Part shown: piece by piece, positions 1 through 64,000 of the stretch
Layout of the letters: the number at the start of each line of letters is the position of its first letter
Position numbering within the stretch: position 1 is the first letter of the stretch
Source: Kocuria sp. cx-455
Lineage (GTDB): Bacteria > Actinomycetota > Actinomycetes > Actinomycetales > Micrococcaceae
Assembly (NCBI RefSeq): GCF_014698015.1
Contig: NZ_JACXBS010000001.1
Span: 828,006 to 892,005, forward strand
Direction: 5' to 3'
DNA: 64,000 nucleotides
Made by a program: the position numbers and the translations under genes
The notes under the pieces: model-generated
What the model was told of the DNA's origin: nothing
Database searches by the model: none
What the model saw: the letters and a program-made list of their open reading frames with translations, nothing else

Positions 1-639
1 CGCCAGGTTAAGGGCCTGCTGGGCACCAAGCTCGGCATGACCCAGGTCTGGGACGAGAACGGGAAGTTCGTGCCGGTGACCGTGGTCAAGGCCGACTCCA
101 ACGTCGTGACGCAGCTGCGCAACGAGGACAATGACGGCTACAACGCCGTTCAGATCGGCTTCGGTGCGATCGATCCCCGCAAGGTTTCCAAGCCGCTGGC
201 TGGCCACTTCGCCGCCGCCGGAGTGACCCCGCGCCGCCACGTCGTCGAACTTCGTACTTCCGATTCCGCTGACTACGAGCTCGGCCAGGAACTGTCCGTC
301 GAAATCTTCGACGCCGGGACCAAGGTCGATGTTGTCGGCACCACCAAGGGCAAGGGCACCGCCGGTGTTATGAAGCGTCACGGCTTCGCCGGTGTGGGCG
401 CCTCCCACGGTGCACACAAGAACCACCGCAAGCCGGGATCCATCGGCGGCGCATCGTACCCCGCACGTGTTTTCAAGGGCATGAAGATGGCCGGCCGGAT
501 GGGCAACGTCCGTCACACCACCATGAACCTGACCGTTCACGCTGTCGACGCCGACAACTCCCTGCTGCTCATCAAGGGCGCCCTGCCGGGCCCCAAGGGA
601 TCGGTCGTCCTCGTCCGAACCGCAGTGAAGGGAGCCTGA
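1..639 (+). CDS. rplC: 50S ribosomal protein L3 (5' end cut by window)
   Basis: Large-subunit protein L3, an early assembly protein near the peptidyl transferase centre. The frame is open from base 1 ([17 protein letters not shown]...), which is the normal L3 N-terminus, so the true start lies a few codons upstream of the window. 212 residues are visible. The long internal loop typical of L3 is seen as [16 protein letters not shown] and [12 protein letters not shown]. It is followed after 6 bases by rplD, the standard S10 operon order. The identification is certain; only the start is missing. Confidence 0.97.
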
Positions 640-645
640 TAAGCC

Positions 646-1275
646 ATGGCAACTGAAACCGTAAACGTCGAGCTGCCCGCTGAGATCTTCGACGCGCAGA
701 CCAACGTGGCACTGCTTCACCAGGTCGTCGTCGCTCAGTTGGCCGCAGCACGCCAGGGCACGCACAAGACCAAGACTCGCGCGGAAGTTTCCGGTGCAGG
801 TCGCAAGCCGTTCAAGCAGAAGGGCACAGGTCGCGCTCGTCAGGGCTCCATCCGCGCACCGCACATGACCGGCGGTGGCGTTGTCCACGGCCCGACCCCG
901 CGTGACTACTCCCAGCGCACGCCCAAGAAGATGAAGGCAGCTGCCCTGCGCGGTGCCCTCTCGGACCGGGCTCGCAACAACCGCATCCACGTGGTCGCGG
1001 ATCTGGTGACCGGCGCCGAGCCGTCCACCAAAGCCGCCAAGGTTGCCCTGCGCTCGGTCACCGAGCGCAAGAACGTGCTTGTTGTTCTGGACCGCGGTGA
1101 CGATGTCGCTGCATTGTCCGTGCGCAACCTGGTCAACACGCACGCCGTGTACGCAGACCAGCTCAACACGTACGACGTGCTCGTCTCGGACGACGTGATC
1201 TTCACCAAGGCCGCTTACGATTCGTTCGTTGCTGCTGCGTCCGCTACGGGTAAGAACCAGGAGGACGCCAAGTGA
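646..1275 (+). CDS. rplD: 50S ribosomal protein L4
   Basis: L4 (209 aa) binds 23S rRNA and lines the exit tunnel with an extended loop. That loop is seen here as [19 protein letters not shown], followed by the conserved [14 protein letters not shown] stretch. The gene lies between rplC and rplW, and its TGA stop overlaps the GTG start of rplW (GTGA), so the two are probably translationally coupled. In E. coli L4 also represses its own operon; whether that holds here cannot be seen because the operon leader is outside the window. Confidence 0.97.
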
Positions 1276-1577
1276 GCGCGATCTACAACAAGGACCCGCG
1301 CGATGTGATTATTCGCCCGGTCGTCTCCGAGAAGTCCTACGGACTGATCGACGAGGGTAAGTACACCTTCCAGGTGGCGCCCTCGGCCAACAAGACCGAA
1401 ATCAAGTACGCCGTGGAGACGATCTTCGGCGTCAAGGTCGAGTCCGTCAACACCCTCAATCGTCCCGGTAAGCGCAAGCGCACTCGCTTCGGCTGGGGAC
1501 AGCGTAAGGCCACCAAGCGTGCCATCGTGTCCCTTCGGGAAGGTTCCATCGACATCTTCGGCGGTCCGCTCGCCTGA
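1272..1577 (+). CDS. rplW: 50S ribosomal protein L23
   Basis: L23 (101 aa) sits at the tunnel exit, where it docks signal recognition particle and trigger factor. Typical motifs are [13 protein letters not shown] near the N-terminus and the basic loop [16 protein letters not shown]. The start is a GTG sharing bases with the rplD stop. This GTGA overlap recurs at rpsQ, rpsE and rplO in this cluster. Length and position in the S10 operon are normal. Confidence 0.97.
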
Positions 1578-1608
1578 GCGGAGACCACTTTAACGAGGAA
1601 TATCAATT

Positions 1609-2448
<840 letters not shown>

Positions 2449-2460
2449 GGAGCCTGACTA

Positions 2461-2742
2461 ATGCCACGCAGCCTCAAGAAGGGCCCTTTCGTTGATCAGC
2501 ACCTCTACCTGAAGGTCGCCAAGGAGAACGAGAAGGGTACCAAGAACGTCATCAAGACGTGGTCCCGCCGCTCGATGATCGTGCCCGACATGCTTGGACA
2601 CACGATTGCCGTGCACGACGGACGCAAGCACATCCCGGTGTTCATCACGGAGTCGATGGTCGGGCACAAGCTCGGCGAATTCGCTCCCACCCGCACGTTC
2701 CGCGGCCATGTGAAGGACGACAAGAAGGGCAAGCGTCGCTGA
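2461..2742 (+). CDS. rpsS: 30S ribosomal protein S19
   Basis: S19 (93 aa) forms a heterodimer with S13 in the 30S head and contacts the A-site region. It opens with the invariant [12 protein letters not shown] and contains [20 protein letters not shown] strong Shine-Dalgarno (AAGGAG) overlaps the end of rplB. It stands in its usual place between rplB and rplV. Confidence 0.98.
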
Positions 2743-2793
2743 CCCACGGGTTAGCACGTAGCACTTCTTCGACAAGACGAGAGAAGGAAAGCA

Positions 2794-3159
2794 ATGGAAG
2801 CCAAGGCATCTGCGCGCTACATCCGCGTGACGCCTATGAAGGCCCGGCGCGTCGTCAACCTGATTCGTGGCCAGCAGGCGAATGAGGCATTGGCGATTCT
2901 GAAGTTTGCCCCCCAGGCAGCTTCCGAGCCGGTGTTCAAGGTTCTCGAATCCGCCGTGGCCAACGCCCGGCAGACGGCCGAGCGTGAAGGCCTCGCGTTC
3001 AAGCAGGAAGACCTCGTTGTCTCCGCTGCTTACGTGGATGAAGGACCCACCATGAAGCGGTTCCAGCCGCGCGCCCAGGGCCGTGCGTACCGCATCAACA
3101 AGCGCACGAGCCACGTGACCGTGGTCGTGGCGACCCCGGAGAAGGAGGAGGTCCGCTAA
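2794..3159 (+). CDS. rplV: 50S ribosomal protein L22
   Basis: L22 (121 aa) binds all 23S rRNA domains and lines the exit tunnel with a beta hairpin, the site of macrolide-resistance mutations in other bacteria. Motifs include [19 protein letters not shown] at the N-terminus and the hairpin region [18 protein letters not shown]. The ATG start follows AGAAGGAAAG. Its TAA stop directly abuts the GTG start of rpsC with no spacer. Confidence 0.98.
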
Positions 3160-4002
3160 GTGGGACAGAAAATCAACCCCAACGGATTCCGTCTGGGTAT
3201 CACCACCGACCACATCTCGCACTGGTACGCCGACTCCAACCAGCCGGGCCAGCGCTACAAGGACTACATCCGCGAGGATGTGAAGATCCGCGAGCTGATG
3301 TCCAAGGGCATGGAGCGCGCAGGCATCTCCAAGGTCGAAATCGAACGTACCCGCGACCGTGTGCGTGTGGACATCCACACCGCTCGCCCGGGCATCGTGA
3401 TCGGCCGCCGCGGCGCCGAAGCTGACCGCATCCGCGGTGAGCTCGAGAAGCTGACCGGCAAGCAGATCCAGCTGAACATCCTGGAAGTCAAGAACCCCGA
3501 GACCGACGCGCAGTTGGTCGCTCAGGGTGTCGCCGAGCAGCTCGCTTCTCGCGTGGCTTTCCGCCGCGCCATGAAGAAGGCCATTCAGTCCGCACAGCGT
3601 GCGGGTGCCAAGGGTATTCGGATCCAGTGCGCCGGCCGCCTCGGTGGTGCTGAAATGTCCCGCTCGGAGTTCTACCGCGAAGGCCGTGTGCCCCTGCACA
3701 CCCTGCGCGCGAACATCGACTACGGCTTCTTCGAGGCAAAGACCACCTTCGGCCGTATCGGCGTGAAGGTCTGGATCTACAAGGGTGACCTGACCTCCAA
3801 GGAACTGGCAGCACAGCAGGCCGCTGCTCCGTCTTCGCGCGGACGCAACGACCGCCGCGGTGGCGCCGGGGGCGGCGAGCGTCGTCGTCGTGGGGGCAAT
3901 GACCGTAACGACCGTGGCGGGCGCCGTGAGCGTAACGACTCCGCCGCAGCCCCGCAGCAGAACAACGCTGCGGAGGCGTCCAACGCAGAGGGTGGTAAGT
4001 AA
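3160..4002 (+). CDS. rpsC: 30S ribosomal protein S3 with Arg/Gly/Asn-rich C-terminal tail
   Basis: S3 (280 aa) is a 30S head protein. It forms the mRNA entry channel with S4 and S5 and contributes to mRNA helicase activity. The KH domain ([20 protein letters not shown], residues about 87-106) and the C-terminal domain ([15 protein letters not shown]) are intact up to about residue 215. After that comes a low-complexity tail of about 65 residues rich in Arg, Gly, Asn and Asp ([19 protein letters not shown] and similar). Many actinobacterial S3 proteins have tails, but an RGG-like one is notable because S5, its partner at the mRNA entry site, has a similar N-terminal tail. Starts at GTG directly after the rplV stop. 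Confidence 0.97.
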
Positions 4003-4418
4003 TGCTTATCCCACGTCGTGTCAAGTTCCGCAAGCAGCACCACCCCAAGCGACGGGGTCAGGCCAAGGGCGGAACCCAGGTATCGTTCGGCGAGTGGGGC
4101 ATCCAGGCATTGAGCCCGGCATATGTCACCAACCGTCAGATCGAAGCCGCGCGTATCGCAATGACCCGCCACATCAAGCGTGGCGGTAAGGTCTGGATCA
4201 ACATTTACCCGGACCGTCCCCTGACCAAAAAGCCCGCCGAAACCCGCATGGGTTCCGGTAAGGGCTCACCCGAATGGTGGGTCGCCAACGTCAAGCCCGG
4301 ACGCATCATGTTCGAGATCTCCGGCGTGACCGAGGAAGTCGCCCGTGAGGCGCTTCGTCTGGCAATCCACAAGCTCCCGATGAAGGCACGTATTGTGCGT
4401 CGCGAAGGTGGTGAATGA
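4002..4418 (+). CDS. rplP: 50S ribosomal protein L16
   Basis: L16 (138 aa) is a late-assembling 50S protein near the A site. It shows the standard N-terminus [19 protein letters not shown], then [30 protein letters not shown] and the signature [20 protein letters not shown]. Its ATG overlaps the rpsC stop by one base (TAATG), so coupling is likely. The antisense frame is also open here, but only the L16 frame matches a known family. Confidence 0.98.
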
Positions 4419-4421
4419 TCA

Positions 4422-4727
4422 ATGGCCATTGGATCCAAGGATCTGAACATGGAAAACCTCGCGGCACTGGACAACGGTGCTCTGACCGAGCAGTTGCGCA
4501 AGTCCAAGGAAGAGCTGTTCAACCTGCGCTTCCAGTCCGCAACCGGTCAGCTCGAGAGCAACGGTCGCCTGAAGTCCGTCAAGCGTGATATCGCCCGCAT
4601 CTACACCGTGCTCCGTGAGCGCGAGCTGGGCATCCGCGAAGAGGTCGAGGCGAGTGCTGTAGAGACCGACAAGAAGGCAGCCAAGGCAAGCAAGAAGGCC
4701 GCCAAGTCTGAGGATGATGCCAAGTGA
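4422..4727 (+). CDS. rpmC: 50S ribosomal protein L29 with Lys/Ala-rich tail
   Basis: L29 sits beside L23 at the tunnel exit. The family core ([21 protein letters not shown]... and [17 protein letters not shown]) ends near residue 72. About 30 further residues form a Lys/Ala/Glu-rich tail ([18 protein letters not shown]), so the protein is 101 aa against a usual 60-75. Such charged tails are common in Micrococcales ribosomal proteins. The start is ATG after GGTGGTGA, and the end overlaps rpsQ. Confidence 0.95.
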
Positions 4728-5008
4728 GCGAGCAGGTTAACAACGAGGCGACGGCCAAGCGCGGTGATCGTAAGACCCGTCGCGGCTACGTAGTCTCCGA
4801 CAAGATGGACAAGACCGTGGTCGTGCAGGTGGAGGACCGTGTGAAGCACGCCCTCTACGGCAAGGTCATGCGCAAGTCCAAGCGAGTCAAGGCTCACGAC
4901 GAGGAGAACACCGCCGGTATCGGCGACCTCGTGCGTATCGCCGAGACCCGTCCGCTGTCCGCCAGCAAGAACTGGCGCATCGTGGAGATCATCGAGAAGG
5001 CCAAGTAA
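4724..5008 (+). CDS. rpsQ: 30S ribosomal protein S17
   Basis: S17 (94 aa) is a primary 16S rRNA-binding OB-fold protein of the 30S body. Recognisable segments are [20 protein letters not shown] and the conserved [22 protein letters not shown]. The start is GTG, overlapping the rpmC stop (GTGA). This is the last gene of the S10 operon; a strong terminator follows. Confidence 0.97.
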
Positions 5009-5050
5009 GGTCGTTTCGATCGACACAGCAGGTCGGCGGCGCGCCGGCCA

Positions 5051-5087
5051 GCGGGCCCCCATCCTCGGATGGGGGCCCGCTTCTTTT
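5051..5087 (+). terminator. Rho-independent terminator after rpsQ
   Basis: A perfect 12-bp stem (GCGGGCCCCCAT, pairing with 5069-5080) has a six-base loop and is followed by TTCTTTT. It ends the S10 operon and shows that rplN onward is a separate transcription unit. Confidence 0.9.
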
Positions 5088-5100
5088 GCGCAGCGGCCAG

Positions 5101-5130
5101 TTGGACCCAGCGGGGCCTGGGCTGTAGAGT
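5101..5130 (+). promoter_or_regulatory. Candidate spc operon promoter
   Basis: TTGGAC (5101-5106), an 18-bp spacer and TAGAGT (5125-5130) resemble a housekeeping sigma promoter. It lies directly behind the rpsQ terminator and points at rplN. The predicted transcript would start near 5137 and carry a leader of about 440 bases. Confidence 0.55.
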
Positions 5131-5576
5131 AGATCAGTACGCGTGTGGCACACGTGTGCCCATATCACTGACTTCGACACTGCTGAGTCAGAATCCTCTA
5201 TGCCCCACCAACCGCCTGGCGGTCCACATTCTCGAAAGAGAATTCGGGGTATGAACCGGCGTATTCGCGTGTTCCGACATGCGATGCAACGCGGCATCGT
5301 CAAGCGATGATCACCGCGCCTCCGCTGCCCGTTCACGGATTCTGGTTGCGCAGACCGATTCGCAGTGGGGCAGCGAAGCAGATGACCCGTTCGTCTGAAT
5401 CACTTCGAATCACTGACGCCACAAACCCAGCGCGTACGTGCTTTGCGAGAACGCCTCGGGCCCCTCCTACGGTCACGGGGAGCACCGTTCAGCAAAGCGT
5501 TCAAATATCTACCGTTCCGCAAGGCTCGACATCGTCCAGATATGGATGAGAACCGGCGCGACGACAGGAGACATCA
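5131..5576 (+). other. Long non-coding leader upstream of rplN
   Basis: No credible gene lies here; the short open frames lack family resemblance. The stretch holds a perfect 14-bp palindrome, GGCACACGTGTGCC, at 5147-5160, and a hairpin ATTCTC-GAAA-GAGAAT with a GNRA tetraloop at 5228-5243. The remainder shows no obvious further element. It would be transcribed as the 5' leader of the spc operon if the promoter at 5101-5130 is real. A second, closer promoter cannot be excluded. Confidence 0.5.
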
Positions 5577-5945
5577 GTGATTCAGCAGGAGTCGCGGCTT
5601 AGGGTCGCCGATAACACGGGTGCAAAGGAAATCCTCACCATCCGTGTACTCGGTGGATCCGGACGCCGTTACGCAGGCATTGGCGACGTTATTGTCGCCA
5701 CCGTAAAGGACGCAATCCCCGGTGGCAACGTCAAGAAGGGCGACGTTGTCAAGGCCGTTGTGGTCCGTACCAAGAAGCAGAGGCGCCGTTCCGACGGCTC
5801 CTACATTCGTTTCGACGAGAACGCCGCAGTGATCTTGAAGACCGACGGGGATCCCCGTGGCACGCGCATCTTCGGCCCCGTGGGTCGTGAGCTGCGCGAC
5901 AAGAAGTTCATGAAGATCATCTCGCTGGCTCCGGAGGTGCTCTGA
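5577..5945 (+). CDS. rplN: 50S ribosomal protein L14
   Basis: L14 (122 aa) forms an intersubunit bridge with 16S rRNA and is the docking site of RsfS in other bacteria. The match is full length: [19 protein letters not shown] at the N-terminus, [21 protein letters not shown] in the middle and [24 protein letters not shown] at the end. It starts at GTG after ACAGGAGA. It is the first gene of the spc operon. Confidence 0.98.
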
Positions 5946-5946
5946 C

Positions 5947-6291
5947 ATGGCAAAATTCAAGATCAAGACCGGAGACCTGGTTCAGGTCATTTCCGGCAGC
6001 AAGCAGAACAAGGGCAAGCAGGGCAAGGTCCTGCGCGTGAACACCGAAACCTCCCGCGTGGTGGTTGAGGGTGTCAACGTGGTGACCAAGCACAAGCGTG
6101 CCAGCGCCCAGGGCGAAGCCGGTGGCATCGTCAAGACCGAGGCCCCCATTCACATCTCCAACGTGATGCTCGTGGACCCGGAGACCGGCAAGCCGACCCG
6201 CGTGGGCTACCGCACCGAGACCGTGGAGCGTGACGGCAAGCAGAAGACCGTTCGCGTTCGCGTGTCCAAGAGCACCGGCAAGGATCTGTGA
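5947..6291 (+). CDS. rplX: 50S ribosomal protein L24
   Basis: L24 (114 aa) is an assembly initiator with a KOW motif, seen in [24 protein letters not shown] near the N-terminus. Later segments such as [20 protein letters not shown] fit the bacterial family. One base separates it from rplN, and its stop overlaps the rplE start. Confidence 0.97.
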
Positions 6292-6860
6292 TGAGCGAAA
6301 CGACCGAAACCAAGATGACACCGCGGTTCAAGACCAAGTACCACGAGACCGTTGCGCCGGCACTGCAGGAAGAGTTCGGTTACACGAACGTCATGCAGCT
6401 GCCCCGCATCACCAAGGTCGTCGTGAACATGGGCCTGGGCGAGGCAGCCAAGGACTCCAAGCTGGTGGATTCCGCCATCAAGGACCTGACCGCCATCACC
6501 GGCCAGAAGCCCGTGGTCAACCGCGCCAAGAAGTCCATTGCACAGTTCAAACTGCGCGAAGGCATGCCCATCGGCGCCCACGTCACCATGCGTGGCGACC
6601 GCATGTGGGAATTCCTGGACCGTCTGGTAACGCTGGCCCTGCCGCGTATCCGTGACTTCCGCGGACTGTCCGATCGCCACTTCGACGGCAACGGCAACTA
6701 CACCTTCGGTTTGACGGAACAGTCCATGTTCCACGAAATCGACCAGGACCGGATTGACCGCGTGCGCGGCATGGACATCACCGTGGTGACCTCCGCAAAG
6801 ACTGACGACGAGGGTCGTGCCCTGCTCAAGGCGCTCGGCTTCCCGTTCAAGACCAACTAA
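6291..6860 (+). CDS. rplE: 50S ribosomal protein L5
   Basis: L5 (189 aa) binds 5S rRNA and contacts the P-site tRNA. Motifs are [16 protein letters not shown] and the loop region [15 protein letters not shown] chose ATG 6291 over the in-frame GTG at 6288 because AAGGA (6280-6284) then has a six-base spacer; the ATG overlaps the rplX stop (TGATG). The gene that usually follows in the spc operon, rpsN, is not present before rpsH. Confidence 0.97.
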
Positions 6861-6935
6861 TTCCCGCGACGTCAGAGGTCCCGACTGGCTGTAACCGGTC
6901 GGGAAACCGTGACGAGGAAGGGCATGTGCCCAAAC

Positions 6936-7334
6936 ATGACAATGACAGATCCTGTCGCAGACATGCTGACGCGTCTGCGTAATGCGAACTCCGCGTACCA
7001 CGACACCGTGAGCATGCCGTACTCCAAGCTGAAGGCTCGGGTTGCGGACATCCTCAAGGCCGAGGGTTACATCGCGGACTGGAACGAGGAGCCGGCCAAG
7101 GTCGGCAAGACCCTCGTTCTGTCCCTGAAGTTCGGCCCCAACCGTGAGCGCTCCATTGCAGGCGTTCGCCGCATCTCCAAGCCGGGTTTGCGCGTTTACG
7201 CGAAGTCCACCAACTTGCCGAAGGTTCTCGGCGGTATGGGCATCGCGATCCTCTCCACCTCTTCGGGTCTGCTGACTGATAAGCAGGCCGGCAAGAAGGG
7301 CGTGGGCGGGGAAGTCCTCGCGTACGTCTGGTAA
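6936..7334 (+). CDS. rpsH: 30S ribosomal protein S8
   Basis: S8 (132 aa from this start) binds the central domain of 16S rRNA and represses the spc operon in E. coli. The N-terminus [17 protein letters not shown] and the C-terminus [19 protein letters not shown] are standard. The frame is open upstream, and an ATG at 6924 lies closer to the GAGGAAGG ribosome site (6914-6921). Family length favours 6936. Between site and start lies a possible GGGC-ATGT-GCCC mini hairpin that would shorten the effective spacing. Confidence 0.95.
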
Positions 7335-7365
7335 TCGGTAGCACAGAACACGAAAGGAAGAGAAC

Positions 7366-7902
7366 ATGTCACGTATTGGACGTCTCCCGATCTCTGTGCC
7401 CGCCGGTGTGGAGGTCGCTGTGGACGGTACCGTGGTGAAGGTCAATGGCCCCAAGGGCGAATTGACGCAAACCGTGGCCGCTCCCATCACCGTGGTAGTT
7501 GAAGACGGCACCGTTCAGGTGTCCCGCCCCAACGACGAGCGTGAATCCCGCGCTCTGCACGGGTTGACTCGTACCCTGATCGCCAACATGGTCCAGGGTG
7601 TCTCCGAGGGTTACAGCAAGCAGCTGGAAATCGTCGGAACCGGTTACCGCGTGCAGGCCAAGGGTGCCAACCTGGAGTTCGCTCTGGGCTACAGCCACCC
7701 TGTCCCGTTCGAAGCTCCGGACGGCATCACGCTGTCCGTGGAAGGCGCGAACAAGGTCACCGTGGCCGGAATCGACAAGCAGCAGGTTGGCCAGGTCGCC
7801 GCGAAGATCCGCAAGCTGCGTCTGCCCGATCCCTACAAGGGCAAGGGCGTGCGTTATGCCGGCGAGCAGATCCGCCGCAAGGCCGGAAAGGCTGGTAAGT
7901 AA
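7366..7902 (+). CDS. rplF: 50S ribosomal protein L6
   Basis: L6 (178 aa) is a two-domain 50S protein near the factor-binding site. It begins [17 protein letters not shown] and ends with the family signature [25 protein letters not shown]. The ribosome site GAAAGGAAGAG precedes the ATG. It is followed after two bases by rplR. Confidence 0.98.
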
Positions 7903-7904
7903 TC

Positions 7905-8276
7905 ATGGCTCTCGTAATCAAGGGCAAGTCGAAGTCCGCTCAGCGTGCACGCCGTCACCGCCGCGTACGCAAGTACGTTGTCGGCAGCGCTCTGCGTCCC
8001 CGTCTCGTAGTGACCCGTTCCGCGCGTCACATGGTCGCTCAGGTGATCGACGACGACAAGGGTGTCACCCTGGCGTCCGCTTCCACCATGGAAGCTGACC
8101 TGCGGTCCGCCACGGACGACAAGACCGCCAAGGCCAAGCGCGTGGGCGAGCTCGTTGCCGAACGCGCCAAGGCTGCCGGAATCGAAACTGTGGTTTTCGA
8201 CCGCGGCGGTAACAAGTACCACGGCCGCGTGGCCGCGGTGGCCGATGGTGCCCGTGAAGGAGGTCTGGCGCTGTGA
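7905..8276 (+). CDS. rplR: 50S ribosomal protein L18
   Basis: L18 (123 aa) binds 5S rRNA together with L5. The N-terminus is highly basic ([18 protein letters not shown]), and the conserved C-terminal block [32 protein letters not shown] is complete. Its stop overlaps the GTG start of rpsE, and a strong AAGGAGG (8257-8263) for rpsE lies inside its last codons. Confidence 0.98.
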
Positions 8277-8998
8277 GCGAGCAGAACAATGAGAAGGAAA
8301 CCAAGGTGAGCGAAGCCACCAACGCTTCCAACGAAGCTACCGAGGCTCAGCAGGGAACCGACGACAACCGCGGTGGCCGCGGCGGTCGCGGCAACCGCAA
8401 CGAGCGGGGTGGCCGCGGCGAACGCGGCGGTCGTAACGAACGCGGCGGCCGTGGTGGCCGTGGCGGTCGTGACGAGGAGAAGGACAAGTTCCTCGAGCGC
8501 GTCGTCACCATCAACCGCGTGTCTAAGGTGGTCAAGGGTGGCCGCCGCTTCAGCTTCACCGCCCTCGTGGTGGTTGGCGATGGCAACGGCATGGTCGGCG
8601 TGGGTTACGGCAAGGCCAAGGAAGTTCCCGCCGCCATTTCCAAGGGCGTTGAGGAAGCCAAGAAGAATTTCTTCCGGGTTCCTCGCGTGGAAGACCGCAC
8701 CATTCCGCACCGTGTGCAGGGCGAAGCCGCTGCCGGTGTCGTGATGTTGCGTCCGGCCACCCCGGGTACCGGTGTTATCGCCGGTGGCCCGGTACGTGCC
8801 GTACTCGAGTGCGCGGGCATCCACGACGTGTTGTCCAAGTCCTTGGGTTCGTCCAACCAGATCAACATCGTGCAGGCAACCATTGAGGCCCTGCGGATGC
8901 TCGAAGAGCCCGCTTCCGTGGCGGCCCGTCGTGGCCTGCCCATGGACGAGGTTGTTCCGGGCCCGCTGCTGCGCGATATCCAGAAGGCAGGTGCCTGA
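8273..8998 (+). CDS. rpsE: 30S ribosomal protein S5 with RGG-rich N-terminal extension
   Basis: S5 (241 aa) shapes the mRNA entry channel and influences decoding fidelity. The usual protein begins near residue 68 ([26 protein letters not shown]), with the S5 RNA-binding fold ([23 protein letters not shown]) after it and [15 protein letters not shown] in the C-terminal part. Ahead of that are about 66 residues. The first 30 are acidic and Ser/Thr-rich; the rest is an array of RGG and RGGR units. Actinobacterial S5 often has an extension, but this one mirrors the tail on S3. The GTG start is fixed by AAGGAGG with a nine-base spacer. Confidence 0.97.
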
Positions 8999-9207
8999 TG
9001 AACGGAAAGCGCATTCAGGCCGACGGTGCCAACCTGCGTATCAAGCAGATCCGCTCCATGGTCGGTCAGAAGCAGAACATGCGTGACACCCTGCGTTCGC
9101 TGGGCTTGAAGAAGCCGGGCAATGTGGTGGTGCGCAAGGCCGATGCGGCGACCGCGGGCATGATCAATACCGTGTCGCATCTCGTAGAGGTTGAGGAGGC
9201 CGAGTGA
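8998..9207 (+). CDS. rpmD: 50S ribosomal protein L30
   Basis: L30 (69 aa) is a small 50S protein found in many but not all bacteria. The family core [25 protein letters not shown] and the ending [12 protein letters not shown] are clear. Its ATG shares a base with the rpsE stop, and its stop overlaps the GTG candidate start of rplO. About seven residues precede the usual start of the family. Confidence 0.96.
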
Positions 9208-9680
9208 CCATGGCTGAAAACATTGGGAGCAAGAAGCAGCACGCCCTGAAGGTTCACCACCTGCGTCCGGCCCCCGGATCTCACCAGTCCAAGACCCGTG
9301 TGGGTCGTGGTGAGGCTTCGAAGGGTAAGACTGCCGGTCGCGGTACCAAGGGCACCAAGGCGCGTTACCAGGTGAAGGCCGGCTTCGCCGGCGGTCAGCT
9401 GCCGTTGCAGATGCGTCTGCCCAAGCTGCGTGGTTTCACCAACCCGTTCCGGGTGGAGTACCAGGTTGTGAACCTCGACCGTCTGGGCGAGCTGTTCCCC
9501 GAAGGGGGCACGATCGGTATCTCCGATCTGGTCGCCAAGGGTGCGGTCCGCAAGAACCAGCCGGTGAAGGTTCTGGGCACCGGGGAGATCTCCGTTGCAC
9601 TGAACATCACCGCGGACAAGTTCTCCGCCTCAGCAGCTGAGAAGATCGCCGCTGCCGGCGGTTCCACGCAGACCGCGTGA
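9204..9680 (+). CDS. rplO: 50S ribosomal protein L15
   Basis: L15 (158 aa) is a late 50S assembly protein. Matching blocks are [42 protein letters not shown] and the C-terminal [24 protein letters not shown] 9204 overlaps the rpmD stop in the GTGA style seen elsewhere in this operon. ATG 9210 is the alternative and has a ten-base spacer from GAGGAGG (9193-9199). The difference is two residues. It is the last gene of the spc transcription unit. Confidence 0.96.
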
Positions 9681-9724
9681 GACCGAACGCAGTCATCGGT
9701 TGTAGGGTGTAACCCTGAACTGAA

Positions 9725-9767
9725 GCGGGCCCCGTGCCGTATTGTCGGCGCGGGGCTCGCTACTTTT
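9725..9767 (+). terminator. Terminator after rplO
   Basis: A 15-bp stem with two G-U pairs (GCGGGCCCCGTGCCG with CGGCGCGGGGCTCGC) and a six-base loop is followed by TACTTTT. It separates the spc operon from secY. Confidence 0.85.
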
Positions 9768-9817
9768 ATCGGGGTGTCGGTGCTCACTTCCCAGCGTGCG
9801 CGCGCGGCATCCTTCGC

Positions 9818-9823
9818 TAGACT
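9818..9823 (+). promoter_or_regulatory. Candidate -10 box for secY-adk
   Basis: TAGACT lies downstream of the rplO terminator and 53 bases before the secY start. The same hexamer recurs at ino1, tsaB, coaA and the phosphatase gene. No good -35 is visible. Confidence 0.45.
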
Positions 9824-9876
9824 TGCCCGGGGTCGGGACCGGCCGGGCCAACACTGAAGTTTTTGGAGGAGGACCT

Positions 9877-11190
9877 GTGCTCAGTGCTTTCGCACGGGCG
9901 TTCACAACGCCGGAACTGCGCAATAAGCTGCTGTTCACCCTCGGGATCATCGTGATCTACAGGTTGGGCACTTTCATCCCCGCGCCTGGCGTGGACTACG
10001 GCAACGTGCAGCAGTGTCTGGCCTTGGGTAACACCAGCGGTGGCGTGTACGACCTGGTCAACCTGTTCAGCGGCGGCGCGCTCCTGCAGTTGTCCATCTT
10101 CGCGCTGGGTGTGATGCCTTACATTACGGCCAGCATCATCGTGCAGCTGTTACGCGTGGTCATTCCCCGTTTCCAGGAACTCCACGAAGAGGGCGCCCAG
10201 GGGCAGACCAAACTCACGCAGTACACGCGTTACCTCACCATTGGTCTGGCCGCGCTCAACGCCACCACGGTGGTGTCGCTGGCTCGCTCCGGCGCTCTGC
10301 TGGGCGACTGCCCCCTGCCGATCATTCCCGATGACTCGCTGATGATCCTGGTCATCATGATCCTTACGATGACCGCCGGCACCACCTTGATCATGTGGCT
10401 CGGTGAACGCATCACCGACAGGGGCGTCGGTAACGGAATGTCTTTGTTGATTTTCACGTCCATTGCCGCGACCTTCCCCTCTGCCCTCGGTGACATTCTG
10501 CGCACCCGCGGTTGGGGTCTGTTCCTAGGAGTGTGCGCGGTGGGCCTGGTGGTCATCACGTGCGTGGTGTTCGTCGAGCAGTCACAGCGCCGCATTCCTG
10601 TGCAGTACGCCAAGCGCATGGTGGGTCGCCGCACCATTGGCGGTACCAGCACCTATATTCCGCTCAAGGTCAACATGGCCGGGGTGATCCCCATCATCTT
10701 CGCGTCATCCATGCTGATGCTGCCGTCCATGATCGCCCAGTTCGGAATGCCCAATGACGGCTCACCGGTGCCGGGTTGGGTCAACTGGATCAACACGTAC
10801 CTGACATCGGGAGACCACCCGTTCTACATGGTCACGTACTTCCTGATGATCGTGGCGTTCACATACTTCTACGTGTCCATCACCTTCAACCCCGAGGAAG
10901 TCTCCAACAACATGAAGCGCTACGGGGGTTTCATCCCGGGCATCCGTGCGGGGCGCCCCACGGAAAACTACCTGCGCTACGTGCTCTCCCGTATCACCCT
11001 GCCCGGTGCGCTGTACCTGGGCATCGTGTCCATGATCCCGCTCGTGGCGCTGGTGCTTTTCGACGCCAACCAGAATTTCCCGTTCGGCGGCCCGTCGCTG
11101 CTGATCATGGTGGGCGTGGGTCTGGACACCGTGAAGCAGATCGACGCGCAGTTGCAGCAGCGCCATTACGAGGGGCTGCTGCGGAAGTAG
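9877..11190 (+). CDS. secY: Preprotein translocase subunit SecY
   Basis: SecY (437 aa from this start) is the pore of the SecYEG channel in the cytoplasmic membrane. Ten hydrophobic segments are expected and visible. Matching motifs are LRNKLLFTLGIIVIYRLGTFIPAPGV at the N-terminus, LGVMPYITASIIVQLL in the second segment region and AKRMVGRRTIGGTSTYIPLKVNMAGVIPIIFA in the cytosolic loop before segment 7. I start at GTG 9877 because TGGAGGAGG precedes it and family length fits. The frame is open 45 codons further upstream, but that overlaps the terminator. adk follows after 100 bases. Confidence 0.97.
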   Translation: MLSAFARAFTTPELRNKLLFTLGIIVIYRLGTFIPAPGVDYGNVQQCLALGNTSGGVYDLVNLFSGGALLQLSIFALGVMPYITASIIVQLLRVVIPRFQELHEEGAQGQTKLTQYTRYLTIGLAALNATTVVSLARSGALLGDCPLPIIPDDSLMILVIMILTMTAGTTLIMWLGERITDRGVGNGMSLLIFTSIAATFPSALGDILRTRGWGLFLGVCAVGLVVITCVVFVEQSQRRIPVQYAKRMVGRRTIGGTSTYIPLKVNMAGVIPIIFASSMLMLPSMIAQFGMPNDGSPVPGWVNWINTYLTSGDHPFYMVTYFLMIVAFTYFYVSITFNPEEVSNNMKRYGGFIPGIRAGRPTENYLRYVLSRITLPGALYLGIVSMIPLVALVLFDANQNFPFGGPSLLIMVGVGLDTVKQIDAQLQQRHYEGLLRK

Positions 11191-11290
11191 TCGGCCACCG
11201 AGTTCTGACGATGCCTGGGGATCGACCCCGCGAGTGGGTCGTTGCCAGTAAAGTGGTGGGGGACCAGAGAAGTTCGTGCAAGGAGAAACC

Positions 11291-11857
11291 ATGACCCGTA
11301 TGTTGATCATCGGACCGCCAGGCGCTGGCAAGGGCACGCAAGCGGCTCGTATTTGTGAACGATTGAGCGTTCCTGCGATCTCCACCGGGGATATCTTCCG
11401 TGCGAATATCAAGGAGCAGACCGAGCTCGGTCAGGAAGCCCAGCGTTACACGGACCAGGGCAACCTGGTCCCGGACTCAGTGACGAACTCCATGGTTCGG
11501 GATCGTCTGGCGCAGTCCGATGTCGACAACGGTTTTCTGCTGGACGGTTACCCCCGCACCGTGGCTCAGGTCGAAGAGCTGGACAAAATCCTAGAGGTCA
11601 ACGACACCCACCTGGACGTGGTGTTGCTGCTGACCGCGGACAATGACGAGCTCGTCAAGCGGTTGTTGGGGCGAGCCCAGGAACAGGGCCGAACTGATGA
11701 CACCGAAGAGGTGATCCGGCATCGCCTGGACGTGTATGACGAGCAGACCGCACCGGTCGTCGAGGTGTACGACCGGCGTGGCATCGTGACTCAGGTGGAC
11801 GGCCTCGGTGACATCGACGAGGTCACCGAACGCATCTTGGCGACACTGGCTCGCTGA
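11291..11857 (+). CDS. adk: Adenylate kinase
   Basis: Adenylate kinase (188 aa) interconverts ATP + AMP and 2 ADP in the cytoplasm. The P-loop GPPGAGKGTQ is at residues 8-17. The AMP-binding segment (AISTGDIFRANIKEQTELG) and DGYPRTVAQ follow. It is the short form, without the long LID insertion of the E. coli enzyme. The ATG follows AAGGAG by five bases. secY-adk-map is the classic neighbourhood. A TAAAGT box at 11249-11254 may give adk its own promoter. Confidence 0.97.
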   Translation: MTRMLIIGPPGAGKGTQAARICERLSVPAISTGDIFRANIKEQTELGQEAQRYTDQGNLVPDSVTNSMVRDRLAQSDVDNGFLLDGYPRTVAQVEELDKILEVNDTHLDVVLLLTADNDELVKRLLGRAQEQGRTDDTEEVIRHRLDVYDEQTAPVVEVYDRRGIVTQVDGLGDIDEVTERILATLAR

Positions 11858-11873
11858 AGCAGATCGCGGCTGT

Positions 11874-11914
11874 AAGCCCTCGGAACGGCGCTGCTGCGCG
11901 CCGTCCGAGGGCTT
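11874..11914 (+). terminator. Strong hairpin after adk
   Basis: AAGCCCTCGG pairs with CCGAGGGCTT, with an inner ACGGCGC/GCGCCGT extension and a small loop. No T-run follows, so it may be an attenuator or an mRNA 3'-end stabiliser rather than a canonical terminator. Confidence 0.6.
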
Positions 11915-11957
11915 AGCCGTTGTCAGTACACGCCGCACTACGAAGGGAATGGTCACC

Positions 11958-12791
11958 GTGTTTGGTCGCCGCAAGGTAGAACTGAAGTCCGACACTCAGC
12001 TCGCGGTCATGGCCCGCGCGGGGGTGGTGACTTCGCGTGCCCTGGACGCCGCCGTCACCGCGGCCGTTCCCGGCGCCACGACCGCTGACGTGGACCGGGC
12101 CTTTCGGGACGTCCTCGCGGAGAACAACGCGGAGTCGAATTTCCTGGGGTACTTCGGCTACCCGGCCACAGTGTGTGTGTCCGTCAACGACCGGGTGGTG
12201 CACGGAATCCCAGGCAGTGACGTACTGGCGGACGGGGACATCGTCTCCATCGACGGCGGCGCCGTCGTCGACGGGTGGCACGGCGACTCGGCCCGGACCG
12301 TATTGGTGGGGGAGCACCACGACCCCGCGGATGTCGAGCTGTCCAAGGTGACACGCGCGGCCATGTGGCGTGGCATCGCCGCCATGGCCACCGGCAGCCA
12401 CGTGGGGGACATCGGGCAGGCGGTCGAGGACTACGTGCACGGTGCGGTCGGGCAACGTCTTGGTATCCTGGAGGACTACGTGGGGCACGGCATCGGCACC
12501 GCGATGCACATGGCACCGGACGTTCCCAACTACGCGGTGCGCAACCGCGGGCCTCGACTGGTCGCGGGTATGGCGCTGGCCATTGAGCCCATGCTGGTGC
12601 GCGGAGGTATTGAAACCAGGATTCTTGAGGATGATTGGACCGTGGTGACCGTGGACGGCTCCAACGCGAGCCAGTGGGAACACAGCGTATGCCTGCACTC
12701 CAAGGGCCTGTGGGTGCTTACCGCTGAGGACGGTGGTGCTTCCGAACTCGAACCCCTGGGCGTACATCCCGTCCCGATAGCCGCATCCTGA
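11958..12791 (+). CDS. map: Type I methionine aminopeptidase
   Basis: This metalloprotease (277 aa) removes the initiator methionine from new proteins. Metal ligands are visible: Asp in VSIDGG (about 99), Asp in WHGDSA (about 110), His in [11 protein letters not shown], Glu in AIEPML and Glu in WEHSV. I chose GTG 11958 ([10 protein letters not shown]...) over ATG 11949 because the AAGGG site at 11943-11947 is only one base from that ATG but ten from the GTG, and relatives begin with a similar FG. It follows adk as usual. The next gene is rlmN instead of infA. Confidence 0.95.
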
Positions 12792-12828
12792 ACCGCACGC
12801 GCGGTCCGCACGAGCGAAAGGACCAGAC

Positions 12829-13977
12829 ATGGCCACCGAAACTGTAGAGATCACGCAGCGACCGAAACCCGGCCAGCTGGTGTTCAAGCCCGCTCGTCGC
12901 GGCAAGCCGCCGCAGCACCTGGCGGACCTGGATCTGGCCGGGCGTAAGGAAATGCTGCAAGAGGCCGGCTACCCGGCCTTCCGCGCCGCGCAGTTGTCCA
13001 AGCACTACTTCGAGCGCTTTGAATCGGACCCGGAGAAGATGACCGACCTTCCGGCCGGTCAGCGCAAGGAGTTGGTTGCCGCAGCAATGCCACAGCTGCT
13101 GACCACGGTCAAGAACCTCAAGGCCGATCAAGGCATGACGGTCAAGTCTGTCCATCGCCTGTATGACGGCGCCATGGTTGAGTCCGTGCTGATGCGCTAC
13201 AGCAAACGCGTGACCATGTGCATCTCCTCCCAGGCCGGTTGCGGCATGAACTGCCCGTTCTGCGCCACGGGCCAGGCCGGGTTGACGCGTAATCTTTCCG
13301 CCGCGGAGATCGTGGACCAGGTCGTGCAGGGTATTCGGGCCCTGCGTGACGGCGTGGTGGGCCCCGCGGAGGAAGCTCCCCTGCGCGTGTCGAACATCGT
13401 CTTCATGGGCATGGGTGAGGCGCTGGCCAATTACAAGGCCACCATGGGAGCCGTGCATCGCCTGATCGATCCCTCGCCCGAAGGCCTGGGCATTTCCGCA
13501 CGCGGGTTGACCATGTCCACGGTCGGTCTGGTGCCGGGGATGCGCAAATTCACCCAGGAGAAGCTGCCGATCACCCTGGCGCTGTCCCTGCACGCGCCGG
13601 ATGACGAACTGCGTGATGAATTGATCCCGGTCAACAACCGTTGGAAGGTCGATGAAGCTCTGGATGCCGCCCGCGAATATTACGATGCCACCGGCCGTCG
13701 AGTCTCCATTGAGTACGCGCTGATCCGCGACATGAACGATCAGGGCTGGCGAGCGGATCTGCTGGGGGAGAAGCTGAACAAGCGCGGCGCCGGATGGGTC
13801 CACGTGAACCCCATCCCGTTGAACCCCACGCCGGGTTCCAAATGGACGGCGTCGCGCCCGGGAGTCGAGCAGAACTTCGTGGAGCGACTGCGCGCCCACG
13901 GCATCCCCACCACGGTGCGTGACACTCGCGGTTCCGACATCGACGGCGCATGCGGCCAGCTGGCCGCGGATGTCTAG
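12829..13977 (+). CDS. rlmN: 23S rRNA (adenine2503-C2) / tRNA A37 methyltransferase RlmN
   Basis: RlmN (382 aa) is a radical SAM enzyme that methylates A2503 of 23S rRNA and A37 of some tRNAs. The iron-sulfur motif CGMNCPFC places the three cluster cysteines at 138, 142 and 145. The second catalytic cysteine is in GACGQLA (about 375), and the typical [18 protein letters not shown] block is present. AAAGGA precedes the ATG. Its placement between map and infA in the translation cluster is unusual but functionally fitting. A Cfr resistance enzyme is less likely given this context and length. Confidence 0.95.
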
Positions 13978-14169
13978 GCCCGCAGCGGCGTCGTGGCGGT
14001 AGCCCCTACCCGTTACCGGATTGCATATCAAGTCTCAACCGCGTATCGTATTGCGTTGGTTGTCTGTGCTCGCGCCCCTGAGCCCTGTCCAGCCACAAAT
14101 CCACCCCGAACTCACGATGCAGGGGTGAGTTGTGACTGCTGGCATTCAGCGGCGAGAGTTCTGTAAACC

Positions 14170-14189
14170 GTCCGGATAGATAACCGGAC
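14170..14189 (+). other. Small hairpin in the infA leader
   Basis: The 235-base gap between rlmN and infA holds GTCCGG-ATAGATAA-CCGGAC here and a weaker AACTCAC/GTGAGTT pair near 14110-14132. Neither has a terminator T-run. I see no clear promoter hexamers. Confidence 0.3.
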
Positions 14190-14212
14190 CCCTCGAAAAG
14201 TTAGCGGAGGAT

Positions 14213-14434
14213 ATGGCCAAGAAAGACGGAGTCATCGAGATCGAAGGCACTGTGGTCGAGGCTCTGCCCAACGCGTCGTTCCGTGTTGAGCTGAACAACG
14301 GTCACAAGGTGCTCGCCCACATCTCTGGGAAAATGCGCCAACACTACATCCGAATTCTCCCTGAGGATCGGGTCGTGGTGGAGCTGAGCCCGTATGACCT
14401 TACCCGAGGCCGGATCGTCTACCGCTACAAGTAG
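14213..14434 (+). CDS. infA: Translation initiation factor IF-1
   Basis: IF-1 (73 aa) is a single OB-fold protein that occupies the 30S A site during initiation. The sequence is nearly invariant ([20 protein letters not shown]..., [29 protein letters not shown]). A GCGGAGGA ribosome site precedes the ATG. It begins the alpha-operon group with rpmJ. Confidence 0.98.
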
Positions 14435-14525
14435 CACCATCGCGGCACCACACACCGCGCGGATCGCTGTGATCTGCGGGGTGTTTGCTGCGTTATTCAC
14501 CACCACTAGTACGCGAAGGAATGCG

Positions 14526-14639
14526 ATGAAGGTCCAACCGAGCGTCAAGCAGATCTGCGACAACTGCAAGGTGATTCGCCGTAACGGCCGAGTCATGGTG
14601 ATCTGCTCGAACCCCAGGCACAAGCAGCGCCAGGGCTGA
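14526..14639 (+). CDS. rpmJ: 50S ribosomal protein L36 (zinc-binding form)
   Basis: L36 (37 aa) is the smallest 50S protein. It has the complete zinc ribbon, with Cys11, Cys14, Cys27 and His32 ([22 protein letters not shown]). This is the C+ paralogue that depends on zinc; zinc-free copies exist in some actinobacteria. The ATG follows a GAAGGA site. It lies between infA and rpsM as expected. Confidence 0.97.
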
Positions 14640-14800
14640 CGGGAGCGCTCCCGCCCACGCAAGTGGATTGACAGAACGGACACTGCAGCCAGCACCGCAC
14701 GGTGCGGCAACCCCCGGCACGGAGGCCGGAGACCGAACGCAACACCTTGTTCGGGACGCAGTGTTCAAGACCTCCGGACAGTACAAGGAGAACCGCCACC

Positions 14801-15169
14801 ATGGCTCGTCTCGCAGGCGTAGACCTCCCCCGCGAAAAGCGGTTGGAAATCGCGCTGACTTACATCTACGGCGTGGGTCGTACCCGTGCACTCTCAACCC
14901 TTGAGGCCACCGGCATCTCGGGTGACGTGCGCGTGAAGGATCTCACCGACGCTCAGCTCGTTGAGCTGCGCGACTACATCGAGGGCAACTACAAGGTCGA
15001 AGGCGATTTGCGCCGCGAGGTTGCCGCCGATATCCGCCGCAAGGTCGAAATCGGTAGCTACCAGGGTGTGCGCCACCGCCGTGGCCTTCCGGTCCACGGC
15101 CAGCGCACCAAGACCAACGCACGTACCCGCAAGGGTCCCAAGCGCACGGTCGCCGGCAAGAAGAAGTAA
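14801..15169 (+). CDS. rpsM: 30S ribosomal protein S13
   Basis: S13 (122 aa) is in the 30S head, pairs with S19 and touches tRNA and 50S bridges. Motifs are [21 protein letters not shown], the helix-two-turn-helix IYGVGRTRA and the C-terminal [28 protein letters not shown] (14785-14790) sets the ATG. The frame is open upstream, but those codons show no family match. Confidence 0.98.
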
Positions 15170-15228
15170 TCGTGGTCGCCACCCAAGCCGGTGGCTGATC
15201 AACGTCGAAGATCTTTGTAGGAGAACTC

Positions 15229-15633
15229 ATGGCTCAGAAAACTCGCGCGACGGCTGCTCGCAAGCCGCGTCGCAAGGTCAATAAGAACGTGACTCAGGGC
15301 CAGGCCCACATCAAGTCCACGTTCAACAACACCATCGTTTCCATTACCGATCCCTCCGGTGCCGTTCTGTCGTGGGCTTCCGCCGGCGGCATGGGCTTCA
15401 AGGGATCACGTAAGTCCACCCCGTTCGCCGCTCAGCAGGCCGCCGAGGCCGCAGCCAAGGGTGCTCAGGAGCACGGCATGCGCAAGGTTGACGTGTTCGT
15501 CAAGGGACCGGGTTCCGGGCGCGAAACCGCTATCCGTGCACTGCAGGCCACCGGGCTCGAGGTTGGCTCCATTCAGGACGTCACCCCGTCCGCTCACAAT
15601 GGTTGCCGTCCCCCCAAGCGCCGTCGCGTTTGA
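15229..15633 (+). CDS. rpsK: 30S ribosomal protein S11
   Basis: S11 (134 aa) lies on the 30S platform near the mRNA exit. The signature region [27 protein letters not shown] and the C-terminus [21 protein letters not shown] are standard. TAGGAG precedes the ATG. In many bacteria rpsD follows; here the next gene is rpoA. Confidence 0.98.
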
Positions 15634-15681
15634 TGCGCGCAGCGTGAGCACCGAACCCCTTTGGTTCGGTGCCCGCGCATC
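15632..15681 (+). other. Hairpin between rpsK and rpoA
   Basis: GCACCGAACC (15648-15657) pairs perfectly with GGTTCGGTGC (15663-15672), and flanking GATGCGCG/CGCGCATC can extend the stem. It has no T-run. It may be an attenuator or processing site that separates the S13-S11 and rpoA-rplQ messages. Confidence 0.45.
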
Positions 15682-15777
15682 GACGCGGTGATCTCGCCTG
15701 GTCCCCGCGCACCTCACCCCTTGTTTTCCACCACCTGCGTGCGTCATATGGCGGAGGCACGCTGAAAGGAAACATCA

Positions 15778-16797
15778 GTGCTCATCGCACAGCGCCCCAC
15801 CCTCACCGAAGAGGTAGTGGCAGATAATCGCTCCCGGTTCGTGATTGAACCGCTCGAGCCCGGTTTCGGCTACACCCTCGGCAACTCCCTGCGTCGCACT
15901 CTCTTGTCCTCCATCCCCGGTGCCGCCGTGACCAGCATCCGCATTGACGGTGTGCTGCACGAGTTCTCCACCGTGGACGGTGTCAAGGAAGACGTCACCG
16001 AGCTGATCTTAAACATCAAGAAGCTCTCGCTGTCCTCCGAGGAGGACGAGCCCGTGACCGCGTGGCTGCGCAAGCAGGGACCCGGCGAAGTGACCGCCGC
16101 TGACATCTCGGCTCCGGCCGGTGTCGAGGTCCACAACCCGGAACTGCACATTGCCACCTTGAACTCCAAGGGCCAGTTGGAGATCGAGCTGACCATTGAG
16201 CGCGGTCGCGGCTATGTTTCTGCTTCGCAGAACAAGTCAGCGGATTCCGAAATCGGCCGCGTTCCGGTTGACTCCATCTACTCCCCGGTCCTCAAGGTGA
16301 CTTTCCGCGTGGAAGCCACTCGTGTGGAGCAGCGCACCGACTTCGACAAGCTCATCCTGGACGTGGAAACCAAGGAGGCCATCACCCCGCGTGATGCTGT
16401 TGCTTCCGCCGGTACCACCCTCGTGGAGCTGTTCGGCCTGGCCCGCGAGCTCAACACCACGGCCGAGGGTATCGAGATCGGTCCGTCGCCCACGGATGCT
16501 GCTGCCGCCGCCGATATGGCCTTGCCCATCGAGGATCTGGAACTCACCGTTCGGTCCTACAACTGCCTGAAGCGTGAGGGCATCCACAGCGTGGGTGAAC
16601 TGGTGGCACGCTCCGAGGCGGACCTGATGGACATCCGTAACTTCGGTGCCAAGTCCATTGACGAGGTCAAGGCCAAGCTCCAGGAGCTCGGTCTGGCTCT
16701 GAAGGACTCCCCGCCAGGTTACGACCTCGCCGCGCACGCAGCTTCGTTGGAGGATGAGGACGAGAACAACAACCCGTTCGACGTCGACCTCGACTGA
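15778..16797 (+). CDS. rpoA: DNA-directed RNA polymerase subunit alpha
   Basis: Alpha subunit (339 aa). It dimerises to nucleate RNA polymerase assembly; its C-terminal domain contacts activators and UP elements. The N-terminal domain ([25 protein letters not shown]) runs to about residue 230, then a linker, then the C-terminal domain ([23 protein letters not shown]... [19 protein letters not shown]). The last 15 residues are acidic. It starts at GTG after GAAAGGA and is followed by rplQ after 74 bases. Confidence 0.98.
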
Positions 16798-16871
16798 AGT
16801 CTTACAACTTTCCCGTTTCTCACGAGGCAGCGAGCTAGCCGCGCGAGAGACCGATCACCAGGAGATCTACT

Positions 16872-17633
16872 ATGCCTACCCCTACCAAGGGACCCCGTCT
16901 CGGCGGCGGGCCTACCCACGAGCGCATGATGCTCTCGAACATGTCCCAGCAACTGTTCGAACACAAGCGCATCACCACCACCGTGACCAAGGCCAAGCGC
17001 CTGCGTCCCGTAGCGGAGCGTCTGATCACCTTCGCCAAGCGCGGTGACCTGGCTGCTCGCCGTCGCGTGATGCGTCAGCTCAATGACAAGTCCGTGGTGC
17101 ACGAGCTGTTCACCGCCATTGCTCCGGCCATGGACGGCCGCGACGGTGGTTACACCCGCATCACCAAGATCGGTAACCGCAAGGGCGACAACGCTCCCAT
17201 GGCGGTCATCGAACTGGTCATGGAGCCCGTTGCTACCAAGTCCACCGTGGCTGAAGCGGAGAAGGCCACGGAGAAGGCTGCCGTGGCTCCGGCCACGCCG
17301 GTCGATACCCCGGCCGACACCACCGCCGAAGAGGTCAAGGCTCAGGAGATTCCCGCTGAAGAGCAGGCTCCCGAGACCCCCGAAGAGGCGGCCGAGGTCG
17401 CAGCGGAGAACCAGGACGCTGAGTTCGCCGGTTCGCACGCACCGTTGGAGTCCGGTGAGGCACCCGAGGGCTTCTCCGTCAAGGGCAACAAGAACTCCAT
17501 GAAGTACCACGTTCCCGGCTCCCGCTGGTACTCCGGTACCACCGCCGAGATCTGGTTCGATTCCCCGGCCAACGCCGAGGCCGCTGGTTTCCAGCCGGCC
17601 GGTGGCGCTGCCGCTCAGAAGATCGCCGAGTAA
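16872..17633 (+). CDS. rplQ: 50S ribosomal protein L17 with linker and C-terminal sunset-like domain
   Basis: L17 sits on the solvent side near the tunnel exit. Residues 1 to about 120 are a complete L17 ([62 protein letters not shown]). An Ala/Glu/Pro/Thr-rich linker (about 121-198) follows, and then a compact block at about 200-245 with the motifs [18 protein letters not shown] and [16 protein letters not shown]. That block resembles the short KGN...YHxPGS...Y...AExWF module (sunset-type domain) found at the ends of many actinobacterial proteins. Total 253 aa against 120-190 usual. The role of the extra module on the ribosome is unknown. Confidence 0.93.
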
Positions 17634-17650
17634 GCACTACGCTGCTCGTC

Positions 17651-17683
17651 CGACGCCGCCGCAGGTAACCTGCGGCGGCGTCG
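17651..17683 (+). terminator. Perfect inverted repeat after rplQ
   Basis: A 16-base arm (17651-17666) and its exact complement (17668-17683) are separated by one base. It is a very stable hairpin ending the alpha operon, without a clear T-run. The truA ribosome site lies just downstream. Confidence 0.7.
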
Positions 17684-17706
17684 TCATGTGTCGGGAGGAT
17701 ACGAAT

Positions 17707-18597
17707 ATGTCTGGCGAGCTGGTGCGCTTGCGGATCGATATCGCTTACGACGGCGCCCCGTTCAGCGGGTGGGCGAGCCAACCTTCGCTGCCCACGGTGC
17801 AGGGCGCGGTGGAGGCCGCGCTCGAGCTGGTCATACGCCGCCCGGTGCGCACTGTTGTCGCGGGGCGTACGGACACGGGTGTCCATGCCCGGCGACAAAC
17901 CGTTCACGTGGATGTGCCAGTGGCCGCCTGGGAATCGGTGGCTCGCCGCGGTGGTGCGACTCCGGGGGAGGCGCTGGTTCGGCGGCTCAACGGTGCCCTG
18001 AACCGTGTTCTGGGCAAGGACCGGCTGAGCCAGGGGCTCACGCCCGCGCTCGGCGCCATTGTCGTCCACGACGCCGCCGCGGCGCCCGCCGGATTCGACG
18101 CCAGATTCTCGGCACTGTCCCGTAGTTATGCCTACCGGATCTCCGACCATGCCGGCGGACACGATCCGTTGACGCGCGGTTTTGCCTGGTGGGTCAATGA
18201 CGAGCTCAATGTCCCGGCCATGAACTCTGCCGTGACGCATTTGCTGGGGCTGAACGACTTCTTGAGTTTCTGCAAACCCAGGGAAGGCGCTACCACGATT
18301 CGTGAACTGCAGTCCGCATCGGTGCAGCGGGATGCCTCGGGGCTCGTGGTCGTGCGGCTCACGGCCGACGCGTTCTGCCATCACATGGTCCGTTCCGTCG
18401 TGGGCGCGGCCACTCGAGTGGGCCGGGGCAGCTACGGACGGGATTGGCTGGGGGAGCGGTTGGAGGCGCGCGTGCGCGATGCCCGCGTGTTGCTCGCGCC
18501 CCCGCACGGACTCGTGCTGGAATCCGTCGAGTACCCCGCGGATCACGAACTGGCCGCGCGCGCGGAGCGGACGCGGGCCAAACGCCTGCAGGGCTGA
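17707..18597 (+). CDS. truA: tRNA pseudouridine(38-40) synthase TruA
   Basis: TruA (296 aa) converts U38-U40 of the tRNA anticodon arm to pseudouridine. The catalytic aspartate lies in AGRTDTGVHA, and further family blocks are LRIDIAYDGAPFSGWASQP and DAFCHHMVRSVVGA. The ATG follows GGGAGGA. The arrangement rplQ-truA-rplM is common in actinobacteria. The frame is open upstream, but that overlaps the end of rplQ and its terminator. Confidence 0.95.
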   Translation: MSGELVRLRIDIAYDGAPFSGWASQPSLPTVQGAVEAALELVIRRPVRTVVAGRTDTGVHARRQTVHVDVPVAAWESVARRGGATPGEALVRRLNGALNRVLGKDRLSQGLTPALGAIVVHDAAAAPAGFDARFSALSRSYAYRISDHAGGHDPLTRGFAWWVNDELNVPAMNSAVTHLLGLNDFLSFCKPREGATTIRELQSASVQRDASGLVVVRLTADAFCHHMVRSVVGAATRVGRGSYGRDWLGERLEARVRDARVLLAPPHGLVLESVEYPADHELAARAERTRAKRLQG

Positions 18598-18644
18598 ACC
18601 CCCTGCTGACCGGGCGGTTGAGTGAGTAGGCTCTGCGGCGGAGC

Positions 18645-18941
18645 GTGCATATTTGTTGCTTTGACCTGGAGGCATTCCTGACCGATTCAGCAACGGACTA
18701 TCAACCACGGCCGAACTGGGGCGGGCCAGTCGCGCCGATAGCGGCGTGGGCGGGTGCCCTTTTCAGCCTGACCGCCGTGGGTTTCGCGCTCTCCGGTTAC
18801 TCCGCTGGCACATGGCTCTCTTTCCCACTGGGGCTACTCGGTGCGGTTGCCGGGGGTAATGCGCGGCGCTTCCTGTCCATGATCCTGTGCATCATCGCCG
18901 CCTCGGTGCTGCCCCTCGCGATCTGTTTTACCGGATTCTGA
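18645..18941 (+). CDS. Small membrane protein of unknown function
   Basis: I do not recognise this protein. It has about three hydrophobic segments (around GPVAPIAAWAGALFSLTAVGFALSG, WLSFPLGLLGAVAGG and FLSMILCIIAASVLPLAICF), so it is an integral membrane protein. The listed GTG start gives 98 aa but has no ribosome site. An in-frame CTG at 18678 sits five bases behind a strong TGGAGG (18667-18672) and would give an 87-aa protein beginning TDSATDYQPRPN, as soluble N-tails of such proteins often do. A TAGGCT box at 18626-18631 could be the -10. It stands between truA and rplM. Confidence 0.6.
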   Translation: MHICCFDLEAFLTDSATDYQPRPNWGGPVAPIAAWAGALFSLTAVGFALSGYSAGTWLSFPLGLLGAVAGGNARRFLSMILCIIAASVLPLAICFTGF

Positions 18942-19229
18942 GGGCGGCACGTGAGCACGCGCCGTCGCCGGTCATTACCTGCCGAAATGCACGGGACCCG
19001 TTAAGTGGCGCGGATTTGGAGCTTCCGGTAACATGGATTGCTGTTGTGCGTGCCCGCCCGGTCACGTGTACCCAAAGCGGTTGCTCATGTTGCAGAGCGC
19101 AAGACCGATTGGTGCACCGGGGTTGCGGGAGCGCGGATGCCGCCAGGTTCTCACCCTGGCCCCGAAGCACAGCGAAACAACCCGACACGGTCCGCCGTGT
19201 CATCAGTAGACAAACGAAGGCAGATCAAC
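18942..19229 (+). other. Leader region upstream of rplM
   Basis: 288 bases without a convincing gene. Candidate structures are GCCAGG-TTCTCAC-CCTGGC near 19141-19159 and a TAACAT box near 19031. It probably carries the rplM-rpsI promoter and an untranslated leader. No known ribosomal-protein leader could be identified by eye. Confidence 0.35.
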
Positions 19230-19673
19230 GTGCGTACGTACACTCCGAAGCCCGGTGACGTCCAGCGTCAGTGGCACGTCATCGACGCCACTGACGTAGT
19301 CCTGGGTCGTCTTGCCAGCCAGACCGCAACACTGCTGCGCGGGAAGCACAAGCCGACCTTCGCTCCCCACGTGGACATGGGCGATTTCGTCATCATCATC
19401 AACGCAGACAAGGTCGCACTGACCGGCGCCAAGCTGGAACAGAAGCGTGCCTACCGTCACTCCGGTTACCCGGGCGGTCTCAAGTCCACCAACTACGCAG
19501 AGTTGCTGGAGAAGAACCCCACCCGCGCCGTGGAAAAGGCCATCAAGGGCATGCTGCCCAAGAACAAGCTGGCCGCTCAGCAACTTTCCAAGCTGAAGGT
19601 CTACGCAGGCCCTGAGCACCCGCACTCGGCACAGCAGCCCAAGCCCTACGAATTCACCCAGGTCGCCCAGTAA
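19230..19673 (+). CDS. rplM: 50S ribosomal protein L13
   Basis: L13 (147 aa) is an early 50S assembly protein. It has the classic start [20 protein letters not shown], then [18 protein letters not shown] and the signature [21 protein letters not shown] chose GTG 19230 because GAAGG (19216-19220) precedes it and family length fits; the frame remains open for 64 codons upstream without family match. It pairs with rpsI as in nearly all bacteria. Confidence 0.97.
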
Positions 19674-19704
19674 TTCGGGCCAACGAGAGCACATAAGGAG
19701 AATC

Positions 19705-20214
19705 GTGGCTCAGAATACTGAAGAAGTAGAAGTAACCGAAGGTGCCGAGGAGCTCAGCAGCTACACCTCGGAATCCACCGGCCCCGTCGAAGGTGGTGCC
19801 GCCGCTTCCGAGCGCGCGCCCCTCACCGTTTCCGGTCAGGCTGTCGGCCGCCGCAAGCAGGCCATTGCACGCGTGCGCCTGGTGCCCGGCTCCGGCAAGT
19901 GGATCGTCAACGGCCGCGAACTGGCCGAGTACTTCCCGAACAAGCTGCACCAGCAGGAAGTCAACGATCCGTTTCGTCTGTTGGACCTCGAAGGCGCCTA
20001 CGACGTGACCGCCCGCATCTCCGGCGGTGGCCCCTCCGGCCAGGCCGGTGCCATGCGTCTCGGTATCGCTCGCGCACTGAACGAGATCGACCTGGAGCAC
20101 AACCGTCCGGCACTGAAGAAGGCCGGCTTCCTGACTCGTGACGCCCGCGTCATCGAGCGCAAGAAGGCAGGCCTCAAGAAGGCCCGCAAGGCTCCTCAGT
20201 ACTCCAAGCGCTAA
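19705..20214 (+). CDS. rpsI: 30S ribosomal protein S9
   Basis: S9 (169 aa) places its basic C-terminal tail near the P-site tRNA. Residues from about 45 on are the usual protein ([43 protein letters not shown]), ending ...APQYSKR. The first 45 residues are an acidic, Ser/Thr/Glu-rich extension of the kind common in actinobacterial S9. The GTG start follows AAGGAG by four bases. Confidence 0.97.
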
Positions 20215-20250
20215 ACCTACGCGCCCACACGTCGAACACGGCGTGGAACC

Positions 20251-20300
20251 GGGGCCTTGCACACCGGCATCGTCCGCTGTGCGGGGCCCCGCTTCGCATT
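20251..20300 (+). terminator. Probable terminator after rpsI
   Basis: GGGGCCTTGCACA pairs with TGTGCGGGGCCCC (two G-U pairs) around a 14-base loop and is followed by GCTTCGCATTT. It closes the rplM-rpsI unit. Confidence 0.65.
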
Positions 20301-20816
20301 TGAGCGCCGTTAGAACCCGCCACTACCGATGAGGGCCCGTTGTAGCCCTGGCACGGCTCACCAGGGGCGCTACCGGCCCGTCAGACGTACGAGATGGTCC
20401 CGCCGACACGTGGGGCGGGACCACGGTTCACGGCCCGCGGCCAGAGGAGTGGTGGGCATCGAGGTCGGCGCGGGAGACTCGAACACGCGGCAACGCGGGG
20501 GACGCCGGATGGCCTGCACGGGTGAGCCCCACGGGATCCCTGGGTTACCGGGACCTCATCCACGATCTGCTAGTACTGACGGCTGTCCTTGGGCTCAGGG
20601 AGTCCTACAGGGGACTTCACGGATTCCGCCAGGGTGGTGATTCGGCCCAGACTCGGATTCGAGGCCCCGCAACCCGGTGCGACAGGTGATGCGCTGCGGC
20701 GTCGGCGAAGTAACACCGCATCCATGGGCCTGCCTCAGCCAAACTCGTTGCATATGGGGCGTAAAATGAGACGTGGAGCACAGTGGCTCCGCACTCGAAT
20801 CCACGAGAGGGCCCGG
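20301..20816 (+). other. Gene-free stretch before ppk2
   Basis: About 500 bases with no credible gene; open frames here are Arg/Gly-rich and lack family features. A perfect hairpin TGGTCCCGCC/GGCGGGACCA lies at 20395-20423. A TAAAAT box at 20762-20767 is the best -10 for ppk2, with no clear -35. A small RNA is possible, but no known family was recognised. Confidence 0.35.
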
Positions 20817-21836
20817 ATGAGTAGGCAAACGGATCAAGACCAGAGCGAAAATTCTGCGACGAAGCCCAGCAACGGGCAAGCCCTCCCGGACGAACTAGCC
20901 CGGGAAGAACCCCACCGCATCTCCGTAGTGGAGGATTATGCCGCGGAGCTGGATGAACTAGCGGAGTTGGATCGCAAGCTCCACGGGGACACCGGGCTGT
21001 CCCGTTCCGACGCGTGGAAGCGCGGTTACCCCTACGACGAGAAGCTCAGCCGTAAGGAGTACGAGAAAACCAAGCGTGCTCTGCAGATCGAGTTGCTCAA
21101 GTTGCAGTTGTGGATCAAAGAGACCGGTCAGAAGCTGCTGATTATCTTCGAAGGCCGCGACGCCGCCGGTAAGGGTGGCGCGATCAAACGCTTCACCGAG
21201 CACCTCAACCCTCGTGGCACTCGCGTGATCGCGTTGGAGAAGCCCAGCGCCATTGAGCAAACGCAGTGGTACTTCCAGCGTTACGTCAAGCACCTGCCCT
21301 CCGGGGGTGAGATCGTGCTGATGGACCGATCATGGTACAACCGCGCGGGTGTGGAACGCGTGATGGGTTACTGCACGTCGCAGCAGTACTACGAGTTCAT
21401 GCGGCAGGCCCCCGACTTCGAGCGCATGCTGGTGAATTCCGACACCCGCCTGATCAAATTCTGGTTCTCGGTGACTCGCGCCGAGCAGTTGGCCCGCTTC
21501 CAGGCTCGCCGCACCGATCCCGTGCGTCAGTGGAAACTCTCACCCACTGACGTTGCCTCCCTGGATAAATGGGATGACTACACCGAGGCCAAGGAAGCCA
21601 TGTTCTTCTACACGGACACCGGTGACGCACCGTGGACCGTGATCAAGTCCAACGACAAGAAGCGCGCTCGCCTGGAAGCCATGCGTCACGTGCTATCCCT
21701 CTTCGACTACCCGGACAAGGACCACTCCGTGGTGGGCGTCCCCGATCCCAAGATCGTGGGCGAATCCAATGACGTCATGGATGACAGCGGAGCGAACCCC
21801 GATGGGTTTCCCGTTGTCCGAACCGGTAACCACTAG
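20817..21836 (+). CDS. ppk2: Polyphosphate kinase 2 family protein
   Basis: PPK2 (339 aa) transfers phosphate between polyphosphate and nucleotides in the cytoplasm. Walker A is FEGRDAAGKGG (about 111-121), the DRSWYNRAGVERVMG Walker B/lid region follows, and RRTDPVRQWKLSPTD is a PPK2 signature. Single-domain class; whether it prefers GDP, ADP or AMP cannot be read here. The ATG follows GAGAGGGCC. The first 60 residues are polar and weakly conserved. It lies alone between rpsI and glmM. Confidence 0.92.
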   Translation: MSRQTDQDQSENSATKPSNGQALPDELAREEPHRISVVEDYAAELDELAELDRKLHGDTGLSRSDAWKRGYPYDEKLSRKEYEKTKRALQIELLKLQLWIKETGQKLLIIFEGRDAAGKGGAIKRFTEHLNPRGTRVIALEKPSAIEQTQWYFQRYVKHLPSGGEIVLMDRSWYNRAGVERVMGYCTSQQYYEFMRQAPDFERMLVNSDTRLIKFWFSVTRAEQLARFQARRTDPVRQWKLSPTDVASLDKWDDYTEAKEAMFFYTDTGDAPWTVIKSNDKKRARLEAMRHVLSLFDYPDKDHSVVGVPDPKIVGESNDVMDDSGANPDGFPVVRTGNH

Positions 21837-21870
21837 TGGATGCGCTTCGCGGTTCTCGCGTGGCACGTCA

Positions 21871-21876
21871 TAGGAT
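21871..21876 (+). promoter_or_regulatory. -10 box of glmM, near-leaderless
   Basis: TAGGAT ends eight bases before the glmM ATG. No Shine-Dalgarno sequence fits between, so the mRNA probably has almost no leader. Confidence 0.5.
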
Positions 21877-21884
21877 GACAGACG

Positions 21885-23237
21885 ATGTCTAGAATTTTTG
21901 GAACGGACGGTATTCGCGGGCTCGCGAACGGCCTCCTCACAGCGGACCTTGCCATGGAGCTGTCACAAGCAGCCGCGATCGTATTGGGGCACGGGCATGC
22001 CAAGCCCGGTTCTCGGCCGAGAGCGATTGTTGCCCGAGACGGCCGAGCGAGCGGCGAGTTCATTGGCGCTGCGGTCACCGCCGGATTGGCGAGCTCGGGC
22101 GTGGACGTGTACGACGCCGGGGTGATTCCCACCCCGGCCGCGGCGTACCTCGTGGCGGATATCGACGCCGATTTCGGCGTCATGATTTCCGCGTCCCACA
22201 ACCCGGCTCCCGACAACGGCATCAAGTTCCTGGCCCACGGCGGCAAGAAACTGCCGGATGCCATTGAGGACAAGATCCAGGAGGTCTACGAGAAGCGCGA
22301 ATTCATGCGCCCCACCGGCGCTGAGGTCGGTCGCATCAACCGCCTCTCCGATGCCGAGGACCGCTACATCCTTCACCTGGTCGGAGCGATTCCGCACCGT
22401 CTGGACGGTCTTACGGTGGTTCTGGACTGCGCCAATGGTGCGGCGTCCGGCGCCTCACCGGACGCCTTCCGTGATGCGGGAGCCACGATCCATGTGATCG
22501 GCGCCCAGCCCGATGGCCTCAACATCAACGACGGCGTGGGTTCCACCCACCTAGGGCCCCTCAAGAATGCGGTGCTCGAACACGGCGCGGACCTCGGGAT
22601 CGCCCACGACGGCGATGCCGACCGTTGCCTTGCCGTCGACCACACGGGGACCGAGGTGGACGGCGATCAGATCATGTGCATTCTGGCCCTGGCCATGAAG
22701 GACGCGGGCAGGCTCAATCAGGACACCCTGGTGGCCACGGTCATGAGCAACCTGGGTCTGCAGTTGGCCCTGGAAAAACACGGCATTCATCTGGAACGCG
22801 CCGCGGTGGGGGACAGGTACGTCCTGGAATCCATGGTGGCCAACAACTACAACCTGGGCGGCGAGCAGTCCGGTCACGTGATCATGGCCGATTACGCCAC
22901 GACCGGCGACGGCCTGCTGACCGGTTTGATGTTGGCCTCCCGTGTGGCCCAGACCGGTGTGCCGCTGTCGGAACTTGCCTCCGTCATGACCCGGATGCCT
23001 CAGACCATGATCAACGTGTCCAACGTGGACAAGGCCGCGGCCAAGACCCACCCCCAAGTTCTCGCGGCAGTCACGGACACGCAGGAGCGCCTGGGTGGAA
23101 AGGGTCGTGTGTTGTTGCGACCCTCCGGCACGGAACCGGTGGTGCGCGTGATGGTCGAGGCGGCGAGCCATGAGGAAGCCCGCCACGAAGCCGAAGCGCT
23201 CGTGAAGGTCGTCGAGCACCACTTGAGCTTGACCTGA
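21885..23237 (+). CDS. glmM: Phosphoglucosamine mutase
   Basis: GlmM (450 aa) converts glucosamine-6-phosphate to glucosamine-1-phosphate for UDP-GlcNAc, which feeds peptidoglycan and, here, also MshA. The phosphorylated serine is in [13 protein letters not shown] (Ser104), the metal site is DGDADRC and the sugar loop is GGEQSGH. The C-terminal phosphate-binding [15 protein letters not shown] is complete. glmS lies 1.6 kb downstream. Confidence 0.97.
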
Positions 23238-23245
23238 CAGCCACG

Positions 23246-23293
23246 GAAACTGTTCGGGCCCGCAACCACATGGCTGCGGGCCCGAACAGTTTC
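23246..23293. terminator. Bidirectional terminator between glmM and mscL
   Basis: A perfect 19-bp stem (23246-23264 with 23275-23293) and a ten-base loop. The arms end in GAAAC/GTTTC, giving short T-rich runs on both strands. It serves two convergent genes. Confidence 0.9.
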
Positions 23294-23312
23294 TACGGGG
23301 ATTGAACACGAA

Positions 23313-23747
23313 TTACAGGGTCTTGGAACCAGTGCCGTCCACCGGGCGGCCATCGCCGGCGACCAGTGCGTCGCGGATTTCGGTGAGCAGCAGGGTGTTG
23401 GGATCGGCTTCTTCGGCGGCCGGATCGATGCCCAGACGGCGGTTGCGGGCCTCGATCATCTTGTTCATCGGCAAGACGATGGCGAAATAGACAGCCGCCG
23501 CGATCAACAGGAAGTTGACGATGGCGGTCAGCAGGACGCCGAACCTGATGTCATTACCGTTGAAGGTGACCAGCGCGAAATTGTCGAAATTGGGGGATCC
23601 CACAACACCGGAGATGGCGGGCATCAAAACGGATTCCACCAGGGCGTTGACGATCTGGCCGAAGGCGGCGCCGATGATGACTGCGACGGCAAGGTCAAGG
23701 ACGTTGCCCTTCATGATGAACTCTTTGAAACCATTAAGCATGGCCAT
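23313..23747 (-). CDS. mscL: Large-conductance mechanosensitive channel MscL
   Basis: MscL (144 aa) is a pentameric safety valve that opens under hypo-osmotic membrane tension. The N-terminal helix and first membrane segment (FKEFIMKGNVLDLAVAVIIGAAFGQIVNALV) are canonical. A second membrane segment (FLLIAAAVYFAIVLPMNKM) follows the periplasmic loop, and a charged cytoplasmic tail ends the protein. Transcribed opposite to glmM. An ATG two codons in is an alternative start. Confidence 0.95.
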   Translation of the reverse strand: MAMLNGFKEFIMKGNVLDLAVAVIIGAAFGQIVNALVESVLMPAISGVVGSPNFDNFALVTFNGNDIRFGVLLTAIVNFLLIAAAVYFAIVLPMNKMIEARNRRLGIDPAAEEADPNTLLLTEIRDALVAGDGRPVDGTGSKTL

Positions 23748-23828
23748 AGATTACCTAAACCTCGATGAATTCTCGTCATCAGCGGCGCAGGAATCAGTCA
23801 CAACTCGGCACTGAGTCAACGAAAGATA

Positions 23829-24785
23829 TCAATTCTTTCGAAGTAGCACCCGTCTGATCTTATGGTCCTGATCCTTGGACAGGATGAGCCGCGCTCGCCC
23901 TCTGGTGGGACGCACATTCTGCTCAAGATTGGGTTCATTGATGCGTCGCCAAATGTCCGTGGCCACCTCAACCGCTTCCGCGTCCGTGAGGTCGGCATAA
24001 CGGTGGAAATAGGATTGCGGACTGGCGAAGGCCGAGCTGCGCAGGGCCTGGAACCGTTCCACGTACCAGCGCTCAATGTCACCGGTTCGCGCGTCCACGT
24101 AAATGGAGAAGTCGAAAAAGTCGCTCAAGGCCAGAGCCGCACGATTTCCCGGTCCCAGTTTGGCGGGGGCGAGCACGTTCAAACCCTCGACAATCACGAC
24201 GTCGGGCTTGGTCACCACTATTTCCTCGTCCGGGAGAATGTCATAGGTGGTGTGCGAGTACTTGGGAGCTCGAACCTCGGCGGCGCCGGATTTGATCTCG
24301 GACATGAAGCGCAGCAGCGCCCTGCGATCGTACGACTCGGGGAAGCCCTTGCGATCCATGAGCCCGCGGCGAACCAGTTCGGCATTGGGGTAGAGGAACC
24401 CGTCCGTGGTGACCAATTGAACATTGGGGGTGGAAGGCCAGCGCGCGAGCATCTCGCGCAGCAGTCGCGCCGTGGTTGATTTACCGGCCGCGACGGAACC
24501 CGCGATGCCGATGACAAAGGGAGTGCGCGCGTGGTGCTCACCCAGGAACGCATTGGTCTCAGAGTTAAGGTGATTCGCGGACGCGTCGTAGAGCGTGAGC
24601 AACCGGGAGAGCGGGAGGTAGACCTCGCGCACCTCGTCCACGTCCAGGCGGTCACCAAGACCGCGCAGGTTCTCAATTTCCTGCACGGTGAGGGGCACGT
24701 CTATTTCGTGCGACAAACGCGACCACGTCTGCCGGTCCAGCTCCACGAACGGGGACGCGCGATGAGTCAGTGACTGTGTGCTCAT
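23829..24785 (-). CDS. coaA: Type I pantothenate kinase
   Basis: CoaA (318 aa) phosphorylates pantothenate, the first step of coenzyme A synthesis. Walker A is [17 protein letters not shown] (about 92-108), and the family blocks [25 protein letters not shown] and [12 protein letters not shown] are present. A TAGACT box ends ten bases before the ATG (minus strand 24801-24796), so its leader would be very short. It is divergent from glmS, whose start is 76 bases away. Confidence 0.96.
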
Positions 24786-24848
24786 GATTCAGATCAGTCT
24801 AGGGCCGATGGCATGGCAGGCTACAGCAGGGACTCAGACGGTTTCCGG

Positions 24849-24854
24849 TAGAGT
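24849..24854 (+). promoter_or_regulatory. -10 box of glmS, leaderless
   Basis: TAGAGT is followed by exactly seven bases and then the glmS ATG, with no Shine-Dalgarno sequence. Transcription would start at or next to the start codon. Confidence 0.55.
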
Positions 24855-24861
24855 TCTCCGC

Positions 24862-26745
24862 ATGTGTGGAATTGTGGGCTATGTAGGATCCCCGGACGTC
24901 AAAGCCGGTGGACACAACGCGTTGGACGTGATTCTTGAGGGTCTGCGCCGTCTCGAATACCGCGGATACGACTCCGCGGGTGTCGCTGTCATCGCGGACG
25001 GCACGGTGGATCACCGCAAAAAGGCGGGCAAGCTGACCAACCTCTTGAACGAGCTGGAGGCAGATCCGCTGTCGGCATCCCGGATCGGTATCGGCCACAC
25101 TCGCTGGGCCACGCACGGTGGCCCCTCGGACGTCAACGCACACCCCCATGTGGTTGACGGCGGCAAGCTGGCCATGATCCACAACGGCATTATCGAGAAC
25201 TTCAACGAGATCAAGCGCGAATTGGCCGCCGAGGGTGAGACCTTCGTGTCCGAAACCGACACCGAGGTCGCCGCGGTGCTGTTGGCCCGCACCTACAACG
25301 CGCAGCCCGCTGACTCCAAGGACCTGACCGTGGCGATGCAGGACACGAGCCGCCGCCTGGAAGGTGCATTCACGTTGCTGGCCGTGCACGCCGATCATCC
25401 CGACCGCGTGGTTGCATCGCGCCGTAACTCACCGCTGGTCATCGGTCTGGGCGAGGGCGAGAATTTCCTGGGCTCGGACGTTTCCGGTTTCATCGACTAC
25501 ACCAAGAAGGCTGTGGAGATGGGGCAGGACCAGATCGTGACCATCACCGCCGATGATTATCAGATCGTGGACTTCAACGGTAACCCCGCGGAGGGCAAGC
25601 CCTTCGATATCGCATGGGACGCCGCCGCAGCGGAGAAGGGTGGGTACCCATCCTTCATGGAGAAGGAGATCCACGATCAGCCTTCCGCCGTGGAGCAGAC
25701 CCTGCTGGGCCGCCTGGACGAATCCGGTCGCTTGACGCTGGACGAGATCAAGATCGACGAAGCCGTTCTGCGCTCGATCGACAAGATCGTGGTGATCGCC
25801 TGCGGGACGGCGTCCTACGCGGGGCAGGTGGCCCGTTACGCCATTGAGCACTGGTGCCGGATTCCCACCGAGGTGGAACTGGCCCACGAGTTCCGTTACC
25901 GCGATCCCATTGTCAATGAGAAGACCCTGGTCGTGGCGGTCTCCCAGTCCGGCGAGACTATGGACACCCTCATGGCCGTGCGACACGCGCAGGAGCAGGG
26001 TGCCAAGGTGGTTGCCATTTGCAACACCAACGGCTCCACGATTCCCCGTGAAGCGGACGCCGTGCTGTACACCCACGCCGGCCCCGAGATCGCGGTGGCC
26101 TCCACCAAGGCGTTCCTCGCGCAGATCACCGCGGCCTACTTGTTGGGTCTGTACCTGGCGCAGCTGCGCGGCAACATGTTCAAGGACGAAGTCGCCACCA
26201 TGCTCACCGAGCTGGAGGCCATGCCTGCCAAGATCCAGCGCGTGCTCGACGAGATCGAGGGCGATGTCAAGGACTTGGCGCAGGCCATGAAGGACGCCTC
26301 CTCCGTATTGTTCCTGGGCCGCCACGTGGGCTTCCCCGTGGCCATGGAGGGCGCGCTCAAGCTCAAGGAGATCGCCTACATTCACGCCGAGGGCTTCGCT
26401 GCCGGTGAGCTCAAGCACGGCCCGATCGCGTTGATCGACGAGGGTCAGCCGGTCTTCGTGATCGTCCCGTCCCCCAACGGTCGTGACTCGCTGCACGCCA
26501 AGGTGGTTTCCAACATCCAGGAGATCCGCGCTCGCGGTGCCCTGACCATCGTGATTGCCGAAGAAGGCGACGATGCCGTCAAGGACTTCGCCAACGAGAT
26601 CTTCTACGTGCCGGAGGCTCCCACTCTGCTGCAACCGTTGTTGGCCACCGTGCCGTTGCAGATCTTCGCTGCCGAGCTGTCGAGCGCCAAGGGCTACGAC
26701 GTGGATCAGCCACGCAACCTGGCCAAATCCGTGACCGTCGAGTAA
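24862..26745 (+). CDS. glmS: Glutamine--fructose-6-phosphate aminotransferase (isomerizing)
   Basis: GlmS (627 aa) makes glucosamine-6-phosphate from fructose-6-phosphate and glutamine. The N-terminal nucleophile Cys2 (MCGIVGYVG) fixes the start. The amidotransferase domain runs to about 240 ([32 protein letters not shown]), followed by two SIS domains ([26 protein letters not shown]) and the C-terminal KSVTVE. No glmS ribozyme is possible in the leader, which is nearly absent. Its product feeds GlmM encoded upstream. Confidence 0.98.
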
Positions 26746-26768
26746 TCATTCCGATTCACGCCACGCCG

Positions 26769-26808
26769 ACGGCGGGTGCTCACCGACCTCTCGGTGGGCA
26801 CCCGCCGT
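26769..26808 (+). terminator. Hairpin terminator after glmS
   Basis: An 18-bp stem including one G-U pair (ACGGCGGGTGC-T-CACCGA with its complement) and a four-base loop. Only a weak T-run follows (GGTCATT). Confidence 0.75.
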
Positions 26809-26833
26809 GGTCATTCGTGTCCGCACCCGCGGG

Positions 26834-26839
26834 TAGGCT
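26834..26839 (+). promoter_or_regulatory. -10 box of acpS, leaderless
   Basis: TAGGCT is followed by seven bases and the acpS ATG. No ribosome-binding site is present. Confidence 0.55.
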
Positions 26840-26846
26840 GGCGGGC

Positions 26847-27218
26847 ATGATCGTGGGAACGGGCGTGGACATTGTGGACGTGGAGCGGTTCAAGAGACAG
26901 CTGGAGCGCACACCTCGGTTACGGGAACGGCTGTTCGTGGCGCACGAACGCGACCTGTCCTTGAACTCGCTCGCCGCTCGGTTCGCCGTGAAGGAGGCCG
27001 CGGCCAAGGCGCTGCTGGCCCCTCCGGGAATGATCTGGCAGGACTGCTGGATCACGAATGACGAACACGGCGCTCCCCGTCTGCACACCACGGGTACGGT
27101 GGCGGAAGTGGCCCAACGTCGGGGTGTGCAGACGTGGCACGTGACGATTTCCCACGACGGTGGGATGGCCGTGGCATTCGTCGTGGCCGAAGGATCGGGA
27201 GGTCCCAAGAGTGATTGA
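26847..27218 (+). CDS. acpS: Holo-[acyl-carrier-protein] synthase
   Basis: AcpS (123 aa) attaches the 4'-phosphopantetheine arm of coenzyme A to acyl carrier protein. The metal-binding aspartate is in [12 protein letters not shown] and the second motif is [14 protein letters not shown]. The product links to coaA nearby. The start is the ATG seven bases after a TAGGCT box. The end overlaps the next gene by eight bases. Confidence 0.95.
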
Positions 27219-28860
27219 CGCATACACGGGCGCCGGCGTGCGCGCCGCAGAACAGCCCCTGCTCGATGCGGGCCACGGGGACATCCTGATGCGCCGGGCC
27301 GCGCTGGGATTGTCCCGGGTGTGCGAAACGCATTTGCGCCGCGCCAACCGCAAGGGTCTACTGTCCGGCACCACGGCCGTGATCCTGGTGGGCTCGGGCA
27401 ACAACGGTGGCGATGGGCTGTGGGCCGGGTCGTTCCTCCGCCGCGCGGGCGTGATGGTCACCGCCATTCTGACCGGCTCCACGGCCCACCCGCAGGGCCT
27501 GAAAGCCCTGCGAGCCATGGGCGGTTCTGTGGTGCGCCTCGAAGGCCAGGGTGAAACTACCGACCCGACCTCGGCACCCGACGTGTCGATCGCCGGTTTT
27601 CACGCCGTAGACCGGGGCCAGGCGCTGTCCAAGATGACCTCCGCGCACCTGGTGCTCGATGCCATGCTGGGCACCGGGGCCTCGGGCGGTCTGCGCGGGG
27701 AGGCCGCGGCGCTCGTCGAGAACTTCAACACCTTCCAGCGCTCCAGCGCAACGGGCCCCCGCGTCGTCGCGTGCGACGTGGTGTCCGGTGTGGACGCGGA
27801 TACCGGCGAGGCTCCCGAGCCGGTGCTGAAAGCCCACGCCACCGTGAGCTTCGGCGCGGCCAAGGTGGCCCACGTGGTGGCTCCGGGGGAACAACTGGCG
27901 GGGCAACTCACGGTCATTCCCATTGGTATCGAAGACCGGTTGGAGCATCCCTGCGTGTTCCGACTCGAAGCCCGGGACATTCTTGCCGCGTGGCCGCGGC
28001 CGACCGCCACGGACACGAAATACACCCGCGGGGTTCTGGGTGTGGTTGCGGGAACACCCAGTTATCCGGGTGCGGCCATCATGTCCACGAACGCCGCGGT
28101 GCACACCGGAGCGGGAATGGTTCGTTTCCTGGGAGACGCCTCCACGCGGGGCATGGTGCTGGCCCAGAGCCCCGAGGTGGTGTGTTCGGACAACCAACCC
28201 TGGGACGTTCACGTGCAGGCGTGGCTGGCGGGACCGGGCGTCGCCGACGACGAAAGTCAGGCCGCCAGGGTCCAAGCCGTGGTCGAAGCCCAGGAACCGG
28301 CCGTGCTCGACGCCGGTGCCCTCACCGCCGCCGCGCAGTCCGTTGCGGACGGACGCCTGGGTGCGCACAAAATTCTGACTCCGCACGCGGGGGAACTCGA
28401 GCAGGTCTTCGCATGGCTCAAGGGGTTCGGCGTCACTGACGACGCCCCGGACCGCGCCCGCATCGAAGCAGCACCCGTCCACTGGGCACGCGAGGCGGCT
28501 CGCCTGACCGGGGCAACCGTACTGCTCAAGGGCGCAACCACCATCATTGCCTCACCCGGGTCCGACGAGCAGGACCAGGTGTGCCTGAGCATCGGGCAGG
28601 CCAGCGCCTGGCTCGCCACCGCAGGATCGGGGGACACCCTCGCCGGGATCCTGGGCACCGTGGTTGCGCACGTGGCCGAGCACCCGGATGCCCTCCGCGG
28701 GCTCGGGGAATGGGCCCGCGGGGACGGTCGCTGGGCCGCCGCAGCCGCTCTGGGCGCCGGTGTGCACGCGCTCGCGTCATGCATTGACGGTGACGGCCCG
28801 GTGCCCCCCACGGTGCTGGCCGCCAACGTCCGCAGGGTGTTACGAACCAAGGGACAGTAA
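27211..28860 (+). CDS. nnr: Bifunctional NAD(P)H-hydrate epimerase / ADP-dependent dehydratase
   Basis: A repair enzyme (549 aa) for NADHX and NADPHX, the hydrated, inactive forms of the nicotinamide cofactors. The N-terminal epimerase (YjeF_N, about 1-225) shows [17 protein letters not shown] and an aspartate in [15 protein letters not shown]. The C-terminal dehydratase (about 250-545) shows [26 protein letters not shown] and the nucleotide loop [17 protein letters not shown] start at GTG 27211, which overlaps the end of acpS; the longer frame would lie inside acpS. glmS-acpS-nnr is a common actinobacterial order. Confidence 0.93.
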
Positions 28861-28957
28861 GTACCCGTTACTCTTGGGTGTTGGCCAACGACGCCCCAAC
28901 GCGCCCGCGCGTACGCAACGTCGTTCGCCATGACATCAATCTCTAGGAGACAACCCC

Positions 28958-31141
28958 ATGGAAGTTTGGCCCGGTCACGCCTATCCGTTAGGCGCCACGT
29001 TCGACGGCACAGGCACCAATTTCGCGCTTTTCTCGGAGGTGGCCGAAAAGGTTGAGCTGTGCCTGTTCGACGAGGACGGCCAGGAAACCCGCGTGGATGT
29101 CACCGCCGTGGACAGCTACGTGTGGCACGCCTACCTCCCGCAGGTCCAACCCGGTCAGCGCTACGGCTACCGCGTGCACGGCCCATGGGATCCGTCCCAG
29201 GGCCTGCGCTGCAACCCCAACAAGTTGCTGCTCGACCCCTACGCCAAGGCCGTGGAGGGTGGCATGGACTGGGACGAGTCCATGTTCTCCTACCACTTCG
29301 GTGACGAGGACTCCTACAACGATGAGGACTCCGCAGAGCACATGATGAAGGGCGTGGTGATCAACCCGTTCTTCGACTGGGAGGGCGACCGTACCCCGCA
29401 CACGCCGTACCACAAGTCCGTGATTTACGAAGCCCACGTCAAGGGCCTGACCATGCAACACCCGGACGTTCCCGAGGAGCAGCGCGGAACGTACGCGGGT
29501 GTGGCGCACCCCTCGGTCATCGAGCACCTGCAGAAGCTGGGTGTGACGGCGATCGAGCTCATGCCGGTGCACCAGTTCGTGCAGGACTCCACGCTGTTGG
29601 ACCAGGGGCTGCGCAACTACTGGGGCTACAACACCATTGCGTTCTTCGCCCCGCACAACGAGTACAGCTCGGCCTCCCACCTGGGTAGCCAGGTGCAGGA
29701 GTTCAAGGCCATGGTGCGCGCACTGCACCAGGCGGACATCGAAGTGATCCTGGACGTGGTCTACAACCACACCGCCGAGGGCAATCACATGGGCCCCACC
29801 CTGTCCATGAAGGGCATCGACAACAACGCCTACTACCGCACCGTTGACGATGACCACAAGTTCTACATGGACTACACCGGCACCGGGAACACCCTCAACG
29901 TGCGCCACCCGCACTCGCTGCAGCTGATCATGGATTCACTGCGCTACTGGGTGACCGAGATGCACGTGGACGGTTTCCGATTCGACCTGGCCGCGACTTT
30001 GGCACGAGAGTTCTACGACGTGGACAAACTCTCCACGTTCTTCGAGCTCGTGCAGCAGGACCCCATCGTCTCGCAGGTCAAGCTCATTGCTGAGCCGTGG
30101 GACATCGGCCCGGGCGGTTATCAGGTGGGCAACTTCCCGCCGCAGTGGACCGAATGGAACGGTAAGTACCGTGACACCGTGCGGGACTTCTGGCGCGGCG
30201 AGCCGGCTACCCTGGGCGAGTTCGCGTCCCGCATCACCGGTTCCGCGGACCTCTACGAGAACAGTGGCCGCCGTCCGTTCGCTTCCGTGAACTTTGTGAC
30301 CGCTCACGACGGTTTCACGCTGCGCGATCTGGTCTCGTACAACGAGAAGCACAACGACGCCAACGGTGAGGGCAACAATGACGGCGAGTCCCACAACCGC
30401 TCCTGGAATTGCGGTGAGGAGGGTCCCACGGACGATCCCGCCGTTTTGGCCCTGCGAGCCCGCCAACAGCGCAACTACCTGACCACACTGCTGCTGTCCC
30501 AGGGCACCCCCATGCTGCTGCACGGTGACGAGCTGGGGCGCACGCAGGACGGTAACAACAACACGTACTGCCAGGACAACGAGCTGTCATGGATCAACTG
30601 GGAGCGCATGGACGGTCCGTTGGTCGAGTTCACGGCCGCGATCACGCACCTGCGGCAGAACCACCCCACGTTCCGCCGCTCGCAGTTCTTCGACGGCCGT
30701 CCTGTGGACATGGGCGAGCTCTCGGACGAAGATCCCATGCCGGACATTGCCTGGCTCAATGCGGACGGCACCCCCATGGTGCCGCAGGACTGGGATGAAC
30801 CGCTGACCCGGTCCATGGGTATGTGGCTCAACGGACAGGGCATCGCGGGTGTGGACATGCGCGGTCGCCAGATCGTGGATGTGAACTTCATCGTGTACTT
30901 CAACTCGTCTCCCGAGGAGGTGGAGTTCACCCTGCCCGCCGCCAAGTACGGTGAGAAGTGGGAAGAGATCTTGGACACCGCCGGTGAACACGGTGACGGT
31001 GAAATTCGCGATCACTCCACGCAAATCACGCTGGCCGGTAAGACCACCGTGGTCCTGCGCGCGTGGGAAGCTCCCGAGGAGGAGCCTGACGCGTCCGTCG
31101 CGGCGTCCGTGGCCGCGTACGCCCAGGTACCCCAGAGTTAG
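28958..31141 (+). CDS. glgX: Glycogen debranching protein GlgX / TreX
   Basis: A GH13 isoamylase-type enzyme (727 aa) that removes alpha-1,6 branches from glycogen or maltodextrin. An N-terminal CBM48-like domain (EVWPGHAYPLGATFDGTGTNFALFS) precedes the barrel. Catalytic regions are DVVYNHTAEGNHMGP, the nucleophile Asp in VDGFRFDLAATL, the acid Glu in LIAEPWDIGPGGYQVG and NFVTAHDGFTLRDLVSYNEK. TAGGAGA precedes the ATG. With treY and treZ it forms the maltodextrin-to-trehalose route, so a TreX role is likely. A terminator hairpin separates it from treY. Confidence 0.93.
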   Translation: MEVWPGHAYPLGATFDGTGTNFALFSEVAEKVELCLFDEDGQETRVDVTAVDSYVWHAYLPQVQPGQRYGYRVHGPWDPSQGLRCNPNKLLLDPYAKAVEGGMDWDESMFSYHFGDEDSYNDEDSAEHMMKGVVINPFFDWEGDRTPHTPYHKSVIYEAHVKGLTMQHPDVPEEQRGTYAGVAHPSVIEHLQKLGVTAIELMPVHQFVQDSTLLDQGLRNYWGYNTIAFFAPHNEYSSASHLGSQVQEFKAMVRALHQADIEVILDVVYNHTAEGNHMGPTLSMKGIDNNAYYRTVDDDHKFYMDYTGTGNTLNVRHPHSLQLIMDSLRYWVTEMHVDGFRFDLAATLAREFYDVDKLSTFFELVQQDPIVSQVKLIAEPWDIGPGGYQVGNFPPQWTEWNGKYRDTVRDFWRGEPATLGEFASRITGSADLYENSGRRPFASVNFVTAHDGFTLRDLVSYNEKHNDANGEGNNDGESHNRSWNCGEEGPTDDPAVLALRARQQRNYLTTLLLSQGTPMLLHGDELGRTQDGNNNTYCQDNELSWINWERMDGPLVEFTAAITHLRQNHPTFRRSQFFDGRPVDMGELSDEDPMPDIAWLNADGTPMVPQDWDEPLTRSMGMWLNGQGIAGVDMRGRQIVDVNFIVYFNSSPEEVEFTLPAAKYGEKWEEILDTAGEHGDGEIRDHSTQITLAGKTTVVLRAWEAPEEEPDASVAASVAAYAQVPQS

Positions 31142-31188
31142 TAGCATGCCCCGTGCGAGCGCGTCCTGTCCCGGGGCGTGCACCACGA

Positions 31189-31230
31189 CCGCCGACGCCG
31201 CCCCGCACCGGGCGGCGTCGGCGGTTGCGT
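31189..31230 (+). terminator. Terminator between glgX and treY
   Basis: A perfect 15-bp stem (CCGCCGACGCCGCCC with 31210-31224), six-base loop, then TTGCGTT. It lies inside the longest open frame of treY, arguing that treY begins downstream of it. Confidence 0.8.
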
Positions 31231-31304
31231 TAACGGTTGACGGGATCACGGTCGAGGCGTTCTCGCTCGTGGCGGACCCGCTGGCATTGCGGGACCTGAG
31301 CGAC

Positions 31305-31310
31305 AAGACT
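31305..31310 (+). promoter_or_regulatory. Possible -10 box of treY
   Basis: AAGACT ends six bases before GTG 31317, the same geometry as TAGACT before tsaB. It is weaker than the other boxes because it lacks the initial T. Confidence 0.3.
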
Positions 31311-31316
31311 GGAACG

Positions 31317-33680
31317 GTGCTGACTCCCACCTCAACGTACCGGTTGCAAATCACCTCACAGCAGGACCTTTTCCGCGCGGCGGAACTCGTCCCGTACCTG
31401 AAGCGTCTGGGCGCGGATTGGGTGTATCTCTCGCCCATCCTGCGCGCGACGAGTGGCTCGGACCACGGGTACGATGTGACCGACCCGACCGAGATCGATC
31501 CCGAACGCGGGGGAGCGGACGGGTTGGCCGCGCTCTCGAAGGCCGCTCACGGCGCCGGAATGCGCGTGGTGGTGGACATCGTGCCCAATCACCAGGGTGT
31601 TGCCGTGGCCCGGGAGAACCCGTGGTGGTGGTCGCTGCTCAAGGACGGCAAGGACAGCCCGCACGCCGAATCCTTCGATGTGGACTGGGAGGCCGGCAAC
31701 GGCAAGATCCTGATTCCGGTGCTGGGTGACGGGGACGAGGACCTGTCCGCGCTGAGCGTGGCGGATGGCACCCTGCGCTACTACGACAACGTCTACCCGC
31801 TGGCCGAGGGCACGTATCGGGACGGTGACTCGCCCACGGATGTGCACGCCCAGCAGAACTACGAGCTCGTGAACTGGCGCCGCGGGGATTCCGAATTGAA
31901 CTACCGTAGGTTCTTCACCGTGACCACCCTGGCGGGCGTGCGGGTGGAGGACCCGAAGGTCTTCGCCGACTCCCATGTGGAGGTGCGCCGCTGGTTCGAC
32001 GAGAAGCTCGTGGACGGCCTGCGCATCGACCACCCGGACGGCGTACGCGACCCCGAGGACTACCTCGCCAAACTGGCGGACGTGACCGGTGGCGCCTGGA
32101 CCACCGTGGAGAAGATCCTGGAACCGGGTGAGTCGCTGCCGCGGCAGTGGAAGACCGCCGGTACCACGGGGTACGACTCCCTCGGGTGGATCGACCGCGT
32201 GCTCACCGCCCCCGAGGGCCACTACGAGTTGGCGTCCCTGGACACCAAGCTGCGCGGGGGTGACCCCGTGCGGTGGGAAGAACTGATCCACGACACCAAG
32301 CGCCGGATGGCAGACGCGGGGCTTTCGGCCGAAGTGCACCGCCTGGTGCGCGAGCTGCCCGAGAACTTCGGCCATCCTGATGCGCAGGCCTACGACGGCC
32401 TGGCGGAAATCCTCGCGAACTTCCCGGTCTATCGCACGTATCTGCCCTTCGGGGTCGACTATCAGCGCGAGGCGGTGGCCGCCGCGAAGAAGGCCCGCCC
32501 GGAACTCAGCGCTGTGATCGACGATCTCGCCGAGGTGCTGGGGGATGCCGTGACGTCGGCGGAGGAACTGACCGAGGCGGCCCAGCGTTTCCAACAAACC
32601 TCCGGCATGGTCATGGCCAAGGGTGTGGAGGACACCGCGTTCTACCGCTTCCCCAAGCTGACCTCGCTGACCGAGGTGGGCGGTGACCCGTCCGTGTTCT
32701 CGCTGACCCCGACCGAGTTCCATGCGCTGGCCGCCGAGCGTCAGCGGGAATCCCCGGACACCATGAACGCCCTGACCACCCACGACACCAAGCGTTCCGC
32801 GTCCGTGCGCGCCCGCATCACGGTGCTCTCCGAATCCGCCAAGGCATGGTCGGAGGTGCTGGCCACCTTGTTCCCCCGGGCTCGTGAGGCCGGAATCACC
32901 ATCACGGACGGCCCGGCAGTGAACCTGGTACTGCAGGCAATTGTGGGCGCGTGGCCGCTCGAGCGTGACCGCGCCGTGGACTACGCCATGAAGGCCGTCA
33001 GGGAAGCCTCGGTGTCCACGGCGTGGGTGGACGGCGACGAGGAATTCGAGGAGCAACTGACCCGCTTCATTGATTTCGTGTTCACCAATCCGCGGGCCAG
33101 GGGCATTGTGGAAGGTTTCGTGGAACGCGCCACGGCACCGGGGTGGTCCAATGCCCTGGCCGCAACCGCACTGCAGCTGACTCTTCCGGGCGTGCCGGAC
33201 GTGTACCAGGGGCAGGAACTGTGGGAGCCGTCCCTGGTGGACCCTGACAACCGCCGACCGGTGGACTTCGAGCTCCGCGGCGAACTGCTGACCGCCTTGG
33301 ACGCCGGCCTGCCGGGTACCAGCGGTGGCTCACCAGCGGTGGACGACACCGGCGCCGCCCGCATGTTGCTGACGTGTCGCGGACTGCGACTGCGCCGTGA
33401 ACACCCCGAGCTGTTCACCGGCTACGAACCGCTCGAGGTCACCGGCGCCCTGTCCGATCACGCGATGGGCTTCGACCGCGGCGGTGCGGCCACGGTGGTC
33501 ACGCGTTTGCCCGTGGGCCTGGCCCGGGCCGGTGGCTGGACCGACGAGTCCGTGAACCTCACCGACGGCGAGTGGGAGGACATCCTCACACGCCGCACCT
33601 TCACGTCGTCCGGCGGCGTGAAACTGACCGACGTTCTTGACACCTATCCCGTGGCGCTCCTGCGCCGGAAGGACCGCTGA
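31317..33680 (+). CDS. treY: Malto-oligosyltrehalose synthase
   Basis: TreY (787 aa) isomerises the reducing-end bond of maltodextrins to an alpha,alpha-1,1 trehalose link. It begins with the family motif PTSTYRLQI, then [18 protein letters not shown], the nucleophile Asp in LRIDHPDG, and [15 protein letters not shown] near the middle. GTG 31317 is chosen from family alignment; in-frame starts at 31269 and 31146 exist, but the glgX-treY terminator lies in the latter's path. treZ follows after two bases. Confidence 0.92.
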
Positions 33681-33682
33681 GC

Positions 33683-35503
33683 ATGACCAACGATCATCGT
33701 TTTGACGTGTGGGCACCCCACGCCCGCGAAGTCACCGTCCGCGTGGAGGGTGTGGACCACCCCATGGCGGGTCTGGCCGAGCGCCCCGGGTGGTGGACGC
33801 TCGCGGACGGTGAGCAGGCCGCGTCGGGAACCGTGCGTTACGGCTACCTGCTGACCAAGGTCTTCGACGAGGGGACGGACAAGGAGCGGACGTCCGTCTC
33901 CGACGTGCTGCCGGATCCGCGCTCGCGCCGCCAACCGCAGGGTGTGCATGAGCTGTCCTGCACCTTTGACCCCGACGCTTTCGCGTGGGACGACGCCGCG
34001 TGGCAGCCTCCCCTGCTCAAGGACTCCGTCCTGTACGAGCTGCACCCGGGCACGTTCACGCCCGAGGGCACGTTGGACTCGGCCGTCGAGAAACTGGATT
34101 ACCTGGCGGATCTGGGGGTGGATTACGTGGAGCTGCTGCCGGTCAACGGCTTCAACGGCGACCACAACTGGGGTTATGACGGCGTGGCCTGGTACACCGT
34201 GGACGAGTCCTACGGGGGACCGGAGGCCTATCAGCGCTTCGTGGCGGCCTGCCACGCCAAAGGCATCGGTGTGATCCAGGACGTGGTCTACAACCACCTG
34301 GGTCCCAGCGGTAACTACCTGCCGTTGTTCGCCGACTACTTCAAGCCCGGTGCCTCCAGCTGGGGCGACCTGATCAACCTGGACGGTTGGGGCTCGGACG
34401 GTGTGCGCGAGTACATCCTGGACAACGTGACCATGTGGCTGCGCGACTACCACGTGGACGGTTTTCGCCTGGATGCCGTGCACGCGCTCGCGGACTCACG
34501 CGCCAAACACATCCTGCAGGAGATCGCCGACCGCGTCGCGGTTGAATCCGAACGCACTGGCAAGAACTTGTTCACGATTGCGGAATCCGACCTCAACGAT
34601 CCGCGCATGATCATTCCCGCCGAGGAGCACGGGCAGGGTATGGATGCGCAATGGCTGGACGACGTCCATCACGCCGCGCACGTAGCCTTCACCGGGGAGA
34701 CCCAGGGCTACTACGGAGACTTCGACTCCCTGCATGCGCTGGAGAAGACCATGCACACCGCGTACTTCCACAACGGCACGTATTCCACGTTCCGCGGGCG
34801 TTCGCACGGCCGGGAGATCAACCCGTCCGAGGTGTTCCCGTGGCAGTTCGTGACGTTCCTGCAAAACCATGACCAGGTGGGCAACCGCGCCGCCGGTGAT
34901 CGGATGAACCACACCGTGAGCGTGGACCGGGTCCTGTGCGCGACCACGTGGCTGATGACCCAGCCGTTCACCCCCATGCTGTTCATGGGCGAGGAATGGG
35001 GTGCGAGCACCCCGTGGCAGTTCTTCACCGCTCACCCCGAACCCGAGTTGGGCAGGGCCGTGGCGGAGGGCCGCAAGGCGGAATTCGCGTCCATGGCCTG
35101 GGACCACGCGTCCGTTCCGGACCCGCAGGACCCGCAGACCTTCGAGCGTTCCAAACTCACGTGGGACGAGGTGCACCAGGGCGATCACGAGCGGATCTTC
35201 ACCGCCTACCGTGACCTGATCGCGCTGCGGCGGGCCACCCCCGAGCTGACCAGCCAGGACTGGGCGACCATGGCCACCCAGGCCAGCGACGACGAGGGGT
35301 GGTTCGTGCTCAAGCGCATGAGCGAACCGGAGTCCGCGCACGGCGTGGTCACCGCGATCAACCTGTCCGACCGGGAACGGGAGCTGCCCCTCATGGGAGG
35401 TGACGCGCCCGAGGCGCTGTTTGCGAGCGGCGTCAAACCGGGACTGGACACCCCCGGAAAGGTCACGCTGGCACCCAACACCGCTGCGGTGCTGCGCGTC
35501 TGA
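33683..35503 (+). CDS. treZ: Malto-oligosyltrehalose trehalohydrolase
   Basis: TreZ (606 aa) hydrolyses the product of TreY and releases free trehalose, a compatible solute and energy reserve. N-terminal beta domain ([17 protein letters not shown]), then the barrel: [45 protein letters not shown], catalytic Asp in [11 protein letters not shown], Glu in [11 protein letters not shown] and [10 protein letters not shown]. It starts two bases after treY, so the pair is co-translated. A terminator follows. Confidence 0.94.
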
Positions 35504-35512
35504 GCAGGGCTG

Positions 35513-35565
35513 AAGCCGCGGCGACCCGAATTGACGGATTTTAGGTTGCCGCGGCTTTACTCTTT
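35513..35565 (+). terminator. Rho-independent terminator after treZ
   Basis: AAGCCGCGGCGACC pairs with GGTTGCCGCGGCTT (one G-U pair), with a 17-base loop and then TACTCTTTC. Confidence 0.8.
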
Positions 35566-35633
35566 CTGAAGTCAACTAAGCAAACGGGCATCCGACTCAT
35601 CACACCGGAGGTTGGCTTGAGGTCATCCATAAG

Positions 35634-35647
35634 TTCATCCGATGTTA
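35634..35647. promoter_or_regulatory. Candidate fuc operator 1
   Basis: TTCATCCGATGTTA contains the near-palindrome core CATCCGATG. Three further copies occur only around the two fuc promoters. This one lies upstream of the likely promoter of the BASS transporter gene. Confidence 0.6.
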
Positions 35648-35690
35648 CTCCAACGATCCGCGCCGAGCAGGTGAGCGGTCAATTTCTGTG

Positions 35691-35696
35691 TATGAT
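35691..35696 (+). promoter_or_regulatory. Candidate -10 box for the BASS transporter gene
   Basis: TATGAT, 59 bases before the start codon. No good -35 is seen, as expected for an activated or weak promoter. Operator 2 lies just downstream, where a bound protein would block initiation. Confidence 0.4.
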
Positions 35697-35712
35697 CAAG
35701 CTCACGTCATAA

Positions 35713-35724
35713 TCATCCGATGTC
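35713..35724. promoter_or_regulatory. Candidate fuc operator 2
   Basis: TCATCCGATGTC, the second copy of the motif, about 10-20 bases downstream of the predicted transcription start. Confidence 0.6.
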
Positions 35725-35749
35725 TGCTCCTGAACCTTCAGGAGTTCTT

Positions 35750-36718
35750 ATGGCGCGTCTTTCTCGGTCCAGCATGTCCGTGCTGGCCTTCCCTCTCATC
35801 ATTATTTGTGCCGGTCTGCTCGGCCTGGTGTTCCACGTGCAAGCCTCGGCGCTCGGGCCGGCAATCACGCCGCTGCTCGGCGTGGTCATGTTTTTCATGG
35901 GCATGACCATTGCCGTACCGGATCTGAAAATTATTGCCACCAAGCCCCATGCGGTGATCCTGGGTGCGATCGCCCAGTACGTTATCATGCCCCTGGCCGG
36001 TTTGGGCGTGGGCGTCGCTCTGCAGCTCGACCCCATACTGATTGTCGGGATGGTAGTTCTCGGTTCTGCACCGGGCGGGGCCTCATCGAACATCGTGACC
36101 TACTTGGCGAATGGAAATGTTGCCCTCTCGGTGTGCACCACGGCTGTTTCGACCCTGATCGCTCCTCTGATGACACCGCTGCTGATCCTATGGCTGGCGG
36201 GCGGCTACGTTGATGTGTCCTTCGCCGCCATGCTGAAGCAGATCCTCACCATTGTTCTGATCCCTGTCTTGTTGGGTGTGCTCGTTCGATTCGCAGCAAA
36301 ACGTCTGGTCACACGCCTGAGCTCTGTCATCCCGTGGTTCTCCATGGCGGCATTGGCAGTGGTCATTGCGGGGATCATGGCCGCGAATGCACAAGTCCTC
36401 GCGTCCGCACTGGGGATGGTGTTTGTGGCGGTGGTGCTGCACAACGCCTTCGGGTTCGCACTCGGGTGGGTCGCCGCACGGGTGGCGCGGTTGTCCTATC
36501 GCGAACGCAGGGCCATCAGCGTCGAGGTCGGTATGCAGAATGCCGGGTTGGCCGCGGCGCTGTGCCATCAAAATTTTGAACCCATGAGCGCCCTGCCGTC
36601 CGCAGTGGCCACCATCTGGCACAACGTGGCCGGTGCCCTTCTGGCTACGGGTTTTGGTGTGACTGACGCCAATAGTCATCGGACCAATCAGGCGAACCTG
36701 CCCCAAGAGAGCGCGTAA
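35750..36718 (+). CDS. BASS family sodium/organic-acid symporter
   Basis: Membrane protein (322 aa) of the bile acid:sodium symporter family. Members move organic acids such as pyruvate, pantoate or keto acids with sodium. About nine or ten hydrophobic segments are visible, with the family motifs GSAPGGASSNIVTYLANGN and EVGMQNAGLAAAL. The ATG follows CAGGAG by five bases; an upstream in-frame ATG at 35720 falls inside operator 2 and has no ribosome site. It opens the fuc cluster and has its own promoter and operators. Plausible substrates, by inference, are L-fuconate (uptake) or the end products lactate and pyruvate. Confidence 0.85.
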   Translation: MARLSRSSMSVLAFPLIIICAGLLGLVFHVQASALGPAITPLLGVVMFFMGMTIAVPDLKIIATKPHAVILGAIAQYVIMPLAGLGVGVALQLDPILIVGMVVLGSAPGGASSNIVTYLANGNVALSVCTTAVSTLIAPLMTPLLILWLAGGYVDVSFAAMLKQILTIVLIPVLLGVLVRFAAKRLVTRLSSVIPWFSMAALAVVIAGIMAANAQVLASALGMVFVAVVLHNAFGFALGWVAARVARLSYRERRAISVEVGMQNAGLAAALCHQNFEPMSALPSAVATIWHNVAGALLATGFGVTDANSHRTNQANLPQESA

Positions 36719-36725
36719 TCGGCCC

Positions 36726-36755
36726 TTGACGGACTAAACATCGGATGTTTACTCT
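36726..36755 (+). promoter_or_regulatory. Promoter of the fuconate dehydratase operon
   Basis: TTGACG (36726-36731), an 18-bp spacer and TACTCT (36750-36755). The spacer is almost completely occupied by the palindrome of operator 3, the classic layout for repression. Confidence 0.65.
36736..36750. promoter_or_regulatory. Candidate fuc operator 3 (perfect inverted repeat)
   Basis: AAACATCGGATGTTT is a perfect 7-1-7 inverted repeat between -35 and -10. It is the best copy of the motif shared with operators 1, 2 and 4. The FadR-type regulator encoded at 43954-44673 is the likely ligand. Confidence 0.75.
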
Positions 36756-36824
36756 GTGGGGGACGTCAATCGCGTGACTCCGGTCACAAGCGGCGGGTGG
36801 CTGACAATTCACACAGCTGAGCAG

Positions 36825-36836
36825 ACATCGGATGTA
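36825..36836. promoter_or_regulatory. Candidate fuc operator 4
   Basis: ACATCGGATGTA lies in the leader, 87 bases from operator 3 and about 56 bases before the dehydratase start. Spacing to its partner resembles the 78 bases between operators 1 and 2. Confidence 0.6.
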
Positions 36837-36891
36837 CCCGTCGCACATACTCCAGAACACTCTTCAGCGATCCGCCTGCGAAAGGCCAAGT

Positions 36892-38220
36892 ATGAGCACC
36901 ATTGTCGAAAGCCGAGTACGTGATATTCGGTTCCCCACCTCTAAGGAGTTGGACGGATCGGACGCCATGAATCCCGATCCCGATTACTCCGCTGCATACC
37001 TTGAACTACGTACGGACCACACCGATGGTCTGGAAGGTCACGGTTTCGTTTTCACGATCGGTCGCGGTAACGATGTCCAGGCGGCAGCTATCGAGGTAGT
37101 TGTCCAGCGGTTCATCGGCCGGGAAGTCGAGGCGCTCCTCGATGATCTCGGAGGCGTGTGGCGCGAGCTCAACAACGATTCACAGTTGCGTTGGCTCGGC
37201 CCTGAAAAAGGCGTGATGCACATGGCCATTGGCGCCGTGGTCAACGCCCTGTGGGACCTCAAGGCCAAGAAGGCCAAGAAACCCTTGTGGCTGCTTTTGG
37301 CAGAGATGTCGCCGGAGGAACTGTTCGGTTTGATTGATCTGCGATACCTCACCGACGCCATGACTGAAGAAGATGCGAAGAGCATCCTGCGGCGCGGTCA
37401 GGAGGGAAAGCAAGAGCGGATCGATCGTCTGCGAGCGCAGGGATACGCGGCGTACACCACTTCTCCCGGGTGGCTCGGTTACTCGGATGAGAAGCTCGAG
37501 CGCTTGGCACGTGAAGCCATGGCCGACGGGTTCCCGCAGATCAAGCTCAAGGTGGGAGCCAACCTTCAGGACGATATCCGTCGAGTCCGCAAGGCTCGCC
37601 ATGTGTGTGGCCCGGATTTTCCGATCGCCATTGATGCGAACCAGCGGTGGGACGTCTCCGAGGCCATCGAATGGATCCGTGAGCTCGCACCCTACGATTT
37701 GGCTTGGGTCGAAGAGCCCACGAGCCCGGATGACATTCTGGCCCACGCGGCCATCGCTGAGGCGATCGCGCCGATTCCAGTGGCAACCGGTGAGCACGTG
37801 CAAAACCGGGTCGTGTTCAAGCAAATGCTCCAGGCGAAGAGCCTTTCAGTCCTTCAGATGGATGCGTGCCGAGTGGCCGGCGTGAACGAGAACATCACGA
37901 TTCTGCTCCTCGCCGCGCACTTCGGAGTCCGGGTGTGCCCCCATGCCGGGGGAGTGGGCCTGTGCGAACTGGTCCAGCACCTGTCCTTCTTCGATTCGAT
38001 CGCTGTGTCCGGGCAGCTGGACAACTCTCGAATGATCGAGTTCGTGGACCACTTGCACGAGCACTTCCTGACTCCCGTGGACGTCCACAACGGACGGTAC
38101 TGGCCGCCCGAGGCACCGGGCTCCGCAGCAGAAATGTCCCAGCAGTCCCTAGCTCGGTACGAGTTCCCACACGGGGCCGAGTGGACGACCACCGAAACTC
38201 CCGTGAGTCTCAGCATCTAA
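36892..38220 (+). CDS. L-fuconate dehydratase
   Basis: An enolase-superfamily enzyme (442 aa) that dehydrates L-fuconate to 2-keto-3-deoxy-L-fuconate. The base pair KxK lies in PQIKLKVG (about Lys218 and Lys220), metal ligands are Asp in [10 protein letters not shown] (about 248), Glu in [10 protein letters not shown] and Glu in ATGEHVQN, and the catalytic His is in CPHAGGVGL (about 351). The N-terminal capping domain ([24 protein letters not shown]) is diagnostic for the fuconate dehydratase subgroup. ATG 36892 follows AAAGG; the frame is open further upstream into operator 4. It is the first gene of the main fuc operon. Confidence 0.92.
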
Positions 38221-38308
38221 CGGGGCCAACCTCAGTTTTGATCTTTCCCTCATCCACTGTCACAGGTCGGCAAGGACGCCGCCCTACGAATGACCTTTAG
38301 GGGTTCTC

Positions 38309-39787
38309 ATGTCCAACTTTGGTTCATCGCGCGCCACCGGCGCGCCTGGAATTCACGACGAAACACGTGACACACGCGCAACTGGCGCCGCGACGTCGAC
38401 CGCTCCCGGCAAGGTGGCGCAGGCCGATTTCATGCGGGAGCCGATCCCGCGCAAGGTGTACCTGGTTGCGGTTCTGGCGGGCTTGTCCGGCCTGTTGTAC
38501 GGCTTCGACTCCGGAGCAATCTCGGGTGCGTTGCCCTTGCTCGAGGGGCAGTTCGGTCTCACCGCTTCACAGACCGGTCTCATCACCTCGCTGTTGCTCT
38601 ACGGCGCGTTGCCGTCCATCGTGGTCTCCACCATTGCGGCTCGTCGCTTCGATCGGCGGCAGATCCTGCTGGTAGGCGGCATGATCTTTATTCTCGGATC
38701 CCTGTTCTGTGCCATTGTGTCGGGACCTATCGGCCTCATGGCAGCGCGGTTCTTCCTGGGATTCGGTATCGGTATCGCCAACATGTTCGGGTTGATTTAC
38801 CTGTCGGAGCTCGCACCCACGCGTGTCCGTGGCCTGCTGACCGGTCTGTACCAGCTCGCCGTGAACGTCGGTATCTTGGCTGCCTACGGGGTGGGCGACA
38901 TCTTCCACAGCACCCCTGACGGATGGCGCTGGATGCTCGGACTGGGTGTAATTCCGGCCGTCATCTTCTTTGTGGGTATGTTCATTGCTCCGCCATCGCC
39001 CCGCTGGTTGATGATGCGTGGTCGGTCCCGAGACGCGCTCAACGTTCTGCGGACCATGCGCGGTGGCGAAGAGTTCGCGGCCAAGGAAATCCAGGAAATC
39101 GAAGAAGTCCTCGATCGCCCCACCAGGGGTCTGGGCGGGGTCCTCTCCGATGCGCGAAAACCACTCACCATTCTTGCGATTCTGACCTTCTTCCAGGTCT
39201 GGACCGGTATCAACGCAGTGGTTTACTACGCACCCATCATCTTCAAGGATGTTGAGGGGCTCGGTAACAATCCTGGTGCCGTGGCCAACTACGGTGTGGG
39301 CATCGCTCTGGTGGTCTCCACAGCCATTGCACTGCCATTGATCGACAAGATGGGGCGCGTGAAAATGCTCGCCATCTCCATGGCGGGACAGGCCGTGGCG
39401 ATGGTTGTGCTGACCTTCTTCGCGGAATCCGGATGGATCGCCGTGGCCGCAGTCTTCGTCTACACGTTCTCCTTCGGCTTCGGCCTGGGACCGGTCTTCT
39501 GGCTGTACGTACCGGAGATCCTGCCGCTGCAGACTCGCGCCATCGGTACCGGCATCATCACCTTCACGCAGTACTTGCTCAACGCTACGTTCGCCTTGGT
39601 GTTCCCGATGCTGCTTGCAGGTATGGGCCCGTGGATCTTTATGGTCTTCGCGGTCCTGTCGGTGGCAGGAACGGCCTACACCATTCTGCGAGTGCCCGAG
39701 ACCAAGGGCCGTTCCCTCGAGGAGATCGAAGAGGAGATTTTCGGCGAGGTCAAGTCTGTAACCGGCAAGCAGACGGTGGGACAGTAA
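38309..39787 (+). CDS. MFS sugar porter, probable L-fucose:proton symporter
   Basis: Major facilitator (492 aa) of the sugar porter family with 12 hydrophobic segments. Signatures: LYGFDSGAISGALPLL (segment 1), RFFLGFGIGIANMFGLIYLSELAPTRVRG (segments 4-5), GINAVVYYAPIIF (segment 7) and the C-terminal VPETKGRSLEEIEEE. The first 45 residues are a polar Thr/Ala-rich tail. It is placed between the dehydratase and the mutarotase, so L-fucose (or a related deoxy sugar) is the inferred substrate. It is not the FucP type of E. coli. Confidence 0.88.
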   Translation: MSNFGSSRATGAPGIHDETRDTRATGAATSTAPGKVAQADFMREPIPRKVYLVAVLAGLSGLLYGFDSGAISGALPLLEGQFGLTASQTGLITSLLLYGALPSIVVSTIAARRFDRRQILLVGGMIFILGSLFCAIVSGPIGLMAARFFLGFGIGIANMFGLIYLSELAPTRVRGLLTGLYQLAVNVGILAAYGVGDIFHSTPDGWRWMLGLGVIPAVIFFVGMFIAPPSPRWLMMRGRSRDALNVLRTMRGGEEFAAKEIQEIEEVLDRPTRGLGGVLSDARKPLTILAILTFFQVWTGINAVVYYAPIIFKDVEGLGNNPGAVANYGVGIALVVSTAIALPLIDKMGRVKMLAISMAGQAVAMVVLTFFAESGWIAVAAVFVYTFSFGFGLGPVFWLYVPEILPLQTRAIGTGIITFTQYLLNATFALVFPMLLAGMGPWIFMVFAVLSVAGTAYTILRVPETKGRSLEEIEEEIFGEVKSVTGKQTVGQ

Positions 39788-39790
39788 CTC

Positions 39791-40252
39791 ATGATGCGAA
39801 CACCGATTACCCATCCCGAGCTGTTGGCCGCATTGGCCCGGTGCGGCCACGGGACCAAGATTCTGATCGCGGACGGCAACTACCCCCACGTCACGGGGGT
39901 GGGTCCCCACACCACACGGATCGCACTCAACGTGGCTCCCGGCTTGCTGACGGCGGACCAGGTTCTGGAGCTTCTGATTGCCACGGTTCCGGTGGAGGCC
40001 GCCGAATACATGGAGAACGCCGACGGCGCCGCTTCGCCGGCTGTCGAGGGCTACGGCCAGGCACTTGGACCGGACATTGCATTGTCGGGATTGGAACGAT
40101 TCACGTTCTATGACCGTGCTCGGGAGAATGACGTGGCCGTGGTCGTCGCCACCGGGGAGCAGCGGCAGTACGCGAACCTCATGCTCACGGTGGGCGTGAT
40201 CCCGGAAACTCAGACCAAGGTGAGCACCACCGGCGCGGGGAGGGCTGCGTAG
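39791..40252 (+). CDS. RbsD/FucU family L-fucose mutarotase
   Basis: A 153-aa protein of the RbsD/FucU fold, which interconverts pyranose anomers. Visible motifs are ARCGHGTKILIADGNYP (His and Asp of the active site) and the C-terminal QRQYANLMLTVG. It supplies the anomer used by the dehydrogenase. The ATG at 39794 is an equal alternative. Four bases after the porter and two bases before the lactonase, so in one operon. Confidence 0.88.
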   Translation: MMRTPITHPELLAALARCGHGTKILIADGNYPHVTGVGPHTTRIALNVAPGLLTADQVLELLIATVPVEAAEYMENADGAASPAVEGYGQALGPDIALSGLERFTFYDRARENDVAVVVATGEQRQYANLMLTVGVIPETQTKVSTTGAGRAA

Positions 40253-40254
40253 CA

Positions 40255-41226
40255 ATGAAGCACGCGACGTCGACCCCCGAACAGACCCGGTTACCCCTGG
40301 TGGACTCTCATCGCCACCTGTGGGATCTGCACCACCTGCCGTGGAATTGGGTGCGCGGAGCAGCCCTTCCCACGGAGGATCTGTTCACCGAACCGGAGAG
40401 TCTGCCGTCGGTTCTGGTGGAGGCGGGGGTCGACGTCGGCTACGAGAAAGCTGAGCTGGATTGGCTGCTCGGTATCGCCGAGCGGGACGAGAAAGTATTG
40501 GGCATCGTGGCGGCAGTACCTCACGGCACGGAGGCCACCGAGGACACGATGCGCTCGCTCGCAGACAGGTCGCATGTGGTCGGAGTGCGGCACAACCTGC
40601 AGGGGCTCGGGCCGGGTGAGTTGGCGGCTCGTGGCGTCGTCGGCATGATCGCTGCAGCCCACGCGAACGGATTGACGTTCGACGTGTGTGTGCGTGCCCA
40701 CCAGCTCGTGGAGGTAACGCAGATGCTGCGGAGGCTCGACACCGACGGCACCCTGGTGCTCGATCACCTGGGCAAGCCCCCGCTGGGACAGGACCTCACA
40801 CGCTGGCGGGACGACATCGCCACGATAGCGGCCGACCCCAGGGTCGTTGTGAAGTGTTCGGGCCTGGTGGCCGAAATGCCCCCGCGACACCAGCCGCGGA
40901 GAGCCAGATCGGAGCCGGCAACCGCTCAGTCCTCACGAACAGTACTGACGCCTGAGGCCGCTGAGCTGTGCAGCGCACCTTTGCGGTTCGCTCTGCGGAA
41001 CTTCGGGCATGAGCGCGTCATGCTCGGTTCGGATGCCCCGGTATCGGGGAAGGGATGGGTCCGACCGGTTGATTGCATCCAGTTCCAAACCCAACTGTTG
41101 AAACCCGACCTCACTGGGCGCGCGCTCGAATCGATCGCATCCTTGACCGCGCAGCGCGTCTACGGACTGAGCGAGCCAAGGGCGACCGTCACCGGCGCGG
41201 TGAGCGCTCCGCACGGTCACCACTAG
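40255..41226 (+). CDS. Amidohydrolase, probable L-fuconolactonase
   Basis: An amidohydrolase-2 family enzyme (323 aa) that should open L-fucono-lactone to L-fuconate. Metal-binding motif VDSHRHLWDL near residue 16, LVLDHLGKPPLG in the middle, and the essential Asp in VMLGSDAPVSG. Between about 208 and 240 there is an Arg/Ser/Thr-rich insertion (PRRARSEPATAQSSRT) that makes it about 35 residues longer than typical relatives. The start two bases after the mutarotase confirms the operon. Confidence 0.85.
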   Translation: MKHATSTPEQTRLPLVDSHRHLWDLHHLPWNWVRGAALPTEDLFTEPESLPSVLVEAGVDVGYEKAELDWLLGIAERDEKVLGIVAAVPHGTEATEDTMRSLADRSHVVGVRHNLQGLGPGELAARGVVGMIAAAHANGLTFDVCVRAHQLVEVTQMLRRLDTDGTLVLDHLGKPPLGQDLTRWRDDIATIAADPRVVVKCSGLVAEMPPRHQPRRARSEPATAQSSRTVLTPEAAELCSAPLRFALRNFGHERVMLGSDAPVSGKGWVRPVDCIQFQTQLLKPDLTGRALESIASLTAQRVYGLSEPRATVTGAVSAPHGHH

Positions 41227-41258
41227 AACAATCTGTGAACCTCAAGAGGACAACCGAT

Positions 41259-42227
41259 ATGAAGTCAATACTCGAAGAAGCCATTGCCCATCACGGCAAA
41301 TTGGGTTTCGGAGCGGCACAGCTCGGAAACCTCTACAGAACCGTCGACGACACCACGGCCCGTGAGGCGTTGGAAACGGCCTGGGACCTGGGGATTCGCC
41401 ACTTCGACACCGCGCCCCATTACGGGCTGGGACTCTCGGAACGGAGGCTCGGGGCATTCCTGCAGAGCAAACCGCGCGATGAATTCATTCTTTCCACCAA
41501 GGTAGGGCGCCTACTGCGGGACAACCCGAATCCCCGGGGCGAGGACACCGAGGGATTCGAGGTCCCGGACGATCTTCACCGTGTACGGGATTACTCCGCA
41601 GACGGAGTGAAGCGGTCCTTGGATGAGTCTTTGGAACGGCTGGGCCTGGACCGCGTGGACATCGTCTACATTCACGACCCCGATGAGTACTGGGATCAGG
41701 CGCTGCACGGCGCGGTCCCTGCATTGACGGAGCTTCGAGAACAAGGCGTGATCCAAGGCTGGGGCGCCGGCATGAACCAGTGGCAAATGCTCGAACGATT
41801 CGTGGTGGAAACACAGCCGGACATCATCATGCTGGCAGGGCGGTACACGCTCCTGGAACAGGACGCGGCGCAGTCGCTGCTTCCTGCGTGCGAGAAGCAC
41901 AACGTGAAGGTCAACGCGGTGGGAGTTTTCAACTCCGGGCTTCTGGCCCGCCAAGACGTCCCGGACGACGCGCATTACAACTACGACGCCGCTCCGCCCG
42001 AGCTCATCGCACGGGCTCGTCAACTGGCGGACCTCGCGGCAGAACAAGGCACAACATTGCCTGCCGCGGCCCTCGCTTTCCCGATGCGCCATCCGGCAGT
42101 CGTGACCAGCGTTGTGGGAATGCGGACCCCGGACCATGTGCGCCGCAATGTGGAACTCGCCGAGACACCCGTCCCGGATGAGTTCTGGTCCGCAGCCGCC
42201 GATGCGGGGCTCATCACCAGCCCCTGA
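41259..42227 (+). CDS. Aldo/keto reductase, probable L-fucose dehydrogenase
   Basis: Aldo/keto reductase (322 aa) of the D-threo-aldose/L-fucose 1-dehydrogenase group, oxidising L-fucose to its lactone with NAD(P)+. Catalytic tetrad: Asp50 and Tyr55 in HFDTAPHYGLGLSE, Lys81 in LSTKVG and His in VYIHDPDEY. AAGAGGA precedes the ATG. This enzyme type, rather than an isomerase, sets the non-phosphorylating route. The longer frame upstream overlaps the lactonase and has no support. Confidence 0.88.
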   Translation: MKSILEEAIAHHGKLGFGAAQLGNLYRTVDDTTAREALETAWDLGIRHFDTAPHYGLGLSERRLGAFLQSKPRDEFILSTKVGRLLRDNPNPRGEDTEGFEVPDDLHRVRDYSADGVKRSLDESLERLGLDRVDIVYIHDPDEYWDQALHGAVPALTELREQGVIQGWGAGMNQWQMLERFVVETQPDIIMLAGRYTLLEQDAAQSLLPACEKHNVKVNAVGVFNSGLLARQDVPDDAHYNYDAAPPELIARARQLADLAAEQGTTLPAAALAFPMRHPAVVTSVVGMRTPDHVRRNVELAETPVPDEFWSAAADAGLITSP

Positions 42228-42269
42228 CCCGAAGACAACTACTTACCAACGAGATACACGGAGGAACAC

Positions 42270-43118
42270 ATGAAACTGATGCGAGTGGGAGACAAGGGCC
42301 AGGAAATCCCGGTCGTGGAATACCAGGGTGCTCACTACGATGCTTCCGCAGCGGTGAAGGACTTCGACCCAGAGTTCTTCGCGACCGGAGGGATCGAAAC
42401 TCTGCGGGCTGCCCTGGAACGCGGAGAGCTGTCCAATGCAGACATCGCCGGGCAGCGCCTGGGCGCACCCCTCACACGGCCCTCGGCGGTGATCTGCATC
42501 GGTCAGAACTACGTGGAGCACGCCGCTGAATCCGGTGACGCGCCGCCCAAGCTGCCGATCATCTTCTTCAAGACACCCAATACCCTGACCGGACCCAACG
42601 ATGACATTGCCCTGCCCCCGGGTTCGGAGAAGAGCGACTGGGAAGTGGAGCTGGTCATCGTGATGGGCAAGCAAGCGGCTTATCTGGAGACCGAAACGGA
42701 GGCGGCTGAGTGCGTCGCCGGCTACACCCTGGCCGACGATCTGTCCGAACGCGCCTACCAGATCGAGGACTCAGGCGGGCAGTGGTCCAAGGGTAAGTGC
42801 ATCAAGGACTACATGCCACTCGGCCCTGTGGTCGTGACCGCGGACGAGTTTGATCCGCACGACGTGGCATTGAGTTCTTCGGTCAACGGTGAGCCACGCC
42901 AGGGCTCGCGCACCTCGGACATGATCTTCTCGGTCGAGTACATCGTGAAGCACCTGTCCCATTACATGCAGTTGGAACCGGGCGACATCATCTCCACAGG
43001 CACGCCCAAGGGCGTCGCACTGTCCGGAAAGTTCCCGTACCTGAAGGCCGGCGACGTGGTGGAGGTGGAGATCGAGGGTATCGGTCAACAGCGTCACCGC
43101 ATGGTTGCCCGCGCCTGA
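42270..43118 (+). CDS. FAH-family hydrolase, probable 2,4-diketo-3-deoxy-L-fuconate hydrolase
   Basis: A fumarylacetoacetate hydrolase superfamily enzyme (282 aa) that should split 2,4-diketo-3-deoxy-L-fuconate to pyruvate and L-lactate. Metal-binding Glu residues are in DWEVELVIVMG, with Asp in ADDLSERAYQ, and the loop SRTSDMIFSVEYIV and TGTPKGVAL are typical. GGAGGA precedes the ATG. Most FAH relatives in sugar-acid operons are co-transcribed with an SDR, as here. Confidence 0.88.
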   Translation: MKLMRVGDKGQEIPVVEYQGAHYDASAAVKDFDPEFFATGGIETLRAALERGELSNADIAGQRLGAPLTRPSAVICIGQNYVEHAAESGDAPPKLPIIFFKTPNTLTGPNDDIALPPGSEKSDWEVELVIVMGKQAAYLETETEAAECVAGYTLADDLSERAYQIEDSGGQWSKGKCIKDYMPLGPVVVTADEFDPHDVALSSSVNGEPRQGSRTSDMIFSVEYIVKHLSHYMQLEPGDIISTGTPKGVALSGKFPYLKAGDVVEVEIEGIGQQRHRMVARA

Positions 43119-43152
43119 CCCGCCCAGCATTCAAGCAAGAAGAGAGGGATTC

Positions 43153-43911
43153 ATGAGCTCACAAGAATTCGATGGACTGGTTGCCATTGTGACCGGAGGA
43201 GCCTCCGGCATCGGAGATTCCACGACTAGGGCGCTGCAGACTCGCGGTGCCAAAGTGGCCGTTCTCGATCTCAACCCCGCGAACGCCGCCCCGGGCGCGC
43301 TCCAGGTCCAGTGCGACGTCGCCGACGACGCTTCGGTCCAGAACGCGATCGGCACCACCGTGGCAGAGCTGGGCGGTATCGACGTGGTGATCAATAATGC
43401 GGGCATCGGAGCCCAGGGCGATGTCGCCGCTAATGACGACGACGAGTGGCACCGCGTCTGGGACATCAACGTGGTGGGCATGGTCCGCGTGACCCGCGCG
43501 GCGCTGCCGTACCTGCGGAAATCGGAGCACGCGTCCGTGGTCAACACATGCTCCATTGCCGCGACCGCGGGCCTACCCGAACGTGTGCTGTACTCGGCCA
43601 CCAAGGGAGCGATTCTCGCGATGACCCGCGCGATGGCCGCGGATCACCTGCGCGAGGGCATCCGGGTGAACTGTGTGAACCCGGGAACCGCCAACACTCC
43701 GTGGATCGGAAACCTGCTGTCCAAGGCTCCGGACCCTGAGGCGGAACGTGCCGCCTTGAACGCCCGCCAGCCGCATGGCCGGCTGGTGGAACCGGATGAG
43801 GTGGCGTCAGCCATTTGCTATCTGGCCAGCCCTCTCAATGCATCGACCAGTGGCGTCGATCTTGCCGTGGACGGCGGCATGGAGGCCCTGCGCCTGCGCC
43901 CTGCCGAGTGA
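43153..43911 (+). CDS. SDR oxidoreductase, probable 2-keto-3-deoxy-L-fuconate dehydrogenase
   Basis: Short-chain dehydrogenase (252 aa) that should oxidise C4 of 2-keto-3-deoxy-L-fuconate with NAD+. Cofactor motif TGGASGIG at 14-21, NNAGIG near 84, catalytic Ser134, Tyr147 and Lys151 (YSATK). AGAGAGGGA lies upstream of the ATG. It is the last gene of the operon and converges on the regulator gene, with a shared hairpin between them. Confidence 0.9.
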   Translation: MSSQEFDGLVAIVTGGASGIGDSTTRALQTRGAKVAVLDLNPANAAPGALQVQCDVADDASVQNAIGTTVAELGGIDVVINNAGIGAQGDVAANDDDEWHRVWDINVVGMVRVTRAALPYLRKSEHASVVNTCSIAATAGLPERVLYSATKGAILAMTRAMAADHLREGIRVNCVNPGTANTPWIGNLLSKAPDPEAERAALNARQPHGRLVEPDEVASAICYLASPLNASTSGVDLAVDGGMEALRLRPAE

Positions 43912-43930
43912 TCTGAGGCTGCTTATCTGC

Positions 43931-43971
43931 AACGGCCCGGCCGATTGAGACGCTCAATCGGTCGAGCCGTT
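43931..43971. terminator. Bidirectional hairpin between the SDR and regulator genes
   Basis: CCGATTGAG-ACG-CTCAATCGG with an outer AACGGC/GCCGTT arm. It overlaps the last codons of the regulator gene. Confidence 0.65.
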
Positions 43972-44673
43972 GAGGTCCTCAGGGATCTCGGACAAGGGAG
44001 ACTCGGTCAGTGCAATGCGCAGCCAGCGCTCCACGCCCTGCAAATGGTGGATCATGGCCGCGCGTGCCAGTGCCGGATCCCGGCGCCGAAGGGCGTCCAA
44101 GATCTCCTGATGCTCCTCCATGGTGCGTTCGGCCGAGCCCTGCTGCGTCATACCGCGCCATGCTCGCGCGCGCACGGTTCGGGAGTTGAGGCTCCCGGTG
44201 AGTGAACTCAGATAACCGTTGCCCGCAGCGTCTCCAATGATGCCGTGGAACGCCAGATCCTGGTCGACGAGCGAGTCGATGTTCTCCACGTCGGTCTTAT
44301 CCAAGGTCCGCTGGATCTTCTCGAGTTGTTCCTCCGAGATCCGAGCTGCGGCCAATTCGACCGCTGCGGCTTCCAGAACGCGGCGGGTTTCCAGCAGCTC
44401 CAGCACCGATGAGTTCTGGTGCAGCTCCAGCACGAAAGAGATTGCCTCCGACAGGTGCTGGGTGTTCAACTCCGTCACGTAGGTGCCGTCGCCCTGCCTG
44501 ATGTCCAGGATGCGCACCACTTCGAGTGCCTTGACCGCCTCGCGCAGCGAACTGCGTGACAGGCCCAAGTGCTCTGCAAGTTCCTTCTCGGGGGGCAATC
44601 TGTCGCCGGGGCCCAGCTCACCGTTGAGGATCATGGCGCGCAGCCGGGCCATGGCGGTATTGGTGAGCGACAC
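43954..44673 (-). CDS. FadR/GntR-family transcriptional regulator
   Basis: A 239-aa GntR-type repressor of the FadR subfamily. N-terminal winged helix-turn-helix (about 1-70: MARLRAMILNGELGPGDRLPP, ELAEHLGLSRSSLREAVKALE), then an FCD ligand domain with the metal-type pattern DLAFHGIIGDAAGN and conserved late histidines. GTG 44673 is chosen because AGGAGG lies seven bases upstream. Located at the end of the fuc operon and convergent with it; likely controls the four CATCSGATG operators. No copy of that motif is seen in its own promoter. The effector is probably fucose-derived. Confidence 0.88.
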   Translation of the reverse strand: MSLTNTAMARLRAMILNGELGPGDRLPPEKELAEHLGLSRSSLREAVKALEVVRILDIRQGDGTYVTELNTQHLSEAISFVLELHQNSSVLELLETRRVLEAAAVELAAARISEEQLEKIQRTLDKTDVENIDSLVDQDLAFHGIIGDAAGNGYLSSLTGSLNSRTVRARAWRGMTQQGSAERTMEEHQEILDALRRRDPALARAAMIHHLQGVERWLRIALTESPLSEIPEDLNGSTD

Positions 44674-44803
44674 GGGGCGACCTCCTGAAATGAGTGGACG
44701 GACATGAGCTGACGGTGACGCGGAAATCCGTCTCCACAAGTATCCCTGACACGCTCGTGAGAAAGCTTATGAGGCAGACAACCGGTCGCTTTGAGTCAGG
44801 TGG

Positions 44804-44809
44804 CAGACT
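44804..44809 (+). promoter_or_regulatory. -10-like box before the aldo/keto reductase
   Basis: CAGACT is followed by seven bases and the ATG, with no ribosome site. It matches the leaderless layout of tsaB and acpS apart from the first base. Confidence 0.35.
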
Positions 44810-44816
44810 AGTTCCC

Positions 44817-45908
44817 ATGCTGACTTTTGGTGATGACACAGTCTGGACCGCGGCCGAGGATCGTTACGACACCATGCCTTACCGGCGGGTGGGGAACTCG
44901 GGCCTGAAGCTGCCGGCGCTGTCCCTGGGGCTGTGGCACAACTTCGGTGACGACACCCCGCTGTCCACCATGCGCGCCACCCTGCGCAAAGCCTTCGACC
45001 TGGGCATCACGCACTTCGATCTGGCCAACAACTACGGACCGCCGGCGGGTTCGGCCGAGCTGAACTTCGGCCGTATCCTCCGTGAGGACTTCGCGCGGTA
45101 CCGTCAGGAACTGATCATTTCCAGCAAAGCCGGGTGGCAGATGTGGCCGGGCCCGTACGGGGGAGTGGGCGGCTCCAGGAAATACCTGCTGGACTCCCTT
45201 GACCAGTCCTTGGAACGCATGGGCCTGGATCGCGTGGACATCTTCTACCACCACCGCCCGGACGCCGACACCCCGCTCGAGGAAACCATGGGCGCGCTGG
45301 ACCACATCGTGCGCTCGGGTCGGGCGAGCTACGTGGGCATTTCGTCCTACAGCGCGGACCTCACGCTCGCGGCGCAGCAGATCATGAGGGAGCTGGGCAC
45401 CCCGCTGCTCATTCACCAGCCCTCCTACTCCATGCTCAACCGCTGGATCGAGCAGCCCAACGAGCGCACCGACGGAAAGAACCTGCTCGCCGCACTGACG
45501 GCCGCCGGCATGGGGTCCATCAGCTTCTCCCCGTTGGCGCAGGGCATGTTGACCGACAAGTACCTGGGCGGTGTTCCGGAGGAATCCCGCGCGGCGGCCG
45601 GTAAGTCCCTCAACCCGGAATGGTTGACCGACAACACTGTGGAGCAGATCAGGGAACTGAACTCGATGGCCGAGGACCGCGGGCAGACACTGGCTCAAAT
45701 GGCCATCGCGTGGGTGCTGCGTCCGCAGCCCGAAGGTCAGGTCACCACCGCACTCGTCGGGGCGTCTTCACCGGCGCAGATTGCCGATTCCGCGGCGGCC
45801 GTCCACAACCTGGACTTCACCCCGGCCGAACTCGAACGGATCGACGCGCTCGTCACGGATGCAGATATCAACATCTGGGGTGCCGCCACCGAATCCAAGC
45901 ACGCATGA
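44817..45908 (+). CDS. Aldo/keto reductase of the YghZ/L-glyceraldehyde-3-phosphate reductase type
   Basis: Aldo/keto reductase (363 aa). Relatives reduce L-glyceraldehyde-3-phosphate, methylglyoxal and similar aldehydes with NADPH, or act as potassium-channel beta-like proteins. Motifs: MPYRRVGNSGLKLPALSLGLW, catalytic Asp/Tyr in HFDLANNYGPPAGSAE, Lys in IISSKAGWQMWPGPYG and FYHHRPD. The C-terminal cofactor segment (TTALVGASSPAQI) is complete. It diverges from the fuc regulator and overlaps the LysE gene by four bases. Substrate not determinable from sequence. Confidence 0.87.
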   Translation: MLTFGDDTVWTAAEDRYDTMPYRRVGNSGLKLPALSLGLWHNFGDDTPLSTMRATLRKAFDLGITHFDLANNYGPPAGSAELNFGRILREDFARYRQELIISSKAGWQMWPGPYGGVGGSRKYLLDSLDQSLERMGLDRVDIFYHHRPDADTPLEETMGALDHIVRSGRASYVGISSYSADLTLAAQQIMRELGTPLLIHQPSYSMLNRWIEQPNERTDGKNLLAALTAAGMGSISFSPLAQGMLTDKYLGGVPEESRAAAGKSLNPEWLTDNTVEQIRELNSMAEDRGQTLAQMAIAWVLRPQPEGQVTTALVGASSPAQIADSAAAVHNLDFTPAELERIDALVTDADINIWGAATESKHA

Positions 45909-46672
45909 GCACAACACAGTACTTGGCACTACTCGGTCTCTGGGTCGCGGGCATCGTCTCGCCGGGCCCGGACATCCTGGTCATCCTCCGCAACGCGTTC
46001 CTGTCCTCGCGCGGCAAAGCCATGCTGACCGCCCTGGGCGTGATGATCGGCAACATCATCTGGATCACCCTCTCGCTCACCGGCGTCACGGTGGTGATCA
46101 ACCAGAACGAGGTGCTCAAACTCATCATCCAGATCGCGGGCGCCCTGTTCCTCGCCTGGATGGGCTACGGCTCGATTCGCTCGGCGCTCGCGGCCAGATC
46201 CAATTCACGACGTCGTTCGGGGTCCGTGAGCGCGGCTGCTGCGGGCGGTGCCGGACCCGGCGCGGGTGAGGCCGCGCCGTCACCGGCCACGGTGGAGGCC
46301 GCCGAGCAGATCCCGGAGCCCGCAGCCAGCGCGCGCGGTGGCGGGATCCTGGGCACCAAGAACCTGACCGGATTCCGGGCAGTGGTGCAGGGCATGATCA
46401 CCAACCTCTCCAACGCCAAGGCCATTGTGTTCTTCATTGCGCTATTCGCGTCGGTGGTACCGGCCAATGCGCTGTGGTGGGAATCCATGCTCGTGGCCGC
46501 GCTGTTGTTCGCGGTGGGACTGGCATGGTTCTGCGCGGTCGCGTGGTTCGGGTCCGTGCCGACACTGGCCGCACGGTTCCAGGCCCATTCGGTGGGTGTG
46601 GAACTCGTGGCCGGTGTGGTGTTCCTGGCGGTCTCCGTTTTGCTGATCGGCGAGGCCGCGCTGTCCTGGTGA
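45905..46672 (+). CDS. LysE/RhtB-family exporter with long Ala/Gly/Pro linker
   Basis: A transporter (255 aa) of the LysE superfamily, which exports amino acids or small metabolites. Typical start: LALLGLWVAGIVSPGPDILVILRNA; later MITNLSNAKAIVFFIALFASVVP. Between the third and fourth segments (about 97-150) there is a long low-complexity cytoplasmic linker (SAAAAGGAGPGAGEAAPSPA), longer than in usual 200-210 aa members. ATG overlaps the reductase stop (ATGA), so the two are coupled. Confidence 0.85.
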   Translation: MSTTQYLALLGLWVAGIVSPGPDILVILRNAFLSSRGKAMLTALGVMIGNIIWITLSLTGVTVVINQNEVLKLIIQIAGALFLAWMGYGSIRSALAARSNSRRRSGSVSAAAAGGAGPGAGEAAPSPATVEAAEQIPEPAASARGGGILGTKNLTGFRAVVQGMITNLSNAKAIVFFIALFASVVPANALWWESMLVAALLFAVGLAWFCAVAWFGSVPTLAARFQAHSVGVELVAGVVFLAVSVLLIGEAALSW

Positions 46673-46718
46673 GCCCGCGCCCGCCCGCAACGGTGCATCA
46701 ATCGACCCGCGGCGTGAC

Positions 46719-46724
46719 TAGACT
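46719..46724 (+). promoter_or_regulatory. -10 box for ino1
   Basis: TAGACT, about 106 bases before the ino1 GTG. It would give a leader of about 100 bases. No clear -35. Confidence 0.45.
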
Positions 46725-46829
46725 GTGGAGTCGGTTCTGTGCGGCGGGGCACTAGCGGTGGTCAGCCACCCGTGTGTCGGTGCGGGTCCGCACAATGACC
46801 ACCAACTATTTGATTCCCCGAGGAGAACC

Positions 46830-47915
46830 GTGTCCGAACACCCCATTCGCGTGGCCATTGCAGGTGTGGGCAACTGCGCCACATCGCTGATCCAGGGCGT
46901 GCACTTCTACCGCGACGCCGACCCGTCCGAGGCCGTTCCCGGCCTGATGCACGTGCAGTTCGGTGCCTATCACGTGCGTGATGTCGAGTTCGTGGCGGCC
47001 TTCGACGTGGACGCGGCCAAGGTGGGCTCGGACCTCTCCGAGGCGATCCTGGCGTCCGAGAACAACACCATGAAAATCACGGATGTCCCGCACCTGGGCG
47101 TGACCGTCCAGCGCGGCCCCACCCGGGACGGGCTGGGCACGTACTACCGCGAGATGATCACCGAGTCCGACGCCGAACCGGTGGACGTTGCGCAAGCACT
47201 GCGCGATGCCCAGGTGGACGTGCTCGTGTCCTACCTGCCCGTGGGCTCCGAGGACGCGGACCGCTATTACGCGCAGGCGGCCATCGACGCCGGTGTGGCC
47301 TTCGTCAACGCGCTTCCCGTGTTCATTGCCGGCACCGAGGAATGGGCCCAGAAGTTCCGCGACGCCGGTGTGCCCATCGTGGGTGATGACATCAAGTCCC
47401 AGGTGGGAGCCACTATCACCCACCGTGTGCTGGCCAAGCTGCTCGAGGACCGCGGTTACGTGCTCGATCGCACCTATCAGCTCAACGTGGGCGGCAACAT
47501 GGACTTCAAGAACATGTTGGAGCGTTCCCGGCTGGAGTCCAAGAAGATTTCCAAGACCCAGGCCGTGACCTCCAACGTGCCGCACGAAATGCGCGCCAAG
47601 GACGTGCACATCGGCCCCTCGGACTACGTGGGCTGGCTGGATGACCGGAAGTTCGCGTTCGTGCGCCTCGAGGGCCACGGCTTCGGCAATGCCCCCATCT
47701 CGTTGGAATACAAGCTCGAGGTGTGGGACTCCCCGAACTCCGCCGGTGTGATCATCGACGCCATCCGCGCGGCCAAGATCGGCTTGGACCGCGGCATCGG
47801 CGGCCCGCTGACCTCGGCGTCCTCGTACTTCATGAAGTCCCCGCCAGAGCAGTTCGACGACGATACCGCTCGCGAGAACGTGGAGAAGTTCATCCGCGGC
47901 GAGATCGAGCGTTAA
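46830..47915 (+). CDS. ino1: Inositol-3-phosphate synthase
   Basis: Ino1 (361 aa) converts glucose-6-phosphate to 1L-myo-inositol-1-phosphate with NAD+. Actinobacterial type: [70 protein letters not shown] and [12 protein letters not shown]. It starts at GTG after AGGAGA. Its product is the acceptor used by MshA, whose gene lies 0.9 kb away on the opposite strand, and is also needed for phosphatidylinositol. Confidence 0.96.
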
Positions 47916-47931
47916 ACACGCCCGGCTACGA

Positions 47932-47977
47932 ACGACGGCGCCCGGTACCGAAGTGTTTCGGTACCGGGCGCCGTCGT
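47932..47977. terminator. Bidirectional terminator between ino1 and the phosphatase gene
   Basis: A perfect 21-bp inverted repeat (47932-47952 and 47957-47977) with a four-base loop. It serves two convergent genes. Confidence 0.85.
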
Positions 47978-47991
47978 GTGACGGGAGCGGC

Positions 47992-48789
47992 CTACCGCCG
48001 GTCCTGCCCCGCAAGTCCGGCGCGGGAGATGATGTAGTCGACCAGCGGGTTGTAGAGGTGCGGGGCCACGTTGTCGTCCAGGGGAACGGCGACTGCCACG
48101 TCGCCCTGCGCCTCGGCGACGAAGATTCCGGGGTCGTTGCAGTCACCCATGGCAATGGTGCGCAGTTTGGCCCGGGAACCGGCGTGGCCGGCCATGCCGT
48201 GATCGGAGATCACGAGGTCCGGCTGCTCGCGGCCATCCGCAGCCAGCTGCGCCAGCACCAGTCTCATGGGTTCGGGGGAGTGGGTGTGTCGCAGGCCGCC
48301 GTACTGTTCGACCATCACGACGTCCTCGATCTGGCGCACGTCGCCGTCCTCGAAGGGCAGGGCGCCGTCAACGCGGAGCACGCGGGCACCGGATTTTCGG
48401 GCTACGCGGGCGAGCCGGGCGTAGACGGGGGCGAGGCCGGCGGGGTGCGCCGTGGCGAACAACAAGCGTTTGCGGCCCTTGACGGCCTCACTGAAGATGT
48501 CCGCGTACGTGTCGAGCGCGGCAATGCACAGGTTCGCGGAAATGGAGTCCTGGCCCTGCGTGTACTTGGGGTCCTCATTGATGCCCACGCGCTCACGCAT
48601 GAGTTTGAACACGGACTTGTAGGTCCAGTTCCGGGTTTGCTCGACACCCATGTGTTGGTGCTGGTCACCCTCCAGGAAACCCTGGATATTACGCAGGTTG
48701 GCTTCGCGAGGGGTCGCTACGGCGCCGGTGATCCGGGATCGATCCAGATACCTGGCCAACGATTCACGGCTGAGATACGCGGTGGTCAC
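47992..48789 (-). CDS. Putative phosphatase next to mshA (candidate mycothiol MshA2)
   Basis: A 265-aa protein resembling an actinobacterial family annotated only as putative phosphatase. Conserved-looking blocks: LLFATAHPAGLAPVYARLAR, DLVISDHGMAGHAGSRAKLR, and IAMGDCNDPGIFVAEAQGD followed by VPLDDNV. It lacks the inositol monophosphatase signature. The start is GTG with no ribosome site; a TAGACT box ends seven bases upstream and overlaps the mshA stop codon. It lies directly downstream of mshA and convergent with ino1. The family assignment is from memory of motifs; the MshA2 role is inference from context. Confidence 0.6.
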   Translation of the reverse strand: MTTAYLSRESLARYLDRSRITGAVATPREANLRNIQGFLEGDQHQHMGVEQTRNWTYKSVFKLMRERVGINEDPKYTQGQDSISANLCIAALDTYADIFSEAVKGRKRLLFATAHPAGLAPVYARLARVARKSGARVLRVDGALPFEDGDVRQIEDVVMVEQYGGLRHTHSPEPMRLVLAQLAADGREQPDLVISDHGMAGHAGSRAKLRTIAMGDCNDPGIFVAEAQGDVAVAVPLDDNVAPHLYNPLVDYIISRAGLAGQDRR

Positions 48790-48796
48790 ACCCTCG

Positions 48797-48802
48797 AGTC
48801 TA
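48797..48802 (-). promoter_or_regulatory. -10 box of the phosphatase gene, leaderless
   Basis: TAGACT on the minus strand, seven bases before the GTG start. Its first three bases are the TAG stop codon of mshA. Confidence 0.55.
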
Positions 48803-50062
48803 GGTGGTTACGCGCTCGCCTGCGCAGCGCATGTAAGCCACCTCATGTTGGGCGGCCGCGTGATCCCATGTGAGTTCGCGCGCACGTTCCGCGGCGGCCC
48901 GGGACATGGCTCGCCAGTGTTCGGGGTTCGATGCCGCTCGGTACAGTGCTTCCGCCCACAGCTGAGGGGTGCGCCCCGGCACCAACCACCCGGTCCGGTG
49001 GTCCTGCACCGCGTAGCGCAGTCCGTCCACATTCGTGGCCAGCACCGGGGTTCCGCACGCCTGGGCTTCCAGGGCCACCAGTCCGAAGGTCTCGGACGAG
49101 GACGGCATGGCCACCGCGTCCGCGGAGCGCATGAGCTCGGCAAGCTCGGCGGCCGGCATGGAGCCCCGGAACTGCACGGCGTCCGCCACGCCGTGGTCCT
49201 GCGTCAGCCGGTGCAATTCGGCCAAGAACTCCGGGGAACCCGCGCCCGCCAGATTCAGGTGCACCGCGGACTCCGGATGCGTCCTGCGCAACAGCCCCAG
49301 GGCGGCCACCAGAACCTGCGGTCCCTTGAGGGGTTGCATGCGGCCGGCGCACAACACCGTGAACGGCGGTGCTCCGACGCGGTCGGATTGCGCGGCGCGG
49401 TGGGGGTGCGGGGCGGTTTTCACCACGGGATAAAAGACCGCCGGGTCCACCCCCGGAGGGATCACGCGAATCCGCTCGCGGGGTGCGCCGTAGAGCTCCA
49501 CCATGTGATCGGCCTCGGCCGGGGTGTTGACCACCAGGGTGCACGAGGTGGCCACCACCTCCTGCTCCGCCCGCTCGCGGGCCACCGGTTCCGGGTTCTC
49601 GCCGGGACCGGCCCGGAGGTTCTTCACCGCGGCGGACGTGTGCAGCGTCAACATCAACGGGATGTTGAGCTGTGCACGGATCTCGCGGCCCGCAACCGCG
49701 GACAGCCAGTAGTGGGCATGGACCAGGAGGGGGACGGCGTCGTCGTGGTAGAAGGCGGCGAGGGCGCGGCCGAACGCGAGCGCGAACGCGGGGAGGCGCT
49801 GCTTGGGAGCGGTGGCGGCACCGGGAACAGCGACGGCCAGCAGACGGGGGCCGTCCGGCAGCTGGTTCACGCTGACACCGGCAGGGTGGGACGGATCGCG
49901 GTCCAAGGTGGCCATGTCCACCGCCCAGCCACGCCGGGACAGTGAGCGGGCCAGGTGCAGCACGTACACGTTCATCCCACCGGCGTCCCCGGAGCCGGGT
50001 TGGTCCACGGGCGAGGTGTGCATACTAACGAGCAGCACGCGCGGCGGGGTCTGTTGAGGCAC
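48800..50062 (-). CDS. mshA: D-inositol-3-phosphate glycosyltransferase MshA
   Basis: MshA (420 aa), a GT4 retaining glycosyltransferase, joins GlcNAc from UDP-GlcNAc to 1L-myo-inositol-1-phosphate, the first step of mycothiol synthesis. The MshA-specific N-terminus SMHTSPVDQPGSGDAGGMNVYV is complete, with HAHYWLSA, the phosphate-binding AGRMQPLKGPQVLV, and SSSETFGLVALEAQACGTPV with the catalytic Glu. It has no ribosome site; TAGGCT ends six bases before the GTG. The phosphatase gene follows after ten bases. Confidence 0.93.
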   Translation of the reverse strand: MPQQTPPRVLLVSMHTSPVDQPGSGDAGGMNVYVLHLARSLSRRGWAVDMATLDRDPSHPAGVSVNQLPDGPRLLAVAVPGAATAPKQRLPAFALAFGRALAAFYHDDAVPLLVHAHYWLSAVAGREIRAQLNIPLMLTLHTSAAVKNLRAGPGENPEPVARERAEQEVVATSCTLVVNTPAEADHMVELYGAPRERIRVIPPGVDPAVFYPVVKTAPHPHRAAQSDRVGAPPFTVLCAGRMQPLKGPQVLVAALGLLRRTHPESAVHLNLAGAGSPEFLAELHRLTQDHGVADAVQFRGSMPAAELAELMRSADAVAMPSSSETFGLVALEAQACGTPVLATNVDGLRYAVQDHRTGWLVPGRTPQLWAEALYRAASNPEHWRAMSRAAAERARELTWDHAAAQHEVAYMRCAGERVTT

Positions 50063-50068
50063 GCGACC

Positions 50069-50074
50069 AGCCTA
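50069..50074 (-). promoter_or_regulatory. -10 box of mshA, leaderless
   Basis: TAGGCT on the minus strand, six bases before the GTG start, with no Shine-Dalgarno sequence. Confidence 0.55.
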
Positions 50075-50144
50075 ACGGGAACCGTCGGACAGCAGGGCGA
50101 CGAACGTGCGATGCTGTGCACGGCACGAGCGCGGAGAAGGCACA

Positions 50145-52166
50145 ATGGAGGACGTGAGCGTAACAACGTCGTGGCAGTCCGAGGAACCCAGCGAGCGCAG
50201 CGCGGTCATCGACCTCTCCGCCGTGTGGCACAACGTGGTCCGATTAACACAGTTGGCCCGCGGGCGGAAGCTGATTGCCGTGGTCAAGGCGGACGGCTAC
50301 GGCCACGGCGCACCCGAGGTGGCCCGCACGGCGCTGTCCGCCGGCGCGGACCTGTTGGGCACGGCGCACGTGAGTGAGGCGCTCGCACTGCGTTACGCCG
50401 GGATCGCTGCGCCCGTGCTGTCGTGGCTGCACACCACCAGCACCGACTTCGTGGGCGCTCTCGACCACGATATTTCCTTGGGTATCAGCGGCTGGGAGCT
50501 CCACGCCGTACTGGACGCCGCCCGCGAGACGGCCAAGACGGCCACGTTGCACCTGAAGATCGACACCGGACTGGGCCGTAACGGCTCCACCGCGGCGCAG
50601 TGGCCGGACCTCGTGGAACGCGTGGTGGCCGCACAGGATCAGGGCCTGGTGGAGGTGGAGGGCATCTTCACGCACCTGTCGGTCGCGGACGAGCCCGCTC
50701 GCGGCGACGAGACCATGGAACAGCTCAACGCGTTGACGGACGCGGTGCGGATCGCACGCCGGGCAGGTTTGAAGCCGGCCATGATCCACGCCGCCAACAC
50801 CCCGGCGCTGTTGTCCGCAGATCAGCTCGAGGACCCCGACTACATCCTGCGCGACGCCGTGCGCGTGGGCCTGGGCATCTACGGACTGAGCCCGTTCGAG
50901 GACCGGACGTCCAAGGATTTCGGCCTGATTCCCGCCATGACCCTGCGCACACGCGTGGCCAACGTCAAGGCCGTGCCCACCGGACACGGAGTGTCCTACG
51001 GCCTGACCTACCGCACCGAAACCCCCACGCACCTTGCGCTCATTCCCCTGGGGTACGCCGACGGCGTTCCCCGCGTTGCAACCGGAGCTCCCGTCCACAT
51101 CGGGGGCAGGGTCTACCCCGTAGTGGGTCGGATCGCGATGGACCAGTGCGTGATCGACCTGGCGCAGGGAACGACGGTGACGCCGGAAGGCATCCCCGCG
51201 GGTACCCCGTTGGTGGATGAAGCGGTGGATCCCATGGTGCACATCGGGGACGAAGCCGTGCTGTTCGGGGCCGGTGATTACCCCTCCGCCACCGACTGGG
51301 CCGATGCGAGCGGGAGCATCAACTACGAGATCGTCACGCGGGTGTCCCCGCGGGTGCCGCGTGAGTATACGAGCCACAGCCACCTGACCCTGGGGGACGT
51401 CACCGTGTCCCGCAGCGCGAGTGCGCTGGCCGCGCACAGCCTGCCGCAGGATCCGCGGCCCACTCGCGTTTCGTCGGGGGAGTCCTACACCCAGCCGAAT
51501 TGGACCCTGACCCGTTACCCGGCTTCCGCCGAGGAAACCCAGCTGATTGCGCAGAAACTTGCCGGGCATCTGAAGGCCGGGGATCTTCTCATGCTCAACG
51601 GCGAACTGGGCGCGGGTAAGACCACGTTCACGCAGGGTCTCGGGGCCGGATTGGGGGTGCGGGAGGGCATCATCTCTCCCACGTTCGTGCTGTCCCGACA
51701 GCACCCGAACCTGCCGGGCGGGTCGAACCCCGGCGGGCCGGATCTGGTGCACGTGGACGCGTACCGCCTGGACACCGCCGCGGACATCGACAACATCGAC
51801 CTGGAGGACACCGTGGAATCCAGCGTGACCGTGGTCGAGTGGGGCACGGGCAAGGTGGAACACCTGAGAGAGTCCCGCCTGGTGATCGACATCGTGCGAC
51901 CGCGGGGAGCGGTGGGAGCGCCGTCGGCGGCTTTCACCCTGGACTACCACGTCAAACAGGCTGCGAGCGACACCGAGAAGGCTGAGACCCAAACTGCTGG
52001 AACCGAGCGCGCCGGGGCCGCGACAAGCGAGCCAGGGACGGACATTTCCAAGGCGCTCGAGGCCCTCAACGAAGAATGGGACGAGGACGAGCAGGACACG
52101 GACGAGCCGCGCACCATCATCATGCGTGGCTACGGGCCCCGCTGGTCCGACCGACTGGACCTCTGA
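50145..52166 (+). CDS. Fusion of alanine racemase and TsaE
   Basis: A 673-aa fusion. The N-terminal part (about 1-415) is alanine racemase, making D-alanine for peptidoglycan: PLP lysine in VVKADGYGHG (Lys48) and the opposite-face tyrosine in GVSYGLTYRT (about 285). The C-terminal part (about 440-600) is TsaE, the ATPase partner in tRNA t6A37 formation: Walker A LNGELGAGKTTFTQGL (about 485-500), SPTFVLSRQH and VVEWGTGK. An acidic low-complexity stretch follows, and the protein ends IIMRGYGPRWSDRLDL. ATG 50145 follows GAGAAGG by five bases. In other actinobacteria alr and tsaE are neighbours; here one frame runs through both. Confidence 0.93.
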   Translation: MEDVSVTTSWQSEEPSERSAVIDLSAVWHNVVRLTQLARGRKLIAVVKADGYGHGAPEVARTALSAGADLLGTAHVSEALALRYAGIAAPVLSWLHTTSTDFVGALDHDISLGISGWELHAVLDAARETAKTATLHLKIDTGLGRNGSTAAQWPDLVERVVAAQDQGLVEVEGIFTHLSVADEPARGDETMEQLNALTDAVRIARRAGLKPAMIHAANTPALLSADQLEDPDYILRDAVRVGLGIYGLSPFEDRTSKDFGLIPAMTLRTRVANVKAVPTGHGVSYGLTYRTETPTHLALIPLGYADGVPRVATGAPVHIGGRVYPVVGRIAMDQCVIDLAQGTTVTPEGIPAGTPLVDEAVDPMVHIGDEAVLFGAGDYPSATDWADASGSINYEIVTRVSPRVPREYTSHSHLTLGDVTVSRSASALAAHSLPQDPRPTRVSSGESYTQPNWTLTRYPASAEETQLIAQKLAGHLKAGDLLMLNGELGAGKTTFTQGLGAGLGVREGIISPTFVLSRQHPNLPGGSNPGGPDLVHVDAYRLDTAADIDNIDLEDTVESSVTVVEWGTGKVEHLRESRLVIDIVRPRGAVGAPSAAFTLDYHVKQAASDTEKAETQTAGTERAGAATSEPGTDISKALEALNEEWDEDEQDTDEPRTIIMRGYGPRWSDRLDL

Positions 52167-52193
52167 GCCCCCGGCTCCCCGAGCGGCGGGGCT

Positions 52194-52199
52194 TAGACT
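52194..52199 (+). promoter_or_regulatory. -10 box of tsaB, leaderless
   Basis: TAGACT is followed by six bases and the tsaB GTG, without a ribosome site. Confidence 0.55.
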
Positions 52200-52205
52200 G
52201 TTCGG

Positions 52206-52886
52206 GTGCTTGTGCTGAGTCTGGATTCGTCGTCCATCGCGTCCGCGGCGCTGACCCGTAACGGGGAGGTGCTGGCGGAATTCGCCACCCGGGACACCCG
52301 CTCCCACGCCGAAGCGCTCGCCCCGGCCGTCTACAACCTGCTGGGTCAGGCGGGCATTGAGCCGCCCCAGCTGAAAGCCATTCTCGTGGGCACCGGACCC
52401 GGTCCCTTCACCGGCCTCCGCGCCGGCCTGGTGAGCGCCCGCACCTTCGGCTTCGCGTGGCAGCTGCCCGTGTACGGCATGTGCTCCCTCGATGCCTTGG
52501 CCCACCGTGCGGCGCAGGACGCGGCGGAAGGTACCGAGTTCCTGGTCGCCACCGATGCTCGCCGCAAGGAGCTGTACTGGGGCCGGTACATGACGCACGA
52601 GGACGGGCACGGCCGCTTCGCGCGACCAGTGGGCGGCCCGCAGGTCACCGCCCCCGACCAGCTCCCCGCACTACCGGTTCACGGCTACGGCGCTGGACTC
52701 CACGCCGCACAACTGCCGAACTTGGTGACCGACTCCGCCGAGTGGCAACCCACCGCCGCGGACCTGTCCCGAGCCGCGTGGGCGCGGCAGGAGCGTGGCA
52801 TCGAGCTGAGCACCGACACCTCCCCGCTCTACCTGCGTGAATCCGATGCCAAGGTGGCCGTCCACCGCAAGAAGGCACTGCGGTGA
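52206..52886 (+). CDS. tsaB: tRNA t6A biosynthesis protein TsaB
   Basis: TsaB (226 aa) is the scaffold partner of TsaD in forming N6-threonylcarbamoyladenosine at tRNA position 37. It has the ASKHA N-terminus (VLSLDSSSIASAALT) and the signature VGTGPGPFTGLRAGLVSARTF, ending with the loosely conserved C-terminal part (LYLRESDAKV). It likely uses a leaderless start. It overlaps rimI by four bases; tsaE, tsaB and tsaD are all within 4.4 kb. Confidence 0.93.
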   Translation: MLVLSLDSSSIASAALTRNGEVLAEFATRDTRSHAEALAPAVYNLLGQAGIEPPQLKAILVGTGPGPFTGLRAGLVSARTFGFAWQLPVYGMCSLDALAHRAAQDAAEGTEFLVATDARRKELYWGRYMTHEDGHGRFARPVGGPQVTAPDQLPALPVHGYGAGLHAAQLPNLVTDSAEWQPTAADLSRAAWARQERGIELSTDTSPLYLRESDAKVAVHRKKALR

Positions 52887-53425
52887 CCGGACATCAACCC
52901 GCCGGCGCGGCGGCGTCGTCGTTGCCGGAAGGCTACGCCCTGCGCCCCATGCAGCCCGCGGACCTGGAGCGGGTCCACGCGCTAGAGACCGAGCTGTTCC
53001 CGGGCGACGCGTGGCCGCGCAACATGTTCGACGAGGAACTGGCCCACCCCACCCGGCAGTACTGGGTGCTCACGCATGAGCAGGAGATCGTGGGGTATGC
53101 GGGCATGATGTGCATCCCGCCGGTCGCGGACGTCCAGACCATTGCCGTGGCCGCCGGGCACGAGGGCAAGGGGCTCGGAGGCGCGCTGCTGCGCACGCTG
53201 CACGAGGCCGCACGCCACGCCCGAGGCACCGAAATTCTGCTGGAGGTGCGCTCGGACAACCACCGGGCGCAAACGCTGTACAGGCGCTTCGGTTACGAAC
53301 ACATCCACACCCGCCCCGGCTACTACGGGGACGGACATGACGCGCTGATCATGCGCTGCGAGCTGGCCCCGGCCGGGCCGACGCGGCGCAGCGCGGACGG
53401 AAGGACCATCCATGGCAACCGCTGA
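52883..53425 (+). CDS. rimI: Ribosomal protein S18-alanine N-acetyltransferase
   Basis: A GNAT acetyltransferase (180 aa) of the RimI type, acetylating the N-terminus of S18 in E. coli. The acetyl-CoA loop is seen as [18 protein letters not shown], followed by [22 protein letters not shown] and [18 protein letters not shown] start overlaps the tsaB stop (GTGA). The tail of about 20 residues overlaps tsaD by 14 bases. The tsaB-rimI-tsaD order is standard. Confidence 0.92.
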
Positions 53426-54491
53426 ACCGCTCGTGCTGGGCATCGAATCCTCGTGCGACGAAACGGGCGTGGGCATTGTGCGCGGCACCGAACTGCTGAC
53501 CAACACCGTGTCCTCGTCCATGGCCGAACACGCGCGCTTCGGTGGTGTGATCCCCGAGATCGCCTCCCGCGCCCACCTCGAGGCCTTCGTGCCCACACTG
53601 CAGGCCGCCCTCGCCGACGCCGACGTCACGCTGGACGAGGTCGACGCCCTTGCCGTGACCTCCGGGCCGGGTCTGGCCGGGGCGCTCATGGTGGGCGTGG
53701 CCGCGGCCAAGGCGCTCGCGGTCGCCACGGGCAAACCGCTGTACGCCATCAACCACCTGGTGGCGCACGTGAGCGTGGGACTGCTGGACGAACGGGGGAA
53801 GCTCCCCGAAAATCTGGGCGCGCTGCTCGTCTCCGGCGGCCACACGGAAATTCTCTCCGTCCCGGACATCACGGGTGACGTCCGCCTGCTGGGTGCAACC
53901 ATCGACGACGCCGCCGGCGAGGCCTACGACAAGGTCGCCCGCCTACTCGGGCTGGGTTATCCCGGGGGACCGGCCATCGACAAGGCCGCCCGGAACGGTG
54001 ACCCCGCCGCGTTCCGCTTCCCCCGAGGGCTGACCGCGGGCAAGTACATGGGCTCGGCGGAGAAACCGGGCTCCCACCGCTATGACATGTCCTTCTCAGG
54101 GCTCAAGACCGCGGTGGCGCGGGTGGTGGAGACGTTCGAGGCCTCCGGGCAGCCGGTACCGGTCGCCGATGTCGCCGCGTCCTTCCAGGAATCCGTGGTG
54201 GATGTGATCTCCCGCAAGACCGCGCTCGCGTGCACCGAGAACTCGATCGACACGCTGCTGATGGGCGGCGGAGTGGCCGCGAATTCGCGGCTGCGTGCCC
54301 TGGTGATCGAGCGCTGCCGTGCCCGGGGGATCGAGGTGATCGTGCCGCCGCTGAACCTGTGCACCGACAACGGGGCCATGGTGGCCGCACTCGGGGCGCG
54401 GCTGGTGGCCGAGGGTCGCGCCGCGACCGGCATCGTGTTCACCGCCGATCCGGGGTTGCCGGTGTCCACGGTCTCGATGGGAACGGTGTAA
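53412..54491 (+). CDS. tsaD: tRNA t6A37 threonylcarbamoyltransferase TsaD
   Basis: TsaD (359 aa) transfers threonylcarbamoyl from its AMP derivative to A37 of ANN-decoding tRNAs. Blocks: [35 protein letters not shown], metal-binding His pair in NHLVAHV (about 115-119), [28 protein letters not shown] and [20 protein letters not shown] precedes the ATG inside rimI. The convergent ligase gene ends ten bases beyond. Confidence 0.96.
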
Positions 54492-54501
54492 CCGCTCAGA
54501 A

Positions 54502-55641
54502 CTAGGTGCGGTTGCGTTCCACGATGTCCAGGACCACGGCGCGCAGGTCACCGTTGTGCTCCTTGGCCACGCGGTGCTGGCGTTGGTATCCGGCGCCGTT
54601 GCGGATGATGTCTTCCACGCGCGCCAACTCGGTGCCGCAGCCAAGGTCTGAAGCAATGGGCTCCAGCTGATTGAGCAACCCGGTGAGGTCTTCTGTGACC
54701 GGGCGCTCCTCGTTCTGTGCGTTCTGAATGATGATCGCGTCCAAGCCGTAACGGGCCGCACGCCACTTGTTCTCCTGGTGGTGCCACGGCGGCATGGTGG
54801 GAACCGTCCCACCGTTGTCCAGCGTGCGGGAGAACGACTCCACCAGGCACTGGGTCAGAGCGGTCAACGCGCTCACATCGTGGAGGGTGGAGGGCCCATC
54901 GCACACGCGCATTTCCACGGTGCCGAAGCGCGGTACGGGGCGGATGTCCCAGCGGTTCTCCGATTCGTCCTCGATCACACCCGTGGTGAGTAGATCCTGG
55001 ACGTAGGACTCGTACTCGTCCCAGGCCGAGAACCGGAACGGCAGTCCCGCGGTGGGTAGCTGTTGGAAGACCTGCGAGCGGTGGGATGCGTAGCCGGTGT
55101 CGTGGCCGCACCAGTACGGCGAATTGGCCGAGAGCGCCAATAGGTGCGGGTAATAGTTCAACAGACCCTCGAGGACGGGCAGCGCCTTGTTCTTGTGGTC
55201 GACACCCACGTGCACGTGCAGTCCGTAAATCACCAGTTGGCGGCCCCAGTACTGCGCGCGGTCCACCACCTTGTAGTAGCGCTCCTTGTCCACCACGGGC
55301 TGGTCCTCCCACTCTGAGAACGGGTGGGTGCCGGCGGCGAAGATCTCCAGGCCCTCGGGGTCTGCGGCCTTGCGGATCTCGTCCGACGTCAGCTTCAGGT
55401 GCGCCATCGCCTCTTCCACGCTGTGGCACACCCCCGTGACCATTTCCACGGTGTTCTGCAGGAACTCGCCGGTCACGCGCGGGTGATTGCCGTCCTCGCC
55501 CATGTCGGGGTTGGCCGCAATGACGGCTTCGAGGACTTCCTGACCGCGCGGCTCGAGCTCGCCGGTCTCACGGTCGACCAGGGCGATCTCCCACTCGACG
55601 CCCAGCGAAGAGCGGTCGGACGAGGCGAAATCAATGTGCAC
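54502..55641 (-). CDS. GCS2-type carboxylate-amine ligase (YbdK-like)
   Basis: A 379-aa ATP-dependent ligase of glutamate-cysteine ligase family 2 (YbdK-like). Family blocks: LGVEWEIALVDRETGEL, GRQLVIYGLHVHVGVD, LLALSANSPYWCGHDTGYASHRS and GTVEMRVCDGPSTL. In vitro relatives form weak gamma-glutamyl-cysteine, but the true substrate is often unknown. With mycothiol genes nearby, glutathione synthesis is unlikely. GTG 55641 is chosen because GAGAGGA lies eight bases upstream; 23 extra codons upstream are open but unsupported. Confidence 0.85.
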   Translation of the reverse strand: MHIDFASSDRSSLGVEWEIALVDRETGELEPRGQEVLEAVIAANPDMGEDGNHPRVTGEFLQNTVEMVTGVCHSVEEAMAHLKLTSDEIRKAADPEGLEIFAAGTHPFSEWEDQPVVDKERYYKVVDRAQYWGRQLVIYGLHVHVGVDHKNKALPVLEGLLNYYPHLLALSANSPYWCGHDTGYASHRSQVFQQLPTAGLPFRFSAWDEYESYVQDLLTTGVIEDESENRWDIRPVPRFGTVEMRVCDGPSTLHDVSALTALTQCLVESFSRTLDNGGTVPTMPPWHHQENKWRAARYGLDAIIIQNAQNEERPVTEDLTGLLNQLEPIASDLGCGTELARVEDIIRNGAGYQRQHRVAKEHNGDLRAVVLDIVERNRT

Positions 55642-55736
55642 GGCAGTGGTCCTCTCATGGGTGCACCGGGAATGTCCCGCGGTCCATGAACGAGACCGGG
55701 AGTTGTTCACCGGTCCCGCACTGCTGCGCGGGTACT

Positions 55737-56999
55737 TCAGTGTACGGGTTCAACGACCAGCACCACGCGACGTTCGCTTCCGCTGTGCTGCAAACGTGTC
55801 ATCACCAAAGTGGCTCGTTCGGTGCCGCGCGGTGCCAGCTGTTTCCTGAGCTGTTCCGGGGTGACGTCCGTTCCCCGCTTCTTGATGTTCAGGATCCCCA
55901 CGTTGTGATCCCGCACCCATTTCTTCAGGGCTTTCACGTTGTGGGCCAGCACCTCGCGCACGCGGTACGCGGTCGCGAGCGGGCTCTCGTGGAGTTCGTC
56001 CCCGGACAAATACGCGATCGCCGGGTGGACCAGGTGCGCGTCCAAGGCCCGCGCCAGATCCGTGACGAGACCGGCGCGGATCACGGCGCCGTCCGGCTCG
56101 TAGAAGTACTCACCCACCTCACCCAGCAGTTGCCCTTCGGGCGCGGGGGATTGCCAGCTCTCGGAGGTCAGTTCAGCCGCGGTCGCGGTGCCGTCCGCCT
56201 GCGAGCCCAGGACCAGGGCCGCGCGGGCCACCTCCGGGCGGCGCACCGCGTTGAACCAGAGCACCACTTCCACCACATCGCCGTGATCGGAGACCCACTG
56301 GGCTTCAGCGCCGCCGGGAATGTGCTCGTGGGGGATGCCCGGGCCCAGTTTGGCGCCCACCGCCAGACCTTCCCCGGCCAAGCCCGTCACGAAGGACAGG
56401 GGCGGCGAGAACGCCTCGGGATCGAACACGCGCCGGGTGCGCCCCGAACCGGTGACCCTGCGTGCGGGATCCAGCCACACGCCGTCGGGCGCGCCTTGGT
56501 CGAGACCGGCCAGATCCAGGGTTTCGACGTCGCCGCAGTGCACGGTCGTGCGGGGCCACCCCGTGAGGTTAACGGTGGCCACCGCCGCGGTCAGCTCATC
56601 CTTGTCCACGGCGGTCACGGTGCGGTCCAGGGCGGCCAGGGCCAGGGAGTCCGCGCCGATACCGCAGCCGAGATCGGCCACGTGCGTGAGCCCCGCCTGG
56701 GCGAATCGACGGGCGTGCAAGGCAGCTACGGACCACCGGGTGGCCTGTTCGAGCCCGTTGCGGGTGAACACCATGTGGTCGGCGAACTCACCGAACTTGG
56801 CCCGCGCCTGGGTGCGCAGCTTGGACTGTGTCAGGGCCGCGGAGACCAGTTCCGGGGAGTAGCCCTCTGCGCGCAGCGATTCGGACAGCTTCAGGGAACG
56901 CGCCGGATCATAGGCGCCGATCGAGTCGACCAGGTGCAGGCCCTGGGGCGTGAGGAGTTGGGCGAGGGCGTGCAGCTCGGCGTCGGCGGGGTGAGTCAC
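55737..56999 (-). CDS. THUMP-like domain class I SAM methyltransferase
   Basis: A 420-aa protein of an actinobacterial family with a methyltransferase core and a THUMP-like C-terminal part. The SAM loop is VADLGCGIGADSLALA (about 161-176), followed by DKDELTAAVATVN and the post-I motif VWLDPARR. The family is presumed to modify RNA, but no substrate is established that I know of. It is downstream of the siderophore ATPase gene with a 31-base gap, so it could be iron-regulated by read-through; that link may be accidental. Confidence 0.75.
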   Translation of the reverse strand: MTHPADAELHALAQLLTPQGLHLVDSIGAYDPARSLKLSESLRAEGYSPELVSAALTQSKLRTQARAKFGEFADHMVFTRNGLEQATRWSVAALHARRFAQAGLTHVADLGCGIGADSLALAALDRTVTAVDKDELTAAVATVNLTGWPRTTVHCGDVETLDLAGLDQGAPDGVWLDPARRVTGSGRTRRVFDPEAFSPPLSFVTGLAGEGLAVGAKLGPGIPHEHIPGGAEAQWVSDHGDVVEVVLWFNAVRRPEVARAALVLGSQADGTATAAELTSESWQSPAPEGQLLGEVGEYFYEPDGAVIRAGLVTDLARALDAHLVHPAIAYLSGDELHESPLATAYRVREVLAHNVKALKKWVRDHNVGILNIKKRGTDVTPEQLRKQLAPRGTERATLVMTRLQHSGSERRVVLVVEPVH

Positions 57000-57030
57000 G
57001 GTTCCATCACATCACGAGCTCGCCCGCGGG

Positions 57031-57789
57031 TCACATGTAGTACATGCCCACGTGGTGGCCGTTGATGACCTCCACACGGATGTCCATGTCGTAGATGTCC
57101 CGCAGGATATCCGGCTGCATGATCTCCTCGGGGGTCCCCTGGCAGACCAGGGCACCCTCCTTCATGGCCAGGACGCGGTCCGAATAGCACGACGCGAAGT
57201 TGATGTCGTGGATCACCAGGATCACCGTCTTACCGAGCTCGTGGGTCATGCGCCGCAAGAGCTTCATCATTTCCACGGAGTGCTTCATGTCCAGGTTGTT
57301 GAGCGGCTCGTCCAGGAGCACGTAATCGGTGTCCTGGGCGATCACCATGGCAATGAACACGCGCTGGCGCTGGCCGCCGGAAAGTTCGTCCACATAGCGG
57401 TCCTGGAACTCGTGGAGGTTCAGATAATCCAGAGCCCGGTCGATGTGTTCGGTGTCCTCGGGACGGAGCCGGCCCTTGGAATGCGGAAAACGGCCGAAGC
57501 CCACCAGATCGCGCACCGTCAGGCGCACGTTCAGTGTGTTTTCCTGGCGCAGGATGGACAACTTCTTGGCCAGTACGTCCGAGGGCGTATTGAGCACGTC
57601 GTGTTCGTCCACAAACACGGAGCCGTCATCCATGGCCACCAAGCGGGCGATCATGGACAGCGCCGTGGACTTGCCGGCCCCGTTGGCGCCAATGATTGAC
57701 ACCACGCCACCGGACTCGATCCGAGCCGAGACATGGTCCACCACGGTCATCTCACCATAGTTCTTGGTGAGACCGGACAGCTCGATCAC
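57031..57789 (-). CDS. Siderophore ABC transporter ATP-binding protein
   Basis: An ATPase (252 aa) of the iron-siderophore importer class. Walker A is IGANGAGKSTALSM (about 33-46), signature LSGGQRQRVFIAM (about 136-148), Walker B YVLLDEPLNNLD and the switch His in VILVIHDINFAS. It has the short C-terminus seen in YclP/CeuD-type proteins. ATG overlaps the stop of the permease gene upstream (ATGA). Confidence 0.93.
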   Translation of the reverse strand: MIELSGLTKNYGEMTVVDHVSARIESGGVVSIIGANGAGKSTALSMIARLVAMDDGSVFVDEHDVLNTPSDVLAKKLSILRQENTLNVRLTVRDLVGFGRFPHSKGRLRPEDTEHIDRALDYLNLHEFQDRYVDELSGGQRQRVFIAMVIAQDTDYVLLDEPLNNLDMKHSVEMMKLLRRMTHELGKTVILVIHDINFASCYSDRVLAMKEGALVCQGTPEEIMQPDILRDIYDMDIRVEVINGHHVGMYYM

Positions 57790-58808
57790 TTGATGGACCC
57801 TCTCAACAGCAGGAACAAGAACAACAACCCACCGCAGAACTCAATCACAATGGACAGCGCCGTATCGAACGCGAATACACGTTCCAGGATCAATTGTCCG
57901 CCCACCAGGGCCACAACACCCAACAGCACGGAGATCGGCAGGATCCAGGCGTGTCGGAACGTACGGCACAGCGCGTACGCCAGGTTCGCGACGATCAATC
58001 CGAAGAACGTAATGGGACCCACCAGAGCGGTGCACACGCCCACGAAGATCGAACACACGATCAGCACCGTGGTCACCGTGCGGGTGTGATTGATCCCTAG
58101 GCTGATGGAGGTGTCGCGTCCCAGGGACAACACGTCGAAGCGACGGCGCATCACGATCAGCGGAACGGTGGCGACCGCGATAATGAGCACGGAAATTCGC
58201 AGCAGCCCCAGATCCACACCGGTGAACGAGGCGAACATGGAGTCTTGGAGCACCATGAACTCGCTGGGATCCAGCAACCGCTGCAGCAGCGAGGAAATAC
58301 CGCGGAACAACGTGCCGAACACGATTCCGATCAGCAACACCAGGTGCAGGGACAGGCCGGAGCCGGTGAACAGCCAGCGGTACATGATGGCCGCGAAGAC
58401 CACCATGAGTCCGAGCTCCAGCATGAACAGGGGATAAGTACCCAGCTGGGTGCGACCCACCGTGCCGATCACGAAGATCAGGACCGTTTGGATGAGCATG
58501 AACAGAGAATCGAAGCCCATGATGGAGGGCGTCAGGATCCTGTTGGATGTGACCGTCTGAAACAACACGGTGGAGACACCCACGCAGAAAGCCACCAGGA
58601 CCATGGTGAACACGCGATTCGCGCGGCGGGGGAGAACGTAGGCGGCATTGGAGTCGAGGCCCAGGAACAGGTACAGGCCGATGCACACAAGCGCCAGGGC
58701 GCCGATGCCGACGGTGACCACGACCGGCGACACGGAACGCACGACCAAGCGTTTGCGCTTCTGCTGAATGGCACTGGGCATGGGCAGAGCGGAGGACTTG
58801 GGGGGCAT
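57786..58808 (-). CDS. Siderophore ABC transporter permease (second)
   Basis: A FecCD-family permease (340 aa) with about nine hydrophobic segments. Typical segments are RRANRVFTMVLVAFCVGVSTVLFQTVTSNRILTPSIMGFDSLF, SLGINHTRTVTTVLIV and GPITFFGLIVANLAYAL. Similar to YclO/CeuC-type permeases. ATG 58808 overlaps the stop of the first permease; a longer frame upstream lies inside that gene. Confidence 0.92.
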   Translation of the reverse strand: MPPKSSALPMPSAIQQKRKRLVVRSVSPVVVTVGIGALALVCIGLYLFLGLDSNAAYVLPRRANRVFTMVLVAFCVGVSTVLFQTVTSNRILTPSIMGFDSLFMLIQTVLIFVIGTVGRTQLGTYPLFMLELGLMVVFAAIMYRWLFTGSGLSLHLVLLIGIVFGTLFRGISSLLQRLLDPSEFMVLQDSMFASFTGVDLGLLRISVLIIAVATVPLIVMRRRFDVLSLGRDTSISLGINHTRTVTTVLIVCSIFVGVCTALVGPITFFGLIVANLAYALCRTFRHAWILPISVLLGVVALVGGQLILERVFAFDTALSIVIEFCGGLLFLFLLLRGSIK

Positions 58809-59920
58809 CAGGAACGAACTCGCTTCCGCAGCAGCATGGCCAAGAAGATCGCGGCACCCACCACGGCCACCACGGTGCCCACGGGGATTTCGAACGGGAA
58901 ACGAATCACACGGCCCACGATGTCGCACACGAGCACGAAGCCCGCACCGAAAATGCCCACCCATGGAACCGAGCGGCGCATGTTGTCACCAATCATCAGT
59001 GACACGATGTTGGGGACCACCAGACCCAGGAAGGGAATGGAACCGATGGTCACGACCACCACGGCGGAAATCAGGGCCACGATGGTCATGCCGAGCGCCA
59101 TGATGCGCTTGTAGTTCACGCCGAGGGTCGTTGAGACATCCTGACCCATGCCCGCCACCGTGAAGCGGTCGGCGGCGATGTAGCCGATCAAGGTCAGCGC
59201 GGCCACGAGCCAGAGCAGTTCGTAGCGGCCCTTGAGCACGCCGGAGAAGTCGCCGATCATCCAGGTGTTCAGCGTTTGCAGCAGGTTGAACCGGTACGCG
59301 AAGAACGTGGTGATCGCGGCGATCACGTTGCCGAGCATGATGCCGACCAGCGGCACGAGCAGCGCATTGCGCAGCGGGATCCTTTGCAGCACGGCAAGGA
59401 ACAATGCGGTACCGCCCACGGCGAAGACCGCGGCCACACCCATCTTCCCGAGCAGAGGGGCGCTCGGGATCAGCACGGTGACGGCGAGCAGGCCCAGGGA
59501 CGCGGATTCCACGGTGCCCACCGTGGAAGGCTCCACAAACTTGTTGCGTGCCATTTGCTGCATGATCAGGCCGGCAACGGCCATGGCCATACCGGCCAGA
59601 ACCACGGAGATGGTGCGTGGAAAGCGGGAGACCGAGAGCAAATGAAAGGACTCTTGGAGCCCGGCGGTGTCCCCGCCGGCCACCTGACGTATCAGGGTGG
59701 CCGGCGTGACATCCGCGACGCCCACGAACGTTGAGATCACCGCCAAGATGAAGACCGCGAGGGCGGCCGTCACCAGGGCACCGTTGGAGCGGAGCAACCG
59801 CCTGAAGGGCCCGGGCGTGGTGGCCCGGTCCGTGCGGTTGGTCGTTCCACGGGTTACAGCGGGTTCGGGAGCCGAACCGGTGCCGCCGGTGTTCTCGGGT
59901 GCGCGAGCGATAGTGCTCAC
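58808..59920 (-). CDS. Siderophore ABC transporter permease (first)
   Basis: A FecCD-family permease (370 aa). Residues 1-45 are a polar cytoplasmic tail; then comes a series of hydrophobic segments with RFPRTISVVLAGMAMAVAGLIMQ, LVGIMLGNVIAAITTFFAY, SIPFLGLVVPNIVSL and a C-terminal EIPVGTVVAVVGAAIFLAMLL. YclN/CeuB-like. GTG overlaps the stop of the binding-protein gene, so all four import genes are chained by overlaps. Confidence 0.92.
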   Translation of the reverse strand: MSTIARAPENTGGTGSAPEPAVTRGTTNRTDRATTPGPFRRLLRSNGALVTAALAVFILAVISTFVGVADVTPATLIRQVAGGDTAGLQESFHLLSVSRFPRTISVVLAGMAMAVAGLIMQQMARNKFVEPSTVGTVESASLGLLAVTVLIPSAPLLGKMGVAAVFAVGGTALFLAVLQRIPLRNALLVPLVGIMLGNVIAAITTFFAYRFNLLQTLNTWMIGDFSGVLKGRYELLWLVAALTLIGYIAADRFTVAGMGQDVSTTLGVNYKRIMALGMTIVALISAVVVVTIGSIPFLGLVVPNIVSLMIGDNMRRSVPWVGIFGAGFVLVCDIVGRVIRFPFEIPVGTVVAVVGAAIFLAMLLRKRVRS

Positions 59921-60882
59921 GTCAAGCTGTCCTGAACTTCAGTGATCATCTTGGGGAAGTTGTTCAGGCCGGGTCCCACGATGTACCACGCGGAGGGATC
60001 CAGGTAGGTGACCTGGTCCTCAGCGGCGGCGGTGGTCTGGTTGACCAGGTCATTGTCCAGCACCTGCTGCGCGGCCTGACCGGATTCTCCCTGGCCCACC
60101 GCCACGTCGCGGTCGATCACGTACAGGCGGTCCGGGTTGGCCTCGGAAATGGCCTCGAAGGAAAGGGACTCACCGTGGGTGCCTTCGGACTGCACGTCAC
60201 CGGCGGGCTCTAGGCCCAGGGTGTCGAAGACGATGTTGCCGAAACGCGAGCCGGGGCCGTAGGCGTTGACCTCGCCGGCATTGGTCATCAGGAACATGGC
60301 GGAACCCGCGTCCGCCGCGGCTTGCTTGGTGTCGGAGATCTGCTGATCCACCTCGGCCAGTTTGTCCTCGACCTCGGACTCCTTACCCAGGATCTGCCCG
60401 ATGGTCTCGGACTGCTTCTTGAACGAACCCACCGGGTCCTTCTGGTCCATGGTCAGATCCACGGTGGGTGCGATCTCCGAGAACTGGTCGTAGAAGTCAG
60501 CCGTGCGGCCGGAAATGATGATCAGGTCCGGGTTGGCGGCGGAGATCGCTTCCATGTCCGGTTCCTTCATGCCGCCGGCATTGACGTACTTCTCGTCCTG
60601 GTACTTCTCGAACTCGTCCGGCAGGGACGCGGGCTTGGGGAGTCCGTCGACCTCTTCTCCCAGGGCCTCGAAACTGTCGATCACACCCAGGTCCATGGAA
60701 ATCACGGTCTCGGGGTTCTGAGGAACCTCGGTGGTGCCCTGGACGTGTTCCACGGTCACGGTTTCATTCGACGAACTTTCCTCGGACGAGGAGTCGCCGG
60801 CGGCTTCGGTGGAGCAACCGGTGAGAGCGAGCAGGCCACCTGCGGTGAGCAGTGCCATGGCCTTGGGGCTGATGCGGTTCAT
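59917..60882 (-). CDS. Siderophore-binding lipoprotein of the ABC importer
   Basis: A substrate-binding lipoprotein (321 aa). The signal peptide ends in the lipobox LALTGCST, with Cys23 as the lipid anchor, and is followed by a Ser/Glu-rich spacer. Two-lobe FepB/CeuE-type fold: VISMDLGVIDSFEALG in lobe 1, ANPDLIIISGRTADFYDQF, and DPSAWYIVGPGLNNFPKMI at the end. ATG 60882 is preferred over TTG 60894 because GAGGAA precedes it. It is the first gene of the iron-uptake operon. Confidence 0.92.
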   Translation of the reverse strand: MNRISPKAMALLTAGGLLALTGCSTEAAGDSSSEESSSNETVTVEHVQGTTEVPQNPETVISMDLGVIDSFEALGEEVDGLPKPASLPDEFEKYQDEKYVNAGGMKEPDMEAISAANPDLIIISGRTADFYDQFSEIAPTVDLTMDQKDPVGSFKKQSETIGQILGKESEVEDKLAEVDQQISDTKQAAADAGSAMFLMTNAGEVNAYGPGSRFGNIVFDTLGLEPAGDVQSEGTHGESLSFEAISEANPDRLYVIDRDVAVGQGESGQAAQQVLDNDLVNQTTAAAEDQVTYLDPSAWYIVGPGLNNFPKMITEVQDSLT

Positions 60883-60993
60883 TACGTTCCTCAAGTGTCA
60901 GGGAAGATGCGAGATCGTGCGGCCGCGCAAACCGGTGGCGATGCCGGGTAGGTGCGACGGCGCCGTCGCCCCCTGACCCGCGAATGCGTCGTC

Positions 60994-61012
60994 TTAGGAT
61001 TGCCTTACCTCA
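60994..61012. promoter_or_regulatory. DtxR/IdeR-type iron box
   Basis: TTAGGATTGCCTTACCTCA matches 15 of 19 positions of the DtxR/IdeR consensus TTAGGTTAGSCTAACCTAA. It lies 112 bases upstream of the lipoprotein gene, so the importer is likely repressed by iron. Confidence 0.75.
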
Positions 61013-61095
61013 CAAGTTATCGGGAGCGATCTCATGTGCGCAAACTAATAGCGAACATATTGATGCCCTAAATGATTTCTCCGGCGAGTGAACGT

Positions 61096-61122
61096 TTGGC
61101 ACTCGTCTTGACCGACTGCCAA
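61096..61122. promoter_or_regulatory. CIRCE-like element 1 (HrcA operator)
   Basis: TTGGCACTC-N9-GACTGCCAA resembles the CIRCE consensus TTAGCACTC-N9-GAGTGCTAA, with the correct nine-base spacing. It overlaps the -35 of the groESL promoter. Confidence 0.65.
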
Positions 61123-61136
61123 CCCAACCCTAGAGT
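61108..61136 (+). promoter_or_regulatory. groESL promoter
   Basis: TTGACC (61108-61113), a 17-bp spacer and TAGAGT (61131-61136) form the best housekeeping promoter in the window. Predicted transcription start is near 61143, inside CIRCE element 2. Confidence 0.8.
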
Positions 61137-61141
61137 GACTA

Positions 61142-61168
61142 TTGGCACTCTCCGGGTGAGGGTGCTAA
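61142..61168. promoter_or_regulatory. CIRCE element 2 (HrcA operator)
   Basis: TTGGCACTC-N9-GGGTGCTAA differs from the CIRCE consensus by one base per arm. It covers the predicted transcription start. Confidence 0.85.
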
Positions 61169-61300
61169 GGGCCAGGCGCTCAATCGGCACCGCGACGACG
61201 GTTGGCACGCCAACTGGCTCGTAGCGCATCCGCGGTCACGGGACCCCGTGAACCACCGTGGACGCTCACCGTCTCATACGCCTAAAGAAAGGGAGAGATC

Positions 61301-61597
61301 GTGTCGGTCTCCATCAAACCTCTCGAGGATCGCATTGTGGTCCAGCCGCTGGCCGCCGAGCAGACTACTGCTTCCGGTCTGGTCATCCCCGATACCGCCA
61401 AGGAAAAGCCCCAGGAGGGTACCGTCCTGGCTGTTGGTCCGGGCCGCGTCGACGACAAGGGCAACCGCATCCCCGTGGACGTCAAGGAGGGTGACCTGGT
61501 CATCTTCTCCAAGTACGGCGGAACCGAGGTCAAGTACAACGGCGAAGAGTACCTCGTGCTCCCGGCGCGCGACGTGCTGGCTGTCATCGAGAAGTAA
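61301..61597 (+). CDS. groES: Co-chaperonin GroES
   Basis: GroES (98 aa) caps the GroEL ring in ATP-driven folding. Motifs: [28 protein letters not shown], with the mobile loop after Gln/Thr, and [11 protein letters not shown] at the C-terminus. It starts at GTG after AAAGGGAGAG. Controlled by two CIRCE-type operators. Confidence 0.97.
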
Positions 61598-61696
61598 ATC
61601 TTCCGCAACCTTTCTGCGCGGTGCCCGCTGCGCCTACTCGTGAGTGGGTGGCGCACGGGTACCGCGTTTTTCACTCTTAGTCTTCTCGCCCGATAA

Positions 61697-63304
<1,608 letters not shown>

Positions 63305-63329
63305 CCTGCTGTGATGAAATCCACGCTGG

Positions 63330-63369
63330 CCGGCGGTTCGCCCCCATCACGGGCGGGCCGCCGGTTTTT
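63330..63369 (+). terminator. Rho-independent terminator after groEL
   Basis: CCGGCGGTTCGCCC pairs with GGGCGGGCCGCCGG (two G-U pairs), with a seven-base loop and a run of five T. Confidence 0.92.
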
Positions 63370-63461
63370 CGTCATGTCTGCCCGGTACTGGCCCTCATGA
63401 GCGGTGACGATGGCTGGGCCTCGATTCTGTATGTCAACTTGCGGGGGTTAAGGTGGCAGTC

Positions 63462-64000
63462 ATGCCCGAAACCCTTCCCCCACGGTCGAGCGCCACCCAC
63501 GTTCGCCCTGATGTTGTCTCGCGATATTCCGGTTTCCGCTCTGAAGTTCAGGGATTGCGCGCCGTCGCGGTCCTGCTCGTGGTGGTGTACCACGTGTTTT
63601 TGGGCCGGGTGTCGGGTGGTGTGGACATTTTCTTGTTGATCTCCGCGTTCTTCATGACGTTGTCGTTTGTGCGCAAGATCGAAAGCGGGCGCCCGCTGGC
63701 TATTGGCCGGTACTGGTTGCATACGTTCAAGCGGCTGCTTCCCCTGGCCACCGTGGTGATTCTGGTGACGATCGGGGTGCTCTCGGTGTTTCCCGAGTCC
63801 TCGGTCGCGCAGTTCCGCCGGGAGGCCCTGGCGTCGGTGTTCTACGTGGAGAACTGGTCGCTGGCGGCGTCGTCGGTGGATTATTACGCGGCCGATCACT
63901 CGACCGCTTCGCCGTTCCAGCATTTCTGGTCCTTATCGGTGCAGGGTCAGGTTTTCTTGGTGTGGCCGTTGATCTTCGGTTTCGCGTGGCTGCTCCGACG
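63462..64000 (+). CDS. Acyltransferase-3 family membrane protein (3' end cut by window)
   Basis: The start of an OafA/YrhL-type O-acyltransferase; 179 residues are visible and the frame is open to the window edge. Motifs: FRSEVQGLRAVAVLLVVVYHVF with the catalytic His (about 47), GGVDIFLLISAFFMTLSFV, and FQHFWSLSVQGQVFLVWPLI. Several membrane segments follow in order. Such proteins acylate cell-wall or exported glycans, and many carry a C-terminal SGNH domain, which would be beyond the window. ATG 63462 lies eight bases behind AAGG; GTG 63453 is possible. Confidence 0.85.
   Translation, partial: MPETLPPRSSATHVRPDVVSRYSGFRSEVQGLRAVAVLLVVVYHVFLGRVSGGVDIFLLISAFFMTLSFVRKIESGRPLAIGRYWLHTFKRLLPLATVVILVTIGVLSVFPESSVAQFRREALASVFYVENWSLAASSVDYYAADHSTASPFQHFWSLSVQGQVFLVWPLIFGFAWLLR

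What the first reader, a model, noticed from the sequence alone, without database searches (positions are those of the whole stretch)
47992..50062. Candidate for the unidentified mycothiol phosphatase (MshA2) between ino1 and mshA
Seen: a phosphatase-like gene lies directly behind mshA (ten bases) and faces ino1. Known: Ino1 makes inositol-1-phosphate, MshA makes GlcNAc-inositol-phosphate, and a phosphatase named MshA2 must act before MshB; its gene was never assigned to my knowledge. Inference: the protein at 47992-48789, with DHGMAGHAG and MGDCNDPGIF motifs, may be that enzyme. Alternatives are a general sugar-phosphate phosphatase or an unrelated housekeeping role.
Basis: partly seen in the sequence, partly recalled or inferred. 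Interest (0 to 1): 0.8.

Follow-up and report, generated by a model that had tools for sequence, protein, structure and literature searches.

The report
Likely missing mycothiol phosphatase of Kocuria
In Kocuria and related bacteria an unstudied gene lies directly behind an mshA-type gene, the type that starts the making of the protective thiol mycothiol, and in one species the two are fused; it likely encodes the never-identified phosphatase of the second step, and would take turns with two other phosphatases in relatives that lack it.

Summary
Window 47992-48789(-) encodes a PF15698 protein, 10 nt behind an MshA-type gene and convergent with ino1. As the universal MshA2 it fails: PF15698 is in only 9 of 22 sampled genomes with MshC over cut-off and absent from C. 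glutamicum; in 27 of 40 loci from outside the family a histone-deacetylase-type gene is near, mshA in none. As a lineage-specific MshA2 it gained support. In 29 of 30 Micrococcaceae that carry it, it lies on the same strand directly behind the mshA-type gene (the 30th contig ends), while the surroundings vary. In Kocuria palustris the two form one 712-aa protein. Of 54 Micrococcaceae examined gene by gene, 53 carry exactly one of PF15698 (30) or one of two unnamed inositol-monophosphatase paralogues, A (9) or B (14); none has two. MshC is present in 148 of 149 Micrococcaceae. The predicted fold resembles ribosomal protein uS2; eight His/Asp positions are invariant in 63 of 63 sequences, suggesting a metal-dependent hydrolase. 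Activity and substrate are untested. Swaps number about five to seven on the trees, but supported branches force only two or three, so the exclusion is not yet shown to be independent of ancestry.

The parts
47992..48789 (-). PF15698 protein, 265 aa; predicted mycothiol-pathway phosphatase (candidate MshA2)
   Evidence: activity and substrate inferred
48800..50062 (-). MshA-type GT4 glycosyltransferase, directly upstream in the same direction; sole MshA match of the genome at E<=1e-80, under the TIGR03449 cut-off
46830..47915 (+). ino1, inositol-3-phosphate synthase, convergent
   Evidence: TIGR03450 over cut-off; the start at 46830 is my choice
47932..47977 (.). 21-bp hairpin between the two convergent stops, possible shared terminator
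   Evidence: terminator role inferred

Best explanation
The gene at 47992-48789 lies 10 bases behind an mshA-type gene and likely encodes a metal-dependent phosphatase that would remove the phosphate from the product of MshA, GlcNAc-inositol-phosphate, so that MshB can act: a lineage-specific MshA2. Shown: pairing with the mshA-type gene in 29 of 30 Micrococcaceae that have the gene, an in-frame fusion to it in K. palustris, and never both PF15698 and inositol-monophosphatase group A or B in 54 genomes. Inferred: that the protein hydrolyses a phosphate ester, that the ester is GlcNAc-Ins-P, that the invariant His and Asp bind metal, and that groups A and B do the same job in relatives without it.
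For: Pairing 29 of 30, same strand: 28 gaps of -4 to 83 nt (start codons chosen by me), one fusion, and one contig that ends before the neighbour. In 12 of the 30 the neighbour is over the MshA cut-off. In 29 fetched carrier loci mshA is present in 29 and ino1 in 18, and the flanks vary. Fusion: G344 open frame; P0192, 712 aa, a cluster of 84 member sequences, and P0193, 684 aa, both K. palustris, the only 2 hits of a search for long PF15698 proteins, in which the 7998 candidates sharing most words were scored. PF00459 matches: mean 1.7 in 30 carriers, 3.1 in 119 non-carriers. Exactly one of PF15698/A/B in 53 of 54 genomes. H115, H168, H170, D196, H197, D216, D219 and D239 are identical in 63 of 63 sequences.
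Against: PF15698 is missing from 13 of 22 sampled genomes with MshC over cut-off. In 27 of 40 loci from outside Micrococcaceae a histone-deacetylase-type gene lies in the stretch, and mshA in 0 of 40 at E<=1e-10, so the family has another role elsewhere. G259 has mshA and MshC but none of the three. Supported branches force only 2 changes of PF15698 on the RpoB+HisN tree and 3 on the HisN tree, and the sign tests have no power. IMPase group C is also rarer in carriers (16 of 30 against 23 of 24). Groups A and B are not visibly next to msh genes in 11 loci read by eye. One member of the mshA-linked branch, L147, has no mshA in its stretch. The Pfam name 'Phosphatase' is not backed by any experiment that I found.
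Confidence: 0.58

Rival explanations
1. It is an inositol-1-phosphate phosphatase that frees inositol from the Ino1 product, rather than acting on the MshA product.
For: It converges with ino1 here, and it excludes inositol-monophosphatase paralogues A and B.
Against: A fused or co-directional enzyme that destroys the acceptor of MshA would work against it; among 29 fetched carrier loci ino1 is in the stretch in 18, mshA in 29. A structural paper's abstract, seen in a listing only, says that phosphatidylinositol synthesis uses inositol phosphate in prokaryotes (PMC4634129).
Confidence: 0.14
2. It is a phosphatase for another product of the neighbourhood: UDP released by MshA, or the phosphatidylinositol-phosphate headgroup.
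For: Pairing and fusion with a UDP-sugar glycosyltransferase would also suit UDP removal; PMC4634129, on phosphatidylinositol-phosphate synthesis, holds the term 'unidentified phosphatase' (listing only).
Against: Neither would by itself predict exclusion with inositol monophosphatases in the UDP case; a lipid substrate does not explain the fusion to MshA.
Confidence: 0.1
3. The gene has a wider role linked to a histone-deacetylase-type enzyme and in Micrococcaceae is only a passenger in the mshA operon; the IMPase pattern reflects shared ancestry.
For: HDAC-type gene within the stretch in 27 of 40 loci outside the family; few independent swaps are supported; IMPase group C is also rarer in carriers.
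Against: Pairing kept across seven genera while flanks change, a fusion, and no genome with both. Carriers of 3.8-4.6 Mb also lack A/B and non-carriers of 2.3-2.6 Mb have one, so it is not mere genome reduction.
Confidence: 0.15

Closest known systems
PF15698 (Pfam 'Phosphatase')
   Same: Full-length match, 320 bits; its eight invariant His/Asp are shared
   Different: In 27 of 40 loci outside Micrococcaceae an HDAC-type gene is near, mshA in none; no paper on the family found
MshA2, the unassigned phosphatase of mycothiol synthesis
   Same: Genomic place, fusion to the preceding enzyme, presence of the pathway marker MshC
   Different: A minority of sampled genomes with MshC have it; activity untested
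Inositol monophosphatases (PF00459; SuhB, ImpA, CysQ, HisN)
   Same: Would do the same kind of reaction; mutually exclusive with two of their paralogue groups
   Different: No sequence match
Ribosomal protein uS2
   Different: No clear sequence kinship: hhalign probability 5% with E. coli S2 alone, PF00318 in 3 of 43 members at best E 0.041; carries an invariant His/Asp set

Membership tests
PF15698 | Score over the curated cut-off along the whole profile | tested here: met
   320.3 over 28.4 bits, profile 1-256 of 256
MshA2 | Hydrolyses GlcNAc-Ins-P | not testable with these tools
   needs an assay
MshA2 | Physical link to mshA | tested here: met
   29 of 30 carriers in the family, one of them a fusion; the 30th contig ends
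MshA2 | Present wherever mycothiol is made (if one universal enzyme) | tested here: not met
   9 of 22 genomes with MshC over cut-off; absent in C. glutamicum
Inositol monophosphatase PF00459 | Match to the profile | tested here: not met
   only PF15698 found for the window protein at E<=0.001 and at E<=10
MshA TIGR03449 (the neighbour in the window) | Score over the curated cut-off | tested here: not met
   347 under 462.5; 12 of the 30 neighbours of PF15698 pass; I call the window gene MshA-type
Ribosomal protein uS2 | Same fold | tested here: met
Ribosomal protein uS2 | Sequence homology | tested here: inconclusive

The most novel reading that the evidence does not exclude
PF15698 is a new class of metal-dependent phosphatase built on a uS2-like fold; in Micrococcaceae it is MshA2, and three phosphatases (PF15698, IMPase-A, IMPase-B) have swapped for one another in this single step, which explains why no universal MshA2 gene was ever found.
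Probability: 0.45. Interest if true: 0.85.

Novelty: new variant of a known kind. Interest (0 to 1): 0.72.

Why it matters
The phosphatase step of mycothiol synthesis is called unidentified in a 2020 review (PMC7278568, passage) and a missing predicted phosphatase in a 2010 study (PMC2834668, passages); other papers write the gene name mshA2 without a locus in the passages seen (PMC10893638, PMC10826361, PMC4360819). A fused, single-copy case in Kocuria makes the step directly testable, and the exclusion pattern names two inositol-monophosphatase groups as candidates in relatives. It would also give a first function and an unexpected fold to a large unstudied family.

Tried and rejected
Universal MshA2: rejected. 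A displaced phosphatase next to mshA in non-carriers: not tested systematically. In 33 non-carrier mshA loci a formate-tetrahydrofolate ligase (named by recall from its start) follows mshA in 7; in two, L121 and L124, ino1 faces mshA with nothing between; upstream of mshA in L113 a gene begins like a histidine-phosphatase or phosphoglycerate mutase (recall); few neighbours were scanned against families. Missing MshB in carriers: rejected, 149 of 149 have a match at E<=1e-40, though 0 of 149 reach that model's cut-off. MshA at E<=1e-80 is found in 26 of 30 carriers; in G304, G375 and G342 the neighbour is found only by tblastn, and in G323 the contig ends. Solved relatives by sequence: none below E 0.28. 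Known phosphatase folds: the 50 rows shown in each are ribosomal proteins or the laminin receptor precursor; a fold not listed is not excluded. NCBIfam names for IMPase groups A, B, C: none over cut-off; D is HisN-like, 270 of 275 bits with a trimmed sequence. My first gene caller missed genes and was replaced (then 30). Two species trees were wrong: seven antisense RpoB frames, 17 of 30 rows lost; only one search counts. The sign tests cannot reach 0.05. MshD was not tested. Of 149 genomes 54 had their IMPase genes typed; the other 95, all non-carriers, have match counts only. Paper searches with no assignment of MshA2 or function of PF15698 in what they showed: (open-licence PubMed Central; listings, plus passages). 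SCO2771 as a name for one Streptomyces member is recalled.

Full report
What is there. The window comes from a Kocuria-like actinobacterium: the nearest named proteins and loci are Kocuria. On the minus strand an MshA-type glycosyltransferase (48800-50062) is followed after 10 nt by a 265-aa gene (47992-48789), which converges with ino1 (46830-47915, +). A 21-bp hairpin at 47932-47977 separates the two stops. The 265-aa protein is PF15698 'Phosphatase' over its whole length, with no NCBIfam model and no solved relative by sequence. ino1 passes its model; the MshA-type protein is under the MshA cut-off (347 of 462.5) but is the only MshA match at E<=1e-80 in this genome. The genome has MshC over cut-off on another contig and a full-length MshB match under cut-off.

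Not a universal enzyme. In 246 genomes drawn from the phylum, PF15698 matched in 59, 58 over cut-off; MshC was over cut-off in 22, with 37 more matching at E<=1e-100 under it; PF15698 and MshC over cut-off occur together in 9. C. glutamicum, among the controls, has MshC and no PF15698. In 344 genomes of the class PF15698 was in 100. In 40 loci fetched from outside Micrococcaceae (36 genomes) an HDAC-type gene lies in the stretch in 27 and mshA in 0; the five HDAC-type proteins scanned were all PF00850. In an unnamed family (f5), which I take for Streptomycetaceae, most genomes have two copies; in the 4 genomes where I fetched both, one copy has the HDAC-type gene near and the other does not. 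So the family has a role beyond mycothiol.

A tight link within Micrococcaceae. Of 149 genomes, 30 from 7 of 31 genera have PF15698. In 29 of these 30 it lies on the same strand directly behind the mshA-type gene; in the 30th the contig ends. Gaps are -4 to 83 nt in 28; in G344 there is no stop between the genes and one 712-aa frame reads through both. A search limited to long proteins with a PF15698 region returned two, both Kocuria palustris: P0192 (712 aa, cluster of 84 member sequences) and P0193 (684 aa); only the 7998 candidates sharing most words were scored. Surroundings differ between genera (alr-tsaE side, formate-THF ligase, ino1) but the pair is kept: in 29 fetched carrier loci mshA is present in 29 and ino1 in 18. 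The mshA-linked proteins form one branch (SH-aLRT 100) that also holds one protein from another family of the order, L147, with no mshA in its fetched stretch.

Mutual exclusion with inositol monophosphatases. PF00459 matches average 1.7 in the 30 carriers and 3.1 in the 119 non-carriers. The tree gives four groups, each one side of a branch (SH-aLRT A 100, C 99, B 93, D only 63): D (HisN-like, all 54), C (16 of 30 carriers, 23 of 24 non-carriers), A (9 non-carriers) and B (14 non-carriers), plus nine rows outside these. No carrier has A or B; 23 of 24 non-carriers have exactly one; G259 has none. Thus 53 of 54 genomes have exactly one of PF15698, A or B. Group C is rarer in carriers too, but not exclusive. 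Genome size does not explain the pattern: carriers of 3.8-4.6 Mb lack A/B and non-carriers of 2.3-2.6 Mb have one. Shared ancestry may explain part: PF15698 changes 5 times on an RpoB+HisN tree of 30 genomes, where B is one clade and starred branches force only 2 changes, and 7 times on a HisN tree of 54, with 3 forced. MshC is over cut-off in 148 of 149, the miss being a 91% complete non-carrier.

How it would work. The AlphaFold2 model is confident (pLDDT 96.4) and matches ribosomal protein uS2, while sequence kinship to uS2 is not established. A shared fold shows no function. I infer a metal-dependent phosphomonoesterase. Its place behind and, in K. palustris, inside the mshA reading frame points to the MshA product; exclusion with IMPase paralogues points to an inositol-phosphate-type ester; both meet in GlcNAc-Ins-P.

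What was known. A review says that an unidentified phosphatase acts at this step (PMC7278568, passage). In M. tuberculosis, impA, suhB and cysQ mutants had normal mycothiol, and impC was proposed for the step without proof (PMC2834668, passages). Other papers use the name mshA2 with no locus in the passages seen. A and B are not named by any NCBIfam model over cut-off; their best solved matches are SuhB-type proteins. My searches, over open-licence PubMed Central only, showed no assignment for PF15698 or for MshA2.

Verdict. The most useful new facts are the K. palustris fusion and the three-way exclusion, which give a direct test and name candidates for relatives.

Noticed in passing
L075 5659-7797 (+); P0192, P0193: Kocuria palustris carries the MshA-type and PF15698 proteins as one 712-aa protein.
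   Followed up: yes
L092, L094, L096, L098, L102-L110, L150-L166 (27 of 40 loci read outside Micrococcaceae): Recurring cluster: HDAC-type protein, PF15698, and in many a ~70-aa protein, a CLP1-type protein, a SAM hydroxide adenosyltransferase, an epimerase and an acyltransferase; what this set does is unknown.
   Followed up: partly
L149 2949-7742: PF15698 gene directly behind three genes that look like an ABC uptake system (by recall from their starts, not scanned).
   Followed up: no
L070 198-991: In a Kocuria atrinae contig the PF15698 match falls into two overlapping pieces; a sequencing error or a broken gene.
   Followed up: no
G259 (and same genus G288, G311): Has mshA and MshC but neither PF15698 nor IMPase A or B (G259 typed; the other two have the same count of two PF00459 matches).
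   Followed up: partly
149 Micrococcaceae genomes: No MshB match reaches the TIGR03445 cut-off in 149 of 149, though full-length matches are common; the model seems too strict for this family.
   Followed up: no
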